Part shown: positions 1 through 50,512 of the stretch, one piece after another
Position numbering within the stretch: the first letter of the stretch is position 1
Layout of the letters: each line of letters begins with the position of its first letter
Virus record (IMG/VR): IMGVR_UViG_3300021960_000109
Span: 1 to 50,512 of that record
Source of the DNA: a virus
Reading direction: 5' to 3' (one strand)
Length of the DNA: 50,512 nt
Position numbers and translations under genes: made by a program
Notes under the pieces: generated by a model
What the model was told of the DNA's origin: nothing
What the model saw: only the letters and a program-made list of their open reading frames with translations
Database searches by the model: none

Positions 1-75
1 GTAGAAACTGACACCACAACTCATCAAGGACGCAAACAAATTGGTTACTGCTATTTGGAGTACATTTCGGAATGA
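1..75 (+). CDS. C-terminal end of an unidentified gene (truncated by window edge)
   Basis: An open frame enters from the left edge and runs 24 codons to a TGA at 73-75, ending in the residues GYCYLEYISE. The stop overlaps the ATG of the next gene as ATGA, the coupling used throughout this block, which is the main reason to accept it as coding. Too little protein is visible to name a family or function. Confidence 0.6.
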   Translation, partial: VETDTTTHQGRKQIGYCYLEYISE

Positions 76-278
76 CTGACACTGTAAATGTTCTGCCTCA
101 TCTTCGTGAATTGAAAGATGCTTGGAGAAGGCAAGATTTTGTTTTTACCAAACAACAGCAAGAAGAATACAATCTTTTGATTGCTGCTCGTCGTGAACGT
201 GTAAAGTATTTCTACGACAACGACATGGTGTGTAAAGTAAGCAAATCTGCTCAAGACAAACTGAAAGAGGACAATTAA
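72..278 (+). CDS. Small conserved cyanophage-type protein, 68 aa, unknown function
   Basis: Starts at the ATG that overlaps the previous stop (ATGA). The 68-residue product is charged and probably helical, with a core reading LKDAWRRQDFVF followed by RRERVKYFYDND. From memory, similar short proteins are annotated as hypothetical in T4-like cyanophages; I know of no role. There is no signal peptide, membrane segment or catalytic motif. A strong rho-independent terminator begins 11 bases after the stop, so this gene probably ends its transcription unit. Confidence 0.75.
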   Translation: MTDTVNVLPHLRELKDAWRRQDFVFTKQQQEEYNLLIAARRERVKYFYDNDMVCKVSKSAQDKLKEDN

Positions 279-289
279 AGAACTGTCAC

Positions 290-316
290 AAGGGAACCTC
301 CACGTTCCCTTTTTTG
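290..316 (+). terminator. Rho-independent terminator
   Basis: Perfect 8-bp stem AAGGGAAC (290-297) / GTTCCCTT (304-311) with a 6-base CTCCAC loop, followed by more T residues to 315. It lies directly after the 68-aa gene and before the KxDG protein. The TTG at 314 sits in the T tract, which argues against using it as the start of the next gene. Confidence 0.85.
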
Positions 317-346
317 CTTTATGATGAACCTGTGACTGAAACACCA

Positions 347-1288
347 ATGCAAAACAAGCACATCGAACATCCCGAAGATTCTATCCTGACGGGCAATCTT
401 TCTGTTCTTGATTGGTTCACTGCTGATTCTCATGTCAGTGTGAAAATTGATGGTGCTCCTGCGATTGTATGGGGTACAAATCCCGCAACTGGTAATTTCT
501 TCGTCGGCACTAAAAGTGTCTTCAACAAAGTAAAAATCAAAATCAATGAAACGCATAGCGACATTGACAATAATCATGTTGGCAATGTTGCTGACATTCT
601 TCACGCTGCCTTGGATTATCTTCCTCGTACAAACGGGATTGTTCAAGGTGATTTTATTGGGTTTGGTGGTGTGGATACTTTTCGCCCCAATACGATTACT
701 TACAGGTTCTCGGAGAAGGTAACTCAACAGATTGTTGTTGCTCCTCATACTTACTATACATTGACTGAATGGCAACAAAAGAACGCAAAAGAATTGCATA
801 AAATCCACAAAAACATTCTGAGGTTTGCTGTTGCACAACCTCTGACTAAAAAGTTTGTTGATACTCTAGATGTCAAGTGGGTGCAACCTGAAGCAGAAAT
901 CTGTCCCCATCGTGATGACATTCATGATTTCTGCAAGTTTGCTAAACAAATGAGCACTCTTTGTACCTTCGTGAATGATAAGCAAGCAAAAGAACTCAAA
1001 AAAGTCATCAATTCCTACATCCGCGAGGGTAAGGAAGTAGATGAGCATGAAATTGCAGAAAATTATGATGTTGACATTAACCTGCTGCGATTGTGGAAAC
1101 TGATTGAGTCTATCAAGATGGACATGTTTTTCTACATTGAATCTGACACTGACATTCAATGCGAAATTGCTGGGAGAATTAGCGATCATGAAGGTTTTGT
1201 GATGCACAATGAGTTTGGAAGTTACAAGATTGTGAATCGTGAGGAGTTTTCTCATCAAAACTTTGTTCTCTCTAAACAATGGAGTTGA
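347..1288 (+). CDS. Nucleotidyltransferase-like phage protein with a KxDG motif (DUF6267-like)
   Basis: The 313-residue product begins MQNKHIEHPEDSIL and carries VSVKIDGAPAIVWG at residues 30-43. KIDG at 33-36 matches motif I of covalent nucleotidyltransferases (DNA and RNA ligases, capping enzymes), where the Lys receives the NMP. Further along are VQGDF, EGFVMH near the C-terminus and YKIVNR just after it, which resemble motifs III, IV and V. Family members I remember from myoviruses (DUF6267, from memory) are uncharacterised. I chose ATG 347 because the in-frame TTG at 314 lies in the terminator tail; GTG 332 is an alternative. Ligase or nucleotidylation activity is an inference, since no OB-fold domain is evident. 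Confidence 0.75.
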   Translation: MQNKHIEHPEDSILTGNLSVLDWFTADSHVSVKIDGAPAIVWGTNPATGNFFVGTKSVFNKVKIKINETHSDIDNNHVGNVADILHAALDYLPRTNGIVQGDFIGFGGVDTFRPNTITYRFSEKVTQQIVVAPHTYYTLTEWQQKNAKELHKIHKNILRFAVAQPLTKKFVDTLDVKWVQPEAEICPHRDDIHDFCKFAKQMSTLCTFVNDKQAKELKKVINSYIREGKEVDEHEIAENYDVDINLLRLWKLIESIKMDMFFYIESDTDIQCEIAGRISDHEGFVMHNEFGSYKIVNREEFSHQNFVLSKQWS

Positions 1289-1294
1289 TAAATA
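1287..1294 (+). promoter_or_regulatory. Candidate T4-type late promoter (GATAAATA)
   Basis: GATAAATA differs from the T4 late box TATAAATA only in its first base. It overlaps the stop of the preceding gene and ends 20 bases before ATG 1315. The same box and spacing occur ahead of gp25, gp8 and gp13 in this window. It suggests that the next two genes are late genes, unlike their neighbours. Confidence 0.6.
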
Positions 1295-1314
1295 TCTAAA
1301 AAAGTATTTGTAAA

Positions 1315-1794
1315 ATGGCAAAGTATCAAACAAAAGCAAGAACTTTTGGAGAGTTCATTGCGATTGCTGAAGCAGTAGTTTATGGTGGTGAAAAGAAAGA
1401 ACCAAAAGATACTAGAATGATTGTAACTGCTTCTGATAGAAAAGCAAATACAAAAGCATGGCAGAATTATCTAGCAGGACATTCTGGTTACAGAGCGGCA
1501 TCACATTTGAATAAAGAAGAACATGAAATTGATGAGGCAAAATCAGATGCTGGACTTTCTGTTGCACAAAAAAGACAAGTAAGAACTGCAAGACAAGGTT
1601 ATGCAGGAGTAGCAATTCCAAATTCTTCTCTTCATACTGGAGATATTTCTAGAAGAGCAGCACACAGAGACAGAGATGAGATGAATAAGGATGCAAAAGA
1701 CATTCGCAAAGGTAAGTTAAATCAACCACAGTTTCAAGGAAGAACTGGACAAGAACGTGTTGCAATCGTTAAAAAGGCAAAAGGCATGAAATAA
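1315..1794 (+). CDS. Predicted late, capsid-targeted basic protein, 159 aa
   Basis: Begins MAKYQTKARTFGEFIAIAEA. The stretch TFGEFIAIAEA resembles the T4 internal-protein targeting peptide MKTYQEFIAEA, with a possible prohead-protease site after IAE (residue 19). The remainder is Lys/Arg/Ala-rich and hydrophilic, ending in KKAKGMK, fitting a DNA-associated internal protein. It follows a late-type promoter box and abuts the next gene with no gap. Nearly every Arg codon is AGA, as in the structural genes and unlike the surrounding small genes. No enzymatic motif was recognised. Packaging in the head is inferred, not shown. Confidence 0.75.
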   Translation: MAKYQTKARTFGEFIAIAEAVVYGGEKKEPKDTRMIVTASDRKANTKAWQNYLAGHSGYRAASHLNKEEHEIDEAKSDAGLSVAQKRQVRTARQGYAGVAIPNSSLHTGDISRRAAHRDRDEMNKDAKDIRKGKLNQPQFQGRTGQERVAIVKKAKGMK

Positions 1795-2181
1795 ATGAAA
1801 ACATTTACGCAGTTCATTGCAGAAGCAAAAGAAGCAAAACCACCCAAAGAGGTTTTGAATAAAATAGCAAAAGCATATGGTAGAAAACACCGTGGTGTAA
1901 ATGTTGACACTTCTCATAGTGAAAAGACTGGTAACATTCGTGTGAATCAGTTATGGGTTCCTCCCGATAAACAGGGAAAAGGTATAGGAACCAGAGTGAT
2001 GAAAGGATTAAGCAAGTATGCAGACAAAACTGGTAAGAAAATTACATTAAATCAAGATCCTGATCCTGGAAAGAAAGAAAAACTAGCAAAGTTCTACAAA
2101 TCTCACGGATTCCAAGCAAATAAAGGTAAGAAAAGAGATTTCTCAACATCTGACACACATATTAGACATCCACAGTCATAA
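1795..2181 (+). CDS. GNAT-family acetyltransferase with a capsid-targeting N-terminus
   Basis: The 128-residue product starts MKTFTQFIAEA, close to the T4 capsid-targeting peptide MKTYQEFIAEA (differences at positions 4, 5 and 6), with the expected cleavage point after E10. Next comes a compact GNAT fold: WVPPDKQGKGIGTRVM at 54-69 holds the acetyl-CoA loop QxKGIG (60-65), and FYKSHGF at 100-106 is the typical motif B. N-acetyltransferases of this fold use acetyl-CoA to modify amines; the substrate is unknown. It starts immediately after the previous stop (TAA then ATG) and is probably co-transcribed from the late box at 1287. The combination suggests an enzyme packaged in the head. Confidence 0.8.
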   Translation: MKTFTQFIAEAKEAKPPKEVLNKIAKAYGRKHRGVNVDTSHSEKTGNIRVNQLWVPPDKQGKGIGTRVMKGLSKYADKTGKKITLNQDPDPGKKEKLAKFYKSHGFQANKGKKRDFSTSDTHIRHPQS

Positions 2182-2199
2182 TGTGACAGTCAAATAACT

Positions 2200-2239
2200 G
2201 GCACACGGTATGAGCACAGTGCTCAAAACCGTGTATTGT
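2200..2239 (+). promoter_or_regulatory. Repeated phage promoter element, copy 1
   Basis: GGCACA at 2200, GAGCAC at 2212 and TGTATTGT at 2232 keep the spacing (12 and 32 bases) found in all seven copies. TATTGT with an upstream TG reads as an extended -10. GAGCACAGTGCTC (2212-2224) is a perfect palindrome here, suggesting a dimeric regulator site. An imperfect inverted repeat (GTGACAGT / ACTGGCAC) overlaps its left edge. It predicts a start near 2247, upstream of ATG 2265. Confidence 0.7.
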
Positions 2240-2264
2240 ATTGATGTTGAGACAAACAACACCA

Positions 2265-2504
2265 ATGACTGTTTCCTTCATTCAACACACCACCAATCCT
2301 ACTTTCATTGAAGTTGGTGTGGAGTTCTTTCTTCCTACTGATTCTACTCATTGGATTCCTAATGGTTTCGACATGGTAGAGTTTTGCGTGGATGCTAACG
2401 ATTTGGAAGACGATCGTAGCGCAACACTTGAAGAAGTTGCAGAACAATTCTGCAAGAACATTGGTGTTCTTTTTTCGCAAGTAATTGAGAGCGATGAGTG
2501 GTGA
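2265..2504 (+). CDS. Small acidic protein, 79 aa, unknown function
   Basis: ATG 2265 is chosen because an in-frame upstream TTG lies in the -10 of the promoter at 2232. The product starts MTVSFIQHTTNPTFIEVGVE and contains FDMVEFCVDANDLEDD followed by a likely helix (TLEEVAEQFCKNI). No known domain was recognised. It is the first gene behind promoter copy 1 and overlaps the following micro-ORF as TGATG, so the two would be translationally coupled. Confidence 0.75.
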   Translation: MTVSFIQHTTNPTFIEVGVEFFLPTDSTHWIPNGFDMVEFCVDANDLEDDRSATLEEVAEQFCKNIGVLFSQVIESDEW

Positions 2505-2590
2505 TGATTACTGGAATCTTAGTGCTCCTAGCATATAGTCTAGGAGCAGCACAAATTATTATTCTTCACAAGATTCGGGACAGTCACTGA
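2504..2590 (+). CDS. 28-aa putative membrane micropeptide
   Basis: ATG 2504 overlaps the upstream stop (TGATG), and the frame encodes 28 residues. They form one hydrophobic span, ITGILVLLAYSLGAAQIIIL, then a short charged tail ending HKIRDSH. This suggests a single-pass inner-membrane peptide. A perfect 8-bp inverted repeat (GCTCCTAG 2524-2531 / CTAGGAGC 2540-2547) falls inside the frame, so the region might instead be structured RNA. Similar hydrophobic micro-ORFs recur in this block. Confidence 0.45.
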   Translation: MITGILVLLAYSLGAAQIIILHKIRDSH

Positions 2591-2600
2591 ACTGTCCACC

Positions 2601-2619
2601 AGGCGCTCCAGAAGCGCCT
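2601..2619 (+). terminator. GC-rich hairpin, possible terminator
   Basis: Perfect 7-bp stem AGGCGCT (2601-2607) / AGCGCCT (2613-2619) with a CCAGA loop lies just after the micropeptide stop. No T run follows, so intrinsic termination would be weak. It may instead protect or separate transcripts. A TATACT at 2630-2635 could be a -10 for the next gene. Confidence 0.45.
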
Positions 2620-2662
2620 CTAACACCCCTATACTGACTTCGTTGAGTCATTCCACCAATCA

Positions 2663-2893
2663 ATGATTGTTTCCGAAATCTACTCCTACCACACCGATTG
2701 GAAGGAAGGTAAAGTCAATCAAATGTGGATTGAGCAAATCACTGATAAAGAGTGTGACAATCTCTTTGTTGCTGTTGCACACAATCCCCGCAATGGTTCT
2801 ACGATGGAGATGAGCAATCCCCGCACATCTTACCACGAAACTCTTAACTGGGTTCGTCATTGGTGCGGCACTTTCTGTATTCTTCCTGCTTGA
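2663..2893 (+). CDS. Hypothetical protein, 76 aa
   Basis: Opens at ATG 2663 with MIVSEIYSYHTDWKEGKV. The product is a mixed alpha/beta-looking small protein with two Cys near the end (HWCGTFCILPA). No family was recognised. It is separated by 2 bases from the next ATG. A possible -10 (TATACT 2630-2635) lies 28 bases upstream of its start. Arg codons are CGN, as in most of this block. Confidence 0.7.
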   Translation: MIVSEIYSYHTDWKEGKVNQMWIEQITDKECDNLFVAVAHNPRNGSTMEMSNPRTSYHETLNWVRHWCGTFCILPA

Positions 2894-2895
2894 TT

Positions 2896-3099
2896 ATGTC
2901 ACCAACAAGAGAACAACTTATTGAAGCACTTTATCAAGAGTATTTGTTTCTTTGTCATGATGATTTCGATCCAGATGAAGATCCAACTCCTGAAGAATAC
3001 CTGGAGATGATTAACGGATTGTCTTATGAGGAGTTAGTATCAGAAACTGGCACAGACGAACACTTCACTCTTGAGGAGTATCTTTCAACCTATGGTTAA
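2896..3099 (+). CDS. Acidic small conserved protein, 67 aa
   Basis: ATG 2896 directly follows the upstream TGA, which makes it the preferred start over an in-frame site inside the upstream gene. The product begins MSPTREQLIEALYQEY and is very rich in Asp and Glu (DDFDPDEDPTPEEYLE), ending FTLEEYLSTYG. From memory, similar acidic proteins occur in T4-like cyanophages without known role. Acidic decoys or inhibitors of host DNA-binding proteins are one possibility, but nothing here proves it. Confidence 0.8.
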   Translation: MSPTREQLIEALYQEYLFLCHDDFDPDEDPTPEEYLEMINGLSYEELVSETGTDEHFTLEEYLSTYG

Positions 3100-3298
3100 T
3101 CAAATGACTACTGGTTACACTCTCAACCGCGTAAATCTTACCAAGAATGAAGAAACCTGCATCTTGCATTTCTTACGTCAAGCACAAGAATGTGGGTATC
3201 CTAGTGGTAATGAACCATGGTATCCTGTGATTAACACAATCATGCGAAAGTATTACGATTCTAACATCAAAGAAGCACAGGAGTTTCAAACACTATGA
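3092..3298 (+). CDS. Hypothetical protein, 68 aa
   Basis: Encodes MVNQMTTGYTLNRVNLTKNE followed by a likely helical segment (ETCILHFLRQAQECG) and a Trp/Tyr-containing C-terminal half. ATG 3092 overlaps the end of the previous gene by 8 bases; ATG 3104, 5 bases after that stop, is an equally good alternative. Neither has a well-placed Shine-Dalgarno. The stop overlaps the next ATG as ATGA. No family was recognised. Confidence 0.7.
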   Translation: MVNQMTTGYTLNRVNLTKNEETCILHFLRQAQECGYPSGNEPWYPVINTIMRKYYDSNIKEAQEFQTL

Positions 3299-3462
3299 AA
3301 AACATTTCTACATTACCAATGTATCATCCCGAAAGATTGCAATTTCATCAATGGGTTGATACTGTAGGAAAAAATCTTTACAAGAAACAGAATCCTTATA
3401 ATGGATTCAAAAATGTAAAGTCTATGGAAGAATTGTATCAACAAAATTCACTTTACCTATGA
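3295..3462 (+). CDS. Hypothetical protein, 55 aa
   Basis: A 55-codon frame joined to both neighbours by ATGA overlaps (3295 and 3459). The product starts MKNISTLPMYHPERLQFHQW and ends SMEELYQQNSLYL; it is rich in aromatic residues and Gln. There is no known domain. The double stop/start overlap is strong evidence that it is real despite its size. Confidence 0.65.
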   Translation: MKNISTLPMYHPERLQFHQWVDTVGKNLYKKQNPYNGFKNVKSMEELYQQNSLYL

Positions 3463-3602
3463 AAATCGAAGTTAAGTTATACGTTGGTGGAAAAGTATTC
3501 ACCGAAACTGTAGAAGCAGCAAACTATCAGGATGCAAGAGTCACAGCACTTGCACGAAATCCTAAGGCAAAAGTGATAGGAGTGAACGCAATTTTCAAGT
3601 GA
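3459..3602 (+). CDS. Hypothetical protein, 47 aa
   Basis: ATG 3459 overlaps the upstream stop and the TGA overlaps the GTG start of the next gene. The product begins MKIEVKLYVGGKVFTETVEA and continues ANYQDARVTALARNPKAKV, a beta-hairpin then helix layout like small phage proteins with one alternating beta/alpha unit. I do not recognise the family. Coupling on both sides supports expression. Confidence 0.65.
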   Translation: MKIEVKLYVGGKVFTETVEAANYQDARVTALARNPKAKVIGVNAIFK

Positions 3603-3853
3603 CTTACTCTAATCTCTCAAAGATCCGTCCTAAACTTCGCACACAAGGTAACATCACTGGCAACTTTGGACGTGCCAAATCTAAGGCAGGTTCTTCACTC
3701 AATGAATTGGGTGGAAATGGTAACATTGGTGCAACACAAGATGAGTATTTGAATCGACTGTATTATGCTCTTGATAACACTACCGAACCTAAACTTCGTA
3801 GTTTCATTTATCAAGAAATCAAAAAAATCCACATCCAACGTGGTACATGGTGA
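3599..3853 (+). CDS. Hypothetical protein, 84 aa, GTG start
   Basis: GTG 3599 overlaps the preceding TGA (GTGA), giving an 84-residue product. It has a basic Gly/Asn-rich N-terminal half (RPKLRTQGNITGNFGRAKSK) and a helical C-terminal half (EYLNRLYYALDN, FIYQEIKKIHIQ). It is the last gene before a terminator that is merged with promoter copy 2. Function unknown. Confidence 0.7.
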   Translation: MTYSNLSKIRPKLRTQGNITGNFGRAKSKAGSSLNELGGNGNIGATQDEYLNRLYYALDNTTEPKLRSFIYQEIKKIHIQRGTW

Positions 3854-3866
3854 CAGTTGAGAAAGT

Positions 3867-3896
3867 GGCACAGTGTATGGTTGCTGTGCCCTTTTT
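3867..3896 (+). terminator. Rho-independent terminator merged with a promoter element
   Basis: GGCACAG (3867-3873) pairs perfectly with CTGTGCC (3884-3890), and CTTTTT follows. The left arm is also the GGCACA box of promoter copy 2, and the T run ends just before its -10 at 3899. Termination of one unit and initiation of the next therefore share the same bases. Confidence 0.75.
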
Positions 3897-3906
3897 CGTG
3901 TATTCT
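3867..3906 (+). promoter_or_regulatory. Repeated phage promoter element, copy 2
   Basis: GGCACA at 3867 and the extended -10 TGTATTCT at 3899 keep the 32-base spacing, but the middle box is diverged (GGTTGC at 3879). Seventeen bases from TGTATTCT onward are identical to copy 5 (TGTATTCTATAAAAGTC). It drives the gene starting at 3932. Confidence 0.65.
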
Positions 3907-3931
3907 ATAAAAGTCAAAGCAATTCACGCAA

Positions 3932-4285
3932 ATGACTACTGCTTTCGCTGACTACGTTGCACAACAAGATGCAAAGAACACAATTCAACTTAACATTGTT
4001 AAGTATGGCATGATGTTGTGTGATGCTCTCCAGCAAGATGCTCCTGACGGTTATCACTACTCTCTGGATTCTTCTGGTAGCAAGTATCATAAAGTGTTCA
4101 TGCACATTGGCGATCGCCGTGATTCTATTCATGCTTTCATTGATAAGAAGACTGGTTCTGTCTACAAACCTGCTAGCATCAAAGCACCTGCAAAAGGTGA
4201 GCGTTACAATGTTTTGATTATTGAATCTCGTGAATTGATGTTTGAGAAGTGTGATTGGAGTGGTGGTTATCTGTATCTGCGATGA
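3932..4285 (+). CDS. Hypothetical cyanophage-type protein, 117 aa
   Basis: First gene behind promoter copy 2, starting at ATG 3932 with MTTAFADYVAQQDAKNTIQL. The sequence looks like a compact alpha/beta protein; VFMHIGDRRDSIHAFIDKKT and GERYNVLIIESRE are probable strands. From memory, similar proteins are annotated only as hypothetical in cyanophages. All Arg codons are CGN. A HIP1 octamer GCGATCGC lies at 4110-4117, a site common in cyanobacterial DNA. Stop and next ATG overlap as ATGA. Confidence 0.75.
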   Translation: MTTAFADYVAQQDAKNTIQLNIVKYGMMLCDALQQDAPDGYHYSLDSSGSKYHKVFMHIGDRRDSIHAFIDKKTGSVYKPASIKAPAKGERYNVLIIESRELMFEKCDWSGGYLYLR

Positions 4286-4416
4286 CAACAACACATAAAC
4301 TCATCTTTGTTTCATCTTTCATTTGGTTTTTGCACTGGGGGCAATGTCTTACTTTCAACATTCTGGATACGGTTATCGCAAACTCCTCTGTGAGAATGTT
4401 ACCTCTTGGTTTATGA
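4282..4416 (+). CDS. 44-aa putative membrane micropeptide overlapping the next gene
   Basis: ATG 4282 overlaps the upstream stop as ATGA. The product MTTTHKLIFVSSFIWFLHWG... is hydrophobic for about 25 residues, suggesting a single membrane pass. The frame runs 73 bases into the metalloprotease gene in another reading frame, so it may be a chance frame that only provides a coupled path of ribosomes to ATG 4344. Low confidence. Confidence 0.3.
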   Translation: MTTTHKLIFVSSFIWFLHWGQCLTFNILDTVIANSSVRMLPLGL

Positions 4417-4817
4417 ATAAGTTTCTGCCCCGACACAAAATTGGGGTGGAAATCTTACATCGTGGATTGAATCGAGAAGGTGTTTATGGGTATTGTGATT
4501 TCGTGGATGATGATTCTAGGCGTCCACGACACTTTTTGATTGAATTGAATACTCATATGGACGAAGAGTTGTATATAAAAACTCTTTTGCATGAATTGAC
4601 TCATCTTCGCCAGTGGGTGATGGGTTCACTGCAACTTCGTCGTGGGAAAATGTGTTATTGTAAAGAACCAGTTGAAAAGTATGAGTATTGGTATCAACCA
4701 CACGAGATTGAAGCAAGAGAACAAGAAGAAAGACTTTATGAACAATACATGGAAGAAGTGCATGGGGTTCGTATAAACAATTACTTCGTGAATACAGTCT
4801 CCAGGCATCTGTTGTGA
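4344..4817 (+). CDS. SprT-like zinc metalloprotease
   Basis: The 157-residue product has LLHELTHLRQ at 81-90, an HExxH zinc site (H83, E84, H87), and PHEIEARE at 119-126 supplying the probable third ligand Glu, the arrangement of SprT/Spartan-type metallopeptidases. Relatives cleave proteins crosslinked to DNA or act as chaperone-like factors; the phage substrate is unknown. CYC near 104-106 hints at a small metal-binding knuckle. ATG 4344 has GGGGG a few bases upstream; the in-frame TTG 21 bases earlier is less likely. It ends just before promoter copy 3, whose upstream inverted repeat includes its stop. Confidence 0.75.
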   Translation: MSYFQHSGYGYRKLLCENVTSWFMNKFLPRHKIGVEILHRGLNREGVYGYCDFVDDDSRRPRHFLIELNTHMDEELYIKTLLHELTHLRQWVMGSLQLRRGKMCYCKEPVEKYEYWYQPHEIEAREQEERLYEQYMEEVHGVRINNYFVNTVSRHLL

Positions 4818-4830
4818 CACTTGAAGAACT

Positions 4831-4870
4831 GTCACAAGGTATGAGCACTGTGCTCAAAACCGTGTATTCT
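4831..4870 (+). promoter_or_regulatory. Repeated phage promoter element, copy 3
   Basis: GTCACA 4831, GAGCAC 4843 and TGTATTCT 4863 show the shared spacing. GAGCACTGTGCTC (4843-4855) is a perfect palindrome. Upstream, TTGTGACA / TGTCACAA form a perfect 8-bp inverted repeat spanning the preceding stop codon, which may act as a hairpin in RNA or as a binding site. Confidence 0.7.
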
Positions 4871-4894
4871 TAAGAAGTTCAAGGGATTTCACCC

Positions 4895-5143
4895 ATGATT
4901 GAGTTTCCAACACTTCAATCCAAAGATGGAACAATGATTGTAGGTTTCTATCCTATTCAGGATTGTTCCAACTATACTCTCAAGATTCTTTCTTGGAAGG
5001 GTATTGATACAATCTCTCGCAAATGTATCACCAAAAAAGATGCAATTCATGAAGTGAATGAGCGTCTTGCCAGTGGTTATCTTTTGACTGGTGATAACAT
5101 TGATTCGGTGCAAGAGTATAATTGGATGGCAGGTGCTTGCTGA
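4895..5143 (+). CDS. Hypothetical protein, 82 aa
   Basis: Starts at ATG 4895, 24 bases past promoter copy 3, with a leader identical to that of the gene at 5875. Product MIEFPTLQSKDGTMIVGFYP... looks like a small beta-rich domain (TMIVGFYPIQ, YTLKILSW) followed by a helix. There is no recognised family. Its stop overlaps the start of an 18-codon hydrophobic frame (TGATG). Confidence 0.75.
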   Translation: MIEFPTLQSKDGTMIVGFYPIQDCSNYTLKILSWKGIDTISRKCITKKDAIHEVNERLASGYLLTGDNIDSVQEYNWMAGAC

Positions 5144-5199
5144 TGTCAACTGTACTCATCGGTTCAATCATTGTTCTTTATTTTCTTTGCAAGCGATGA
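5143..5199 (+). CDS. 18-aa putative membrane micropeptide
   Basis: The frame MSTVLIGSIIVLYFLCKR fits exactly between two genes: its ATG overlaps the upstream stop (TGATG) and its TGA overlaps the downstream ATG (ATGA). The composition is that of a short membrane helix with a basic C-terminal end. At minimum it lets ribosomes pass from the first gene to the third; it may also be a real micropeptide. Confidence 0.4.
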   Translation: MSTVLIGSIIVLYFLCKR

Positions 5200-5354
5200 A
5201 AGACATCCGAATCTATGTTCAAACTGCCGATGGTTGTTGTACCATTTGGTATGAACGTTCAAAAGAAAAATGTTCTGCGATTCAAGAACGAGTCTACAAT
5301 CAACTCTGTGGACTAAACATCAAAAAAATTGAAGTTTCTGTGATTGGTGCATAA
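5196..5354 (+). CDS. Hypothetical protein, 52 aa
   Basis: ATG 5196 overlaps the micropeptide stop. Product MKDIRIYVQTADGCCTIWYE... has a beta/alpha layout and three Cys. No family was recognised. It ends one base before ATG 5356 of the next gene, so these genes form one coupled run from promoter copy 3. Confidence 0.65.
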   Translation: MKDIRIYVQTADGCCTIWYERSKEKCSAIQERVYNQLCGLNIKKIEVSVIGA

Positions 5355-5355
5355 A

Positions 5356-5556
5356 ATGCAATTTCAAGTAACACAAATTGAGTTTGATTTTGAGGATGAT
5401 TTTGGTACACTTTCCCCTCAACTTCAGGAAGAAGTCGTGAATGAAACTGTAGGACAAATCTGGGAAGCATGTGATGAAGACGATCTAGTTGAAGAAATCA
5501 CATGTGCAACTGGTTGGTGTATCAAGTCGATTGATTATCGCCACATTCTGAAATGA
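5356..5556 (+). CDS. Acidic conserved cyanophage-type protein, 66 aa
   Basis: ATG 5356 sits one base after the upstream stop. The product starts MQFQVTQIEFDFEDDFGTL and ends ITCATGWCIKSIDYRHILK, with an Asp/Glu-rich middle. I recall close relatives in T4-like cyanophages, all of unknown function. The stop overlaps the next ATG (ATGA). Confidence 0.8.
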   Translation: MQFQVTQIEFDFEDDFGTLSPQLQEEVVNETVGQIWEACDEDDLVEEITCATGWCIKSIDYRHILK

Positions 5557-5804
5557 TTTCCCTTCCTAATCCAACAAGCAAAATGACACTTACTCAAGAT
5601 CAAATCTACAAACTGACTCAACTCTACGCAGCGCGAGTTGTTGATAACATGGACATGCGCGATTTGTGTGCTTTTGCCATTGACACGATTGTTGATAACA
5701 TGAACGACTATAATGAGAGTGAATTGATGGAAGAACTGTCGCACTATTATGAAGATGATGAGTTGCAAGAATTGGTGGAAGAAGTAAAGAATGTGGACAG
5801 TTGA
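5553..5804 (+). CDS. Acidic conserved cyanophage-type protein, 83 aa
   Basis: Starts at ATG 5553 (ATGA overlap); ATG 5583 (MTLTQDQIYKLTQLYAARVV) is an alternative that may match relatives better. The product is helical and strongly acidic, ending in a Glu-rich helix (DDELQELVEEVKNVDS). Its sequence and small size fit cyanophage hypothetical proteins that I remember. It is the last gene before promoter copy 4. Confidence 0.75.
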   Translation: MISLPNPTSKMTLTQDQIYKLTQLYAARVVDNMDMRDLCAFAIDTIVDNMNDYNESELMEELSHYYEDDELQELVEEVKNVDS

Positions 5805-5810
5805 AGAGGT

Positions 5811-5850
5811 GGCACAGTAAATAAGCACGGTGCCCGAATTGATGTATTGT
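5811..5850 (+). promoter_or_regulatory. Repeated phage promoter element, copy 4
   Basis: GGCACA 5811, AAGCAC 5823 and TGTATTGT 5843 hold the shared spacing. GGCAC can also pair with GTGCC (5830-5834). The leader behind it (5853-5878) is identical to the leader behind copy 3 over 26 bases, up to and including the start codon. Confidence 0.7.
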
Positions 5851-5874
5851 ATAGAAGTTCAAGGGATTTCACCC

Positions 5875-6147
5875 ATGACTGACACACACATTCTCATCAA
5901 TCTGGGTCGTCGTCACCACTTTAATGTTCTCGATGTTGAGATCATTAAAGAGACTGAAAAAGCAATTCAGTTTCGATCAGTATTCAACACACATCATACA
6001 CTCTGGATGCCCAAGAAAGCACTGAAAGAGTGTAACGAAGTTCCTGGTTTGTTTAATCTACAATCCTGGTTTCGATTTGATGAATGGGGTGCTAAGTTTC
6101 TTGGGCACAACATGCGTCACACAATGTCAACAACTTGGATTCGATGA
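5875..6147 (+). CDS. Hypothetical protein, 90 aa
   Basis: ATG 5875 is preferred over an in-frame upstream ATG because the -10 of promoter copy 4 lies between them. Product MTDTHILINLGRRHHFNVLD... contains basic and aromatic stretches (LWMPKKALKE, LQSWFRFDEWGAKF). No family was recognised; it might bind nucleic acid but nothing specific shows this. Stop and following ATG overlap as ATGA. Confidence 0.7.
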   Translation: MTDTHILINLGRRHHFNVLDVEIIKETEKAIQFRSVFNTHHTLWMPKKALKECNEVPGLFNLQSWFRFDEWGAKFLGHNMRHTMSTTWIR

Positions 6148-6272
6148 AGTATAAACAAATGAAAGTCTTTGCACTTGTGTTTGTTGTTTGTTTAGTTGTT
6201 TCTCCTGCTGTTCGTTATTCAACAGCACAAGTTCTTCACACTGTTGCTAATTTCATCGAACCAGAATCATGA
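6144..6272 (+). CDS. 42-aa putative membrane or secreted micropeptide
   Basis: ATG 6144 overlaps the upstream stop and its own stop overlaps ATG 6269. The product MKYKQMKVFALVFVVCLVVS... has a basic start followed by a 15-residue hydrophobic core, like a signal anchor, then a short polar tail. It could insert into the cytoplasmic membrane. Both couplings make expression likely. Confidence 0.5.
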   Translation: MKYKQMKVFALVFVVCLVVSPAVRYSTAQVLHTVANFIEPES

Positions 6273-6433
6273 ACACCTCAACCATTTCTATCACTGTTGA
6301 CAAAGATTCCGTCAATCCATTAATGCTTGAACAAGCACTTTATCAGTTGCTTGATATGTTCAAGATTGAGATTCTGGAGAGTGAAGTTACAAACATCACA
6401 CCAGAAGAAAATGCACAACTGTTTGGAGATTGA
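6269..6433 (+). CDS. Hypothetical protein, 54 aa
   Basis: ATG 6269 overlaps the micropeptide stop (ATGA). Product MNTSTISITVDKDSVNPLML... is a short strand, then helix (EQALYQLLDMFKIEIL), then an acidic tail. There is no recognised family. It ends 3 bases before the GTG start of the next gene. Confidence 0.65.
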   Translation: MNTSTISITVDKDSVNPLMLEQALYQLLDMFKIEILESEVTNITPEENAQLFGD

Positions 6434-6436
6434 ATT

Positions 6437-6628
6437 GTGACTAAAACTCAAGAACAACTGATTCGTTGTATTGAACAACAACTTGATGATTTGTCTTATC
6501 TGAATGAGGGATTGTTCAATGATTGGTGTGACAAACTCTATACAGAGGATGATGAACCAATCCTTGAAAAGTTCACTGCAAAAGTTCTCACTCAAGTGAC
6601 AAAAGACGTGGAGAAAAATGATGACTGA
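6437..6628 (+). CDS. Hypothetical acidic protein, 63 aa, GTG start
   Basis: GTG 6437 follows the previous stop closely. Product MTKTQEQLIRCIEQQLDDLS... is predicted mostly helical and acidic, ending VTKDVEKNDD. It overlaps the next ATG by about 11 bases. Function unknown. Confidence 0.65.
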   Translation: MTKTQEQLIRCIEQQLDDLSYLNEGLFNDWCDKLYTEDDEPILEKFTAKVLTQVTKDVEKNDD

Positions 6629-6773
6629 TTATGGTTTCTATTCTGTAGAAGAATTGACTGAACTTGATGATTCTGATTTATCCTTTGAGATTGCAGATGC
6701 AGCACTATTAAAGACACCAGAAGGTGATGAGTATTTGAATCAACTTATTGCAGAACTTTCACGTCGAAACTAA
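6618..6773 (+). CDS. Hypothetical acidic protein, 51 aa
   Basis: Starts at ATG 6618 (or ATG 6621). The 51-residue product reads MMTDYGFYSVEELTELDDSD followed by helical, Asp/Glu/Leu-rich sequence ending AELSRRN. It overlaps the preceding gene by 11 bases and is the last gene before promoter copy 5. No family was recognised. Confidence 0.65.
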   Translation: MMTDYGFYSVEELTELDDSDLSFEIADAALLKTPEGDEYLNQLIAELSRRN

Positions 6774-6796
6774 CAGCATGTGCCACTCGTAAAACT

Positions 6797-6836
6797 GTCA
6801 CAATAAAAGAGCACAGCATCCAAAATCATGTATTCT
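6797..6836 (+). promoter_or_regulatory. Repeated phage promoter element, copy 5
   Basis: GTCACA 6797, GAGCAC 6809 and TGTATTCT 6829 keep the shared spacing. The right half of the palindrome seen in copies 1 and 3 is lost here. The downstream 17 bases match copy 2. Confidence 0.7.
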
Positions 6837-6863
6837 ATAAAAGTCGAAAACAACAAAACCGAC

Positions 6864-7031
6864 ATGGACTTCGAATCACAAATTGCTCCTGCATTGCGTG
6901 ACTTCATGTGCAACAATCACACTGATTTGAATGATACTGTTGATTGGGTTTGTGAAGTGTTTGATGTTAATGCAACTGATGAATTGATTGATTTTGTTGC
7001 TGATGAGTTCGATTCTTTCTTCGGTAACTGA
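6864..7031 (+). CDS. Hypothetical acidic protein, 55 aa
   Basis: An in-frame ATG at 6828 overlaps the promoter -10, so ATG 6864 is the real start. Product MDFESQIAPALRDFMCNNHT... is very acidic and ends ELIDFVADEFDSFFGN. It is the first of three small genes behind promoter copy 5. Function unknown. Confidence 0.7.
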   Translation: MDFESQIAPALRDFMCNNHTDLNDTVDWVCEVFDVNATDELIDFVADEFDSFFGN

Positions 7032-7032
7032 A

Positions 7033-7173
7033 ATGTTCACTTCACAAGAGTTGTCTGTATTTCTGTCACTGATTGACTTCCATGAAGATCTCAACGAAGT
7101 GTCTGAAATGGTAGAACATGATGTAGAACAACTGCGTCAAAAGTTGATTGAAACTGCATTTAACTTTGCCTGA
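7033..7173 (+). CDS. Hypothetical protein, 46 aa
   Basis: ATG 7033 lies one base after the upstream stop. Product MFTSQELSVFLSLIDFHEDL... looks like two short helices, the second acidic (SEMVEHDVEQLRQKLIE). No family was recognised. It belongs to the unit driven by promoter copy 5. Confidence 0.6.
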   Translation: MFTSQELSVFLSLIDFHEDLNEVSEMVEHDVEQLRQKLIETAFNFA

Positions 7174-7177
7174 TTGA

Positions 7178-7309
7178 ATGATGTTCACGATTCGCTACTT
7201 CACACCGTATCAACAACAGTGGAGAACACAAACATTCTCTACACTTGATGAAGCAAATCGAATGATAGATTTCTATCGTTCTTGTGGTTCACCTGCATCT
7301 CTTGTTTGA
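7178..7309 (+). CDS. Hypothetical conserved-looking protein, 43 aa
   Basis: The frame from ATG 7178 (ATG 7181 also possible) encodes MMFTIRYFTPYQQQWRTQTF followed by LDEANRMIDFYRSCGSPASL. The strand-helix pattern and SCGSPA ending resemble very small cyanophage proteins I recall, without known function. It is the last gene before the terminator at 7373. Confidence 0.65.
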   Translation: MMFTIRYFTPYQQQWRTQTFSTLDEANRMIDFYRSCGSPASLV

Positions 7310-7372
7310 TATAAAATGTTCTTGTCCTGAGTATGACATAAAACTGCTTATGATTGATGTTTTGACACATTG

Positions 7373-7400
7373 AGAGGGGACTGATTATCCCCTCTTTTTT
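7373..7400 (+). terminator. Rho-independent terminator
   Basis: Perfect 7-bp stem AGAGGGG (7373-7379) / CCCCTCT (7389-7395) with a 9-base loop and a run of T residues to 7400. It closes the unit of small genes before the endonuclease gene. Confidence 0.9.
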
Positions 7401-7410
7401 ATGCTATAAT
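7382..7410 (+). promoter_or_regulatory. Consensus -10 promoter for the endonuclease gene, merged with a terminator
   Basis: TATAAT at 7405-7410 is a perfect -10, only 5 bases after the terminator T run. The -35 position (7382-7387, TGATTA) falls inside the terminator loop and arm. An ATG at 7409 overlaps this -10 and so is unlikely to be the start codon. Confidence 0.6.
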
Positions 7411-7426
7411 GTTCTCAAAAACTGTT

Positions 7427-7990
7427 ATGAAAAAGAAAGGAATTGTGTATGGTGTTGGTATCAACGACGCCGATTATGTAGTGATGAATTGTTTATATTA
7501 TCGTAAATGGAAACAGATGTTGAGAAGATGTTATTCTTCCAATTTTCATGTAAAGAATCAATCGTACATTGGTTGTAGTGTATGTGAAGAATGGCGTCTC
7601 TTTTCTAATTTTAAGATGTGGATGATGTCTCAAGATTGGGAAGGAAAAGAGTTAGATAAGGACATGCTTTTTCCAGGTAATAAAGTCTATTCACCAGACA
7701 AATGTGTGTTCGTTGATAAAGAAGTGAATGAACTTTTTAGTAAGAAAAACATGCACGGAGTTCGCGGTGTTCATTACAATCAAAGATTGAAAAAGTATGT
7801 GTTACGTTCTAGCACAATCAATCGTGATAAGAAAGCAAAATATGTTGATTGTTATGTAACACTGGAAGAAGCAAAGAAAGCATCTGATGAAATGAGAAGA
7901 AATCGTATCGTAAATGTAGCAAACAAACAGAAGGATGCAAGAGTCAAAGAAGCAATCTTAAATCTGGTAAATGATAGCGAAAAAGAGTAG
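7427..7990 (+). CDS. HNH-like homing endonuclease
   Basis: The 187-residue product contains YRKWKQMLRRCYSS, then VCEEWRLFSNFKMWM, then LDKDMLFPGNKVYSPDKCVF. This order of motifs is typical of phage free-standing HNH/AP2-type endonucleases, in which LDKD and GNKVYSP lie in the nuclease core. The lysine-rich tail (KKASDEMRRNRI) may be a DNA-binding helix. The gene stands alone between a terminator and a repeat-filled spacer, with its own -10, as expected of a mobile gene. ATG 7427 is chosen because ATG 7409 overlaps the -10. Nuclease activity and target are unproven. Confidence 0.8.
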   Translation: MKKKGIVYGVGINDADYVVMNCLYYRKWKQMLRRCYSSNFHVKNQSYIGCSVCEEWRLFSNFKMWMMSQDWEGKELDKDMLFPGNKVYSPDKCVFVDKEVNELFSKKNMHGVRGVHYNQRLKKYVLRSSTINRDKKAKYVDCYVTLEEAKKASDEMRRNRIVNVANKQKDARVKEAILNLVNDSEKE

Positions 7991-8058
7991 AATAAGGTTA
8001 AAAAGGTATTAAAATCAATTAAAAATGTATTTTTAAATATAAACGAGTATTTTAAATC

Positions 8059-8087
8059 ATTCTCAATAAGTATAGTTTATTGAGAAT
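8059..8087. repeat. 11-bp inverted repeat
   Basis: ATTCTCAATAA (8059-8069) and TTATTGAGAAT (8077-8087) are perfect complements around a 7-base loop. The core TTGAGAAT appears again at 8103-8110. There is no T run after it, so it is not a classic terminator. Confidence 0.7.
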
Positions 8088-8140
8088 CAATTAGGTGTAT
8101 TGTTGAGAATAAGTGTTGTTTTAAGTGTATCTGAGGGGGT

Positions 8141-8200
8141 GATACTTATAGTCAATTAAATGTGTCCAGGTGCCGATACTTATAGTCAATTAAATGTGTC
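8141..8200. repeat. Tandem 26-bp direct repeat
   Basis: The 26 bases at 8141-8166 recur without change at 8175-8200 (each begins GATACTTATAG and ends AATGTGTC). The two copies are separated by 8 bases (CAGGTGCC), a period of 34. Confidence 0.85.
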
Positions 8201-8327
8201 TGGGAGTCGTTATCTTAGCGTGCATTGTATCAGCACTCCGCCAAAATGTCAAGTCCCCCAGCGTCACAAAATCCCCACAATCCCCTCACAAAAATACACA
8301 GCACCCTCATAAATATCCACCAGGACG

Positions 8328-8356
8328 TTGACAATAATTCCCAGGTATCTTAGACT
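8328..8356 (+). promoter_or_regulatory. Sigma70-like promoter
   Basis: TTGACA at 8328-8333 is a perfect -35; 17 bases on is TAGACT (8351-8356), 4 of 6 matches to TATAAT. A start near 8363 would sit just ahead of the Shine-Dalgarno GGAG and ATG 8385. This looks like a host-type early promoter, different from the repeated element. Confidence 0.6.
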
Positions 8357-8384
8357 TACACAAGAACACCAACGGAGCACACTT

Positions 8385-8558
8385 ATGTCAGTTGCCTATC
8401 AACAAGCACAGAAGGTTCGTTATAGAATCACTCTGGACATCTCTGCGTTTCCTGACTTTGATCCGCACCAGATTGACTGGGAAAAGTTATTCAAACTGGA
8501 ACCTGCGGAAAAGTGTGAAGCATACGTTGAAGACTTAAGTACACCTGACAGATGGTGA
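8385..8558 (+). CDS. Conserved cyanophage-type protein, 57 aa
   Basis: ATG 8385 has GGAG 8-11 bases upstream; the longer in-frame TTG at 8328 is the -35 of the promoter and is rejected. Product MSVAYQQAQKVRYRITLDIS... ends YVEDLSTPDRW; I recall small proteins of this kind as hypothetical in cyanophages. It resembles a short strand plus helix unit. No function is known. Confidence 0.75.
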   Translation: MSVAYQQAQKVRYRITLDISAFPDFDPHQIDWEKLFKLEPAEKCEAYVEDLSTPDRW

Positions 8559-8592
8559 GTTGTTATAAAGAATATGTGCCACAAGTATTAGT

Positions 8593-8632
8593 GGCACAAT
8601 AAATGAGCACAGGAATCAAAATCTGATATTGT
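8593..8632 (+). promoter_or_regulatory. Repeated phage promoter element, copy 6
   Basis: GGCACA 8593, GAGCAC 8605 and GATATTGT 8625 keep the spacing. Its left box is also the right arm of a perfect 7-bp inverted repeat, GTGCCAC / GTGGCAC, that could form a hairpin in the upstream transcript. Confidence 0.65.
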
Positions 8633-8680
8633 ATTCATGTGGTTGAGAAACACTCTACAAACTCACCACACATTCTTCCC

Positions 8681-9019
8681 ATGAACAACACCATCGGTTT
8701 TCCCCCCGCTGATGCTCTCCTGGTGCAATTTACCAAGGTAAACTATCAGAAACTGTTTGTTCAATTCCTGTTAGTTTCTGCCACTGTTCTTGGTATCATT
8801 GTTGGCGCTGCACAGTTTATCTACAACAAGGCAGCACAATGGTATCAGTCTGGTGGCAAAGAGCAACTGATTGCTTATGCTCAACGTGCAGTGCTGTTTA
8901 TCAACAACCGTACTGGTATGTTTGATAAACTTTATGCTCTCACGGTTTCCTTCTACAATCGCATTGAACTTCTTGCTCATAAGATTAGCGATGTGACAGA
9001 TGTAGAGGTGGCACAATAA
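8681..9019 (+). CDS. Single-pass membrane protein, 112 aa, unknown role
   Basis: ATG 8681 is chosen because an in-frame upstream start overlaps promoter copy 6. Product MNNTIGFPPADALLVQFTKV... has one strong membrane span near residues 27-48 (FLLVSATVLGIIVGAAQFIY) followed by a basic, helical cytoplasmic or periplasmic tail. The size and one span would fit a holin-like or host-envelope modifier protein, but there is no lysis gene nearby and no family was recognised. The stop lies within promoter copy 7. Confidence 0.75.
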   Translation: MNNTIGFPPADALLVQFTKVNYQKLFVQFLLVSATVLGIIVGAAQFIYNKAAQWYQSGGKEQLIAYAQRAVLFINNRTGMFDKLYALTVSFYNRIELLAHKISDVTDVEVAQ

Positions 9020-9049
9020 ATGAGCACAGCACTTTAGATCTGGTATTCT
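9010..9049 (+). promoter_or_regulatory. Repeated phage promoter element, copy 7
   Basis: GGCACA 9010, GAGCAC 9022 and GGTATTCT 9042 keep the shared spacing, and the left and middle boxes with the bases between them (GGCACAATAAATGAGCAC) are identical to copy 6. The upstream gene stops inside it, so spacing between units is minimal. Confidence 0.65.
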
Positions 9050-9101
9050 ACTCTTGTTGGTGAGGGATTCATCAACACAAACCCCACAACACTTTCCTGT
9101 C

Positions 9102-9419
9102 ATGCGTATCATCGAAGAGCAGATGAACACCGCAATTCTTAAGTCTCAGGATTGGAAGAATAGCAACACTTCTGTTCTCTATTCTCCCGAACGTGATGCG
9201 TCGTATGTATATCTGCACGGCAATCATATTGCAACCATTGGTGATACGTTCGTCGAATTGTACACTTGTGGGTATTATACACCCCTCACAAAGTCTCGCT
9301 TCAATGCTATACTGAGTAAGCATGGAAAAGGTGCCCGTGTTTATCAAAAAAACTTCGAGTGGTTTGTATCAGATAACGGTGTAACAGTTCCGTTCACTGA
9401 AGGTATGGTTCTTAACTGA
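9102..9419 (+). CDS. Hypothetical protein, about 105 aa
   Basis: Starts at ATG 9102 (MRIIEEQMNTAILKSQDW); ATG 9123 with GAAGAG just upstream is an alternative. Further upstream starts lie in or too near promoter copy 7. The product looks like a small beta-rich domain (DASYVYLHGNHIATIGDTFV, VYQKNFEWFVSDNG) with a helix between (SRFNAILSKHG). Such folds suggest a regulator or inhibitor, but I recognise no family. Arg codons are mostly CGN. Confidence 0.75.
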   Translation: MRIIEEQMNTAILKSQDWKNSNTSVLYSPERDASYVYLHGNHIATIGDTFVELYTCGYYTPLTKSRFNAILSKHGKGARVYQKNFEWFVSDNGVTVPFTEGMVLN

Positions 9420-9485
9420 TACAAACAGTCCTGGGCAAGACTATAAACTACCCACCACACAGTTCCCTACACTTTTCTTCTGAAC

Positions 9486-9626
9486 ATGTCCAAGTCGATG
9501 ATGCTTTCTCTCCTGGCACAAGGTAACACTGGCAGCGAGATTCTGTCGATTCTTGATGTAATTATCGCAGAGGAATCTTCCGAGGTTTCTATCAACGAAC
9601 CCACTGCAGATCCTATCGCTTTCTGA
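9486..9626 (+). CDS. Conserved cyanophage small protein, 46 aa
   Basis: The 46-residue product begins MSKSMMLSLLAQGNTGSEIL and continues SILDVII, then an acidic tail ending ADPIAF. I recognise this LAQGNTGxEILxILD pattern from small proteins of T4-like cyanophages, where it is unannotated. A TATAAAC at 9442-9448 may be its -10. A strong terminator follows 10 bases after the stop, ending the early-type block. Confidence 0.8.
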   Translation: MSKSMMLSLLAQGNTGSEILSILDVIIAEESSEVSINEPTADPIAF

Positions 9627-9636
9627 TACTAACCGT

Positions 9637-9668
9637 GGGGGCAGTTCGTTATACTCTGCCCCCTTATT
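9637..9668 (+). terminator. Strong rho-independent terminator
   Basis: GGGGGCAG (9637-9644) pairs perfectly with CTGCCCCC (9656-9663) across an 11-base loop, followed by TTATT. It separates the block of small genes from the region leading to the structural genes. Confidence 0.85.
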
Positions 9669-9888
9669 CGTGCGTTATTCGTGTATGCGTGGATGGGCAG
9701 TATTTGCGCGGTTCGTTTATATCGTGGCGGGCGGCGTTGCGGTTATAAAAAACCCAAACTACCCTAACCTACAGAGGTGACAAAACGCGAACGATATATC
9801 ACACAAATAAAAAATTTCCGGAAGGGTATATATAATGCAGAGGTGTTTTATCGCCCCCGTAGAAAATTTCCGGAAAAATATTTTTTAT
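9669..9888 (+). other. 220-base non-coding spacer with GC-rich tract, repeats and a promoter-like site
   Basis: Contains a locally GC-rich stretch (GGCGGGCGGCG near 9728) that is unlike the AT-rich surroundings, then a purine-poor run (CCCAAACTACCCTAACC). The 13-mer AAAATTTCCGGAA occurs at 9811-9823 and 9863-9875. TATAAT at 9831-9836 is a perfect -10 between the two copies, so the repeats may be operator sites. An in-frame ATG at 9835 overlaps this -10 and is not used. Confidence 0.6.
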
Positions 9889-10080
9889 ATGGAAAAGATT
9901 TATCACATCTATGCAAAGGATAGATGTTTATTTCATTCAGTGAAAGAAGAAGAATTTCAAACAACATGGAGAACACTCAATAATATGGTTGGTATTATGA
10001 AAACTGACTATAGTATTGAAGATTTGTCATATGAGGAGTTGCTGATTAATAAAGAGGCAATGCTACACTCTTCATATTGA
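9889..10080 (+). CDS. Conserved cyanophage-type protein, 63 aa
   Basis: ATG 9889 follows the promoter-like site at 9831. Product MEKIYHIYAKDRCLFHSVKE continues EEFQTTWRTLNNMV and ends with an acidic DLSYEELL segment. I recall proteins with the YHIYAK-RC-xHS start upstream of cyanophage structural genes, with no assigned role. There is no membrane or catalytic motif. Confidence 0.8.
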   Translation: MEKIYHIYAKDRCLFHSVKEEEFQTTWRTLNNMVGIMKTDYSIEDLSYEELLINKEAMLHSSY

Positions 10081-10131
10081 CAAAAGCATATATAGACTGT
10101 TAAAATTGACATTGAAGGTTTATTAAACTTT

Positions 10132-10899
10132 ATGGCAAAAGGATTTACTGTTAAAACTGTTGCACCCCCAAAGAAAACTGAAGATTGGGATATTGATGCA
10201 ATCAAAGCAAGAATGAAAGGGAAATCGATTGTCTTCTGCTTACCTGGCAGAGGATGTTCGTTTATCTTTCTGAAAGCATTTGTACAGCTTTGCTTTGATC
10301 TTGTACAGAATGGAATGAGTATTCAAATTTCACAAGATTACTCATCGATGGTTAATTTTGCACGTTGTAAGTGTCTTGGTGCAAATGTTCTCAGAGGTCC
10401 AAAGCAAATTCCTTGGGACGGGAAACTTGAGTATGATTATCAACTCTGGATTGACTCGGATATTGTCTTTGACTCAAACAAGTTCTGGCAACTCTGTGAT
10501 CTTGCTCTGAGTGAAGATGGCACTGAACGTGAGATTACCGCAGGTTGGTATGCTACAGAAGATGGACACACAACCTCTGTCGCACACTGGTTAGAAGAAG
10601 ATGACTTCCGCAAGAATGGTGGTGTGATGAATCATGAAACCGTTGATTCAATCTCAAAGCGCAGAAAGCCTTTCACAGTTGATTACACTGGTTTTGGTTG
10701 GGTACTGATTAAGAAGGGTGTCTTTGAGAATCTTGAATATCCTTGGTTTGCTCCTAAGATGCAAGTCTTTGAATCTGGTAGCGTTCAGGATATGTGTGGT
10801 GAGGACGTTTCATTCTGTCTTGATGCTAAAGAACAAGGCTTTGAGATTTGGTGCGATCCTCGTATTCGCGTTGGGCACGAAAAGACTCGTATTATCTGA
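10132..10899 (+). CDS. GT-A type glycosyltransferase-like protein
   Basis: The 255-residue product has the marks of a GT-A fold: KSIVFCLPGR at 31-40 as the first strand, YQLWIDSDIVF at 103-113 with a DxD-type metal/sugar-nucleotide motif (D108-S-D110), and a C-terminal MCGEDVSFCLDAKEQG then VGHEK, matching the GED and late His pattern of many such enzymes. The acceptor is unknown; phage DNA, virion protein or host glycan are all possible. From memory, similar proteins are common in T4-like cyanophages near gp25. The stop overlaps the next ATG as TGATG. Confidence 0.8.
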   Translation: MAKGFTVKTVAPPKKTEDWDIDAIKARMKGKSIVFCLPGRGCSFIFLKAFVQLCFDLVQNGMSIQISQDYSSMVNFARCKCLGANVLRGPKQIPWDGKLEYDYQLWIDSDIVFDSNKFWQLCDLALSEDGTEREITAGWYATEDGHTTSVAHWLEEDDFRKNGGVMNHETVDSISKRRKPFTVDYTGFGWVLIKKGVFENLEYPWFAPKMQVFESGSVQDMCGEDVSFCLDAKEQGFEIWCDPRIRVGHEKTRII

Positions 10900-11054
10900 T
10901 GGACGAAACTCGGTATAATATTATATACAAGGGACGTAAAATCTATATGGACCTCAGTGCAGAAGATTGTACTGAGGTTCTTCAAGATCTCTCAGAATCG
11001 TTTTTCTCGGGAGAACTTATTGAACCAGAATTAATCGAATTGGAGAAAATCTAA
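10899..11054 (+). CDS. Conserved small protein, 51 aa
   Basis: ATG 10899 overlaps the stop of the glycosyltransferase gene. Product MDETRYNIIYKGRKIYMDLS continues with a helix (AEDCTEVLQDLSESFF) and an acidic end. Its regular order between the glycosyltransferase and a 47-aa basic protein matches what I remember of cyanophage genomes. Function unknown. Confidence 0.75.
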   Translation: MDETRYNIIYKGRKIYMDLSAEDCTEVLQDLSESFFSGELIEPELIELEKI

Positions 11055-11198
11055 ATGGCAAAAGGCGGATCTAATAAAACTCTCTTTGAACCAGGAGCAC
11101 CAAAGAAAACTCGTCAAGGACGTTCATCTCGTACACTACTTAGTGCAACCTCTCGTAATGGACGAAAGAAGCGTTACAGAGGACAAGGTAAAGGATGA
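11055..11198 (+). CDS. Very basic 47-aa conserved protein
   Basis: ATG 11055 directly follows the upstream stop. Product MAKGGSNKTLFEPGAPKKTR continues QGRSSRTLLSAT and ends RKKRYRGQGKG. The high Lys/Arg/Gly content and lack of hydrophobic core suggest a disordered nucleic-acid-binding peptide. I recognise the KKRYRGQGK ending from cyanophages. Its stop overlaps the ATG of the SET gene (ATGA). Confidence 0.75.
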   Translation: MAKGGSNKTLFEPGAPKKTRQGRSSRTLLSATSRNGRKKRYRGQGKG

Positions 11199-11572
11199 TT
11201 CCTTACAATCTAGAACTACTCACCTATCTCGCTCCCAGCAAAGTCTGTGACGGGGTGGGTGTTTTTGCTTTAGTAGATATTTCTAAAGATACTTGTATAT
11301 TCAAAGCAGATGTATCATATAAAGTATCATGGTCTGATATTAATCCAGAAATTAAATCTAGAATTGAAACATTAACTTATTATGATGATAATGGATTTTG
11401 GATTGATTGTGACTTAAATAAGATAGGACCCCAATATTATATCAACCATTCACACTCACCAAATGTTGCTTATAATAAAGATACTGGTTCTTTATATGCA
11501 ATACGTGATATACAAAAAAATGAAGAGTTGGTTGACTATTATTTTCCAGGAGAAAGAGATTGGCATACCTGA
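11195..11572 (+). CDS. Stand-alone SET-domain protein (putative lysine methyltransferase)
   Basis: The 125-residue product is almost exactly one SET domain: GVGVFALVDISKDTCIF at 20-36 is the entry strand, YINHSHSPNV at 82-91 is the NHS motif that binds S-adenosylmethionine, and IRDIQKNEELVDYYF at 103-117 is the closing segment with the usual catalytic Tyr region. SET enzymes methylate lysines in proteins; targets here might be phage virion or host proteins. It overlaps its neighbours on both sides (4 and 13 bases). There are no pre-SET or post-SET Cys clusters. Confidence 0.85.
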   Translation: MIPYNLELLTYLAPSKVCDGVGVFALVDISKDTCIFKADVSYKVSWSDINPEIKSRIETLTYYDDNGFWIDCDLNKIGPQYYINHSHSPNVAYNKDTGSLYAIRDIQKNEELVDYYFPGERDWHT

Positions 11573-12243
11573 ATCACAACCTTCCGACAATTACTTGCTA
11601 TATTCGTAACGAATTTCTATATAATCATAAAAAAGGTCATGGAGATGTAACTTTATGCGACGTACACTCTGTAGCGTCCTTAGAGAAGCATGTACCCCTC
11701 TTTGAAGCATTTCTAGAGAACGGGGTGAATTGGACACGAAGACCAATTCATGCATTTTGTTGGAAACCTGATGCACCAGTTCCAGAGTTAGAAGAGTGTA
11801 TGTGGTGGGATTGTTTTTCTCCTTATATTGATGTCCAAGTACGTTCAAGAATGGCTAACTTACGTGCTGAATTGATCAATTATAAGGGAGAAAAAAATGA
11901 AGGAACTTACATGTTCACTCTTGATTGGTCATGGGAGTCAAAATCAACTCTGAATACTAATTTTAGTGAGACACCAGAGCATAAATGTGCTCACTTTTTC
12001 AAAATGGACAACGGCAACTTCTATGCATACCCAAATAATAAGATTTTATGGTATGATGATGCATGGACAAAGGACAGAATTACCAAAAATCCAGGTTATG
12101 AGATTGATATGACCGAATATTCAGTTGAAAATCGACGTAAAATTGAAACCTCAGATGATTTTATGTACGAAGTAACGGAAATTCGGGATAGCAACCCCGT
12201 AAAAAGTTCTGATTTAGTCAATCAGGAGCAAAAAAATGACTAA
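11560..12243 (+). CDS. Conserved cyanophage-type protein, 227 aa, TTG start
   Basis: Starts at TTG 11560, with AGGAG 8 bases ahead, inside the end of the SET gene. The product reads MAYLNHNLPTITCYIRNEFL then NHKKGHGDVTLCDVHSVAS, and later contains many Trp and Tyr residues (MFTLDWSWESK, ILWYDDAWTKDR). I recall cyanophage proteins starting with YLNHNLPTI directly upstream of gp25, of unknown function. No domain was recognised. It overlaps the next gene by 8 bases. Confidence 0.8.
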   Translation: MAYLNHNLPTITCYIRNEFLYNHKKGHGDVTLCDVHSVASLEKHVPLFEAFLENGVNWTRRPIHAFCWKPDAPVPELEECMWWDCFSPYIDVQVRSRMANLRAELINYKGEKNEGTYMFTLDWSWESKSTLNTNFSETPEHKCAHFFKMDNGNFYAYPNNKILWYDDAWTKDRITKNPGYEIDMTEYSVENRRKIETSDDFMYEVTEIRDSNPVKSSDLVNQEQKND

Positions 12244-12490
12244 AAAAGTCGATAAAGATGAAAATTTCATGAAAAATCAGTGGGGAACTGAATATTTGGC
12301 AAGTGAATATGGTTGGGAAACTAAAATTCACAAGCAAAAGATGCTTCGTGAGATCGCAAGTGACGATCTAACTCCTAAAAAGCATGATTTCTTTCATCAA
12401 AACGAAATTCATGCACAAATTCGTAATGATAGTGATTATGATGACTGGGAATATGGAACTGAACCACTCTATGAATCAAAAAATCCTTAA
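12236..12490 (+). CDS. Hypothetical hydrophilic protein, 84 aa
   Basis: ATG 12236 overlaps the previous gene. Product MTKKVDKDENFMKNQWGTEY... is highly charged, with mixed Lys/His and Asp/Glu, and ends YGTEPLYESKNP. It looks disordered. It is the last gene before the gp25 late promoter box, so probably the end of its unit. Function unknown. Confidence 0.7.
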   Translation: MTKKVDKDENFMKNQWGTEYLASEYGWETKIHKQKMLREIASDDLTPKKHDFFHQNEIHAQIRNDSDYDDWEYGTEPLYESKNP

Positions 12491-12496
12491 TAAATA
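12488..12496 (+). promoter_or_regulatory. Candidate T4-type late promoter (TAATAAATA) for the structural operon
   Basis: TAATAAATA overlaps the upstream stop and ends 20 bases before the gp25 ATG. It is the first of the late boxes preceding the virion genes and probably drives the baseplate genes. Confidence 0.6.
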
Positions 12497-12516
12497 AGAT
12501 AGAATTATAATATTCA

Positions 12517-12918
12517 ATGCCTGTAGAGCGCGTTAGTAAGTCATTTAAAGACATTAGTATGTCATTTCAGGTTAATCCATTAACCTATGACTTGATTGCG
12601 CTCACAAATGAAAATGCTATCGCTCGCTCTTTGCGTAATCTTGTGCTTACAGATAGGGGTGAGCGATTTTTTAATAATAATTTGGGATCAAGAGTAAGTT
12701 CTTTGTTATTTGAATCTCTTGATGACATTACTGCCTCATCTGTAAGAGATGAGATTGAAAATACAATCAATAATTATGAACCAAGAGTTGAACTGATATC
12801 AGTTGATGCCACTCCAGATTATGATAATGGTGAGCTTAACATTACAATTAAATATTACATCGTTGGAATTGAAGCACAACCACAACAGTTATCATTCGCA
12901 TTACAGCCAACACGATAA
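12517..12918 (+). CDS. gp25: Baseplate wedge subunit gp25
   Basis: The 133-residue product matches gp25 in size and contains the family signature RSLRNLVLTDRGERFFNNNL near residues 39-58, where the conserved Arg-Gly-Glu-Arg segment lies. gp25 is part of the wedge core, binding gp6 and the sheath initiation complex. It heads the structural operon behind a late box. The stop overlaps the gp6 ATG (TAATG). Confidence 0.93.
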   Translation: MPVERVSKSFKDISMSFQVNPLTYDLIALTNENAIARSLRNLVLTDRGERFFNNNLGSRVSSLLFESLDDITASSVRDEIENTINNYEPRVELISVDATPDYDNGELNITIKYYIVGIEAQPQQLSFALQPTR

Positions 12919-14882
12919 TGCCATTAGTTAATTTTGCAAATCTAGACTTCGATCAGATAAAGACATCCATTAAGGATTATCTTAGATCTAACTCAAATTT
13001 CACCGATTATGATTTTGAGGGATCTAATTTATCCACAATTATTGATGTGCTTGCGTATAATACCTATATTACTTCATATAATGCCAACATGGTATCGAAT
13101 GAAGTTTTTATTGACAGTGCAACTCTCAGAGAAAATGTAGTCTCTCTTGCACGAAACATAGGTTATGTGCCAAAATCAGTCAAATCTTCAAGAGCAAATA
13201 TATCTTTATTTGTAGATACATCTTCTGACACAGCGTATCCTGTTAAGCCAGAAACTTTAACGCTGAATAAAGGAACTATTTGTTCTTCAAATACTTTTGG
13301 TAGTCAAAGTTATACTTTTTGCCTATTAGATGACATTACAGTACCAGTAGTTGATAATGTTGCATCCTTTGATAGTATCGATGTTTATGAAGGGACTTAT
13401 ATCACCACAAACTTTACCGTAGACTCTTTTAATCCAAATCAAAGATTCATTCTTCCAAATTCAAAGATTGACACTTCTTCTATTCGTGTAATTGTAAAAC
13501 CAGGAGCAACCTCTGATATTAGTAGAAAATATCGTCAAGCAGATAGTTTATTTACAGTAACCCCCGAGTCTCCAGTCTTTTTTGTACAAGAAATTGAAGA
13601 TGAAAGATATGAACTTATTTTTGGTGATGGCGTATTTGGTACTAAATTACAAGCACCAAACTTTATTCAAGTTTCTTACCTAGTGTCAAATGGTGAATTA
13701 GGGAATAGCATTTCCCAATTCAATTTTAGTGGTAGAATTACGTCACCAAGAAGTACTGCTGCTATAGCATCTGGGATATCTTTAGTTACAACAAATCAAG
13801 CATCTTTTTCTGGAAAACAAATTGAAGGTGTAGAGTCTATCAAAAAGTATGCATCTAGGATATATGCATCTCAGAATCGAGCGGTAACCTCAAGAGATTA
13901 TGAATCAATTATTCCAACCATTTATCCAGAAACTGAATCAATATCTGTTTTTGGTGGAGAAGAATTAAATCCACCTCAATTCGGAAAAGTTTATATTAGT
14001 ATCAAACCAACAAATGGTGCATATTTGTCTAATCTTATAAAAGATAATATTAAGAGTGAGATTAAAAAGTATTCTGTAGCAGGAATCGTACCAGAAATTA
14101 TAGATTTAAAATATCTCTATCTTGAACCAACTATTAATGCATATTATAATACAAACCTAGCACAATCTGCAAATTCAATCACGTCAATTGTTTCTAGCAC
14201 TGTTGAAAGGTACGCAAATTCTACAGAATTAAACAAATTTGGTGCAAGATTTAAATATAGTAAGTTTTTAAAAATTATTGATGATAGTAGTGATGCTATA
14301 ACTTCCAATATCACAACTGTTGTAATGAGAAGGGATTTGAGAGTAGCGTTAAATAGTTTTGCGGAATATGAAATTTGTTTTGGAAATAGATTTCATATTA
14401 AGAATGAAAAAGTTCTTAATATTGAATATTCTAATTTAAATGGAAGTGGAATTACTGAAAATAGTTTTAATATTAAATCCTCTGGATTTAATGTAAGTGG
14501 GATTGTTGGTACTGTATATCTTTCAGACATACCAAATCAAGATAAAAAAACTGGATCTATTTTCTTATTTAAATTAAATTCGCCATCACAACCAGAAATT
14601 ATTAGAAAATCTGTGGGAACTATTGATTATATTAAAGGAGAAATTAAATTGTCTCCCATTAATATAACAAATACCATCCTCAATAAAGGATTTCCTTTAA
14701 TTGAAATTTCTGTTCCTCCATATTCAAATGATGTGATTGGACTTCAAGATTTGTATCTGCAATTAGATATAACTAAGACAGTTATTAATTCGAAACCAGA
14801 TCAAATTTCATCAGGGTACGACATTTCTGGAACTAATTATCAAGTTTCATCTAGTTATTCAAACGGACTTTTAGTAAGATAA
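12918..14882 (+). CDS. gp6: Baseplate wedge subunit gp6
   Basis: The 654-residue length is close to T4 gp6 (660). The N-terminal region (FDQIKTSIKDYLRSNSNFTD, then SNLSTIIDVLAYNTYITSYN) is the typical start of gp6/J-like wedge proteins, and the central segment has the pattern ISVFGGEELNPPQFGKVYIS. gp6 forms the ring that joins the wedges together. Its position between gp25 and the gp7-like gene supports the call. The gene follows gp25 by overlap and ends one base before the next ATG. Confidence 0.93.
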   Translation: MPLVNFANLDFDQIKTSIKDYLRSNSNFTDYDFEGSNLSTIIDVLAYNTYITSYNANMVSNEVFIDSATLRENVVSLARNIGYVPKSVKSSRANISLFVDTSSDTAYPVKPETLTLNKGTICSSNTFGSQSYTFCLLDDITVPVVDNVASFDSIDVYEGTYITTNFTVDSFNPNQRFILPNSKIDTSSIRVIVKPGATSDISRKYRQADSLFTVTPESPVFFVQEIEDERYELIFGDGVFGTKLQAPNFIQVSYLVSNGELGNSISQFNFSGRITSPRSTAAIASGISLVTTNQASFSGKQIEGVESIKKYASRIYASQNRAVTSRDYESIIPTIYPETESISVFGGEELNPPQFGKVYISIKPTNGAYLSNLIKDNIKSEIKKYSVAGIVPEIIDLKYLYLEPTINAYYNTNLAQSANSITSIVSSTVERYANSTELNKFGARFKYSKFLKIIDDSSDAITSNITTVVMRRDLRVALNSFAEYEICFGNRFHIKNEKVLNIEYSNLNGSGITENSFNIKSSGFNVSGIVGTVYLSDIPNQDKKTGSIFLFKLNSPSQPEIIRKSVGTIDYIKGEIKLSPINITNTILNKGFPLIEISVPPYSNDVIGLQDLYLQLDITKTVINSKPDQISSGYDISGTNYQVSSSYSNGLLVR

Positions 14883-14883
14883 A

Positions 14884-17800
14884 ATGATATCAACAGATCT
14901 CAAGAGAGTACAAATCCAAGATGTAATCGAACATCAACTCCCTTCTTTCGTGAGGGAGGATTTTCCTTTAATTGCAGAATTCTTAAAACAATATTATATT
15001 TCTCAAGAATATCTTGGAGCCTCTGTCGATTTAATACAAAATATAGATGAATATTTAAAGTTAGAGTCTTTAACAAATACAACTGACTCAACTCTTCTAA
15101 CGTCTGCGATATCATTCAATGATACTACAATTAATGTTAAATTTGATTTAGCAAATAATGTTTTAGGAACCTACGGATTTCCTGAAAAATATGGATTAAT
15201 TAAGATTGATGATGAAATAATTTTATATACAAATAAAACAACTAATAGTTTTACTGGATGTATAAGAGGATTTAGTGGAGTAACTTCGTATACAAAATTA
15301 GATGTATCTGACAATCTCACTTTTTCAACCTCAGAGATTGCAGAACATACAAAAGATACAAAAATTGTAAATTTAAGCAATTTACTTCTAAAAGAATTTT
15401 TAACAAAGATTAAATATCAATTTACTCCAGGATTCGAAAATAGAGATTTTGATTCTGATGTAAATGAAAGACTTTTTATATCAAGAGCAAAAGATTTTTA
15501 TCAAACAAAAGGAACTGATGAATCATTTAAGATTCTTTTCGGTGCTTTGTATGGCGAAAAAGTAGAAATTATAAAACCAAGGGACTACCTGTTTAAACCA
15601 TCGGATGCACAATATAGAGTCACGAAAGATATTGTAGTTGATGTTTTATCCGGCAATCCTCTCCAATTATTAAATAAAACTATTTTCCAGGATGCCTATC
15701 CAAAGTATGGAATTGAAAAAGCATATGCTCCTGTTACTGACGTTGAAAAACTTTTTTATGATGGAAAAGAATACTATAAACTCAGCGTTGACTTTGATTA
15801 TTCTAAAGATATTACTTTTAATGGAAGTATTTTTGGAGATTTTTCAGTACACCCCAAAACTAAAGTAATAACAACGGTTTCAGCAGGTTCATCAATTATT
15901 GATGTTGATTCTACCGTAGGATTCCCTAAATCTGGCGAGTTAGTTGTAAAATATTCATCTGGAAGTTCTGGTATTGTTTCTTATACTTCAAAATCAATAA
16001 ATCAATTTTTTGGAACATCAAACATAATATCCAATATTGATCTGACAGAGGACGTTAGGTTAAATGTTTATTCATATGGATATGTAGGAGTTGGTACTAC
16101 ATCTAGAGTTGATTTTAGAATAGGATCAGTTCTATCAAATTTAAAATTTGATGATCAGACATATTATTACTCTAAAAACGATACTGCCACCATCAAATCA
16201 CTTGGAATTACAACTTCAAGTCCAAAAACTGATAGTTGGATTTATAATCTTGCAACTAAGTATGATGTAAAATCTTTATTATTAATTGATACTTCTAGTT
16301 TTACTTACAGAGTAAGTACATATACAAGAAATAATTTTAACATCGGAGACAAATTAACGATTATAGACTCTGCTCTAACATCTAAAGATTGTTCTGTCAA
16401 TGGGATTACAGATGAGTTTACATTTTCTATAAGTGGACAAGGATATCTGAATACAAATCAAATAGGTTTTAAAGTTCAAAGAAAAATTTCAAAACCTCAA
16501 TTAAGTTCTTTATTATCAAATTATTCTTATATAACAAATTATACATCAAATATTCAAAATACATATGTAAAATTTAATCAAGATGTTTTAGTTGCGGCAT
16601 CATCAATTCCAACTTATAATAATCAACCATTAAATTTCTATGATAGAAAAATAGTTTTGAATGGCAATTATACTGGTTCAGTATTCACTGTTCCAAATAT
16701 CACTGATCATGGATATTATACTGGAGATGCTGTATACTATAAACCATTCACAAAATTAGTTGATGTAGACGGAACACCAATAGAAGTAGTAAGTAAATTT
16801 GATAATATAACAGAAGGAGTGTATTACATAAAAAGACTCCAAAATACAAATCAGTTTAAATTGGCAAGTAGTCAAGCTAATTTGTATAATGAAAAATTTA
16901 TATCAGTATCTGGAATTGTAACATCAAATACCTTAGAGTATGTTGATTTTAATAATAAAACACTCCAACATCAGCAATTATTAAGAGAAATCAAAGCACC
17001 AAATAACGAAAGTGGATATTATTTAACTGATCCTGGAAAAACTGGAATATTAATTAATGGAGTAGAAATTTTAAATTATAAGTCAGAAGATACCGTTTAC
17101 TACGGTTCTTTAAATAATGTTGTTGTCTCATCGAAAGGAAATGATTATGATGTAATTAATCCCCCAATTTTATCAATAAAAGATAAAGTTGGAACTGGTG
17201 CAACAGGAACTTGTGCAGTAAAGGGATATCTTCAAAAAATTGATATTATTAATCCTGGATTTGATTATGTTACTAAACCAATAGTTACCATTACTGGTGG
17301 AAATGGATATGGAGCAAAGGCAGAAGTAAACACAATATTTGTAAATCACTCTATTTCTTTTAATGCAACATTAGAATCTGCTTTTGTAAATTTAACGAAT
17401 AATACAATAGGATTTTCTACATATCACAAATTCAGAAATGCTGAAAAAGTAGTTTATAAAACGGACGGACAAACCGCAGTTACTGGGATTGTCACTGATT
17501 CTTTTTACTATGTTCAAACTGTAGATGCTTCTACAATTAAACTCTATCAAAAAGAGACAGATGCAATTTCTGGTATAAACACTGTTTCTCTTACCGGATA
17601 TGGAGTTGGTGTACATAGAATACAAGCATTTAATAAAAAACAAATAGTTTCAAATATTTCAGTTGTTGATTCTGGATCAAATTACGAAAATAAAAAAAGA
17701 ATTGCAAATTCGTCGGGTATTAATACGGCAGCGAATCAAATTAACATAGAAAATCACCAATATAATTCTGGAGAAATTGTACTATATTCTTATGATCAAA

Positions 17801-20800
17801 CCTCAATATCCGGTTTAAGTTCATCTACTCCATATGTTGTAACTAAGGTAGACGAAAATAATTTCAAACTATCAAGTGTTGGTGTTGGCTCTATTACAAA
17901 ACTTTTTTATTTTAACAACAAACAGTACCTTGATTTAGAATCAAGTGGTTCTGGGAATCATATTTTCAATTATGAACCAATATCAGTTTCAGTCATTGGG
18001 GAAATTGGAGTATCTACTTTCACTGGACAAGATTTTTCTGCAAAAATTCAACCAGTGTTTAGGGGATCTATTGAATCAGTTCAAGTAACAAACTCCGGAG
18101 TTGGATATGGAGTTACAGATATTTTAAATTACAATAGACAACCTATTTTTACGTTGTTAAGTGGATCTTCAGCACAACTTCTACCAATAGTTAATAATGG
18201 ACAAATTATTGAAGTTTTAGTTACCAATCAAGGAAAAGAATATAATTCTCCTCCAGAGTTAATTGTTTCTGGATCTGGAAAATATGCAAAATTAATTCCT
18301 ATTATAAGTGATGGGAAAATAAAATCAGTAAAGATTGATAGTCCTGGAATTGGATATGATGACAAAACTGTGGTTACTGTCGTTCCTAGTGGCAATGGAG
18401 CTGCCTTTAATGCTGATATACAAAAATGGACAATTAATTTATTCCAAAAATATTTAAATATTATTTCAGATGATGATGGAATTTTAACAAAAGCAACTAA
18501 TGAAGAGTTCGGAGTTCAATATTCTCACCTGTATGCTCCAAGAAAATTAAGAGAATCTATTTACGGAAAAGGTGAAGATAACCAAATAAAATATGGAGTT
18601 TTCGATCTCCAAAAAACTCTGAATGGAGAAGAAATTTCATCAGCATATCATTCACCAATAATTGGTTGGGCATATGATGGAAATCCAATTTACGGTCCCT
18701 ATGGATTCTCATCAAAAACTGGAGAAGGTATTCGTGCAATGAAGTCTGGATATACCCCAGTCACTAGATTAAATAGACCTCCTTTTACTCAAGGATTTTT
18801 TGTTGAGGATTATGAGTTCACTAACTCTGGGGATTTAGATGAGCATAATGGACGTTTTTGCAAAACACCCGACTTTCCAAATGGTGTGTATGCTTATTTT
18901 GCAACAATAAACTCAGAAAGAACGGAAACATCGTCTTCTTTTAACAAATACAGGATTCCCGTCTTCCCATATTTGATAGGAAATACATTTAAATCAAAAC
19001 CAAATTCATTCAATTTTGATATAGAATCAAATCAAATTTCTTATGATTTAAATTCTTCATCTTGGTTTAGAAATACAACGCCATATAGTTTAACTGAAAG
19101 TGCATCTTCTTATGATTTCTTATTCCAACCAAACAAAATAAAATTACAAACAGTAAACATCAATGAAACTTCTAAAGGTGGAATTGATAAAATTGGCATT
19201 GTAACAGGTGGAATTGGTTATAAAGTCAATGATGCTATTATATTTGAAAAGCAGCAATATGCACAACAACCTAAAGCAAGAGTATCTAAGATACTAGGAA
19301 AATCAGTAACTAATGTCAGTGTATCTAGTACAACAATATCACAATTAGAAATTATTCCTTTTGATTCTAATGGTTCATATGTTGCATTTGCAACATCTCC
19401 TCATAATTTGTCCAATAATAATCTGATTTCACTATCTGGATTTAATACTGCAGTTAATTATCTGCAATCTAGTTTTAATATAGGTGTAAGAACAGAGAGA
19501 CTAATTCTGAACACGGGAGTGGGGACAGATGGAGTTACTGGAATTGCAACTTATTTTAGTGTATCTGGAAATCTAAGAATTGATAATCCTCTTGCAATAA
19601 GAGAAAATGATATCATCACAGTAGGAACAGAAAAATTAAAAGTTTTGGGAGTAGATGAATTAAATTCTAGAATTAGAGTTTTAAGATCTCAAGAAAATAC
19701 AGTTTCATCTGCTCATACTGCATCGACAATATTATACGAAAATCCAAGAAAGTTCACTTTCTCTTCTCTTCCAGAAAATAAAGTTACGTTTGAGATTAAT
19801 AAAGAAATTTATTTTAATCCAAATGAATCAGTAGGACTTGGTTCTTTAAGTGGGGTAGGTGTAGGTACAACTATATTCTTCTCAAATCCAGGTGCTGGTA
19901 TAACTCAAATTTTTATACCGACACAATCAATCTATATTCCAAAACACAATTTAAATACAGGTGATTCTTTAACCTATCGTAATAATGGCGGAAGTTCAAT
20001 TATAGTCTCTACCGATGGCGTAAGTGGATTTGCACTTTCAGATTTTTCTACAGTTTATGTCGGAAAAATTTCTAATGATTTAATTGGAATATCAACATAT
20101 AAAGTTGGCATAGGTTCTACTGGCACCTTTGTGGGTATTGCAAGCACGACTTCTAATAGTGGACTCTTATACTTTACTGGAATTGGTACTGGAGTCTATC
20201 ATAGTTTTAAAACTGCAAAACAAAATGTTGTCACTGCAGAGGCAAATAAAAATACTGTAACGGTTGCTACTGCATCAACTCATGGTTTAATCCTAAATGA
20301 TACTGTTGATATTCAAATAAATTGCGGGATAACCACAACAGTGGTTGTAAAATATGATGACTATAATCGAAGAATAATATTTAATCCCAAATCATTTGTT
20401 GCTAGTGATGTGAATATTATCGATAGTACCATCACAATTGCGAATCATGGATTTAATAGTGGGGATAAAGTAATTTACACATCACCATCTCCATCTGGAG
20501 GACTTGTAAATGAAAAAATTTACTATGTTTTTAGATTCTCCAATGATAAAATTAAATTGTGTAATGAGAGATATCAGTCTATTCAGTTTAATCCAGAGAC
20601 TATTTCCATAACTTCAGCATCATCTGGAACTCTATCTTCAATTAATCCATCAATAAGGGCGTATAAAAATAATACGCTTAGATTTGACTTGTCTGATTCG
20701 TCTTTATCAAGTCTTAGTGGATCTACTTTATATTCTGCATTTGATTTTAATTTATATTCTGATTCAGAATTTAGGAATGTTTTTGACTCTTCGGAAAAAA

Positions 20801-23800
20801 CAAGATTCTTTGAAGTTTCTAAAGTTGGACAAATAGGAATAACAACAAATGCGGCACTAGTTTTAAATATTACTGATTCTTTACCAAAAATACTATATTA
20901 CAAATTTTCTCCAATAAATTCTCAATTCGTTTCTCAAGTAAAGAAAGAAATCTTTATTGATACTGAGATTACAAATGCGAATCAAGTAGAAATTGCAGAT
21001 AGTCTGTATAATGGTTCATTTACTGTTGTTGGAGTTGGGACAACTACAACCTTTACTTACAATTTAAAAAATACTCCCGAAAAGAATAGTTACGATTTAA
21101 GTGAAGCAAATATTAAGTATATAACCAACTCTTCTTCTGCAGATGGTGAGATAGCAGATATTGATATAACATATTCTGGAAAAGGTTATCAAAATATAGT
21201 TGGAATATCCACGATAAATTCTACAAGTGGAATTGGAGCTATACTTGAGCCATCTAGTACATCTATAGGCAAAATAGTTTCAAACCAAATTGATGATATT
21301 GGATTTGATTTTCCGACAGATAAAACTTTAAGACCTGTCTGCAATTTACCGGAAATCTTATTAATGGAACCACTTTCATCATTCAATGAAATTGGAATCA
21401 CTTCCGCTGGGAAAAATTATACAATAGCTCCAAAATTAGTTGTAATCGATGGATATACTGGCAAAGTTGTTGATGATGTAGATTTATCTTATAAGATAGG
21501 AGATACCAAAGTAAAGATTTTAAAAAATACATTTGGAATTTATGATACTACTCCAAAAATTATTCCTACGAATAACCAAAATGGAATAGGAATTAATAAT
21601 ATTTCATACAATACTACCACTAAAGAAGTTAGTGTTGGATTAAATACTGGGTTTAGTGATTCTTTCCCATTCTCTGTTGGCGATAAAGTTTTAATTGAAA
21701 ATATTAGTGTTGGTATTGCCACGACGGGAATCGGTTATAACTCTGCAGATTATGGATATTCATTATTTACTTTAACCAAAGTTCCATCAGGCGCAAGTGC
21801 TCTTGGAGGAAGTGTTGGAGTTGTTACATATAGTCTAGATGGATTATTAAAGGAAGGTACTATACCAGGAAATTATGATTCTTTAAGATCTTCTGGAAGA
21901 ATCATCGCAGAAAAAGATTTTCCAGTTTTTGATATTAAACTTAAGAAAAATAACTTCATACTCGGTGAAACAGTTATTTCTGGAAATAACGTAGGACAAG
22001 TTGAAAGTTGGGATAATGAAATTGAACTATTAAAAGTTTCCACAACTAAAGATTTTAGAGTTGATGATATTGTAGTGGGGCAAACATCAAGAACTCAAGG
22101 TGCAATTAAATCCAAAATTGATTTCAATGCAGAAATTGAAATCGGTTCTAGTTCTATTGTTAAAAAAGGTTGGAATAGGGAGACTGGATTCTTAAATTAT
22201 AACACAGAGAGAATTTCAGATAATAATTATTATCAAAATTTCTCATATTCACTGAAATCTAAAGTCCCATTTGAAACTTGGAACGATTCTGTAAGTTCTT
22301 TGAACCATACTGCAGGATTTTTAAAATTTAGCGATTTAGTTATTGAATCTGCGGATAAAAACTTTAAAGGTGTAAGTTCAAGTTATAGAGGCGGCACTAT
22401 TGATATTGTTGTGGATGTTTATGGAGAAGCCGACTTAAATTGCTATTCAAATTTTGATTTAGTTACCGAAAATTCTTTAAGTGCTGGAGGTTCAATTATT
22501 TCTGATGAGATTTATTTTGGTTCTAAAGTATTAACTGATTACTTTGAATCATTTGGGAATAGAGTTTTGATAATTGATGATATTAGCACTCAATTTAATA
22601 GCACTCCAAGATCAACAAAATATTCAATAGTTGATAAATTTAATTCCGAACATAAAGTTAAAAAATATTTTACATATGTAAGAGATAAAAGATTTACTGG
22701 AGAATCTCAGTTCTTAATAGTCTCTCTATTGCAAAATGGAGGATTTGGATATTTAAATCAATATGGTAGAGTGGAAAGCCAATTAGATCTTGGAAGTTTT
22801 GATTTCAGCATATCTGGAACTGAGGGGCAATTAGAATTCTATCCTACCAAATATGCTGTCAACAATTATAATATAAGTTTTGCAAGTTTTGATATTCATA
22901 GTTCAGCTGCTGGAATAGGTTCCACAACATTAGGTGATGTAGTAGACATAAGATCTTCAAAAGCAAATGTCTCAGTTGCTACTACAACAACTATTGTTTC
23001 TTTTGCTTCAACATACAGAACATCAAAAATACTTGTAGAAATTAGAGGAAATAATGGTGAATTTGAATTTGATGAAATGAATGTGATTCATGATGGAACA
23101 ACAGTTGAGTTTTTAGATTATGGACAATTAACGAATCATTCTCTAAATCCTTTCGGAGCTTCTGGATTGGGAACTTATAATGCATATATTTCTGGAGGAA
23201 ACGTAAAAATTGACTTTACTCCAAATGTAGGTATAGCAGCTACTGTTGATGCAATAACTGTTTCTATAGCAAGTACGTTATCAACAGGTATCGGTACTCA
23301 ATATCTTGGATTTGATTCGGAAAATATTGCTTTTATTGATTCTTCGTATGTTTCAATTGCAGCATCAACTTCCCCAACAGAAAATGTAATCGCTCGTTAT
23401 AGTAACGTTATACCTAATGATCATAAATGTTCTTATTATTTGATAAGTGTGGAGGACACCACTAATAATCGTTATGAAATGTCTGAAGTTATTGTCTTAG
23501 ATGATGGCACAGATGCATACATTACAGAGTATGGAAATCTAATAACTCATTCTGGACTTGGAACTGTTGGCGCAGCTGTTTCTTCATCGTACACCAATCT
23601 TTATTACACTCCCGTTCCAAATATTGATGCTCAGATTCGTGTTTTCCAAACTAGTCTTCAATTAGTTGATTTAGAAGATTCTACTTCAACTGAGATAGAA
23701 TTAAATAATGCACTTATTAGTGCAGGATATGGATTCTATCGAGGAACAGAAACTGATGTTAAGAGAGCATTTGATTTAAAACATAAACAAAGACCAATAT

Positions 23801-26800
23801 TCCTTAGAAACTTTAATGGAAGCAGTTCATCGATCGTAGATGTAACAGAAAATACTATTTTAATTCCGGAACATTTCTTTGTAACAGGAGAAGAAGTTGA
23901 ATATTCTTATGATACAGAAAATGCAAGTCCTATTGGAATTGCGTCTACAAGTTTTGTTGGTGTTGGTACAACAAGTCTTCTTCCATCTTCCGTCTATGTT
24001 ATTAAAATTAATGATCAAAAGATAAAACTTGCAAGAACAGCAGAAGATGCTTTACAAACAATTCCAAATGCTTTAGATATTACAAGTGTTGGAGTGGGAA
24101 CATATCATACATTTACATGCAAAAAACAAAACTCTAAGTGTATTATTGCAATTGATAATTATATTCAATCTCCAATTGTTGCTACTTCGGTTACAACTGG
24201 ACTTACAACTCATATCGGACTTGTTGATGATATAATTAGATTCTCTGGAATAACATCATTCTTTGGCGGAGATCTCATTCAAATCGATAATGAGATTATG
24301 AAAATTAACACGGTGGGATTAGGGAGCACTAACTATATTCTTGTAGATCGTCCTTGGATGGGAACAGGATTATCAACACACTCCGAATATTCAGTAGTAA
24401 CTAAGGTTCAAGGTAATTATAATATAGTTGATAATACAATTAATTTTATAACAGCACCTCAAGGACCCATACCTATAAGTAGCATTACAAATGCTCCAGA
24501 TGAAAGAGATTGGACGGGTATAACCACTTTCTCAAAATTCCAAGGTAGAACTTTCTTAAGATCTGGTATTGAAAATAGTAATGCCGAATCATACAATTCT
24601 AACTATATTTTCGATGATATTTCACAATATTTTGATGCAACAACCAAAACGTTTACACTAAAATCAGATGAAACAAATGTAACTGGTTTTTCTACAAATA
24701 ACGCTGTCATACTCATAAACGGTATTTTCCAAGGACCAACTGGTCAACTTCCAGTTGCCGAAGATTATTCTTTAAGTGAAGGATCTGGTATTAGTAGCAT
24801 CACTTTCTCTGGTGCTGCAACTTCTGTCTCATATGATCCAAATAATGCAAGTATACCAGTAGGGGGTATTATCGTATCCGTAGGTTCAACTGAAGGATTT
24901 GGTTATCAACCTCTTGTTTCTGCAGGAGGAACTGCAGTTGTATCTATTGCAGGAACAATATCTTCTATTAGCATCGGCAATAGTGGATCTGGATATAGAG
25001 CTGGAATTCAAACAACAGTTAGAGTTGGCGTTACAACTGCAACAACTGGTGTTCCAAATATACAATTTATTGGTACAGCCGCAATAAGCGGAGGTAATAT
25101 TGTAAGTGTTGCAATAACAAATCCGGGCGTTGGATATACTTCATCAAATCCACCTTTAGTTATTTTTGATTCGCCATTATCTTATTCTGACATACCACTA
25201 ATTTATAGTTCATCATCTCCCGCAGGATTTGGTACTCAGGCAACAGTCGATATTGTCGTTGGACAAGGTTCTAGTGTAATTGATTTTGAAATCAAAAACT
25301 CTGGTTATAATTATGGACAACAACAAGTCTTAACTATCGCTACGGGTGGATTGGCAGGAATACCAACAGATTTAACAAAACCATTTAAAGAATTTCAAAT
25401 TACAATCGATAAAACAATATCGGATGAATTTTCTGGATGGCATTTGGGGCAATTGGAAGTTCTAGATAAAATTGAAAATCAATTTGACGGAGTTACAAGA
25501 TCTTTTAATATTTCTGTAAATTCTTCTCCAGTTACTATAAGAGCAGCAAAAGGTTCAAATATTGATGTCCAAGCAACTTTACTTGTATTCTTAAATGATG
25601 TCTTACAAGTTCCAGGAGAGGGTTATACATTTAATGGAGGGAGCGTAATTACATTTGCCGAAGCTCCAAGAGCAACATCAGCTGATGGCTCTGTTATTGG
25701 TGATAAATGCAAAATTCTTTTCTATAAAGGAAGTGGGGACGTTGATGTAATTTTCCGCGATGTTTTAGAAACAGTTAAACCAGGAGATAATCTAACAATC
25801 AAAGGGCAAGATGAAAGATTAGTTACTTCAGTGGTTTCCTCAAGTACTGTTGAAACTAATCCTTATAATGGAGAAGGAATCGATTCAAATCCTTCAAATC
25901 AAAGAGTTGTTGAATGGTGCAAGCAAACTTCCGACAAGATTATCAATGGACAAATTGTAAGTAAAGCAAGAGTATTAAATGCAGCACTCGTAAATCCAAC
26001 TACATACATAATTCAACCTGTTGGTGTTGGTTCTACAATTGCTTATGTTGAAAGTGTAAGGACATTCTTTAATTCTGAGAAAGAAAACAACACTGTTCTC
26101 AATACACAAAATATTGTATTGACTTCTCAAGATTCAATTGTTGGAGCTTCAGCAACTGCTGTTGTTTCTGTTGCAGGAACAATTACTTCAATTTCCATCT
26201 CCGATGGTGGTGTTGGATATACAACTGCACCAGCAGTAATCATTGCAAATCCTGTTGGATATGGAACAACTGCAAGAGCAACTGCAACTGCAACTCTTAC
26301 TGGCGATGCAGTTTCTTCAATCACAGTTTCTACACCTGGAACTGCATATACAACTACAAATCCACCAGTTGTTCTGATTGAAATTCCACAAACCATTTAT
26401 GAAAATAACACTTCAGACTCTTACACTGGTGATTTTGGCACTATCGTTGGTGTGACTTCTACATCAGTTGGCGTTGCTTCTACTGGATTTGTTCTTGATT
26501 TGTTTATTCCAATTGATTCCTATTTGAGAGATACTTCTATTGTCAGCACTGCTACTACTATTAGTGGTATTCAAACTGGAGATTATTTCGTTGTTAAAAA
26601 TAGTAATGTTGGAAGTGGAGTTACTTCCCTCTATCAAGACAATACTGTCTTAGGCATTACCACACAATTCTTGGATTGTGTCTATGAGGTGGCTTCTGTT
26701 TCCACTGCAACAACGTCTGTCGCTGGTGTTGGATTGACTTATATTAGAAGGGTAACCATTAGTGTTAGTGATTTGGGCGACATTTCTGGAATTGGAGCAA

Positions 26801-26958
26801 CTGAATTCTATGGAGAATATTCATGGGGAATGGTTGATTTGGGAGTCAGAACTTCTCCACAAACATTTAATGCATATACTTTGAATGGTTCTGCTGGAAT
26901 TTCAACATCATCAACTTTGACTAGAGCACAACCTCTGAAATTATCCAATTATACTTAA
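14884..26958 (+). CDS. Giant gp7-like baseplate wedge protein with YHYH domain, 4024 aa
   Basis: A single unbroken 4024-codon frame. Residues about 24-230 resemble the C-terminal part of T4 gp7: FVREDFPLIAEFLKQYY and, near 200, KDFYQTKGTDESFKILFGAL, comparable with the STKGIEASYKFLFKVLY stretch of gp7. About 1250-1345 is a YHYH-type domain (WAYDGNPIYGPYGF, LDEHNGRFCKTPDFPNGVYA). Many GxGYTxxP units recur (around 790, 1070-1165, 1442, 2098, 3366-3415, 3774-3820). A VIHDGT module occurs twice (2697-2796, 2832-2926), and a DDEI-type module near 72-130 and 3110-3172. It is about four times the size of T4 gp7, probably adding peripheral baseplate or fibre mass. Place between gp6 and gp8 fits gp7. 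Confidence 0.8.
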   Translation: MISTDLKRVQIQDVIEHQLPSFVREDFPLIAEFLKQYYISQEYLGASVDLIQNIDEYLKLESLTNTTDSTLLTSAISFNDTTINVKFDLANNVLGTYGFPEKYGLIKIDDEIILYTNKTTNSFTGCIRGFSGVTSYTKLDVSDNLTFSTSEIAEHTKDTKIVNLSNLLLKEFLTKIKYQFTPGFENRDFDSDVNERLFISRAKDFYQTKGTDESFKILFGALYGEKVEIIKPRDYLFKPSDAQYRVTKDIVVDVLSGNPLQLLNKTIFQDAYPKYGIEKAYAPVTDVEKLFYDGKEYYKLSVDFDYSKDITFNGSIFGDFSVHPKTKVITTVSAGSSIIDVDSTVGFPKSGELVVKYSSGSSGIVSYTSKSINQFFGTSNIISNIDLTEDVRLNVYSYGYVGVGTTSRVDFRIGSVLSNLKFDDQTYYYSKNDTATIKSLGITTSSPKTDSWIYNLATKYDVKSLLLIDTSSFTYRVSTYTRNNFNIGDKLTIIDSALTSKDCSVNGITDEFTFSISGQGYLNTNQIGFKVQRKISKPQLSSLLSNYSYITNYTSNIQNTYVKFNQDVLVAASSIPTYNNQPLNFYDRKIVLNGNYTGSVFTVPNITDHGYYTGDAVYYKPFTKLVDVDGTPIEVVSKFDNITEGVYYIKRLQNTNQFKLASSQANLYNEKFISVSGIVTSNTLEYVDFNNKTLQHQQLLREIKAPNNESGYYLTDPGKTGILINGVEILNYKSEDTVYYGSLNNVVVSSKGNDYDVINPPILSIKDKVGTGATGTCAVKGYLQKIDIINPGFDYVTKPIVTITGGNGYGAKAEVNTIFVNHSISFNATLESAFVNLTNNTIGFSTYHKFRNAEKVVYKTDGQTAVTGIVTDSFYYVQTVDASTIKLYQKETDAISGINTVSLTGYGVGVHRIQAFNKKQIVSNISVVDSGSNYENKKRIANSSGINTAANQINIENHQYNSGEIVLYSYDQTSISGLSSSTPYVVTKVDENNFKLSSVGVGSITKLFYFNNKQYLDLESSGSGNHIFNYEPISVSVIGEIGVSTFTGQDFSAKIQPVFRGSIESVQVTNSGVGYGVTDILNYNRQPIFTLLSGSSAQLLPIVNNGQIIEVLVTNQGKEYNSPPELIVSGSGKYAKLIPIISDGKIKSVKIDSPGIGYDDKTVVTVVPSGNGAAFNADIQKWTINLFQKYLNIISDDDGILTKATNEEFGVQYSHLYAPRKLRESIYGKGEDNQIKYGVFDLQKTLNGEEISSAYHSPIIGWAYDGNPIYGPYGFSSKTGEGIRAMKSGYTPVTRLNRPPFTQGFFVEDYEFTNSGDLDEHNGRFCKTPDFPNGVYAYFATINSERTETSSSFNKYRIPVFPYLIGNTFKSKPNSFNFDIESNQISYDLNSSSWFRNTTPYSLTESASSYDFLFQPNKIKLQTVNINETSKGGIDKIGIVTGGIGYKVNDAIIFEKQQYAQQPKARVSKILGKSVTNVSVSSTTISQLEIIPFDSNGSYVAFATSPHNLSNNNLISLSGFNTAVNYLQSSFNIGVRTERLILNTGVGTDGVTGIATYFSVSGNLRIDNPLAIRENDIITVGTEKLKVLGVDELNSRIRVLRSQENTVSSAHTASTILYENPRKFTFSSLPENKVTFEINKEIYFNPNESVGLGSLSGVGVGTTIFFSNPGAGITQIFIPTQSIYIPKHNLNTGDSLTYRNNGGSSIIVSTDGVSGFALSDFSTVYVGKISNDLIGISTYKVGIGSTGTFVGIASTTSNSGLLYFTGIGTGVYHSFKTAKQNVVTAEANKNTVTVATASTHGLILNDTVDIQINCGITTTVVVKYDDYNRRIIFNPKSFVASDVNIIDSTITIANHGFNSGDKVIYTSPSPSGGLVNEKIYYVFRFSNDKIKLCNERYQSIQFNPETISITSASSGTLSSINPSIRAYKNNTLRFDLSDSSLSSLSGSTLYSAFDFNLYSDSEFRNVFDSSEKTRFFEVSKVGQIGITTNAALVLNITDSLPKILYYKFSPINSQFVSQVKKEIFIDTEITNANQVEIADSLYNGSFTVVGVGTTTTFTYNLKNTPEKNSYDLSEANIKYITNSSSADGEIADIDITYSGKGYQNIVGISTINSTSGIGAILEPSSTSIGKIVSNQIDDIGFDFPTDKTLRPVCNLPEILLMEPLSSFNEIGITSAGKNYTIAPKLVVIDGYTGKVVDDVDLSYKIGDTKVKILKNTFGIYDTTPKIIPTNNQNGIGINNISYNTTTKEVSVGLNTGFSDSFPFSVGDKVLIENISVGIATTGIGYNSADYGYSLFTLTKVPSGASALGGSVGVVTYSLDGLLKEGTIPGNYDSLRSSGRIIAEKDFPVFDIKLKKNNFILGETVISGNNVGQVESWDNEIELLKVSTTKDFRVDDIVVGQTSRTQGAIKSKIDFNAEIEIGSSSIVKKGWNRETGFLNYNTERISDNNYYQNFSYSLKSKVPFETWNDSVSSLNHTAGFLKFSDLVIESADKNFKGVSSSYRGGTIDIVVDVYGEADLNCYSNFDLVTENSLSAGGSIISDEIYFGSKVLTDYFESFGNRVLIIDDISTQFNSTPRSTKYSIVDKFNSEHKVKKYFTYVRDKRFTGESQFLIVSLLQNGGFGYLNQYGRVESQLDLGSFDFSISGTEGQLEFYPTKYAVNNYNISFASFDIHSSAAGIGSTTLGDVVDIRSSKANVSVATTTTIVSFASTYRTSKILVEIRGNNGEFEFDEMNVIHDGTTVEFLDYGQLTNHSLNPFGASGLGTYNAYISGGNVKIDFTPNVGIAATVDAITVSIASTLSTGIGTQYLGFDSENIAFIDSSYVSIAASTSPTENVIARYSNVIPNDHKCSYYLISVEDTTNNRYEMSEVIVLDDGTDAYITEYGNLITHSGLGTVGAAVSSSYTNLYYTPVPNIDAQIRVFQTSLQLVDLEDSTSTEIELNNALISAGYGFYRGTETDVKRAFDLKHKQRPIFLRNFNGSSSSIVDVTENTILIPEHFFVTGEEVEYSYDTENASPIGIASTSFVGVGTTSLLPSSVYVIKINDQKIKLARTAEDALQTIPNALDITSVGVGTYHTFTCKKQNSKCIIAIDNYIQSPIVATSVTTGLTTHIGLVDDIIRFSGITSFFGGDLIQIDNEIMKINTVGLGSTNYILVDRPWMGTGLSTHSEYSVVTKVQGNYNIVDNTINFITAPQGPIPISSITNAPDERDWTGITTFSKFQGRTFLRSGIENSNAESYNSNYIFDDISQYFDATTKTFTLKSDETNVTGFSTNNAVILINGIFQGPTGQLPVAEDYSLSEGSGISSITFSGAATSVSYDPNNASIPVGGIIVSVGSTEGFGYQPLVSAGGTAVVSIAGTISSISIGNSGSGYRAGIQTTVRVGVTTATTGVPNIQFIGTAAISGGNIVSVAITNPGVGYTSSNPPLVIFDSPLSYSDIPLIYSSSSPAGFGTQATVDIVVGQGSSVIDFEIKNSGYNYGQQQVLTIATGGLAGIPTDLTKPFKEFQITIDKTISDEFSGWHLGQLEVLDKIENQFDGVTRSFNISVNSSPVTIRAAKGSNIDVQATLLVFLNDVLQVPGEGYTFNGGSVITFAEAPRATSADGSVIGDKCKILFYKGSGDVDVIFRDVLETVKPGDNLTIKGQDERLVTSVVSSSTVETNPYNGEGIDSNPSNQRVVEWCKQTSDKIINGQIVSKARVLNAALVNPTTYIIQPVGVGSTIAYVESVRTFFNSEKENNTVLNTQNIVLTSQDSIVGASATAVVSVAGTITSISISDGGVGYTTAPAVIIANPVGYGTTARATATATLTGDAVSSITVSTPGTAYTTTNPPVVLIEIPQTIYENNTSDSYTGDFGTIVGVTSTSVGVASTGFVLDLFIPIDSYLRDTSIVSTATTISGIQTGDYFVVKNSNVGSGVTSLYQDNTVLGITTQFLDCVYEVASVSTATTSVAGVGLTYIRRVTISVSDLGDISGIGATEFYGEYSWGMVDLGVRTSPQTFNAYTLNGSAGISTSSTLTRAQPLKLSNYT

Positions 26959-26965
26959 ATAAATA
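26956..26965 (+). promoter_or_regulatory. Candidate late promoter ahead of gp8
   Basis: TAAATAAATA spans the stop of the giant gene and ends 18 bases before the gp8 ATG, the same geometry as at gp25 and gp13. Confidence 0.55.
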
Positions 26966-26983
26966 GATAAAAAACACCGTCAA

Positions 26984-28534
26984 ATGTCAGCAATTATAAC
27001 TGATCAACTTCGTATACTAAATGCAAAAGAATTTGTTGCTAGTGTGGCTTCCACTAGCAACTCATATTACACTTTTGTTGGACTCCCAAATGCAACTGAA
27101 GTAAGTTCTACGTGGGATACTAGTCCACCAGATCCTAGAGATAACTTTGATGAAGAGAACAATTATTGGGACACAATGATTGCTTTGAAGAAAATTTCTT
27201 CATCAGATGCAAAACAAGTTGTTAGAAAAGTAACTTGGCAATCTGGAGTGACTTATGATATGTACAGACATGATATCAATCCAAATAATCCATCAAAACC
27301 TTCGAATGCTATTAGTTTATATGATGCAAATTATTATGTAGTTAATTCTGATTATAGAGTTTATATTTGCCTTCAAAATGGAACTAATCCAGAAAATCCC
27401 TCCGGAAGAGCATCTTTAGATGAACCAACTTTTACTGATTTAGAACCAAGAGAAGCTGGAACGAGTGGCGATGGGTATGTCTGGAAATATCTTTATACAA
27501 TTAAACCAAGTGATATTATAAAATTTGATTCTACAAATTTTATGCCAGTTCCAACAAATTGGGACACCAGCACCGATAACGCTGCAGTGAGAGATAATGC
27601 AGCAACTAGCGGACAATTAAAAATTGTTACTATCACAAATAGAGGTGTTGGACTAGGAACAGCAAATAGAACATACACAAGAGTTCCAATTAAGGGTGAT
27701 GGAACTGGAGCAGAAGCAACAGTAGTAATAAACAATAATTCAAAGGTAGAGTCCGTAACTATTTCCTCTGGTGGTTCTGGATATACATTTGGAACACTAG
27801 ATCTTGCTTCCGGAAATGTTCCAACTGGATCAACAAATCCAGTATTTAATATCATTATTCCACCTCAGGGTGGACACGGAGCTGACATTTATAGAGAACT
27901 TGGTGCAAGAAATGCTCTAGTATATTCTAGAATTGAGAATGATTCCGAAAATCCAGATTTTATAACAGGTAATCAAATTTCAAGGATTGGTATTGTTCAA
28001 AATCCAAAAGCATATGATTCATTGCAAAATTTAGATTTAGATAAAGCAAGTGCAGTTTATGCTTTAAAACTTACTGGCGTTGGATATAGTTCTGCGACTT
28101 TTACGTCCGATTCTTTCATTACTCAAACAATTGGTGTTGGTTCTACTGCGGTAGGTAGAGTTATTTCATACGATCAAACTACAGGTGTTCTAAAATATTG
28201 GCAAGATAGAACAACTGCTGGATTTAATACGAATGGAACCCAAAATACTTCTCCAGTTTATGGATTTAAATTAAATAGATTTACTGCAGATCCAAATGGA
28301 GGATCAGTAAATATTTTGGGAGGTTCTACTACACTAGCTATTCAGACATCCTTTACAGGTATTTCAACTGTAATAAATAGTAGAACATACTACTTAGGTC
28401 AATCTTTCGCCAAGGGTGTGTCTCAACCAGAAGTTAAAAAATATTCTGGAAATATTATTTACGTTGACAATAGACCTTCAATTACTAGATCAACCAGTCA
28501 AAAAGAAGATATTAAAGTCATTTTGCAGTTCTAA
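26984..28534 (+). CDS. gp8: Baseplate wedge subunit gp8 (cyanophage type)
   Basis: The 516-residue product carries the cyanophage gp8 start (MSAIITDQLRILNAKEFVAS) and core segments YYTFVGLPNATEV, WQSGVTYDMYRHDI and GTSGDGYVWKYLYTIKPSDI. T4 gp8 is 334 residues; the extra length includes a GYT-type module at about 217-290 (VTISSGGSGYTFGTL). gp8 is a wedge protein on the baseplate periphery. It is 6 bases from the next gene. Confidence 0.88.
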   Translation: MSAIITDQLRILNAKEFVASVASTSNSYYTFVGLPNATEVSSTWDTSPPDPRDNFDEENNYWDTMIALKKISSSDAKQVVRKVTWQSGVTYDMYRHDINPNNPSKPSNAISLYDANYYVVNSDYRVYICLQNGTNPENPSGRASLDEPTFTDLEPREAGTSGDGYVWKYLYTIKPSDIIKFDSTNFMPVPTNWDTSTDNAAVRDNAATSGQLKIVTITNRGVGLGTANRTYTRVPIKGDGTGAEATVVINNNSKVESVTISSGGSGYTFGTLDLASGNVPTGSTNPVFNIIIPPQGGHGADIYRELGARNALVYSRIENDSENPDFITGNQISRIGIVQNPKAYDSLQNLDLDKASAVYALKLTGVGYSSATFTSDSFITQTIGVGSTAVGRVISYDQTTGVLKYWQDRTTAGFNTNGTQNTSPVYGFKLNRFTADPNGGSVNILGGSTTLAIQTSFTGISTVINSRTYYLGQSFAKGVSQPEVKKYSGNIIYVDNRPSITRSTSQKEDIKVILQF

Positions 28535-28540
28535 AGAATT

Positions 28541-31500
28541 ATGTCACAGGAAACAAATCTCAATGTAGCACCATATTTTGACGATTTTGATGCAAATAAT
28601 GACTATTATAAAGTTCTTTTTAAGCCAGGATATCCTGTTCAAGCTAGAGAATTAACAACTTTACAATCAATCCTTCAAAATCAAATTGAAAAGTTTGGGC
28701 AGCATTTCTTTAAAGAAGGTTCTAAAGTAATACCAGGAAATACTGCATACAGTGCATCATATTATGCAGTAGAACTTGAAAATAATTATCTTGGCGTTCC
28801 ACTATCAGATTATATTAATCAACTTATTGGAGCAAAAATAACTGGACTAACTTCCGGTGTTACTGCAGTAGTAAATAAGATAATCTTATCTAACGAGTCT
28901 GAAAGAGGGAACACAACATTATACGTTAGTTACTTGGGTTCTAATTCTCAAGATAATTCAAGTTTGCAATTTTCAGATGGGGAGCTTCTATCTTCAAATA
29001 TAACAATAAGTTCTGCAAATACAATCATTGCTTCTGGAGAAGCGTTTGCATCAACTGTAGCGACTGATGCAACTTCAACTGGATCCGCATTTTCAATTTC
29101 CAATGGAATTTATTTTGCCAAAGGACAATTCTTAAATGTTAATGATGAAACCATACTTCTCGATCAATATGGAAATAAACCAAGTTATAGAGTAGGACTC
29201 TTAATAACTGAAGAAATTGTTAATTCTTATGTTGATTCATCTTTAAATGATAACTCAAATGGTTTTAATAATTACTCAGCTCCAGGAGCAGATAGATTAA
29301 AAATAACAACATCACTATTCAAAAAAAGTCTAGATGATTTTGATGATAATAATTTTATTGAACTTGCAACTATAACTGATGGTGTAATAAGATCGCAGAA
29401 GAAAAATGCAGATTATAGTATTATAGAAGATGAACTTGCAAGAAGAACTTATTCAGAATCTGGAGATTATTATGTAACTCCATTTGATTTATCTGTTAAA
29501 GAGTCATTAAATAACAATCTTGGTAACAAAGGAATATTTAATGTAAATCAATTAACATATGGTGGTTCAGTTCCAGCGGAAGATTTAGCTCTATATCAAG
29601 TATCTCCAGGAAAAGCTTTTGTTAGAGGTTATGAAATTGAAACTATTAGTCCAACATTTTTGGATGTTCCAAAACCAAGAACAACAAAAACTTTAAAAAA
29701 TCAATCTATTAATTATAATACAGGTTCTACATTAAAACTCAATAGAGTTTATGGTTCACCAACCGTTGGAATTGGAAACACTTATGTTTTAAGTTTAAGA
29801 AATTCTAGAGTTGATGTCGATTCAATATCCAGTGTAGGAAAAGAAATCGGAGTTGGTAGAGTATATGACTTTAGATTAGACTCTGGATCATATAACTCAA
29901 ATAATCCACAATTAAATGAATGGAACATCTCTTTATATGACATTCAAACCGTAACTGAAATTTCTCTGAATGAGCCAATTACATTATCAACTCCAACTTT
30001 CATAAAAGGAAAATATAGCGGAGCTACAGCTTTTCTTAAAAATTCTGTTTCTGCTGGAACAGCATTAACTGTTTATGAAAAAACAGGAGAATTTTCTAAA
30101 AATGAACCATTTATTTTTAATGGTGTTGAAAATACTAGAATTGCAATTGCAATTACCTCTTATGGAATCTCAGATATAAAATCTGTCTATGGCATTGTTG
30201 GTTCTGCCGCTACTTTTACAGCAGATGTCATACAGTCAGATTTTCTTACAATTGGTGTAGCTACAATTAGTGCTTATAATGCAATTGGCATTAGCACAAT
30301 TACAAGTACTAATCCAACATTTCCAGGAAACATTAAGTCTGGTAATTTATTAAAATTCAGCAATCAAACATCATCAGATCCCGTTTTTGCATCTGTAGTC
30401 AGTGTTGGCACAACTCAAGTAACGATTTCTGGAGTAGCAACAGTTTTTGGCGTTTGCCAGGGAACACTTCCATCTACAACATTACAAGTTACTGATTTAA
30501 AAGTACTTACAACCGACTTAGAAACATCAACAGATAATTCATACTACACTGAATTACCAAAACCAAACATATCAGATGTAGATTTAACAGATGCATCTTT
30601 AACTATTAGAAAATCTTATACTGTTAATATTACTGATAATCAACTTTCAACAACCGTTCTCTCTGGAACAAATGAAACATTTTTACCATTTGATCCAGAA
30701 AGGTATTTGCTAATTAGATCTGATGGGGGAACAGAGGCACTTACATTAGATAAGTTCTCCCTAACGAATGGTTCGACTCAACTCCAAATTTATAACCTAG
30801 GTTCTAATGATACTGGTGCAACTCTAGTTACCACCCTTAGAAAAATTAAACCAAAAGCAAAGGTAAAGGTAAAGAATAGAGTTAATAGTTTAATAGTAGA
30901 TAAATCAAAATATGAATCTTCTGGAATAGGATCAACTACTCTAAATGACGGATTAACATCTGGCACTTACCCATATGGAACCAGAGTTCAAGATGAAAAT
31001 ATCTCTTTAAATGTTCCGGATATTATTCAAATTCATGCAGTTTATGAATCTCCAGACACATCAAGTCCATCAGCACCAACAGTTGTTTTTTCATCAATTA
31101 CTGGACCTACAGGAAAAACATCAGATATAATTATTGGAGAGATGTTCACTGGACAAACTAGTGGCGCTAGTGCTATTTGTGCAGAAAGATTGTCAGATTC
31201 GCAAATCTCATTTATCATAAAAAATAATATTAACTTTAAAGAGGGAGAAATTGTAGTATTTGAAGAGTCTAACATTCAAGCAGTCATTACTACTTTAAAC
31301 ACTCCAAGTTTCAACGTTTCTTCTAATTACACATACGATAACGGACAAAATGTGTCCTTCTATGATTATGGATTTATTACAAGAAAATCGGATGCTAAGG
31401 AACCAAGTAGAAAAATAAAAATTTATTTTTCAAATGGATATTATCAATCTTCAGATGATGGTGATATCACAACTGTAAATTCATATAATGGTTTTGATTA

Positions 31501-34500
31501 TGTAAGAGAAATTCAAACAGTAAATTCGACTAGAAATGCAGATATCATTGATATAAGACCCAGAGTTTCTGATTATACAGTTTCTTCAACAAATTTAAGA
31601 TCTCCATTAGAGTTTTATGGACGCACATTCACCTCTTCTGGAAATTCTGCGGCAAACATTTTATCTTCAAATGAATCAATAGTAACTAATTTTTCATTCT
31701 ATCTTGGAAGAATTGATAGGGTTTATCTAACAAAAGATGGAAAATTCCAAATTAAATATGGAACTCCATCAGAAAAACCAGAAAAACCAGTATCTGTAGA
31801 TGATGCTTTAGAAATTGCATCAATTTCACTCCCACCATATCTTTACAACATATCTCAAGCTTCATTGACTTTCTTGGAACACAAGAGATATAGAATGGTT
31901 GATATTAAACAACTTGAAAATAGAATAAAAACTCTTGAATATTACACTGCGCTTTCTCTATTAGAAACTAATACATCTAATTTATTCATTCCAGATTCAA
32001 CAGGAATTAACAGATTTAAATCTGGATTTTTCGTAGATAATTTTACATCTCTTCTTGCTCAAGAAAATTCTACGATATTTAAAAATAGTATTGATATCAA
32101 AAATAAGGAATTAAGACCTCAACATTATACTGACTCAATTGACTTAATACAAGGTCCTGTTACAAATGTAGATCCAAATAGAGATTTAGCTTTTGCTGCT
32201 CCAGAAGGGACTAATATTAAAAAGACGGGAGATGTTGTCACTCTTAATTATTCTGAAGTAGAGTGGCTGAAACAAACATTTGCCACAAGATCCGAGAGTG
32301 TAACTCCATTTTTAGTCAGTTTTTGGCAAGGTTCAGTTGAACTTACGCCAGCGTCTGATACATGGGTGGATACTGTAAGAGTAGAAGCTAAAATTATTAA
32401 TACAGAAGGTAATTTTGCAGAAACTCTTGCTTTAGCTTCTAGAACCCTTAATGTTGATCCTCAAACTGGACTTTCTCCAACAATTTGGAATGCTTGGGAA
32501 ACAACTTGGACTGGACAAGAAGTAGTTGAAAATACCGCAGATAGAACAGAAACTACAAATAGCGGTGGACGTTGGGGAGCAAGAGGACTCCGTGGTAATG
32601 GTAATTTAACTGGCGGAGAGTGGATTACTGAATCAACTACAACAGTATTTAAGGATACTTTAAGAGAAGTCAGAGACACTGGTGTACAAACTAGAACTGG
32701 AAATAGAACTATAGTTACTGAACAGTTTGATAATACTTCTGTCGGTGATAGAGTAGTAAGCAGAAACTTGATTTCATTTATGAGATCTAGAAACATTCAG
32801 TTTGTTGCTAAAAAGGTAAAACCATCAACTCAATTATATGCATTCTTTGATGGCGTAAATGTAACCAAATATTGTGTTCCAAAACTTCTTGAAATTAGTA
32901 TGTTATCTGGAGTTTTCCAAGTTGGCGAAACAGTTATAGGAAAATCCAGACCGACTGGAATCTTACCATTAGATTCTAGAAACATAGATCCAAAAATTAC
33001 GTTTAGGGTTGCACAATCTAATCACAAAGAAGGTGCATATAATAACCCATCAAATGTATTTTTAACTAATCCATATAACGCACAAACCTTACCATTAAGA
33101 TATTCCTCAACTTCTTCAGTATTGAATATTGATACATTCTCCTTATCAAATCAACCTGAAGGTGGATTTACTGGTTGGGTAGAACCTGATATGATTCTTG
33201 TTGGGCAAACTAGTGGAGCTCAAGCTATTATCTCTAATGTCAGATTAATTTCTGATATTTCTGCAACTTTAATTGGAAGTTTCTATATTCCTAATCCAAA
33301 CTCTTCAAGTAATCCAAGTTTTGAAACTGGAAATAAAGTATTTACTTTAACAAACAGTGCAATTAACGATCAAAATAATGCAACGACAATTGCTGAGGAA
33401 GGTTTTATATCTAGTGGAACTTTAGAAACAGTACAAGAAAATATCATTTCTATCAGAAATGCTAGAATTGAAAATAAACAAGAATTTGAAGAAAGAGCCA
33501 CTTCCAAAACTACGGGCACTCAAGTTATTTCAACACAAGCAATTTCTTCTTCTTCAAGAACAAATGTAGATATTGTTTGGTATGATCCTCTTGCACAATC
33601 ATTCTTAGTTGAGGATGAAACTGGAGTATTTTTAACGAAGTGTGAGGTTTTCTTCAGTTCTAAAGATGATCTTGATATACCAGTAACTTTCCAACTTAGA
33701 ACGATGCAGGGTGGATTCCCAACACAAAAGGTAATCCCATTCTCAGAAGTTATTTTGAATCCATCCGACGTGAATGTCTCTGCAGATGGATCAGTTTCAA
33801 CTACTTTTAATTTCAAAGCACCAGTCTATCTTGAGGGTGGAACGGAGTATTGTATATGTTTAGCTTCTCTATCCACAAAATATAGTGTTTATGTTTCAAG
33901 GATTGGAGAGACTGATTTAATTACACAAACATTTATTTCAAACCAACCTTATCTGGGTTCACTATTTAAGTCACAAAATGCATCTACTTGGGAACCAAGT
34001 CAATGGGAAGATTTGAAATTTACTTTATATAGAGCAGAGTTTGTTCCTAATGGTTCCATAGAGTTTTATAGTCCAGAACTCTCAGAAGGAAATAATCAAA
34101 TTCCAGTTTTAATGCCAGATTCATTGAATCTAAATTCAAGAAAAATTAGAGTTGGACTAGGCTCAACTCTACAAGATTCTGGATTGACATTAGGTAACAC
34201 AATTTTACAACAAGGAACGAATGCAACAGGAAATTATGTTGGAAATGCTGGAATTGCTACAGGAACTTTAAACATTATTAATGCTGGTATTGGATATACT
34301 CCATCTTCTGGAACTTTCCAATTTAATGGAGTACCACTTACAAACATAACTGGAAATGGTAAAAATGCGAAAGCAAATATTACTATTGAAAATGGAGTGG
34401 CAATAGCTGCAACAATTTCAGAATCTGGACCTGGGTATTCTGTCGGTGACGTTTTGGGTATAGGAACTATTGGCGCTAATTCTCTAGGGTTGAACGCCAG

Positions 34501-36034
34501 ACTTTCTATTGTTTCTATTGCAAATACCAATCAATTAATATTAGATAATGTTCAGGGAGATTTTATCATCTCTGGTGTCGGCAAAACCGTTCAATATATT
34601 AATAACTCCGGAATTACTACAATTCTAAACAGTGCATCTGGTGGAAATGTTCAAATTTCTGATATTGATGTTGTTTCTGATGGACTTCATATTGTTGTTA
34701 ATCACAAAAATCATGGAATGTATTTTGAGCAGAATTATGTGACAATTTCTGATACACAGTCTGATATTATTCCGACAAAACTTACCGTTGCATATGATTC
34801 AACGTCTACTTCACCCATTTCAATTGATAGTTCTGCAAACTTTGGAACATTTGAAAATGTGGGTGTAGGAACTACAAACTTAGGATACGTTTTAATTGGA
34901 GATGAGGTTATCTCTTATAGTTCCGTATCATCAGGCACTCTTGGTGGAACTATTTCTAGATCTGTAGATAGTACAGTTGCTAAGAATTATCCAGCAGGAA
35001 CATTAGTCTACAAGTATGAACTTAGTGGAGTTTCATTAAGAAGAATTAATAAAACACATAATCTAGAAGATGTAACTGTTTCCGATCCTATTACATTTGA
35101 TTCATATAACATTAAGTTAGATATGGGATCTAGTGGAGTAGGAAGATCTGATGGACTAAGTTATCCAAAACTTTATACAAATCAGTCAAAATCTGCTGGT
35201 GGATATGGTATTAGAGCAACTCAAAATGTTCCATTTGAGATTGTAACTCCTGTTGTTCAGAATCTAACAGTTCAAGGAACTTCAATTAATGCAGAGATTA
35301 GAACAGTTACTGGTTCTAGTATTAGCGGCAACGAAGTTCCATATAGTGATGCTGGATTTGAAACTATTTCTTTGAACAAAACAAATTATCTGTCAAGTCC
35401 AAGAATAATTTGTTCAAAAGTTAATGAAACTAATAATCTTGCAGCACTATCTCTTCCAGGAAATAAATCTATGAATTTGAGAGTCAACTTAGATTCTATA
35501 GATTCTAGAGTAAGTCCTGTCCTTGATACGCAAAGAATAAGCACGATTTTAACTTCGAATAGAGTTAATAGTGTTATTTCAAATTATGCAACTGATAATA
35601 GAGTCAATAGCATTTCAGAAGATCCTACTGCTTTCCAATATCTGTCTAAAGAAATTGTTTTAGAAAATCCAGCAACTTCTATAAAAATTCTAATTAATGC
35701 TCACGTAAATCTGTATTCAAACATAAGAGCTTTCTATGCTATCAGTCAGACAGAAAACTTTGTTCCAATTTATGTTCCATTCCCAGGATATAATAATCTA
35801 AATGAAAGAGGACAAATTATTAATATTGCAGATAATGATGGACTGTCGGACTCATATATTTCACCATCCACCTCGGTAGGATTCTTGACACCAGAAATTG
35901 AATATAAAGAATATGCATTTACCGCAGATAATTTACCATCATTCAAATCATACAGAATTAAAATTATTATGACATCAACTAATCAAGTTTATGTTCCTAG
36001 AATGAGAGATTTGAGAGTAATTGCACTTGCTTAA
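28541..36034 (+). CDS. Large DUF4815-type virion structural protein, 2497 aa
   Basis: Starts NVAPYFDDFDANNDYYKVLF then FKPGYPVQARELTTLQSILQ, the typical N-terminus of DUF4815 proteins found in the baseplate region of cyanophages and other large myoviruses (family name from memory). The middle (from about 1230) has a long segment with EVEWLKQTFATRSESVTPFL and FMRSRNIQFVAKKVKPSTQL, also familiar from these proteins. Near 1913-1990 is a GYT module and near 2088-2160 a GDEVISY module. It probably forms peripheral baseplate or fibre-attachment structure. It precedes two coiled-coil small genes and gp13. Confidence 0.8.
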   Translation: MSQETNLNVAPYFDDFDANNDYYKVLFKPGYPVQARELTTLQSILQNQIEKFGQHFFKEGSKVIPGNTAYSASYYAVELENNYLGVPLSDYINQLIGAKITGLTSGVTAVVNKIILSNESERGNTTLYVSYLGSNSQDNSSLQFSDGELLSSNITISSANTIIASGEAFASTVATDATSTGSAFSISNGIYFAKGQFLNVNDETILLDQYGNKPSYRVGLLITEEIVNSYVDSSLNDNSNGFNNYSAPGADRLKITTSLFKKSLDDFDDNNFIELATITDGVIRSQKKNADYSIIEDELARRTYSESGDYYVTPFDLSVKESLNNNLGNKGIFNVNQLTYGGSVPAEDLALYQVSPGKAFVRGYEIETISPTFLDVPKPRTTKTLKNQSINYNTGSTLKLNRVYGSPTVGIGNTYVLSLRNSRVDVDSISSVGKEIGVGRVYDFRLDSGSYNSNNPQLNEWNISLYDIQTVTEISLNEPITLSTPTFIKGKYSGATAFLKNSVSAGTALTVYEKTGEFSKNEPFIFNGVENTRIAIAITSYGISDIKSVYGIVGSAATFTADVIQSDFLTIGVATISAYNAIGISTITSTNPTFPGNIKSGNLLKFSNQTSSDPVFASVVSVGTTQVTISGVATVFGVCQGTLPSTTLQVTDLKVLTTDLETSTDNSYYTELPKPNISDVDLTDASLTIRKSYTVNITDNQLSTTVLSGTNETFLPFDPERYLLIRSDGGTEALTLDKFSLTNGSTQLQIYNLGSNDTGATLVTTLRKIKPKAKVKVKNRVNSLIVDKSKYESSGIGSTTLNDGLTSGTYPYGTRVQDENISLNVPDIIQIHAVYESPDTSSPSAPTVVFSSITGPTGKTSDIIIGEMFTGQTSGASAICAERLSDSQISFIIKNNINFKEGEIVVFEESNIQAVITTLNTPSFNVSSNYTYDNGQNVSFYDYGFITRKSDAKEPSRKIKIYFSNGYYQSSDDGDITTVNSYNGFDYVREIQTVNSTRNADIIDIRPRVSDYTVSSTNLRSPLEFYGRTFTSSGNSAANILSSNESIVTNFSFYLGRIDRVYLTKDGKFQIKYGTPSEKPEKPVSVDDALEIASISLPPYLYNISQASLTFLEHKRYRMVDIKQLENRIKTLEYYTALSLLETNTSNLFIPDSTGINRFKSGFFVDNFTSLLAQENSTIFKNSIDIKNKELRPQHYTDSIDLIQGPVTNVDPNRDLAFAAPEGTNIKKTGDVVTLNYSEVEWLKQTFATRSESVTPFLVSFWQGSVELTPASDTWVDTVRVEAKIINTEGNFAETLALASRTLNVDPQTGLSPTIWNAWETTWTGQEVVENTADRTETTNSGGRWGARGLRGNGNLTGGEWITESTTTVFKDTLREVRDTGVQTRTGNRTIVTEQFDNTSVGDRVVSRNLISFMRSRNIQFVAKKVKPSTQLYAFFDGVNVTKYCVPKLLEISMLSGVFQVGETVIGKSRPTGILPLDSRNIDPKITFRVAQSNHKEGAYNNPSNVFLTNPYNAQTLPLRYSSTSSVLNIDTFSLSNQPEGGFTGWVEPDMILVGQTSGAQAIISNVRLISDISATLIGSFYIPNPNSSSNPSFETGNKVFTLTNSAINDQNNATTIAEEGFISSGTLETVQENIISIRNARIENKQEFEERATSKTTGTQVISTQAISSSSRTNVDIVWYDPLAQSFLVEDETGVFLTKCEVFFSSKDDLDIPVTFQLRTMQGGFPTQKVIPFSEVILNPSDVNVSADGSVSTTFNFKAPVYLEGGTEYCICLASLSTKYSVYVSRIGETDLITQTFISNQPYLGSLFKSQNASTWEPSQWEDLKFTLYRAEFVPNGSIEFYSPELSEGNNQIPVLMPDSLNLNSRKIRVGLGSTLQDSGLTLGNTILQQGTNATGNYVGNAGIATGTLNIINAGIGYTPSSGTFQFNGVPLTNITGNGKNAKANITIENGVAIAATISESGPGYSVGDVLGIGTIGANSLGLNARLSIVSIANTNQLILDNVQGDFIISGVGKTVQYINNSGITTILNSASGGNVQISDIDVVSDGLHIVVNHKNHGMYFEQNYVTISDTQSDIIPTKLTVAYDSTSTSPISIDSSANFGTFENVGVGTTNLGYVLIGDEVISYSSVSSGTLGGTISRSVDSTVAKNYPAGTLVYKYELSGVSLRRINKTHNLEDVTVSDPITFDSYNIKLDMGSSGVGRSDGLSYPKLYTNQSKSAGGYGIRATQNVPFEIVTPVVQNLTVQGTSINAEIRTVTGSSISGNEVPYSDAGFETISLNKTNYLSSPRIICSKVNETNNLAALSLPGNKSMNLRVNLDSIDSRVSPVLDTQRISTILTSNRVNSVISNYATDNRVNSISEDPTAFQYLSKEIVLENPATSIKILINAHVNLYSNIRAFYAISQTENFVPIYVPFPGYNNLNERGQIINIADNDGLSDSYISPSTSVGFLTPEIEYKEYAFTADNLPSFKSYRIKIIMTSTNQVYVPRMRDLRVIALA

Positions 36035-36035
36035 T

Positions 36036-36263
36036 ATGGATTATTTGAAAGTCGAAGGTCATAGCCATCTCTATAGAGATCCAAAAACAAATTCAATTAT
36101 TAATAGAAATATGTCTGAATATCAAGAGTATGTCTCAAGAAAAAATATCAAAAATGAAGAGAATCAAAAAATACAAAATCTTGAGGTAGATATTGCTAAT
36201 ATGAAGGATGATTTAAATGAAATCAAATCTCTATTAAGGAGTTTAGCAAATGAATCCAGATGA
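36036..36263 (+). CDS. Conserved cyanophage coiled-coil protein, 75 aa
   Basis: ATG 36036 follows the upstream stop by one base. Product MDYLKVEGHSHLYRDPKTNS then INRNMSEYQEYVSRK, and a C-terminal heptad-like coiled coil (IQNLEVDIANMKDDLNEIKS). I recall close relatives directly upstream of gp13 in cyanophages, of unknown function. It overlaps the following gene by 14 bases. Confidence 0.8.
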   Translation: MDYLKVEGHSHLYRDPKTNSIINRNMSEYQEYVSRKNIKNEENQKIQNLEVDIANMKDDLNEIKSLLRSLANESR

Positions 36264-36432
36264 CATTAAATTGGAAAATCTAACAAAAAGTTTTGAATAT
36301 ACAAAAGCATGTATAGAAATTGATTCCATTGAAGATGTAGAAGATCTTAGAACCATTTCAAAAGCATATATGAAGTTATATCTGAAACAACAAGAAGTTG
36401 TTTCAGAACTAATAAAACCTAATAAGACATAA
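36250..36432 (+). CDS. Conserved cyanophage small helical protein, 60 aa
   Basis: ATG 36250 lies within the end of the previous gene. Product MNPDDIKLENLTKSFEYTKA then DVEDLRTISKAYMKLYLKQQ, an all-helical small protein. It is regularly found next to the coiled-coil gene in cyanophages as I remember them. The two may form a pair, perhaps a small accessory to neck assembly, but no role is shown. Confidence 0.75.
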   Translation: MNPDDIKLENLTKSFEYTKACIEIDSIEDVEDLRTISKAYMKLYLKQQEVVSELIKPNKT

Positions 36433-36433
36433 C

Positions 36434-36442
36434 TAATAAATA
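36434..36442 (+). promoter_or_regulatory. Candidate late promoter ahead of gp13
   Basis: TAATAAATA is identical to the box at 12488 and ends 18 bases before the gp13 ATG. Confidence 0.6.
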
Positions 36443-36460
36443 CTTAAAAAGTAGAAGATA

Positions 36461-37309
36461 ATGGCGCAACCATCTACTAGGCAACAATTAATCGACTATT
36501 GTAAAAGAAAACTGGGAGCGCCAGTTTTAGAAATTAATGTTGCCGATGAGCAAATTGATGATTTAGTGGATGATGCAGTTCAATTTTTCCAAGAAAGACA
36601 TTTTGATGGCGTATACCCAACTTTTTACAAGTATCAAGTAACTCAAAATGATATAGACAGAGGTAGAGCTCGTGGAGGTAATGCTGGTGGAGTTGGAATT
36701 GCTACTACAACTGCAACAGCAAATATAGTTGGAACAGCGACAACTTTTGCTTATGAAGAGAATAGTAATTATTTGCAAGTTCCTCCAAATGTAATCGGAG
36801 TGAATAAAATATTCATGTTTGATGGTTCTAACACCATAACTCATAATATGTTTAGTGTTAAATATCAATTATTTTTAAATGATATTTACTACTGGGGTAC
36901 AACTGAACTTTTAAGTTATGCAATGGTTAAAACTTATTTGGAAGACTTAGACTTTTTACTTAATACACAGAAGCAAATAAGATTTAATAAAAGACAAGAT
37001 AGACTATATTTGGATATTGATTGGGGTTCTGTTAGAGCTGGGCAATATTTTATCATTGATTGTTATTCCACACTAGATCCAAATGACTTTTCAAGAGTTT
37101 GGAATGACTCATTCCTAAAACCATATTTAACTTCTCTCATAAAAAGACAATGGGGACAAAATTTAATTAAATTCCAAGGAGTTAAACTTCCAGGAGGAAT
37201 TGAGTTAAATGGAAGACAAATTTATGATGATGCTCAGAGAGAAATTGATATTTTGATGGAAAAAATGTCAAGCACTTATGAATTACCACCACTTGACATG
37301 ATAGGATAA
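36461..37309 (+). CDS. gp13: Neck protein gp13
   Basis: The 282-residue product (T4 gp13: 309) begins MAQPSTRQQLIDYCKRKLGA, then VDDAVQFFQERHFDGVYPTF, and contains YYWGTTELLSYAMVKTYLED and FSRVWNDSFLKPYLTSLIKR, features of gp13 in cyanophages. gp13 forms the head-completion ring at the portal after DNA packaging. A short Gly/Thr/Ala-rich insertion (GGVGIATTTATANIVGT) near residue 80 is in keeping with the insertions seen in other virion genes here. The stop overlaps gp14 (TAATG). Confidence 0.9.
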   Translation: MAQPSTRQQLIDYCKRKLGAPVLEINVADEQIDDLVDDAVQFFQERHFDGVYPTFYKYQVTQNDIDRGRARGGNAGGVGIATTTATANIVGTATTFAYEENSNYLQVPPNVIGVNKIFMFDGSNTITHNMFSVKYQLFLNDIYYWGTTELLSYAMVKTYLEDLDFLLNTQKQIRFNKRQDRLYLDIDWGSVRAGQYFIIDCYSTLDPNDFSRVWNDSFLKPYLTSLIKRQWGQNLIKFQGVKLPGGIELNGRQIYDDAQREIDILMEKMSSTYELPPLDMIG

Positions 37310-38688
37310 TGTTAAATCCATTTTTTCTTCAAGGATCTCAAACTGAACAGAGTTTAGTTCAAGATTTAATAAATGAACAACTTAGAATGTATGGGGTTGA
37401 AATTTATTATATTCCTAGAAAATATTTGACAACAAATACTGTCATTAAAGAGGTAATAGAGTCTAAATTTGATTCTTCATATCCAATAGAAGCATATGTA
37501 GAAAACTATGAGGGATACAGTGCAAATCCAGTAATATTATCAAAATTTGGTATTCAAGCTCTAAATGAATTATCAATTACTATATCAAAAGAGAGATTTG
37601 AAAACTATATCACACCACTAACAAAAAATCTTAGCAATATTGAATTATCTACAAGACCTAAAGAGGGAGATTTGATATATTTTCCTCTTGGTGATAGACT
37701 TTTTGAAATTAAATTTGTAGAACATGAAAAGCCATTCTATCAACTACAAAAAACATATGTTTATACTTTAACTTGTGAATTGTTTAGATATGAGGATGAA
37801 ATTATCGACACTGGTATTACTGATATCGATGATAGTATTGAAGTAGAAGCAAATCTACAAACTTTAACTTTAGTTGCTGCCGGTACAACAGCAACAGCTA
37901 TTACCACTATTGCAAATGGTGGAGTTATATCTATAACTGTAACTAATCGAGGTGAAAAATACACGTCTGTTCCAACAGTTGCTATTTCATCGTCACCATC
38001 TCCAGGAGGTACAGCAATCGGAATTGCAACACTGATTAGTGGAATTGTCAATTGTGATGGAACGGAAATAGGATCTAAAGTTCAGGGAGTTCAAATTATT
38101 AATCCTGGTTATGGTTATACTGTAAGTCCAGGAATAGTATTCATTGGAGGTGGTGGTTCTGGAGCAGCTGCTACAACAAGAATTTCTAATAATTCTATTG
38201 GAATAGTAACTATTACAAGCGGCGGTTCTGGATATACAACGTCTCCAGCAGTAACATTTAGTTCTCCTGGAATTGGAACAACAGCAACTGGATTGGCAAT
38301 TGTAAGCGCAGCCGGTACAATAAGTGCAATTAGAATCACTAATGCAGGTGCTGGATATACAACAATTCCAACAATTACTATAGGTTCACCATATATGGTT
38401 GGAGTTGGAACTTTTGTTCTGAATGAAACTATAACGGGTAGTTCAAGTGGAACAACTGCAATTGTAAAATCTTGGAACTCTGTTAGTGGAGAGTTAAAGA
38501 TAACAAATACTACAGGAGATTTTTCAATAGGAGAAACAATAGTTGGTTCTGCTAGCTCTGCATCATATCAATTAAAGTCTACACAAGAATATAATACAGT
38601 AAATCAATATCCACAAAATAATGAAATAGAAATAGAAGCGGATGAGATTTTAGATTTTTCAGAATCAAATCCTTTCGGAAATCCATAA
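37309..38688 (+). CDS. gp14: Neck protein gp14 with GYT-repeat insertion
   Basis: The N-terminal 180 residues match gp14 (MLNPFFLQGSQTEQSLVQDL, GDLIYFPLGDRLFEIKFVEH, YQLQKTYVYTLTCELFRYED). T4 gp14 has 256 residues; this one has 459. The excess lies mainly at about 190-365 and consists of at least three GxGYTxxP units (GEKYTSVPTVAIS, GSGYTTSPAVTFS, GAGYTTIPTITIG) followed by a GTTAIVKSWNS segment. The normal gp14 end (EIEIEADEILDFSESNPFG) resumes after it. gp14 joins gp13 in the neck. The insertion should protrude from the neck, perhaps as whisker-like decoration. Confidence 0.88.
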   Translation: MLNPFFLQGSQTEQSLVQDLINEQLRMYGVEIYYIPRKYLTTNTVIKEVIESKFDSSYPIEAYVENYEGYSANPVILSKFGIQALNELSITISKERFENYITPLTKNLSNIELSTRPKEGDLIYFPLGDRLFEIKFVEHEKPFYQLQKTYVYTLTCELFRYEDEIIDTGITDIDDSIEVEANLQTLTLVAAGTTATAITTIANGGVISITVTNRGEKYTSVPTVAISSSPSPGGTAIGIATLISGIVNCDGTEIGSKVQGVQIINPGYGYTVSPGIVFIGGGGSGAAATTRISNNSIGIVTITSGGSGYTTSPAVTFSSPGIGTTATGLAIVSAAGTISAIRITNAGAGYTTIPTITIGSPYMVGVGTFVLNETITGSSSGTTAIVKSWNSVSGELKITNTTGDFSIGETIVGSASSASYQLKSTQEYNTVNQYPQNNEIEIEADEILDFSESNPFGNP

Positions 38689-38712
38689 CATAAATACTTC
38701 TATCTATAAATT
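38689..38712 (+). promoter_or_regulatory. Candidate late promoter(s) ahead of gp15
   Basis: CATAAATA at 38689-38696 and TATAAATT at 38705-38712 both resemble late boxes. The second ends 22 bases before the gp15 ATG, the usual spacing. Confidence 0.5.
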
Positions 38713-38734
38713 TTGATGTACAGTAGGTAATAGG

Positions 38735-39742
38735 ATGTTTGAATATTTTTATCACGAAATATTAAGAAGAACTGTAATTTCATTTGGAAGTCTCTTCAAT
38801 AATATTCAAATACAACATAAAGATTCTTCCGGAAATATTAAGAGTAATATTAAAGTTCCTCTTGCATATGGACCTACTCAAAAGTTTTTGGCTAGATTAG
38901 AGCAGTCTCCAAATCTAAACAAACCAGTTCAAATAACATTACCAAGAATGTCGTTTGAATTTGTAGGATTAAGTTATGATGGTACAAGAAAAGTTACAAC
39001 TACCCAAACCTTTATAACATCAATAGCGGGCGTTGGAACTGATGTAAGAAAAGCATATATGCCCGTTCCTTATAATATGGCGTTTGAGTTATCAATTTAT
39101 ACTAAATTAAATGATGACATGCTTCAAATTGTTGAACAAATTTTGCCATATTTTCAACCTTCGTATAATTTGACAGTTGATTTGGTAGAAACAATTGGGG
39201 AGAAAAGAGATATACCTGTTGTAATTGAAAATATTACAATGCAAGATGATTATGAGGGTGATTTTACTACTAGAAGATCTTTAATTTATACCATAAGATT
39301 TACTGCTAAAACATATCTTTTTGGACCCATTTCTTCTTCAAGTGCTGCATCGAAAGATCTTATCAAAAAAGTTTCTATTGGATATATTTCTGGAGATGTC
39401 ACCAAAACACCAACTAGAGAACTTACTTATGCTGTTGAACCTAGAGCGATTCAAAGTTATTCTGATAACATAGTAACAAATCTTTCTCAGGATATAGGAG
39501 CTGATTCGACACTCATCACAGTTAATGATGCATCTTCTATTTCAGAAAATACTTATATTACAATAGATAATGAAGAAATGTATGTTGATACTAAATCCGG
39601 AAATACTTTAACTGTCAAGAGAGGACAAGACTCAACAACAAAACAATCGCATGTTTCAGGAGCACCAATAAAACTTATCACATCAGCAGACAACGATTTA
39701 ATTCCAATTGGCGATGATTTTGGATTCAGTGACACTCTATGA
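38735..39742 (+). CDS. gp15: Tail completion and sheath stabiliser protein gp15
   Basis: Begins MFEYFYHEILRRTVISFGSL then FNNIQIQHKD, and contains LARLEQSPNLNKPVQITLPR and MSFEFVGLSYDGTRK, typical of gp15. It caps the tail tube and sheath and joins the tail to the head. T4 gp15 has 272 residues; here 335, with an added C-terminal module at about 253-315 (STLITVNDASSISENTYITI, DNEEMYVDTKSGNTLTVKRG) shared with the giant gp7-like and DUF4815-type proteins. Its stop overlaps the gp16 ATG (ATGA). Confidence 0.9.
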   Translation: MFEYFYHEILRRTVISFGSLFNNIQIQHKDSSGNIKSNIKVPLAYGPTQKFLARLEQSPNLNKPVQITLPRMSFEFVGLSYDGTRKVTTTQTFITSIAGVGTDVRKAYMPVPYNMAFELSIYTKLNDDMLQIVEQILPYFQPSYNLTVDLVETIGEKRDIPVVIENITMQDDYEGDFTTRRSLIYTIRFTAKTYLFGPISSSSAASKDLIKKVSIGYISGDVTKTPTRELTYAVEPRAIQSYSDNIVTNLSQDIGADSTLITVNDASSISENTYITIDNEEMYVDTKSGNTLTVKRGQDSTTKQSHVSGAPIKLITSADNDLIPIGDDFGFSDTL

Positions 39743-40179
39743 AAATGACAAAAAACTTTGATAAGTTAAATGATACTTTTAATGTATCTGCAGACATTGT
39801 TCCATCAGAAATTGAAAGTGTAAGTCTCTCTTTAGAAAAAACAGACACAAACACAACCAATAATGATATTAAAAAAGACTATGAATATACTAGAGGGAAT
39901 TTATATTCATTGATAGAAAAAGGACAGGAAGCAATCAATGGTATTTTAGAACTAGCTCAAGAAAGTGAAATGCCAAGAGCTTATGAAGTTGCGGGACAAC
40001 TTATCAAAAATGTTGCAGATGCAACTGATAAATTGATGGATCTTCAAAAAAAATTAAAAGATATTGAAGAAGAAAAATCATCAAAAAGTCCAACAACAGT
40101 TAATAATGCTTTATTTGTTGGTTCTACTGCGGAACTTGCAAAACTGTTGAAGTCAAAAGATATTGAAGAAGATAAATAA
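39739..40179 (+). CDS. gp16: Small terminase subunit gp16
   Basis: The 146-residue product (T4 gp16: 164) has a variable, disordered N-terminus then a helical core (YEYTRGNLYSLIEKGQEAIN, LAQESEMPRAYEVAGQLIKN) and a Lys/Glu coiled coil, the layout of T4-type small terminases, which form rings that regulate gp17 during packaging. Position after gp15 agrees. The large subunit is not adjacent: about 10 kb of structural genes separate them, a common arrangement in cyanophages. Confidence 0.88.
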   Translation: MKMTKNFDKLNDTFNVSADIVPSEIESVSLSLEKTDTNTTNNDIKKDYEYTRGNLYSLIEKGQEAINGILELAQESEMPRAYEVAGQLIKNVADATDKLMDLQKKLKDIEEEKSSKSPTTVNNALFVGSTAELAKLLKSKDIEEDK

Positions 40180-40189
40180 TTAAAAAACC

Positions 40190-40525
40190 ATGACAGCAAT
40201 TCCTGCTATCAATCTTGTAATTCCTCAAGGAACTACATTTTCTGAAACTTTTATTTCAACTGAATCTGATGGCTCGGTTACTAACCTAACCGGATATACA
40301 GGAACAGCTAAAATGAAAAAATGGTATGGTTCTAGTTCATCTGTCACATTTAGTGTAAGTGTCACGACATCTACGGGAGAAGTAGCTATAGGATTAACAC
40401 CCGGACAAACACTTGAATTAGAACCTGGAAGATACTACTATGATGTAAGATTGCAATCTTCCTCAGGAACAGTATCTAAATTAGTGGAAGGAATGGCAAT
40501 GGTTCAGGCTGGAATTACAACTTAA
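40190..40525 (+). CDS. BppU-N-like small virion protein, 111 aa
   Basis: The product (MTAIPAINLVIPQGTTFSET then GSVTNLTGYTGTAKMKKWYG, and GRYYYDVRLQSSSGTVSKLV) fits a small beta-sandwich like the N-terminal domain of phage baseplate upper proteins, which attaches fibres to the baseplate. The same layout appears as separate small proteins in many cyanophages. A GATAAATA box (40171-40178) ends 11 bases before the ATG, closer than other late boxes. It heads a fibre or decoration cassette. Confidence 0.75.
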   Translation: MTAIPAINLVIPQGTTFSETFISTESDGSVTNLTGYTGTAKMKKWYGSSSSVTFSVSVTTSTGEVAIGLTPGQTLELEPGRYYYDVRLQSSSGTVSKLVEGMAMVQAGITT

Positions 40526-40537
40526 CTAATAACCACA

Positions 40538-40858
40538 ATGTCTAATACTGTTAGAGCAATTTCATCTTCTAATGTTGTTAGAAAAAAAGTAGAGCAAACG
40601 AGTAAAGTAACTTTGTCTAGAGTTGCGACAGATTTGAAATATATGGCGGATGTCAATTTTGGTGAATTAGATTCCAGTCAAGATGGTAAACTAGTTTCTT
40701 ATGATTCAACTCAAAATAAATTTGTTTTAATTACTGCGGATCAAGTATTAATATCCTCTGTTGAGGATAATGATGTTCCTGATGTTTTTGTTAGAAATCT
40801 TGAAGATGAACTTGATACTGCAGCATTGACAACAGGAATTGATGGAGGGTCATTCTAA
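40538..40858 (+). CDS. Small virion-associated protein, 106 aa, DGGSF C-terminus
   Basis: Product MSNTVRAISSSNVVRKKVEQ... has the segment DGKLVSYDSTQNKFVLITAD and ends GIDGGSF. The following protein has a related layout (YDHSRGKFVLIST, VDGGTF end), so the two look like paralogues. They probably form part of a tail-fibre or baseplate attachment. The stop overlaps the next ATG (TAATG). Confidence 0.7.
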   Translation: MSNTVRAISSSNVVRKKVEQTSKVTLSRVATDLKYMADVNFGELDSSQDGKLVSYDSTQNKFVLITADQVLISSVEDNDVPDVFVRNLEDELDTAALTTGIDGGSF

Positions 40859-41106
40859 TGGCAACCAATTATGCAACTCAATTAAGAACTCTAAATGATG
40901 TTCAAGTAGATCCTCTTAATTCTTCAAAAAATAAAAACGTTCTAAAATATGATCATTCACGCGGAAAATTTGTTTTAATTAGCACAGACAATATATTATC
41001 TGGGATTTCTACCGGAGTCGTCCCTAATGTTTTTGTCAGTACTGTCCAAGGGGAACTAGATTTAACTAGAATAGAAAGTTCTGGAGTGGATGGAGGAACT
41101 TTCTAA
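40858..41106 (+). CDS. Small virion-associated protein, 82 aa, DGGTF C-terminus
   Basis: Product MATNYATQLRTLNDVQVDPL... carries KNVLKYDHSRGKFVLISTDN, paralogous to the central part of its upstream neighbour, then ends GVDGGTF. ATG 40858 overlaps the upstream stop. An inverted repeat follows 4 bases after its stop. Function unknown; a role in fibre assembly is inferred from the cassette. Confidence 0.7.
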   Translation: MATNYATQLRTLNDVQVDPLNSSKNKNVLKYDHSRGKFVLISTDNILSGISTGVVPNVFVSTVQGELDLTRIESSGVDGGTF

Positions 41107-41109
41107 ATA

Positions 41110-41127
41110 GTATTATCAAAATAATAC
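41110..41127. repeat. AT-rich inverted repeat between fibre genes
   Basis: GTATTAT (41110-41116) and ATAATAC (41121-41127) pair perfectly around CAAA. It is weak as a terminator because of its AT content and lack of a T run, but may lessen read-through or mark a processing site. Confidence 0.5.
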
Positions 41128-41138
41128 AAATAAAATAG

Positions 41139-42998
41139 ATGGCATCTCCCGTAATTCAACTTAAGAGAGGTCTTCTTGCAAATCTTCCTGGATTACAGGT
41201 AGGTGAACCTGGGTTTACAACAGATAGTTATGATTTTTACATTGGTTTAACCTCAGAAACCTCTACAAATAAATTTTTTGGTTCTCACCGTTATTGGACG
41301 AAAGAAACAACCTCTACTGGTAGCGGACTAAACCTTGTAGAAGGCACAAGTAACGGCACTGAATATATTACATTAAAGGCACCTAATAGTCTTTCTGGAA
41401 TTACAACCTTTACACTTCCTGGTGCTGACGGAAGTAATGGGCAAGTTCTTGTTACGAATGGATCAGGTACTCTTTCTTTTTCTGACGTTTCAACAAACTT
41501 AAGTATTGCTGGTGGGACTGGAACAGATACAGTTTCTCTTCTCACAGATACTCTCACATTTGCTGGTACTGCAAACGAAATCGATACTGCGGTAACAAAC
41601 AACCAAGTTCAAATTGGTTTACCTGATGATGTAATAGTAGGAAATGCATTAACTGTAACTGGTGCATTAACTGCAAATGGCAATGTAACTCTAGGAAATG
41701 CTGGAGGAGACTTAGTTACCGTTGTAGGTCTTACTACATTTACCACTAGTAATGTTTATATCAGTAATCAACTTTATGTTGGTGGTATTGAGGTAACTGG
41801 TGGTGCTACAATCGGACAAGATATAGTAACTAGAAACTTCACGGCAACTGGTGTTTCTACCTTTGTCGGTGCCGTAACATTTGAAGGTGGCACAATTACT
41901 CTTGGTGATGCTCCAACAGATAACGTTGTATTTGCTGCAGATGTTAATTCCAACATCATTCCAAATACTGACAATACTTATGACTTTGGTAATGGTTCCC
42001 AGAGATGGAGAAATGCAAATTTCTCCGGTATAGTAACTGCAACAACTTTTGTTGGTGCTTTAACAGGCACAGCAACATCAACAACAAATATTCCAAACCT
42101 GACAGGTGCTATTACCTCAAATAACACCACAACATCATTAGGTTCATTTAGTTCTTCTGACTTAGCAACAGCACTTACTGATGAAACTGGTTCTGGAGCA
42201 GCAGTATTTGCGAATACTCCTACACTTGTAACTCCTGTTCTTGGAACTCCAACATCAGGTACACTCACCAACTGTACTGGTCTTCCAGTATCAACGGGTA
42301 TCAGTGGTCTTGGCGCTAACGTTGCAACATTCCTCGCAACTCCTTCATCGGCAAACTTAGCATCAGCAGTTACTGATGAAACTGGTTCTGGTGCCCTTGT
42401 ATTTGCAAACAGCCCAACTCTGGTAACTCCTGTTCTCGGTGCTGCAAGTGCAACGAGTATTGAAGTATCTGGTTCAGTAAATGTTGGAACTGCTTTAAGT
42501 GCTCCAACTGTTAAAGTTGCAACTCTTCAGCATTCTAATGGTACTCAAGCAGCAACGATTGATACTTCGGGCAACTTAACTGCAGCACAAAACCTGACGG
42601 TTAGTGGAAACCTTTATGTAAATGGTTCTACAACACAGGTTAATACATCCTCAATGACTGTAGAGGATAGAACTATTGAACTGGGACAAGTTGACGGTTC
42701 TGCCCCTTCTTCTGCAACAACTTGGGACTTAGGTGTTCTGTTTAATTACAATGCATCAGGTGCGAAGAAGTCTGCTGTTATTTGGGAACATGCAGATGGA
42801 AGATTTAAGTTCGGTTCACAAGTTTCTGATGGTGGTGGTACTGATAATGATAGTCCACAAATCACTGTTTCAAACTATGCAGCAATTGAAATTGCGGCAT
42901 TGTGGATAAATGATTGTGCAGGACAATCGCAAGTTATTAATTGTTCTGCTGGAGTGAGAAAATTAGAAAATATAACCATCGATGGTGGTACATTCTAA
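41139..42998 (+). CDS. Tail-fibre-like protein with internal repeats, 619 aa
   Basis: N-terminus VIQLKRGLLANLPGLQVGEP then FTTDSYDFYIGL is an Mtd-N-like attachment domain. The middle contains two copies of a widespread phage fibre repeat (DETGSGAAVFANTPTLVTPV and DETGSGALVFANSPTLVTPV, about residues 347-435), then coiled or beta-helical sequence with a VEDRTIELGQVDGS segment. The C-terminus ends NITIDGGTF, the same end as the two small upstream proteins. It probably forms a trimeric fibre or appendage for host recognition. A terminator follows 21 bases later. Confidence 0.8.
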   Translation: MASPVIQLKRGLLANLPGLQVGEPGFTTDSYDFYIGLTSETSTNKFFGSHRYWTKETTSTGSGLNLVEGTSNGTEYITLKAPNSLSGITTFTLPGADGSNGQVLVTNGSGTLSFSDVSTNLSIAGGTGTDTVSLLTDTLTFAGTANEIDTAVTNNQVQIGLPDDVIVGNALTVTGALTANGNVTLGNAGGDLVTVVGLTTFTTSNVYISNQLYVGGIEVTGGATIGQDIVTRNFTATGVSTFVGAVTFEGGTITLGDAPTDNVVFAADVNSNIIPNTDNTYDFGNGSQRWRNANFSGIVTATTFVGALTGTATSTTNIPNLTGAITSNNTTTSLGSFSSSDLATALTDETGSGAAVFANTPTLVTPVLGTPTSGTLTNCTGLPVSTGISGLGANVATFLATPSSANLASAVTDETGSGALVFANSPTLVTPVLGAASATSIEVSGSVNVGTALSAPTVKVATLQHSNGTQAATIDTSGNLTAAQNLTVSGNLYVNGSTTQVNTSSMTVEDRTIELGQVDGSAPSSATTWDLGVLFNYNASGAKKSAVIWEHADGRFKFGSQVSDGGGTDNDSPQITVSNYAAIEIAALWINDCAGQSQVINCSAGVRKLENITIDGGTF

Positions 42999-43019
42999 AC
43001 TATCCAATATAATCTAAAT

Positions 43020-43044
43020 AGGGGGGAATTATCCCCCTCTTTTT
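43020..43044 (+). terminator. Rho-independent terminator
   Basis: AGGGGG (43020-43025) pairs with CCCCCT (43033-43038) around GAATTAT, followed by CTTTTT to 43044. The next ATG begins immediately after the T run. Confidence 0.85.
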
Positions 43045-43224
43045 ATGACCGAAGAAGATTTGAAATCTGTCCTCACAAAATATCAGCAGAAAACTTTTGA
43101 ACTATTCAATAAAAATATTGTACTAGAAACTCAAGTGGAGACATTATCTTCTACTATTGATTCTTTGACATTGGAAATAGAAAAATTAAAAAAACCAAAT
43201 AAAACAAAAAGCGAGTTCCAATAA
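43045..43224 (+). CDS. Small coiled-coil protein, 59 aa
   Basis: ATG 43045 opens a 59-codon frame whose product MTEEDLKSVLTKYQQKTFEL continues with heptad-spaced hydrophobics (VETLSSTIDSLTLEIEKLKK) and a basic end. It strongly resembles a parallel coiled coil, like the small helical genes found between structural genes in cyanophages. It begins straight after a terminator, so it must depend on read-through or partial termination; no other promoter is visible. Confidence 0.65.
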   Translation: MTEEDLKSVLTKYQQKTFELFNKNIVLETQVETLSSTIDSLTLEIEKLKKPNKTKSEFQ

Positions 43225-43227
43225 ATT

Positions 43228-43235
43228 CATAAATA
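43228..43235 (+). promoter_or_regulatory. Candidate late promoter
   Basis: CATAAATA matches the late box but lies 56 bases before ATG 43292, further than usual; a weaker TAAATA at 43268-43273 is nearer. Confidence 0.4.
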
Positions 43236-43241
43236 ATAAAA

Positions 43242-43261
43242 AGTCAAATATATATTTGACT
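43242..43261. repeat. Perfect 20-bp palindrome
   Basis: AGTCAAATAT is followed directly by its reverse complement ATATTTGACT. It sits between the candidate late box and the next gene, so it could be a regulator-binding site or RNA hairpin. Confidence 0.65.
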
Positions 43262-43291
43262 CTATGGTAAATACCAAAATGAGAGAGTTGA

Positions 43292-44872
43292 ATGGCAGAT
43301 CCAAATATTAGGATAAAAAGATCGGCAGTCCCCGGTAAGAGACCGTCTCTTGCTGATTTGCAACTAGGAGAACTCGGTCTTAATACCTTTGACGCAGAAT
43401 TATATACTCGTAGAGAAAGAACAGGAATCGGTTCCGATATCGTAAGATTAGGGGCTGGAACAACAGTAACAAATATAATATATGTCACAACAGACGGAAG
43501 CGATACAAACACAGGAACAAAACTTGGAGATGCAAAAGCAACAATCGCAGGAGCAGTTGCAATCTCAACAACAGGAACTGTTATTAAAGTTTCTTCTGGA
43601 ACTTATGTAGAAAATAATCCAATAAAATTACCACCTCAAGTTAGTATTGTTGGGGAAAGTTTGAGAGAGGTTACAGTAACTCCACAAAATCAAAATTCTG
43701 ATTTATTTCATGTAGCACCTGGAAATTATATTGAAGGATTATCATTTGTTGGGATAATGAGTGTTGGAAAAGGAGTTTTTGCTTTTGATCCAGATACGAT
43801 TAGAAACATTAACCAATCCCCATATATCAGAAATTGTACCAATTTTATAGAAAATAGTTCCGGATTAAAAATTGATGGCAATCATGCTCTTGGAGACACT
43901 AAGAGTATGGTTATGGATTCATACACTCAATTCAATAAAAATGGAATTGGCGTATCAATAACAAATGAAGGATATGCTCAATTAGTTTCATTATTTACTA
44001 TTTGTACCGACATAGCAGTCTTCTGTGGATCTGGAGGAGCATGTGATTTAACAAATTCAAACTCTTCATTTGGTAATTATGGGTTGATTGCAGATGGAGT
44101 AAGTGAGGTAAAAACAACTGGTATTATTACTTCGGTAGCAGAAGCAGGGGAAACAAGTTTTGTAATTTCTGGAGTTGGAACACAAAGACCGTATGATGGG
44201 CAGGTAGTTTATTTCGATCAACTCTATTATGAATTGGATACAGTAACTGTTGGCGCTGCAGGAACTGGTTATACAAACCAACCAATTGTTACCATAAGCG
44301 ATCCTTCAACATCTTGGGGTATACCTGCACAAGTTGTTGCGACTGTTGAAAATGGTTCTATTTCAGAACTAACGATAGTGTCAAATGGAAGGGGATATAC
44401 AACTACACCAACAATAACAATTTCATCCCCAGATGTTGGTATTAATACTGCAACAGCAGTATTAACAGTAAAACCGAAGTATTATTCGATAGAAAGCGCA
44501 ACTTTCCCACAATCTGGAATCTGCACTATTACTATTAATGAGCAACTACCTTATTCAGTGGGAGTGGGCACAACAGTCCCAATATTTAAACAAAGTAGAA
44601 TTCTTGCATCTGGACATTCTTTTGAATATATCGGTTCTGGAGTGACTGTTGCAACAGCACTACCACAAACTGGTGGAGTTCCAATTCAAGAGAATGAAAC
44701 TGTTGCTAAAAACGGTGGATTAGTAGTTTATACCAGCACAGATCAAGCTGGCAACTTTAGGATTGGTGATGGTGTTGTTATCAATCAACAAGCAGGAACT
44801 ATTTCTGGAAACTTTTATTCCAAAAGTTTATTCGCAAACGTTACGCCAATCATTCTAGCATTAGGAGGTTAA
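43292..44872 (+). CDS. Fibre or appendage protein with beta-helix-like core, 526 aa
   Basis: N-terminus NIRIKRSAVPGKRPSLADLQ then LGELGLNTFDAELYTR is an attachment domain like that of the 619-aa fibre. It is followed by YVTTDGSDTNTGTKLGDAKA and KVSSGTYVENNPIKLPPQVS, a DUF1565/pectate-lyase-like right-handed beta-helix (about 70-260). Two GYT units lie at about 318-395 (GTGYTNQPIVTIS, GRGYTTTPTITIS). Beta-helix fibres of phages often bind or cleave surface polysaccharide; no catalytic residues could be assigned. A strong GGAGG at its end serves the next gene. Confidence 0.8.
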   Translation: MADPNIRIKRSAVPGKRPSLADLQLGELGLNTFDAELYTRRERTGIGSDIVRLGAGTTVTNIIYVTTDGSDTNTGTKLGDAKATIAGAVAISTTGTVIKVSSGTYVENNPIKLPPQVSIVGESLREVTVTPQNQNSDLFHVAPGNYIEGLSFVGIMSVGKGVFAFDPDTIRNINQSPYIRNCTNFIENSSGLKIDGNHALGDTKSMVMDSYTQFNKNGIGVSITNEGYAQLVSLFTICTDIAVFCGSGGACDLTNSNSSFGNYGLIADGVSEVKTTGIITSVAEAGETSFVISGVGTQRPYDGQVVYFDQLYYELDTVTVGAAGTGYTNQPIVTISDPSTSWGIPAQVVATVENGSISELTIVSNGRGYTTTPTITISSPDVGINTATAVLTVKPKYYSIESATFPQSGICTITINEQLPYSVGVGTTVPIFKQSRILASGHSFEYIGSGVTVATALPQTGGVPIQENETVAKNGGLVVYTSTDQAGNFRIGDGVVINQQAGTISGNFYSKSLFANVTPIILALGG

Positions 44873-44876
44873 TATA

Positions 44877-45218
44877 ATGGCACTAGCACTTAATGTATAT
44901 AAAACAATAACATCAATAGCATCAACAAGTTCCGTTGGAATTTATACAGCTCCAGTCGGATATGCTGGTGTTGTTCTTTTAGCTCAAGTAGCAAATGTAG
45001 GATCTGAAACTTATACCGTAACAGTATCTCACAAAAGATCTGTTTCTGGCATCGCAGTAACGACTGAAATTGTAAAAGATTATGCAGTTCCAGCTAATGA
45101 TTCTGTTAGCGTATTGGATGGAAAATTAATTTTGGAATCAAATGATGTTTTGATGTTATCTGCTAATAATGCTTCTAATTTGAAATTTATCGGAAGTATT
45201 TTGGAGACACTAAAGTAA
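44877..45218 (+). CDS. Small virion-associated protein, 113 aa
   Basis: ATG 44877 follows AGGAGG by 8 bases, one of the best ribosome sites in the window, implying high expression. Product MALALNVYKTITSIASTSSV... looks like an all-beta domain (GYAGVVLLAQVANVGSETYT, DSVSVLDGKLILESNDVLML). Similar small proteins occur beside fibre genes in cyanophages. It may be a decoration or collar protein; unproven. Confidence 0.75.
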   Translation: MALALNVYKTITSIASTSSVGIYTAPVGYAGVVLLAQVANVGSETYTVTVSHKRSVSGIAVTTEIVKDYAVPANDSVSVLDGKLILESNDVLMLSANNASNLKFIGSILETLK

Positions 45219-45219
45219 T

Positions 45220-45756
45220 ATGACAAAACTTTTAAGTGGTAGATTAAGAAACTTAAATGTAGGAATATCTTCTTATACGGAAGATAGTAGGGTTCTTACT
45301 GCTACTGGTGATGCTTTTATTAGTGGAGATTTACGAGTTGTTGGAATAACCACTTTGGGTGGGTTAACTTTTCCGACGACGGATGGAACTAATTCACAAG
45401 TTTTATCAACAAACGGGAGTGGCGTATTAACTTTCCAATCAGTTTCTAGTTTAACCGGTATTGACTGGAATGCAGACTCTGATTTTGGTTTAATTACAGA
45501 TTCCGCAACTCTTACAAGCGATTTAGGATTAATAACAGATTCTGGTTCACAATCATATGGTCTTGGATTTATTGTTACTCAAGGACTTATATATCCAAAT
45601 CAGTTTGTTTTACCTTCTTTTACTGTTTCCACTTTACCATCAGCAAATCCTGCAGGACAAATGCTGTTTGTCACTGATGAAACCGGTGGTTCCATCCCTG
45701 CTTTCTCCGATGGAACAAACTGGAGAAGACTCTCAGATAGAGAAATAGTATCTTAA
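45220..45756 (+). CDS. Fibre-associated structural protein, 178 aa
   Basis: Begins MTKLLSGRLRNLNVGISSYT, then GDAFISGDLRVVGITTLGGL, a short beta-repeat segment common in phage fibres, and ends with PAGQMLFVTDETGGSIPAFS, DGTNWRRLSDR, a widely shared C-terminal fibre module. An imperfect duplication GLITDSATL / GLITDSGSQ occurs near 90-110. The gene is one base from its neighbour. It is probably part of the fibre assembly. Confidence 0.75.
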   Translation: MTKLLSGRLRNLNVGISSYTEDSRVLTATGDAFISGDLRVVGITTLGGLTFPTTDGTNSQVLSTNGSGVLTFQSVSSLTGIDWNADSDFGLITDSATLTSDLGLITDSGSQSYGLGFIVTQGLIYPNQFVLPSFTVSTLPSANPAGQMLFVTDETGGSIPAFSDGTNWRRLSDREIVS

Positions 45757-45779
45757 TTTTATTTTAAAGGAGAAAGCAA

Positions 45780-46298
45780 ATGGCAACACAAGTCCAACTT
45801 AGAAGAGGTACATCAACTCAACATACTTCATTTACAGGAGCAGTAGGTGAGGTAACAGTAAATACTACAAATAAATCTGTACATGTACATGATGGATCCA
45901 CCCAAGGTGGTTTTGAGTTAGCAAGAGCAGATTTAAGTAATTTTAGTGGAGTTATTACTGCAACAACATTTAGTGGAACTATTGGCGACATAACAGGAAC
46001 TGCAGCGACGACAACGACAACTACAGCGACAGCAATTGTTTCTATTAGTGCTTCAACTTATAGATCTGCTGTTTTTCAAGTTCAATCTGTTGAAGGAACT
46101 AAGTATAATATAACTACAATTAATGTAATTCATGATGGTTCCGAAACATATATGACAGAATATGGAACAATTAATCAACCTGTTGGAGTTGCCACTTTTT
46201 CAACTGATATTAATGGAGGTTCCTTAAGATTATTGGCATATCCTGCTTCAGCAAATAGCACTACATTTAAAGTAATGACAACATCAATAGACGTATGA
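45780..46298 (+). CDS. Structural protein with Mtd-N-like and VIHDGS modules, 172 aa
   Basis: Preceded by AAAGGAG 7 bases before the ATG. Residues 1-50 (VQLRRGTSTQHTSFTGAVGE, VTVNTTNKSVHVHDGSTQGG) are a clear Mtd-N-like attachment domain. From about 75 follows a module AIVSISASTYRSAVFQVQSV, INVIHDGSETYMTEYGTI that also occurs twice in the 4024-residue gp7-like protein. It is a likely adhesin or decoration protein. The stop overlaps the next ATG (ATGA). Confidence 0.8.
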   Translation: MATQVQLRRGTSTQHTSFTGAVGEVTVNTTNKSVHVHDGSTQGGFELARADLSNFSGVITATTFSGTIGDITGTAATTTTTTATAIVSISASTYRSAVFQVQSVEGTKYNITTINVIHDGSETYMTEYGTINQPVGVATFSTDINGGSLRLLAYPASANSTTFKVMTTSIDV

Positions 46299-46450
46299 AA
46301 ACTTTTAAACAGTTTCAAGAAGACTGGACTAATAAATATAAAAAGAGTATTGATTGCTCCAATCCAAAAGGATTTTCTCAACGTGCTCATTGTGCGGGAA
46401 GAAGAAAGAGAGCAAAAGGTGAGCATACTAAATCAAAACCAGTTGAATAA
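46295..46450 (+). CDS. Small capsid-targeted-type protein, 51 aa
   Basis: ATG 46295 overlaps the upstream stop and its own stop overlaps the next ATG (TAATG). Product MKTFKQFQEDWTNKYKKSID then CSNPKGFSQRAHCAGRRKRA is basic. The first seven residues MKTFKQF match the targeting-peptide pattern, but no clear cleavage site (for example [IL]xE before A or S) follows. The NPKGFSQRAHCAGR segment is a small module I recall in cyanophage internal-type proteins. Function unknown. Confidence 0.7.
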   Translation: MKTFKQFQEDWTNKYKKSIDCSNPKGFSQRAHCAGRRKRAKGEHTKSKPVE

Positions 46451-48393
46451 TGCACAAGTTAAAGTCCCATAAAACAGTTGAACAAATTGCAAAGAAGCAT
46501 CGTCTTGATGTTTCTTTTATACAAAAGCAACTTGATATGGGTGAACCTATTGAGCATGAGCATACAAAAGATCATGATTTGGCAAAAGATATTGCTCTTC
46601 AACATTTAGATGAAATTCCAGACTATTATACTCGTTTAAAAAAGATGGAAGCATCTGCCAAAAAAGAACATAAAAAATTTAAAGATGTGAATATTGATGA
46701 GGCAGGTTCTTTACATCATTGGTTTAAGGGTTCAAAGTCTAAAGATGGAAAACCGGGATGGGTTCAAGCAGATGGTTCTCCATGTGCAAATGAACCGGGA
46801 GAAACCAAAACTCCAAAATGTTTTAGTAGTGCAAGACTTGCTGCATTGAAAAGAAAAGGCAAAAAAGGAGAATCTATAATTAAATCTGCTGTTCGTCGTA
46901 AACGTGAAGAAGATCCAGGGCAACAACAAAAATCTGGAGCATCAAAACCAACGAACGTTCCAACCTTTGCTAAAGGAAGAAAAAGCAAAGATTATGTAAA
47001 ACCAGAACCAGGATTAAAAGAGACTATGGAAATCCAGGAAGCACAAAGAGATAAACCAGGTAAAGGCAGTGGAACGAAGGATGCCTGTTACCATAAAGTC
47101 AAAAATAGAGTAAAAGTTTGGCCTAGTGCGTATGCAAGTGGACAATTAGTTCAGTGCCGCAAAGCAGGTGCAGATAATTGGGGAACAAAATCCGAAGCAG
47201 TTGAAGAGCAAAGATATTGCCCATTATGTGATAAGAGAGAAACTAGATCTGAATGTTCTTACGGCGGTAAGGCATGGGATAAGGTTTCTGTAAAAGATCA
47301 TGAATATTCAATGGCGAGATCTGAATTAAAAACCATTCTTGATGCTGCAAAAAGACTTCAAATGAAAGTTGGCAAAGGTGAAGGAGATTTGGAAGCATGG
47401 GTTCAATCCAAAATTACCAAAGCAGCAGACTACATTGATACTGCAGCAGATTATGTTACAAGTGGAGAAATGGAAGAGTCAGTTGGATTTACAATTGACA
47501 CATCAGCACATAAAACAGCAAGAAGAAGAGAGAGAATTAGAACTTTAGCAACTCAAGGAGTTGGTGGAGAACAAGATGTTGCAAAGAAAAAATTAGGTGC
47601 AACTCCAGAACTTCCTAAAGTTAAAGAAGAAACTTTAGTTGATAAAATTAAAAATGAAATTGTTGTTGAAAAATGTTGGACGGGTTATAAGAGAAAGAAA
47701 GGTACTTCGGAATTTGATAAAGGTTCTTGTGTAAAAGAAGACAGTGTAACTATTGAAGATGTTAATGGAAATACTTTTGCAGAAGTTGTTGATTTGATTC
47801 AACCAGAACCAATCAAAGGGTTTAAGTGTCAAATTGAAGAAGCAACTAGATTACAATCTCAATATGGCAATATTGTTGCTGTTACTATTATGTGGAGAGG
47901 AAAATATTATGCTATGAGAATGTTTTTCCCACAAGCAAAACTTCCATCTCGTCAAGATGTAACTTTAGAAATTCAAAAAGTTTATCCCGAAGCAAAAGTA
48001 GTGCATCATTCAGTTTCTGAATTTACTCCGGGACAACCAATTCTTCAAGCAGGTTTTCAAGGAGGAAGTGCTGCCAAGTTGGGTTCAAATAAAAATTATG
48101 TAAAACCAATGGGAGAAGAGGTTGAAGTAAAAGAAGATTGGCAAAAAGTCAATCGTCAAGATAAGACTGATGGATTAAGTCAGAAAGCAGTTAATGCATA
48201 TCGTAGAGAGAATCCAGGTTCAAAATTACAAACTGCTGTAACTGAAAAAAAACCAACAGGTAAAAGAGCAGCACGTCGTAAATCTTTTTGTAGCAGAATG
48301 AAAGGTATGAAAACAAGATTGACTTCTGCAGAAACTGCAAGAGATCCAGATTCAAGAATCAATAAAGCCCTTCGTCGTTGGAACTGTAATTAA
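46450..48393 (+). CDS. Mosaic protein of small phage modules, 647 aa (candidate capsid-interior polyprotein)
   Basis: Several unrelated short modules follow in series. Residues 1-76 resemble DUF5661 (KKHRLDVSFIQKQLDMGEPI, PDYYTRLKKME). 86-175 has GSLHHWFKGSKSKDGKPGW. 208-246 has KDACYHKVKNRVKVWPSAYA. 256-276 holds two CxxC-like Cys pairs. 286-337 is helical (LEAWVQSKITKAADYIDTAA). 408-430 has KCWTGYKRKKGTSEFDKGSC. 470-530 resembles the next protein, and 600-647 ends RAARRKSFCSRMKGMKTRLT, ARDPDSRINKALRRWNC (DUF6321-like, from memory). Sites IDE/A (84), IQE/A (197) and IEE/A (464) fit the T4 prohead protease consensus and fall near module junctions. Function unknown. Confidence 0.8.
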   Translation: MHKLKSHKTVEQIAKKHRLDVSFIQKQLDMGEPIEHEHTKDHDLAKDIALQHLDEIPDYYTRLKKMEASAKKEHKKFKDVNIDEAGSLHHWFKGSKSKDGKPGWVQADGSPCANEPGETKTPKCFSSARLAALKRKGKKGESIIKSAVRRKREEDPGQQQKSGASKPTNVPTFAKGRKSKDYVKPEPGLKETMEIQEAQRDKPGKGSGTKDACYHKVKNRVKVWPSAYASGQLVQCRKAGADNWGTKSEAVEEQRYCPLCDKRETRSECSYGGKAWDKVSVKDHEYSMARSELKTILDAAKRLQMKVGKGEGDLEAWVQSKITKAADYIDTAADYVTSGEMEESVGFTIDTSAHKTARRRERIRTLATQGVGGEQDVAKKKLGATPELPKVKEETLVDKIKNEIVVEKCWTGYKRKKGTSEFDKGSCVKEDSVTIEDVNGNTFAEVVDLIQPEPIKGFKCQIEEATRLQSQYGNIVAVTIMWRGKYYAMRMFFPQAKLPSRQDVTLEIQKVYPEAKVVHHSVSEFTPGQPILQAGFQGGSAAKLGSNKNYVKPMGEEVEVKEDWQKVNRQDKTDGLSQKAVNAYRRENPGSKLQTAVTEKKPTGKRAARRKSFCSRMKGMKTRLTSAETARDPDSRINKALRRWNCN

Positions 48394-48394
48394 G

Positions 48395-48712
48395 ATGAAA
48401 TCATTTCAACAATTCCTCTCAGAAAGTGTAAATATTGCAGGAGATTTCAATGGGAATCTCTATATTGGTGGTTCAGAAACTCAACCAGAACCTGTTGGCG
48501 AATCTTTTTTTGCTGACATTGTTTGGGAAGGAAAGATTTATCGTATGGAAATTGAAGGTAGTATGATGTCAAAAAATGAACTTGCAGAGGAACTTCAGGG
48601 GGAGTATCCTGGTGCAATTGTTCATAACATATATCCAGCACAATCTCAAAGTTCTTTAAAAATCAAGAATTCTCAGAGGTATCAACCAGAAAAACTAACT
48701 TGGGGTGAATAA
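48395..48712 (+). CDS. Predicted internal capsid protein, 105 aa
   Basis: Begins MKSFQQFLSES, matching the T4 capsid-targeting pattern, with a likely prohead-protease cut after LSE (residue 10). Residues 38-81 (FFADIVWEGKIYRMEIEG..., ELQGEYPGAIVHNIYP) resemble residues 475-520 of the mosaic protein upstream, so the two share a domain. It lies 1 base after the mosaic gene and its stop overlaps the following ATG. Packaging and role are inferred. Confidence 0.75.
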   Translation: MKSFQQFLSESVNIAGDFNGNLYIGGSETQPEPVGESFFADIVWEGKIYRMEIEGSMMSKNELAEELQGEYPGAIVHNIYPAQSQSSLKIKNSQRYQPEKLTWGE

Positions 48713-50304
48713 TGGCTCAGTGGAATAAATCTACACAAGATTATCTAAATCAGGAAAGAACGCTGCACGAGGTTTATCTTCGTGCTGATGAGTATGGAAA
48801 TATTTTAAATGAGAGTGCTTGTGCTCAATCAGCATTTGGAGAAAATCTAGCAATTCCACTTTCACCCAAAATTCAGGGTGATGCGATTTATGGATTAGAC
48901 CCAAGAAACTTTGAGATTTTTAAGTTTAGTAATAGTGGAATTGCAACACACGAAAACAATGCTTTCAAGGTTGGTTGTGGAACAGATGCAAACTCTTATG
49001 GAGTTATAAGAAGCACAAACTTTCTTAGGTATCGTCCAGGACAAGGTGTAGTTGGTAGATTTACTGCATCATTCTCAAATAACCCAGTAGGATTTACTCA
49101 AAGAGCAGGATTTTTTAATCAAGAAAATGCTCTTCAAATTGGTTATGCACACACGAATGGACAGTTTGGTATCCTTCGTGCTACTGGTGGTAAAGCACAC
49201 ATTCACCAATTTACATTTTCTGCTCTTGATAATGGTAATGTAACTGTAACTATAAATGGAACTGCATTTACTGCGATAACTCTAAACACTGGAACTCTTG
49301 CAGGAAATATTGCACAACTTGTTCAGGGATTAAGAGGACAAGCACTCTTTAATGCTTTATATGTTGCAGAATACGATCAAACAAAAATTCAATTCCTTGC
49401 AACATCACTAGGATTTCAATCTGGTGCAGAAAGTATCACAAGTAGTGGAACAGTTACATATACTCACTCAGATTTGCAAGCAGGTGTAGCACAAACAGAA
49501 AACTGGACATTCCAAGAAGATTTTAACATTGATAAACTTGATGGAACTGGATACTCTGGTGTTACACTAGACCCATCAAAACTGAATGTTTATCAGATTA
49601 ATTTCCGTTGGTTGGGTGCTGGTGAGCAAAGATATGCGATAGAAAATCCCCTCAATGGAGATATGATTTTCTTCCATCACGAGCACTATTCCAATAGATA
49701 CACAACTCCATACTTAGATAATCCATCACTCAAACTTGGATATGTCGCAGCAAATCTTGGTTCTCCTACAAGTGGAGTTGTAACTTGTAGAGGTGCATCA
49801 TTTATGGGTGCAGTTGAAGGTAATGTTGTTCAAACCAGATTACCTTACTCTGCAACAGGTTCAAGAACTGATTCAATGAACTCTCCTGGTTCTTTATATC
49901 ATATTCTATCAGTTAAAAATAGATTGGTTTTCCAAGGAAAAGTAAATACCAGAGACTTGATTCCAAAAAGAATTACTGCTTCTGTGAATACTGTTGGAGA
50001 CCCAGCAATCTTATATGTTTATGTAAATCCAAATATTACAAATCTTTTTAGATGGATTAGTCCAGCAAATCAATTTAATGCATCACTTTATGCAACTGAA
50101 AGTACTACTGGGCTGTTTGCAATGAGTGCAACACAAACTTATGCACCAGTAGCAGCATTTCATATTTCGGACGGAGCAACTCTGGATGCAAGTCTAAGTG
50201 ATTTGGGTATTGATGTCCCACCCAATAATTTTATCAGCATCTATATGTCTTCTACAAGTAATATGACTGCTGCTTCGGCATCATTGATTTATGTAGAAGA
50301 TTAA
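48712..50304 (+). CDS. Virion structural protein, 530 aa
   Basis: Product MAQWNKSTQDYLNQERTLHE then EVYLRADEYGNILNESACAQ has a structured beta-rich body (GILRATGGKAHIHQFTFSAL, NVTVTINGTAFTAITLNTGT) of the type found in large phage structural proteins between gp16 and gp17. I recall similar proteins from cyanophages as uncharacterised virion components, possibly fibres or head decoration. It is directly upstream of gp17. Confidence 0.7.
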   Translation: MAQWNKSTQDYLNQERTLHEVYLRADEYGNILNESACAQSAFGENLAIPLSPKIQGDAIYGLDPRNFEIFKFSNSGIATHENNAFKVGCGTDANSYGVIRSTNFLRYRPGQGVVGRFTASFSNNPVGFTQRAGFFNQENALQIGYAHTNGQFGILRATGGKAHIHQFTFSALDNGNVTVTINGTAFTAITLNTGTLAGNIAQLVQGLRGQALFNALYVAEYDQTKIQFLATSLGFQSGAESITSSGTVTYTHSDLQAGVAQTENWTFQEDFNIDKLDGTGYSGVTLDPSKLNVYQINFRWLGAGEQRYAIENPLNGDMIFFHHEHYSNRYTTPYLDNPSLKLGYVAANLGSPTSGVVTCRGASFMGAVEGNVVQTRLPYSATGSRTDSMNSPGSLYHILSVKNRLVFQGKVNTRDLIPKRITASVNTVGDPAILYVYVNPNITNLFRWISPANQFNASLYATESTTGLFAMSATQTYAPVAAFHISDGATLDASLSDLGIDVPPNNFISIYMSSTSNMTAASASLIYVED

Positions 50305-50317
50305 AAGGAGTTTTATT

Positions 50318-50512
50318 ATGAGTGAGCAGTATCTTGGTAATCCACTATTAAAAAAAGCAAATACTCCTATTGAGTTTACTCAAGAGCAAATTGAGGAATT
50401 TATTAAGTGTAAAGATGATCCCGTTTATTTTGCAAACAATTATGTAAAAATTGTTACTCTTGATCACGGACTCCAAACTTTTAAACCTTATCATTTCCAA
50501 GAAAAGTTAATT
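50318..50512 (+). CDS. gp17: Large terminase subunit gp17, N-terminal part (cut by window edge)
   Basis: ATG 50318 follows AAGGAG (50305-50310) by 7 bases. The first 65 residues, MSEQYLGNPLLKKANTPIEF then DDPVYFANNYVKIVTLDHGL and QTFKPYHFQEKLI, match the start of T4-type gp17, the DNA-packaging ATPase and nuclease. The DPVYFANNYVKI and PYHFQ segments lie just ahead of the Walker A region, which is beyond the window. Confidence 0.9.
   Translation, partial: MSEQYLGNPLLKKANTPIEFTQEQIEEFIKCKDDPVYFANNYVKIVTLDHGLQTFKPYHFQEKLI

What the first reader, a model, noticed from the sequence alone, without database searches (positions are those of the whole stretch)
1315..2181. Acetyltransferase and a basic protein bearing a T4-like capsid-targeting peptide
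The GNAT protein at 1795 starts MKTFTQFIAEA, against T4 internal protein MKTYQEFIAEA, and its neighbour has TFGEFIAIAEA near residues 10-20. T4 uses this peptide to load internal proteins into the prohead, where gp21 cuts after E10. Both genes follow a late-type box, while the genes around them look early. Together this predicts an acetyltransferase enclosed in the head and injected with the DNA, a possible host-takeover effector. I know of no described system of this type in cyanophages.
Basis: partly seen in the sequence, partly recalled or inferred. Interest (0 to 1): 0.8.

Follow-up and report, generated by a model that had tools for sequence, protein, structure and literature searches.

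The report
Phage enzyme tagged for head packaging
A phage of cyanobacteria encodes an acetyltransferase and a small basic partner that carry the short 'load me into the virus head' peptide known from phage T4, so the enzyme is probably packed with the viral DNA and injected into the host at the start of infection; the same tag sits on many other enzymes in related phages.

Summary
The GNAT gene (1795-2181) encodes MKTFTQFIAE|A. Across orthologues it varies freely only at positions that T4 work leaves free, keeping aromatic-4, F7, I/L8 and E10, which T4 needs for targeting and gp21 cleavage. The gene before it carries a longer variant (RTFGEFIAIAE|A); a late-type box GATAAATA stands 27 nt upstream. 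Independent support: in cyanophage S-CREM2 all 5 proteins with a strict CTS start are in the published virion list (5/52 detected vs 0/167 others, p=6e-4), including a SAM hydrolase, a kinase and a cytidylyltransferase. In S-SCSM1 the CTS-tagged NMNAT and a relative of the basic protein are labelled virion proteins. All four annotated relatives searched have gp21. The tag heads about 30 unrelated families in IMG/VR, including an ADP-ribosyltransferase-like one beside or fused to this GNAT. Fused cargo has gp21-like [ILV]xE|A sites at module joints (20 non-redundant vs 5.3 expected), suggesting polyproteins cut inside the prohead. Not shown: this GNAT in a virion, its cleavage, injection or target. 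Verdict: strong case for a new variant of T4 internal-protein cargo.

The parts
1287..1294 (+). Late-type promoter box GATAAATA (T4/cyanophage NATAAATA)
   Evidence: 27 nt before the ATG at 1315; a box precedes the first gene of the operon in nearly all related loci, usually by 26-30 nt
1315..1794 (+). Basic 159-aa protein with variant capsid-targeting leader; relative of virion proteins of other cyanophages
   Evidence: 33% identity over residues 8-79 to S-SCSM1_89 (labelled virion protein; pairwise E=1e-6); 54% over 59 aa to the interior of S-SSM5 gp185
1339..1371 (+). Leader RTFGEFIAIAE of the basic protein; predicted gp21 cut after E19 (before A20, nt 1372)
   Evidence: variant leader [RK]TFxEFxx[IV][ACT]E recurs in at least 9 loci, each behind a late box
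1372..1536 (+). Module AVVYGGEKK...MIVTASDRKANTKAWQ...HEIDE, flanked by two gp21-like sites (IAE|A and IDE|A)
   Evidence: the module recurs after an E in L014, L028, L052 and S-SSM5 gp185
1795..2181 (+). GNAT acetyltransferase, 128 aa, with T4-type capsid-targeting sequence
1795..1824 (+). Capsid-targeting sequence MKTFTQFIAE; predicted gp21 cut between E10 and A11
   Evidence: codon table of 9 orthologues: only positions 5 and 9 vary freely, position 8 only I/L
1972..1989 (+). Acetyl-CoA binding signature Q60-G-K-G-I-G65 (Q/RxxGxG/A)
   Evidence: alignment A1; G65 invariant in 14 of 14
326..1285 (+). DUF6267 protein (upstream neighbour, no late box, not itself tagged here)
   Evidence: Pfam E=5.6e-83; precedes the same operon in L011, and precedes the cytidylyltransferase-gp185 pair in S-SSM5

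Best explanation
The two genes form a late operon that makes head-packaged cargo. During prohead assembly the T4-type tag (MKTFTQFIAE on the GNAT; RTFGEFIAIAE on the basic protein) docks the proteins on the scaffold core. The prohead protease gp21 then cuts after (I/L)xE, releasing A11-S128 of the GNAT and A20 onward of the basic protein (perhaps again after E74), and the basic products stay in the head with the DNA. On infection they enter the cell with the DNA, where the acetyltransferase modifies a host protein before phage genes are expressed, most likely to aid takeover or to disarm a defence. Shown: sequence, constraint, late box, GNAT family, gp21 in relatives, the tag-virion link in other cyanophages. 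Inferred: packaging of this protein (about 0.8), cleavage (0.75), injection (0.65), catalytic activity (0.75), effector role (0.55); target unknown.
For: (1) Constraint: in 9 orthologues positions 1-3, 6, 7 and 10 are fixed in protein while synonymous codons vary; 4 is F/Y, 8 is I/L, 11 is A/S, and 5 and 9 are free. T4 needs 4 and 7 for targeting, 8 and 10 for processing (PMC9026906). S-CRM01 (MKTFDEFLTEG) and B23 (MKTYSQFITEA) GNATs agree. (2) S-CREM2: strict N-terminal motif in 5 of 52 MS-detected and 0 of 167 other proteins, Fisher p=6e-4; looser motif 6 vs 1, p=8e-4. (3) S-SCSM1: CTS-bearing NMNAT and a relative of the basic protein are labelled virion proteins. (4) gp21 (PF03420) in S-CRM01, S-SSM5, B23, Bellamy and in most larger CTS contigs; S-CREM2 major capsid protein keeps LLTE|A. 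(5) CTS proteins in IMG/VR: 117 sites, 108 within 20 codons of an upstream stop, about 30 unrelated families, 94% net positive (median +11.7 per 100 aa against -2.3 for S-CREM2 proteins). (6) GNAT core and fold. (7) T4 Ip1-3 are injected inhibitors of restriction enzymes (PMC12373910).
Against: No virion proteome of a phage carrying this GNAT could be read here. The window is a 50.5-kb fragment without gp21. The AlphaFold model of the GNAT is weak (pLDDT 58.6). B23's copy has a degraded acetyl-CoA loop (RGKKKG), so activity may not always matter. The basic protein's leader differs in spacing and position from T4's. One CTS protein, S-SCSM1_30, is not labelled as virion-detected.
Confidence: 0.74

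Rival explanations
1. The proteins are packaged through the CTS but act inside the head as core or DNA-condensing basic proteins (like a scaffold component); the acetyltransferase is not a host effector and may be inactive.
For: Cargo is strongly basic, as T4 internal proteins are; B23's GNAT has lost the canonical glycine of the acetyl-CoA loop; T4 IPIII affects head morphology (PMC9026906).
Against: Tagged cargo includes several distinct enzyme folds (GNAT, ART-like, cytidylyltransferase, SAM lyase, glucosaminidase), patchily distributed and shuffled, which fits effectors better than a structural part. The catalytic loop is conserved in the close orthologues.
Confidence: 0.15
2. The proteins are made late and act in the cytoplasm of the producing cell (for example protein acetylation during assembly); the N-terminal motif is a docking helix unrelated to packaging.
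For: Late boxes fit any late gene. The S-CREM2 authors could not exclude that highly expressed enzymes contaminate virions (PMC10665884).
Against: The motif matches the T4 requirement position by position, including the cleavage residues, is shared by about 30 unrelated families, and predicts virion presence.
Confidence: 0.08
3. The N-terminal likeness is coincidence or simple common descent of one gene family.
For: The motif is short (11 residues).
Against: 0 of 100 shuffles; a strict pattern worth about 22 fixed bases gave at least 117 sites in IMG/VR where my rough estimate from collection size is far below one; unrelated folds share only the tag.
Confidence: 0.03

Closest known systems
T4 internal proteins IPI, IPII, IPIII with capsid-targeting sequence, processed by gp21
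   Same: N-terminal peptide with the same constrained positions, (I/L)xE|A cut site, small basic cargo, late-type promoter box in the cyanophages, gp21 in relatives
   Different: Cargo here is an enzyme (GNAT) with no sequence relation to the IPs; the partner's leader is longer and set back; some relatives fuse several modules with internal gp21-like sites
T4 Alt ADP-ribosyltransferase (head-packaged, injected, gp21-processed)
   Same: Injected protein-modifying enzyme is the same idea; an ART-like protein with CTS is neighbour of or fused to this GNAT in L013, L024, L026
   Different: The ART-like family resembles ART-PolyVal/PARP/Tpt1 and was not shown to be Alt; the window itself has no ART at this locus
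Polyvalent proteins (Iyer et al. 2017, PMC5512222) and P1 DarB
   Same: RimI-clade GNAT typically next to ART domains, in phage proteins likely packaged in the head; the window GNAT matches DarB-like and PLxRFG proteins (Iyer); DarB has its own N-terminal packaging signal
   Different: Here the domains are separate small proteins or short fusions, led by a T4-type CTS with gp21-like sites between modules, not one giant polypeptide
Cyanophage virion-associated NMNAT/cytidylyltransferase and kinases (S-CREM2, S-SCSM1)
   Same: Non-structural enzymes detected in cyanophage virions; they carry the same tag
   Different: Different enzymes; in the passages read, the tag was not invoked and contamination could not be excluded
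AcrVA5 anti-CRISPR acetyltransferase and phiKMV Rac
   Same: Small phage GNATs that modify host proteins; AcrVA5 is among the fold matches (Rac)
   Different: Head packaging by a CTS was not found described for them (from my own knowledge); no specific sequence relation shown

Membership tests
T4-type CTS internal (ejection) proteins | N-terminal tag with aromatic at 4, F7, I/L8, E10, small residue at 11 | tested here: met
   (GNAT); the basic protein meets it only with a two-residue longer, set-back variant
T4-type CTS internal (ejection) proteins | gp21-type prohead protease in the phage | tested here: inconclusive
   absent from the 50.5-kb fragment, present in all four annotated relatives searched and most large CTS contigs
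T4-type CTS internal (ejection) proteins | Late expression | tested here: inconclusive
   conserved late-type box at near-constant spacing; no transcript data
T4-type CTS internal (ejection) proteins | Present and processed in the virion | not testable with these tools
   only shown for tagged relatives: S-CREM2 gp6, 12, 13, 14, 136, 154 and S-SCSM1 NMNAT are in virion lists; no N-terminal peptides available
T4-type CTS internal (ejection) proteins | Injected into the host | not testable with these tools
   by analogy only
GNAT acetyltransferases | Motif A (Q/RxxGxG/A) and GNAT profile | tested here: met
   QGKGIG; Pfam PF13508 above cut-off
GNAT acetyltransferases | GNAT fold | tested here: inconclusive
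   low-confidence model (pLDDT 58.6) but the best PDB matches are GNATs, Foldseek prob 1.0
Polyvalent proteins | Several effector domains in one large polypeptide | tested here: not met
   window proteins are separate small ORFs; L026 fuses ART-like and GNAT in 462 aa. Not filed as a member; domain relationship only

The most novel reading that the evidence does not exclude
Cyanophages and related T4-like phages use the T4 capsid-targeting peptide as a general, exchangeable address label for a large arsenal of injected enzymes, and make some of these as modular polyproteins that gp21 cuts at [ILV]xE|A joints inside the prohead, so that one targeting event delivers several effectors.
Probability: 0.45. 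Interest if true: 0.82.

Novelty: new variant of a known kind. Interest (0 to 1): 0.68.

Why it matters
If right, a ten-residue tag predicts, from sequence alone, which proteins many T4-like viruses carry into their hosts. It gives a targeting mechanism for puzzling enzymes already seen in cyanophage virions (SAM hydrolase, Cas9-like protein, kinase, cytidylyltransferase) that the S-CREM2 authors could not separate from contamination. It turns ART-like and GNAT families into testable injected effectors against cyanobacteria, and suggests that gp21 can also dice polyprotein cargo.

Tried and rejected
A tblastn of the ART-like proteins against annotated phages found nothing. PADLOC had no match for the GNAT, the basic protein or the ART-like protein. 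PHROGs gave no informative family for the basic protein. Enrichment of [ILV]xE|A sites was tested in S-CREM2 cargo and not found (ratio 1.19-1.28), so the polyprotein idea holds only for the GNAT/ART neighbourhood, not for all tagged cargo. Chance resemblance of the tag was rejected. Membership in polyvalent proteins was considered and not claimed. The metagenome collection was not searched (no scans allotted). The S-CRM01 virion proteome (Dreher et al. 2011, cited in PMC10665884) was not read, so whether SCRM01_185 is in that virion could not be checked. One failed script (second half) was rerun; one Pfam call failed on coordinates and was rerun.

Full report
What is in the sequence. The window is a fragment of a T4-like cyanophage: its neck protein is closest to Synechococcus phage B23 (58.6% identity over the full length). 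ORF 1315-1794 (159 aa) and ORF 1795-2181 (128 aa) abut. The second is a GNAT (PF13508, E=1.9e-8) with the signature QGKGIG. It begins MKTFTQFIAEA; T4 IPII and IPIII, read from the T4 record, begin MKTYQEFIAEA. The first has RTFGEFIAIAEA at residues 9-20. A late-type box GATAAATA stands 27 nt before the first ATG.

Is it more than chance? A degenerate DNA pattern for the tag hits the window once, at 1795, and 0 of 100 shuffles. In the whole T4 genome the strict motif in any of six frames gives only ipII, ipIII, gp61.1 and one TTG-started frame on the other strand. So the motif is specific, and the positive control passes.

Constraint. In nine GNAT orthologues that keep the tag at the N-terminus, residues 2, 3, 6, 7 and 10 are invariant while most of their codons vary (ACA/ACT/ACC, CAG/CAA, TTT/TTC, GAA/GAG). 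Residue 4 is F/Y, 8 is I/L, 11 is A/S, and only 5 and 9 are free. In T4, 4 and 7 control targeting and 8 and 10 control processing (PMC9026906). The distant GNATs of S-CRM01 and B23 (35-36% identity) carry MKTFDEFLTEG and MKTYSQFITEA. B23 has a second tagged gene beside it, MKTYREFISEA, with its own box.

Link to virions. The virion proteome of cyanophage S-CREM2 is published (PMC10665884 Table 3). I translated all 219 annotated proteins. The strict tag occurs in five, all detected in virions (5/52 against 0/167, p=6e-4); a looser form adds the Cas9-like gp12 and one undetected protein, 6 against 1, p=8e-4. The tagged ones include the SAM hydrolase (MKDFDSFLEEF), the APH-like kinase (VKRFDAFLTEE) and the cytidylyltransferase (MKNFSSFLTEA, with TATAAATA at -28). 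The authors could not exclude contamination; the tag supplies a mechanism. In S-SCSM1 the NMNAT, MKSFLQFLKEA, is an MS-detected virion enzyme. S-SCSM1_89, labelled virion protein, has the same layout as the window's basic protein (33% identity over window residues 8-79). These are relatives; no proteome of a phage with this GNAT was available.

Protease. gp21 (PF03420) is in S-CRM01, S-SSM5, B23 and Bellamy, and in 6 of 10 and 6 of 8 IMG/VR records from which tagged or related loci came, several of which are fragments. The S-CREM2 major capsid protein keeps an LLTE|A site, so the specificity appears conserved.

A portable tag. A strict DNA pattern for MKTFx[EQ]FIxEA gave 117 analysed sites in IMG/VR before the scan hit its limit: 108 start within 20 codons of an upstream stop, 113 have at least 60 codons, and they fall into about 30 families unrelated after the tag. 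Families include ART-like proteins, GNAT, cytidylyltransferase, a glucosaminidase (PF01832, E=1e-13) and DUF6267. Their products are basic (94% net positive), like T4 internal proteins. Where a box is found it lies mostly 23-31 nt upstream.

Neighbourhood and fusions. In related loci the operon is preceded by a late box at nearly constant spacing, and the first gene is swapped or fused. The ART-like family (Pfam ART-PolyVal and PARP, sub-threshold; model pLDDT 78.9, best PDB matches Tpt1/KptA at E about 0.004) stands beside the GNAT in L013 and L024 and is fused to it in L026. Iyer et al. 2017 describe a RimI-clade GNAT that typically neighbours ART in polyvalent proteins (PMC5512222), and this GNAT matches such proteins. 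In the fusions the GNAT loses F4/F7 but keeps a gp21-like joint: IVKE|A in L018, IEE|A in L022, VSE|A in L026. Other modules show the same behaviour. Over 18 cargo proteins there are 29 [ILV]xEA sites (20 non-redundant) against 5.3 in shuffles; control motifs with K, Q or R at P1, or with polar P3, are at or below expectation, and D at P1 is only slightly above (7 against 3.9). The other window ORFs show no excess (ratio 1.03). The cargo proteins are related, so the count is not a set of independent events.

Interpretation. The best-supported mechanism is head packaging by the CTS, gp21 cleavage and probable injection. Effector function is analogy: T4 Ip1-3 are injected anti-restriction proteins (PMC12373910), and GNATs and ARTs are known phage modifiers of host proteins (PMC7824862). 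Candidate targets are host RNA polymerase, ribosome-associated proteins, or a defence protein; none was tested.

Novelty. CTS cargo, injected enzymes and capsid-borne GNAT domains are each known or predicted. Of 15 papers in the held library containing the phrase capsid targeting sequence, none is titled on cyanophages, and the only paper combining 'capsid targeting' with Synechococcus is a Salmonella phage paper; subscription papers are not held. New here are the use of the T4 tag as a general label in cyanophages, its statistical link to published virion proteomes, the tagged GNAT-ART pair, and the polyprotein hypothesis.

Noticed in passing
48395-48712 (+): A second tagged gene, MKSFQQFLSES, family phrog_1742, 53% identical to S-SCSM1_30 (MKTFKQFMSES), which is not labelled as virion-detected; it lies between two structural-type genes.
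   Followed up: partly
L013:92-1480 (+): A 463-aa protein made of two repeats, the first starting MKTFQEFISLAERYYGPDEKLPSG, just upstream of a tagged ART-like gene and the GNAT.
   Followed up: no
L072 (T4 19130-18966, gene 61.1): T4 gp61.1 (54 aa, hypothetical) starts MKTFKEFIKEDMVAG, a good CTS; possibly an overlooked T4 internal protein.
   Followed up: partly
L066:7704-10313 (-), S-CREM2 gp12: A protein annotated as Cas9-like and detected in virions carries RFASFMAEA near its N-terminus; Pfam found no family in it, so the Cas9 label is doubtful.
   Followed up: partly
L127:947-2098 (-): A DUF6267 protein, the family of the window's upstream neighbour, itself bears the tag (MKTFAQFISEA), hinting that DUF6267 can be cargo.
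   Followed up: no
L004:8001-8393 (+): B23 GNAT keeps the tag but has a degraded acetyl-CoA loop (RGKKKG).
   Followed up: no
14884-26958 (+): A single 4024-codon ORF among baseplate/neck genes, unusually long; not examined.
   Followed up: no
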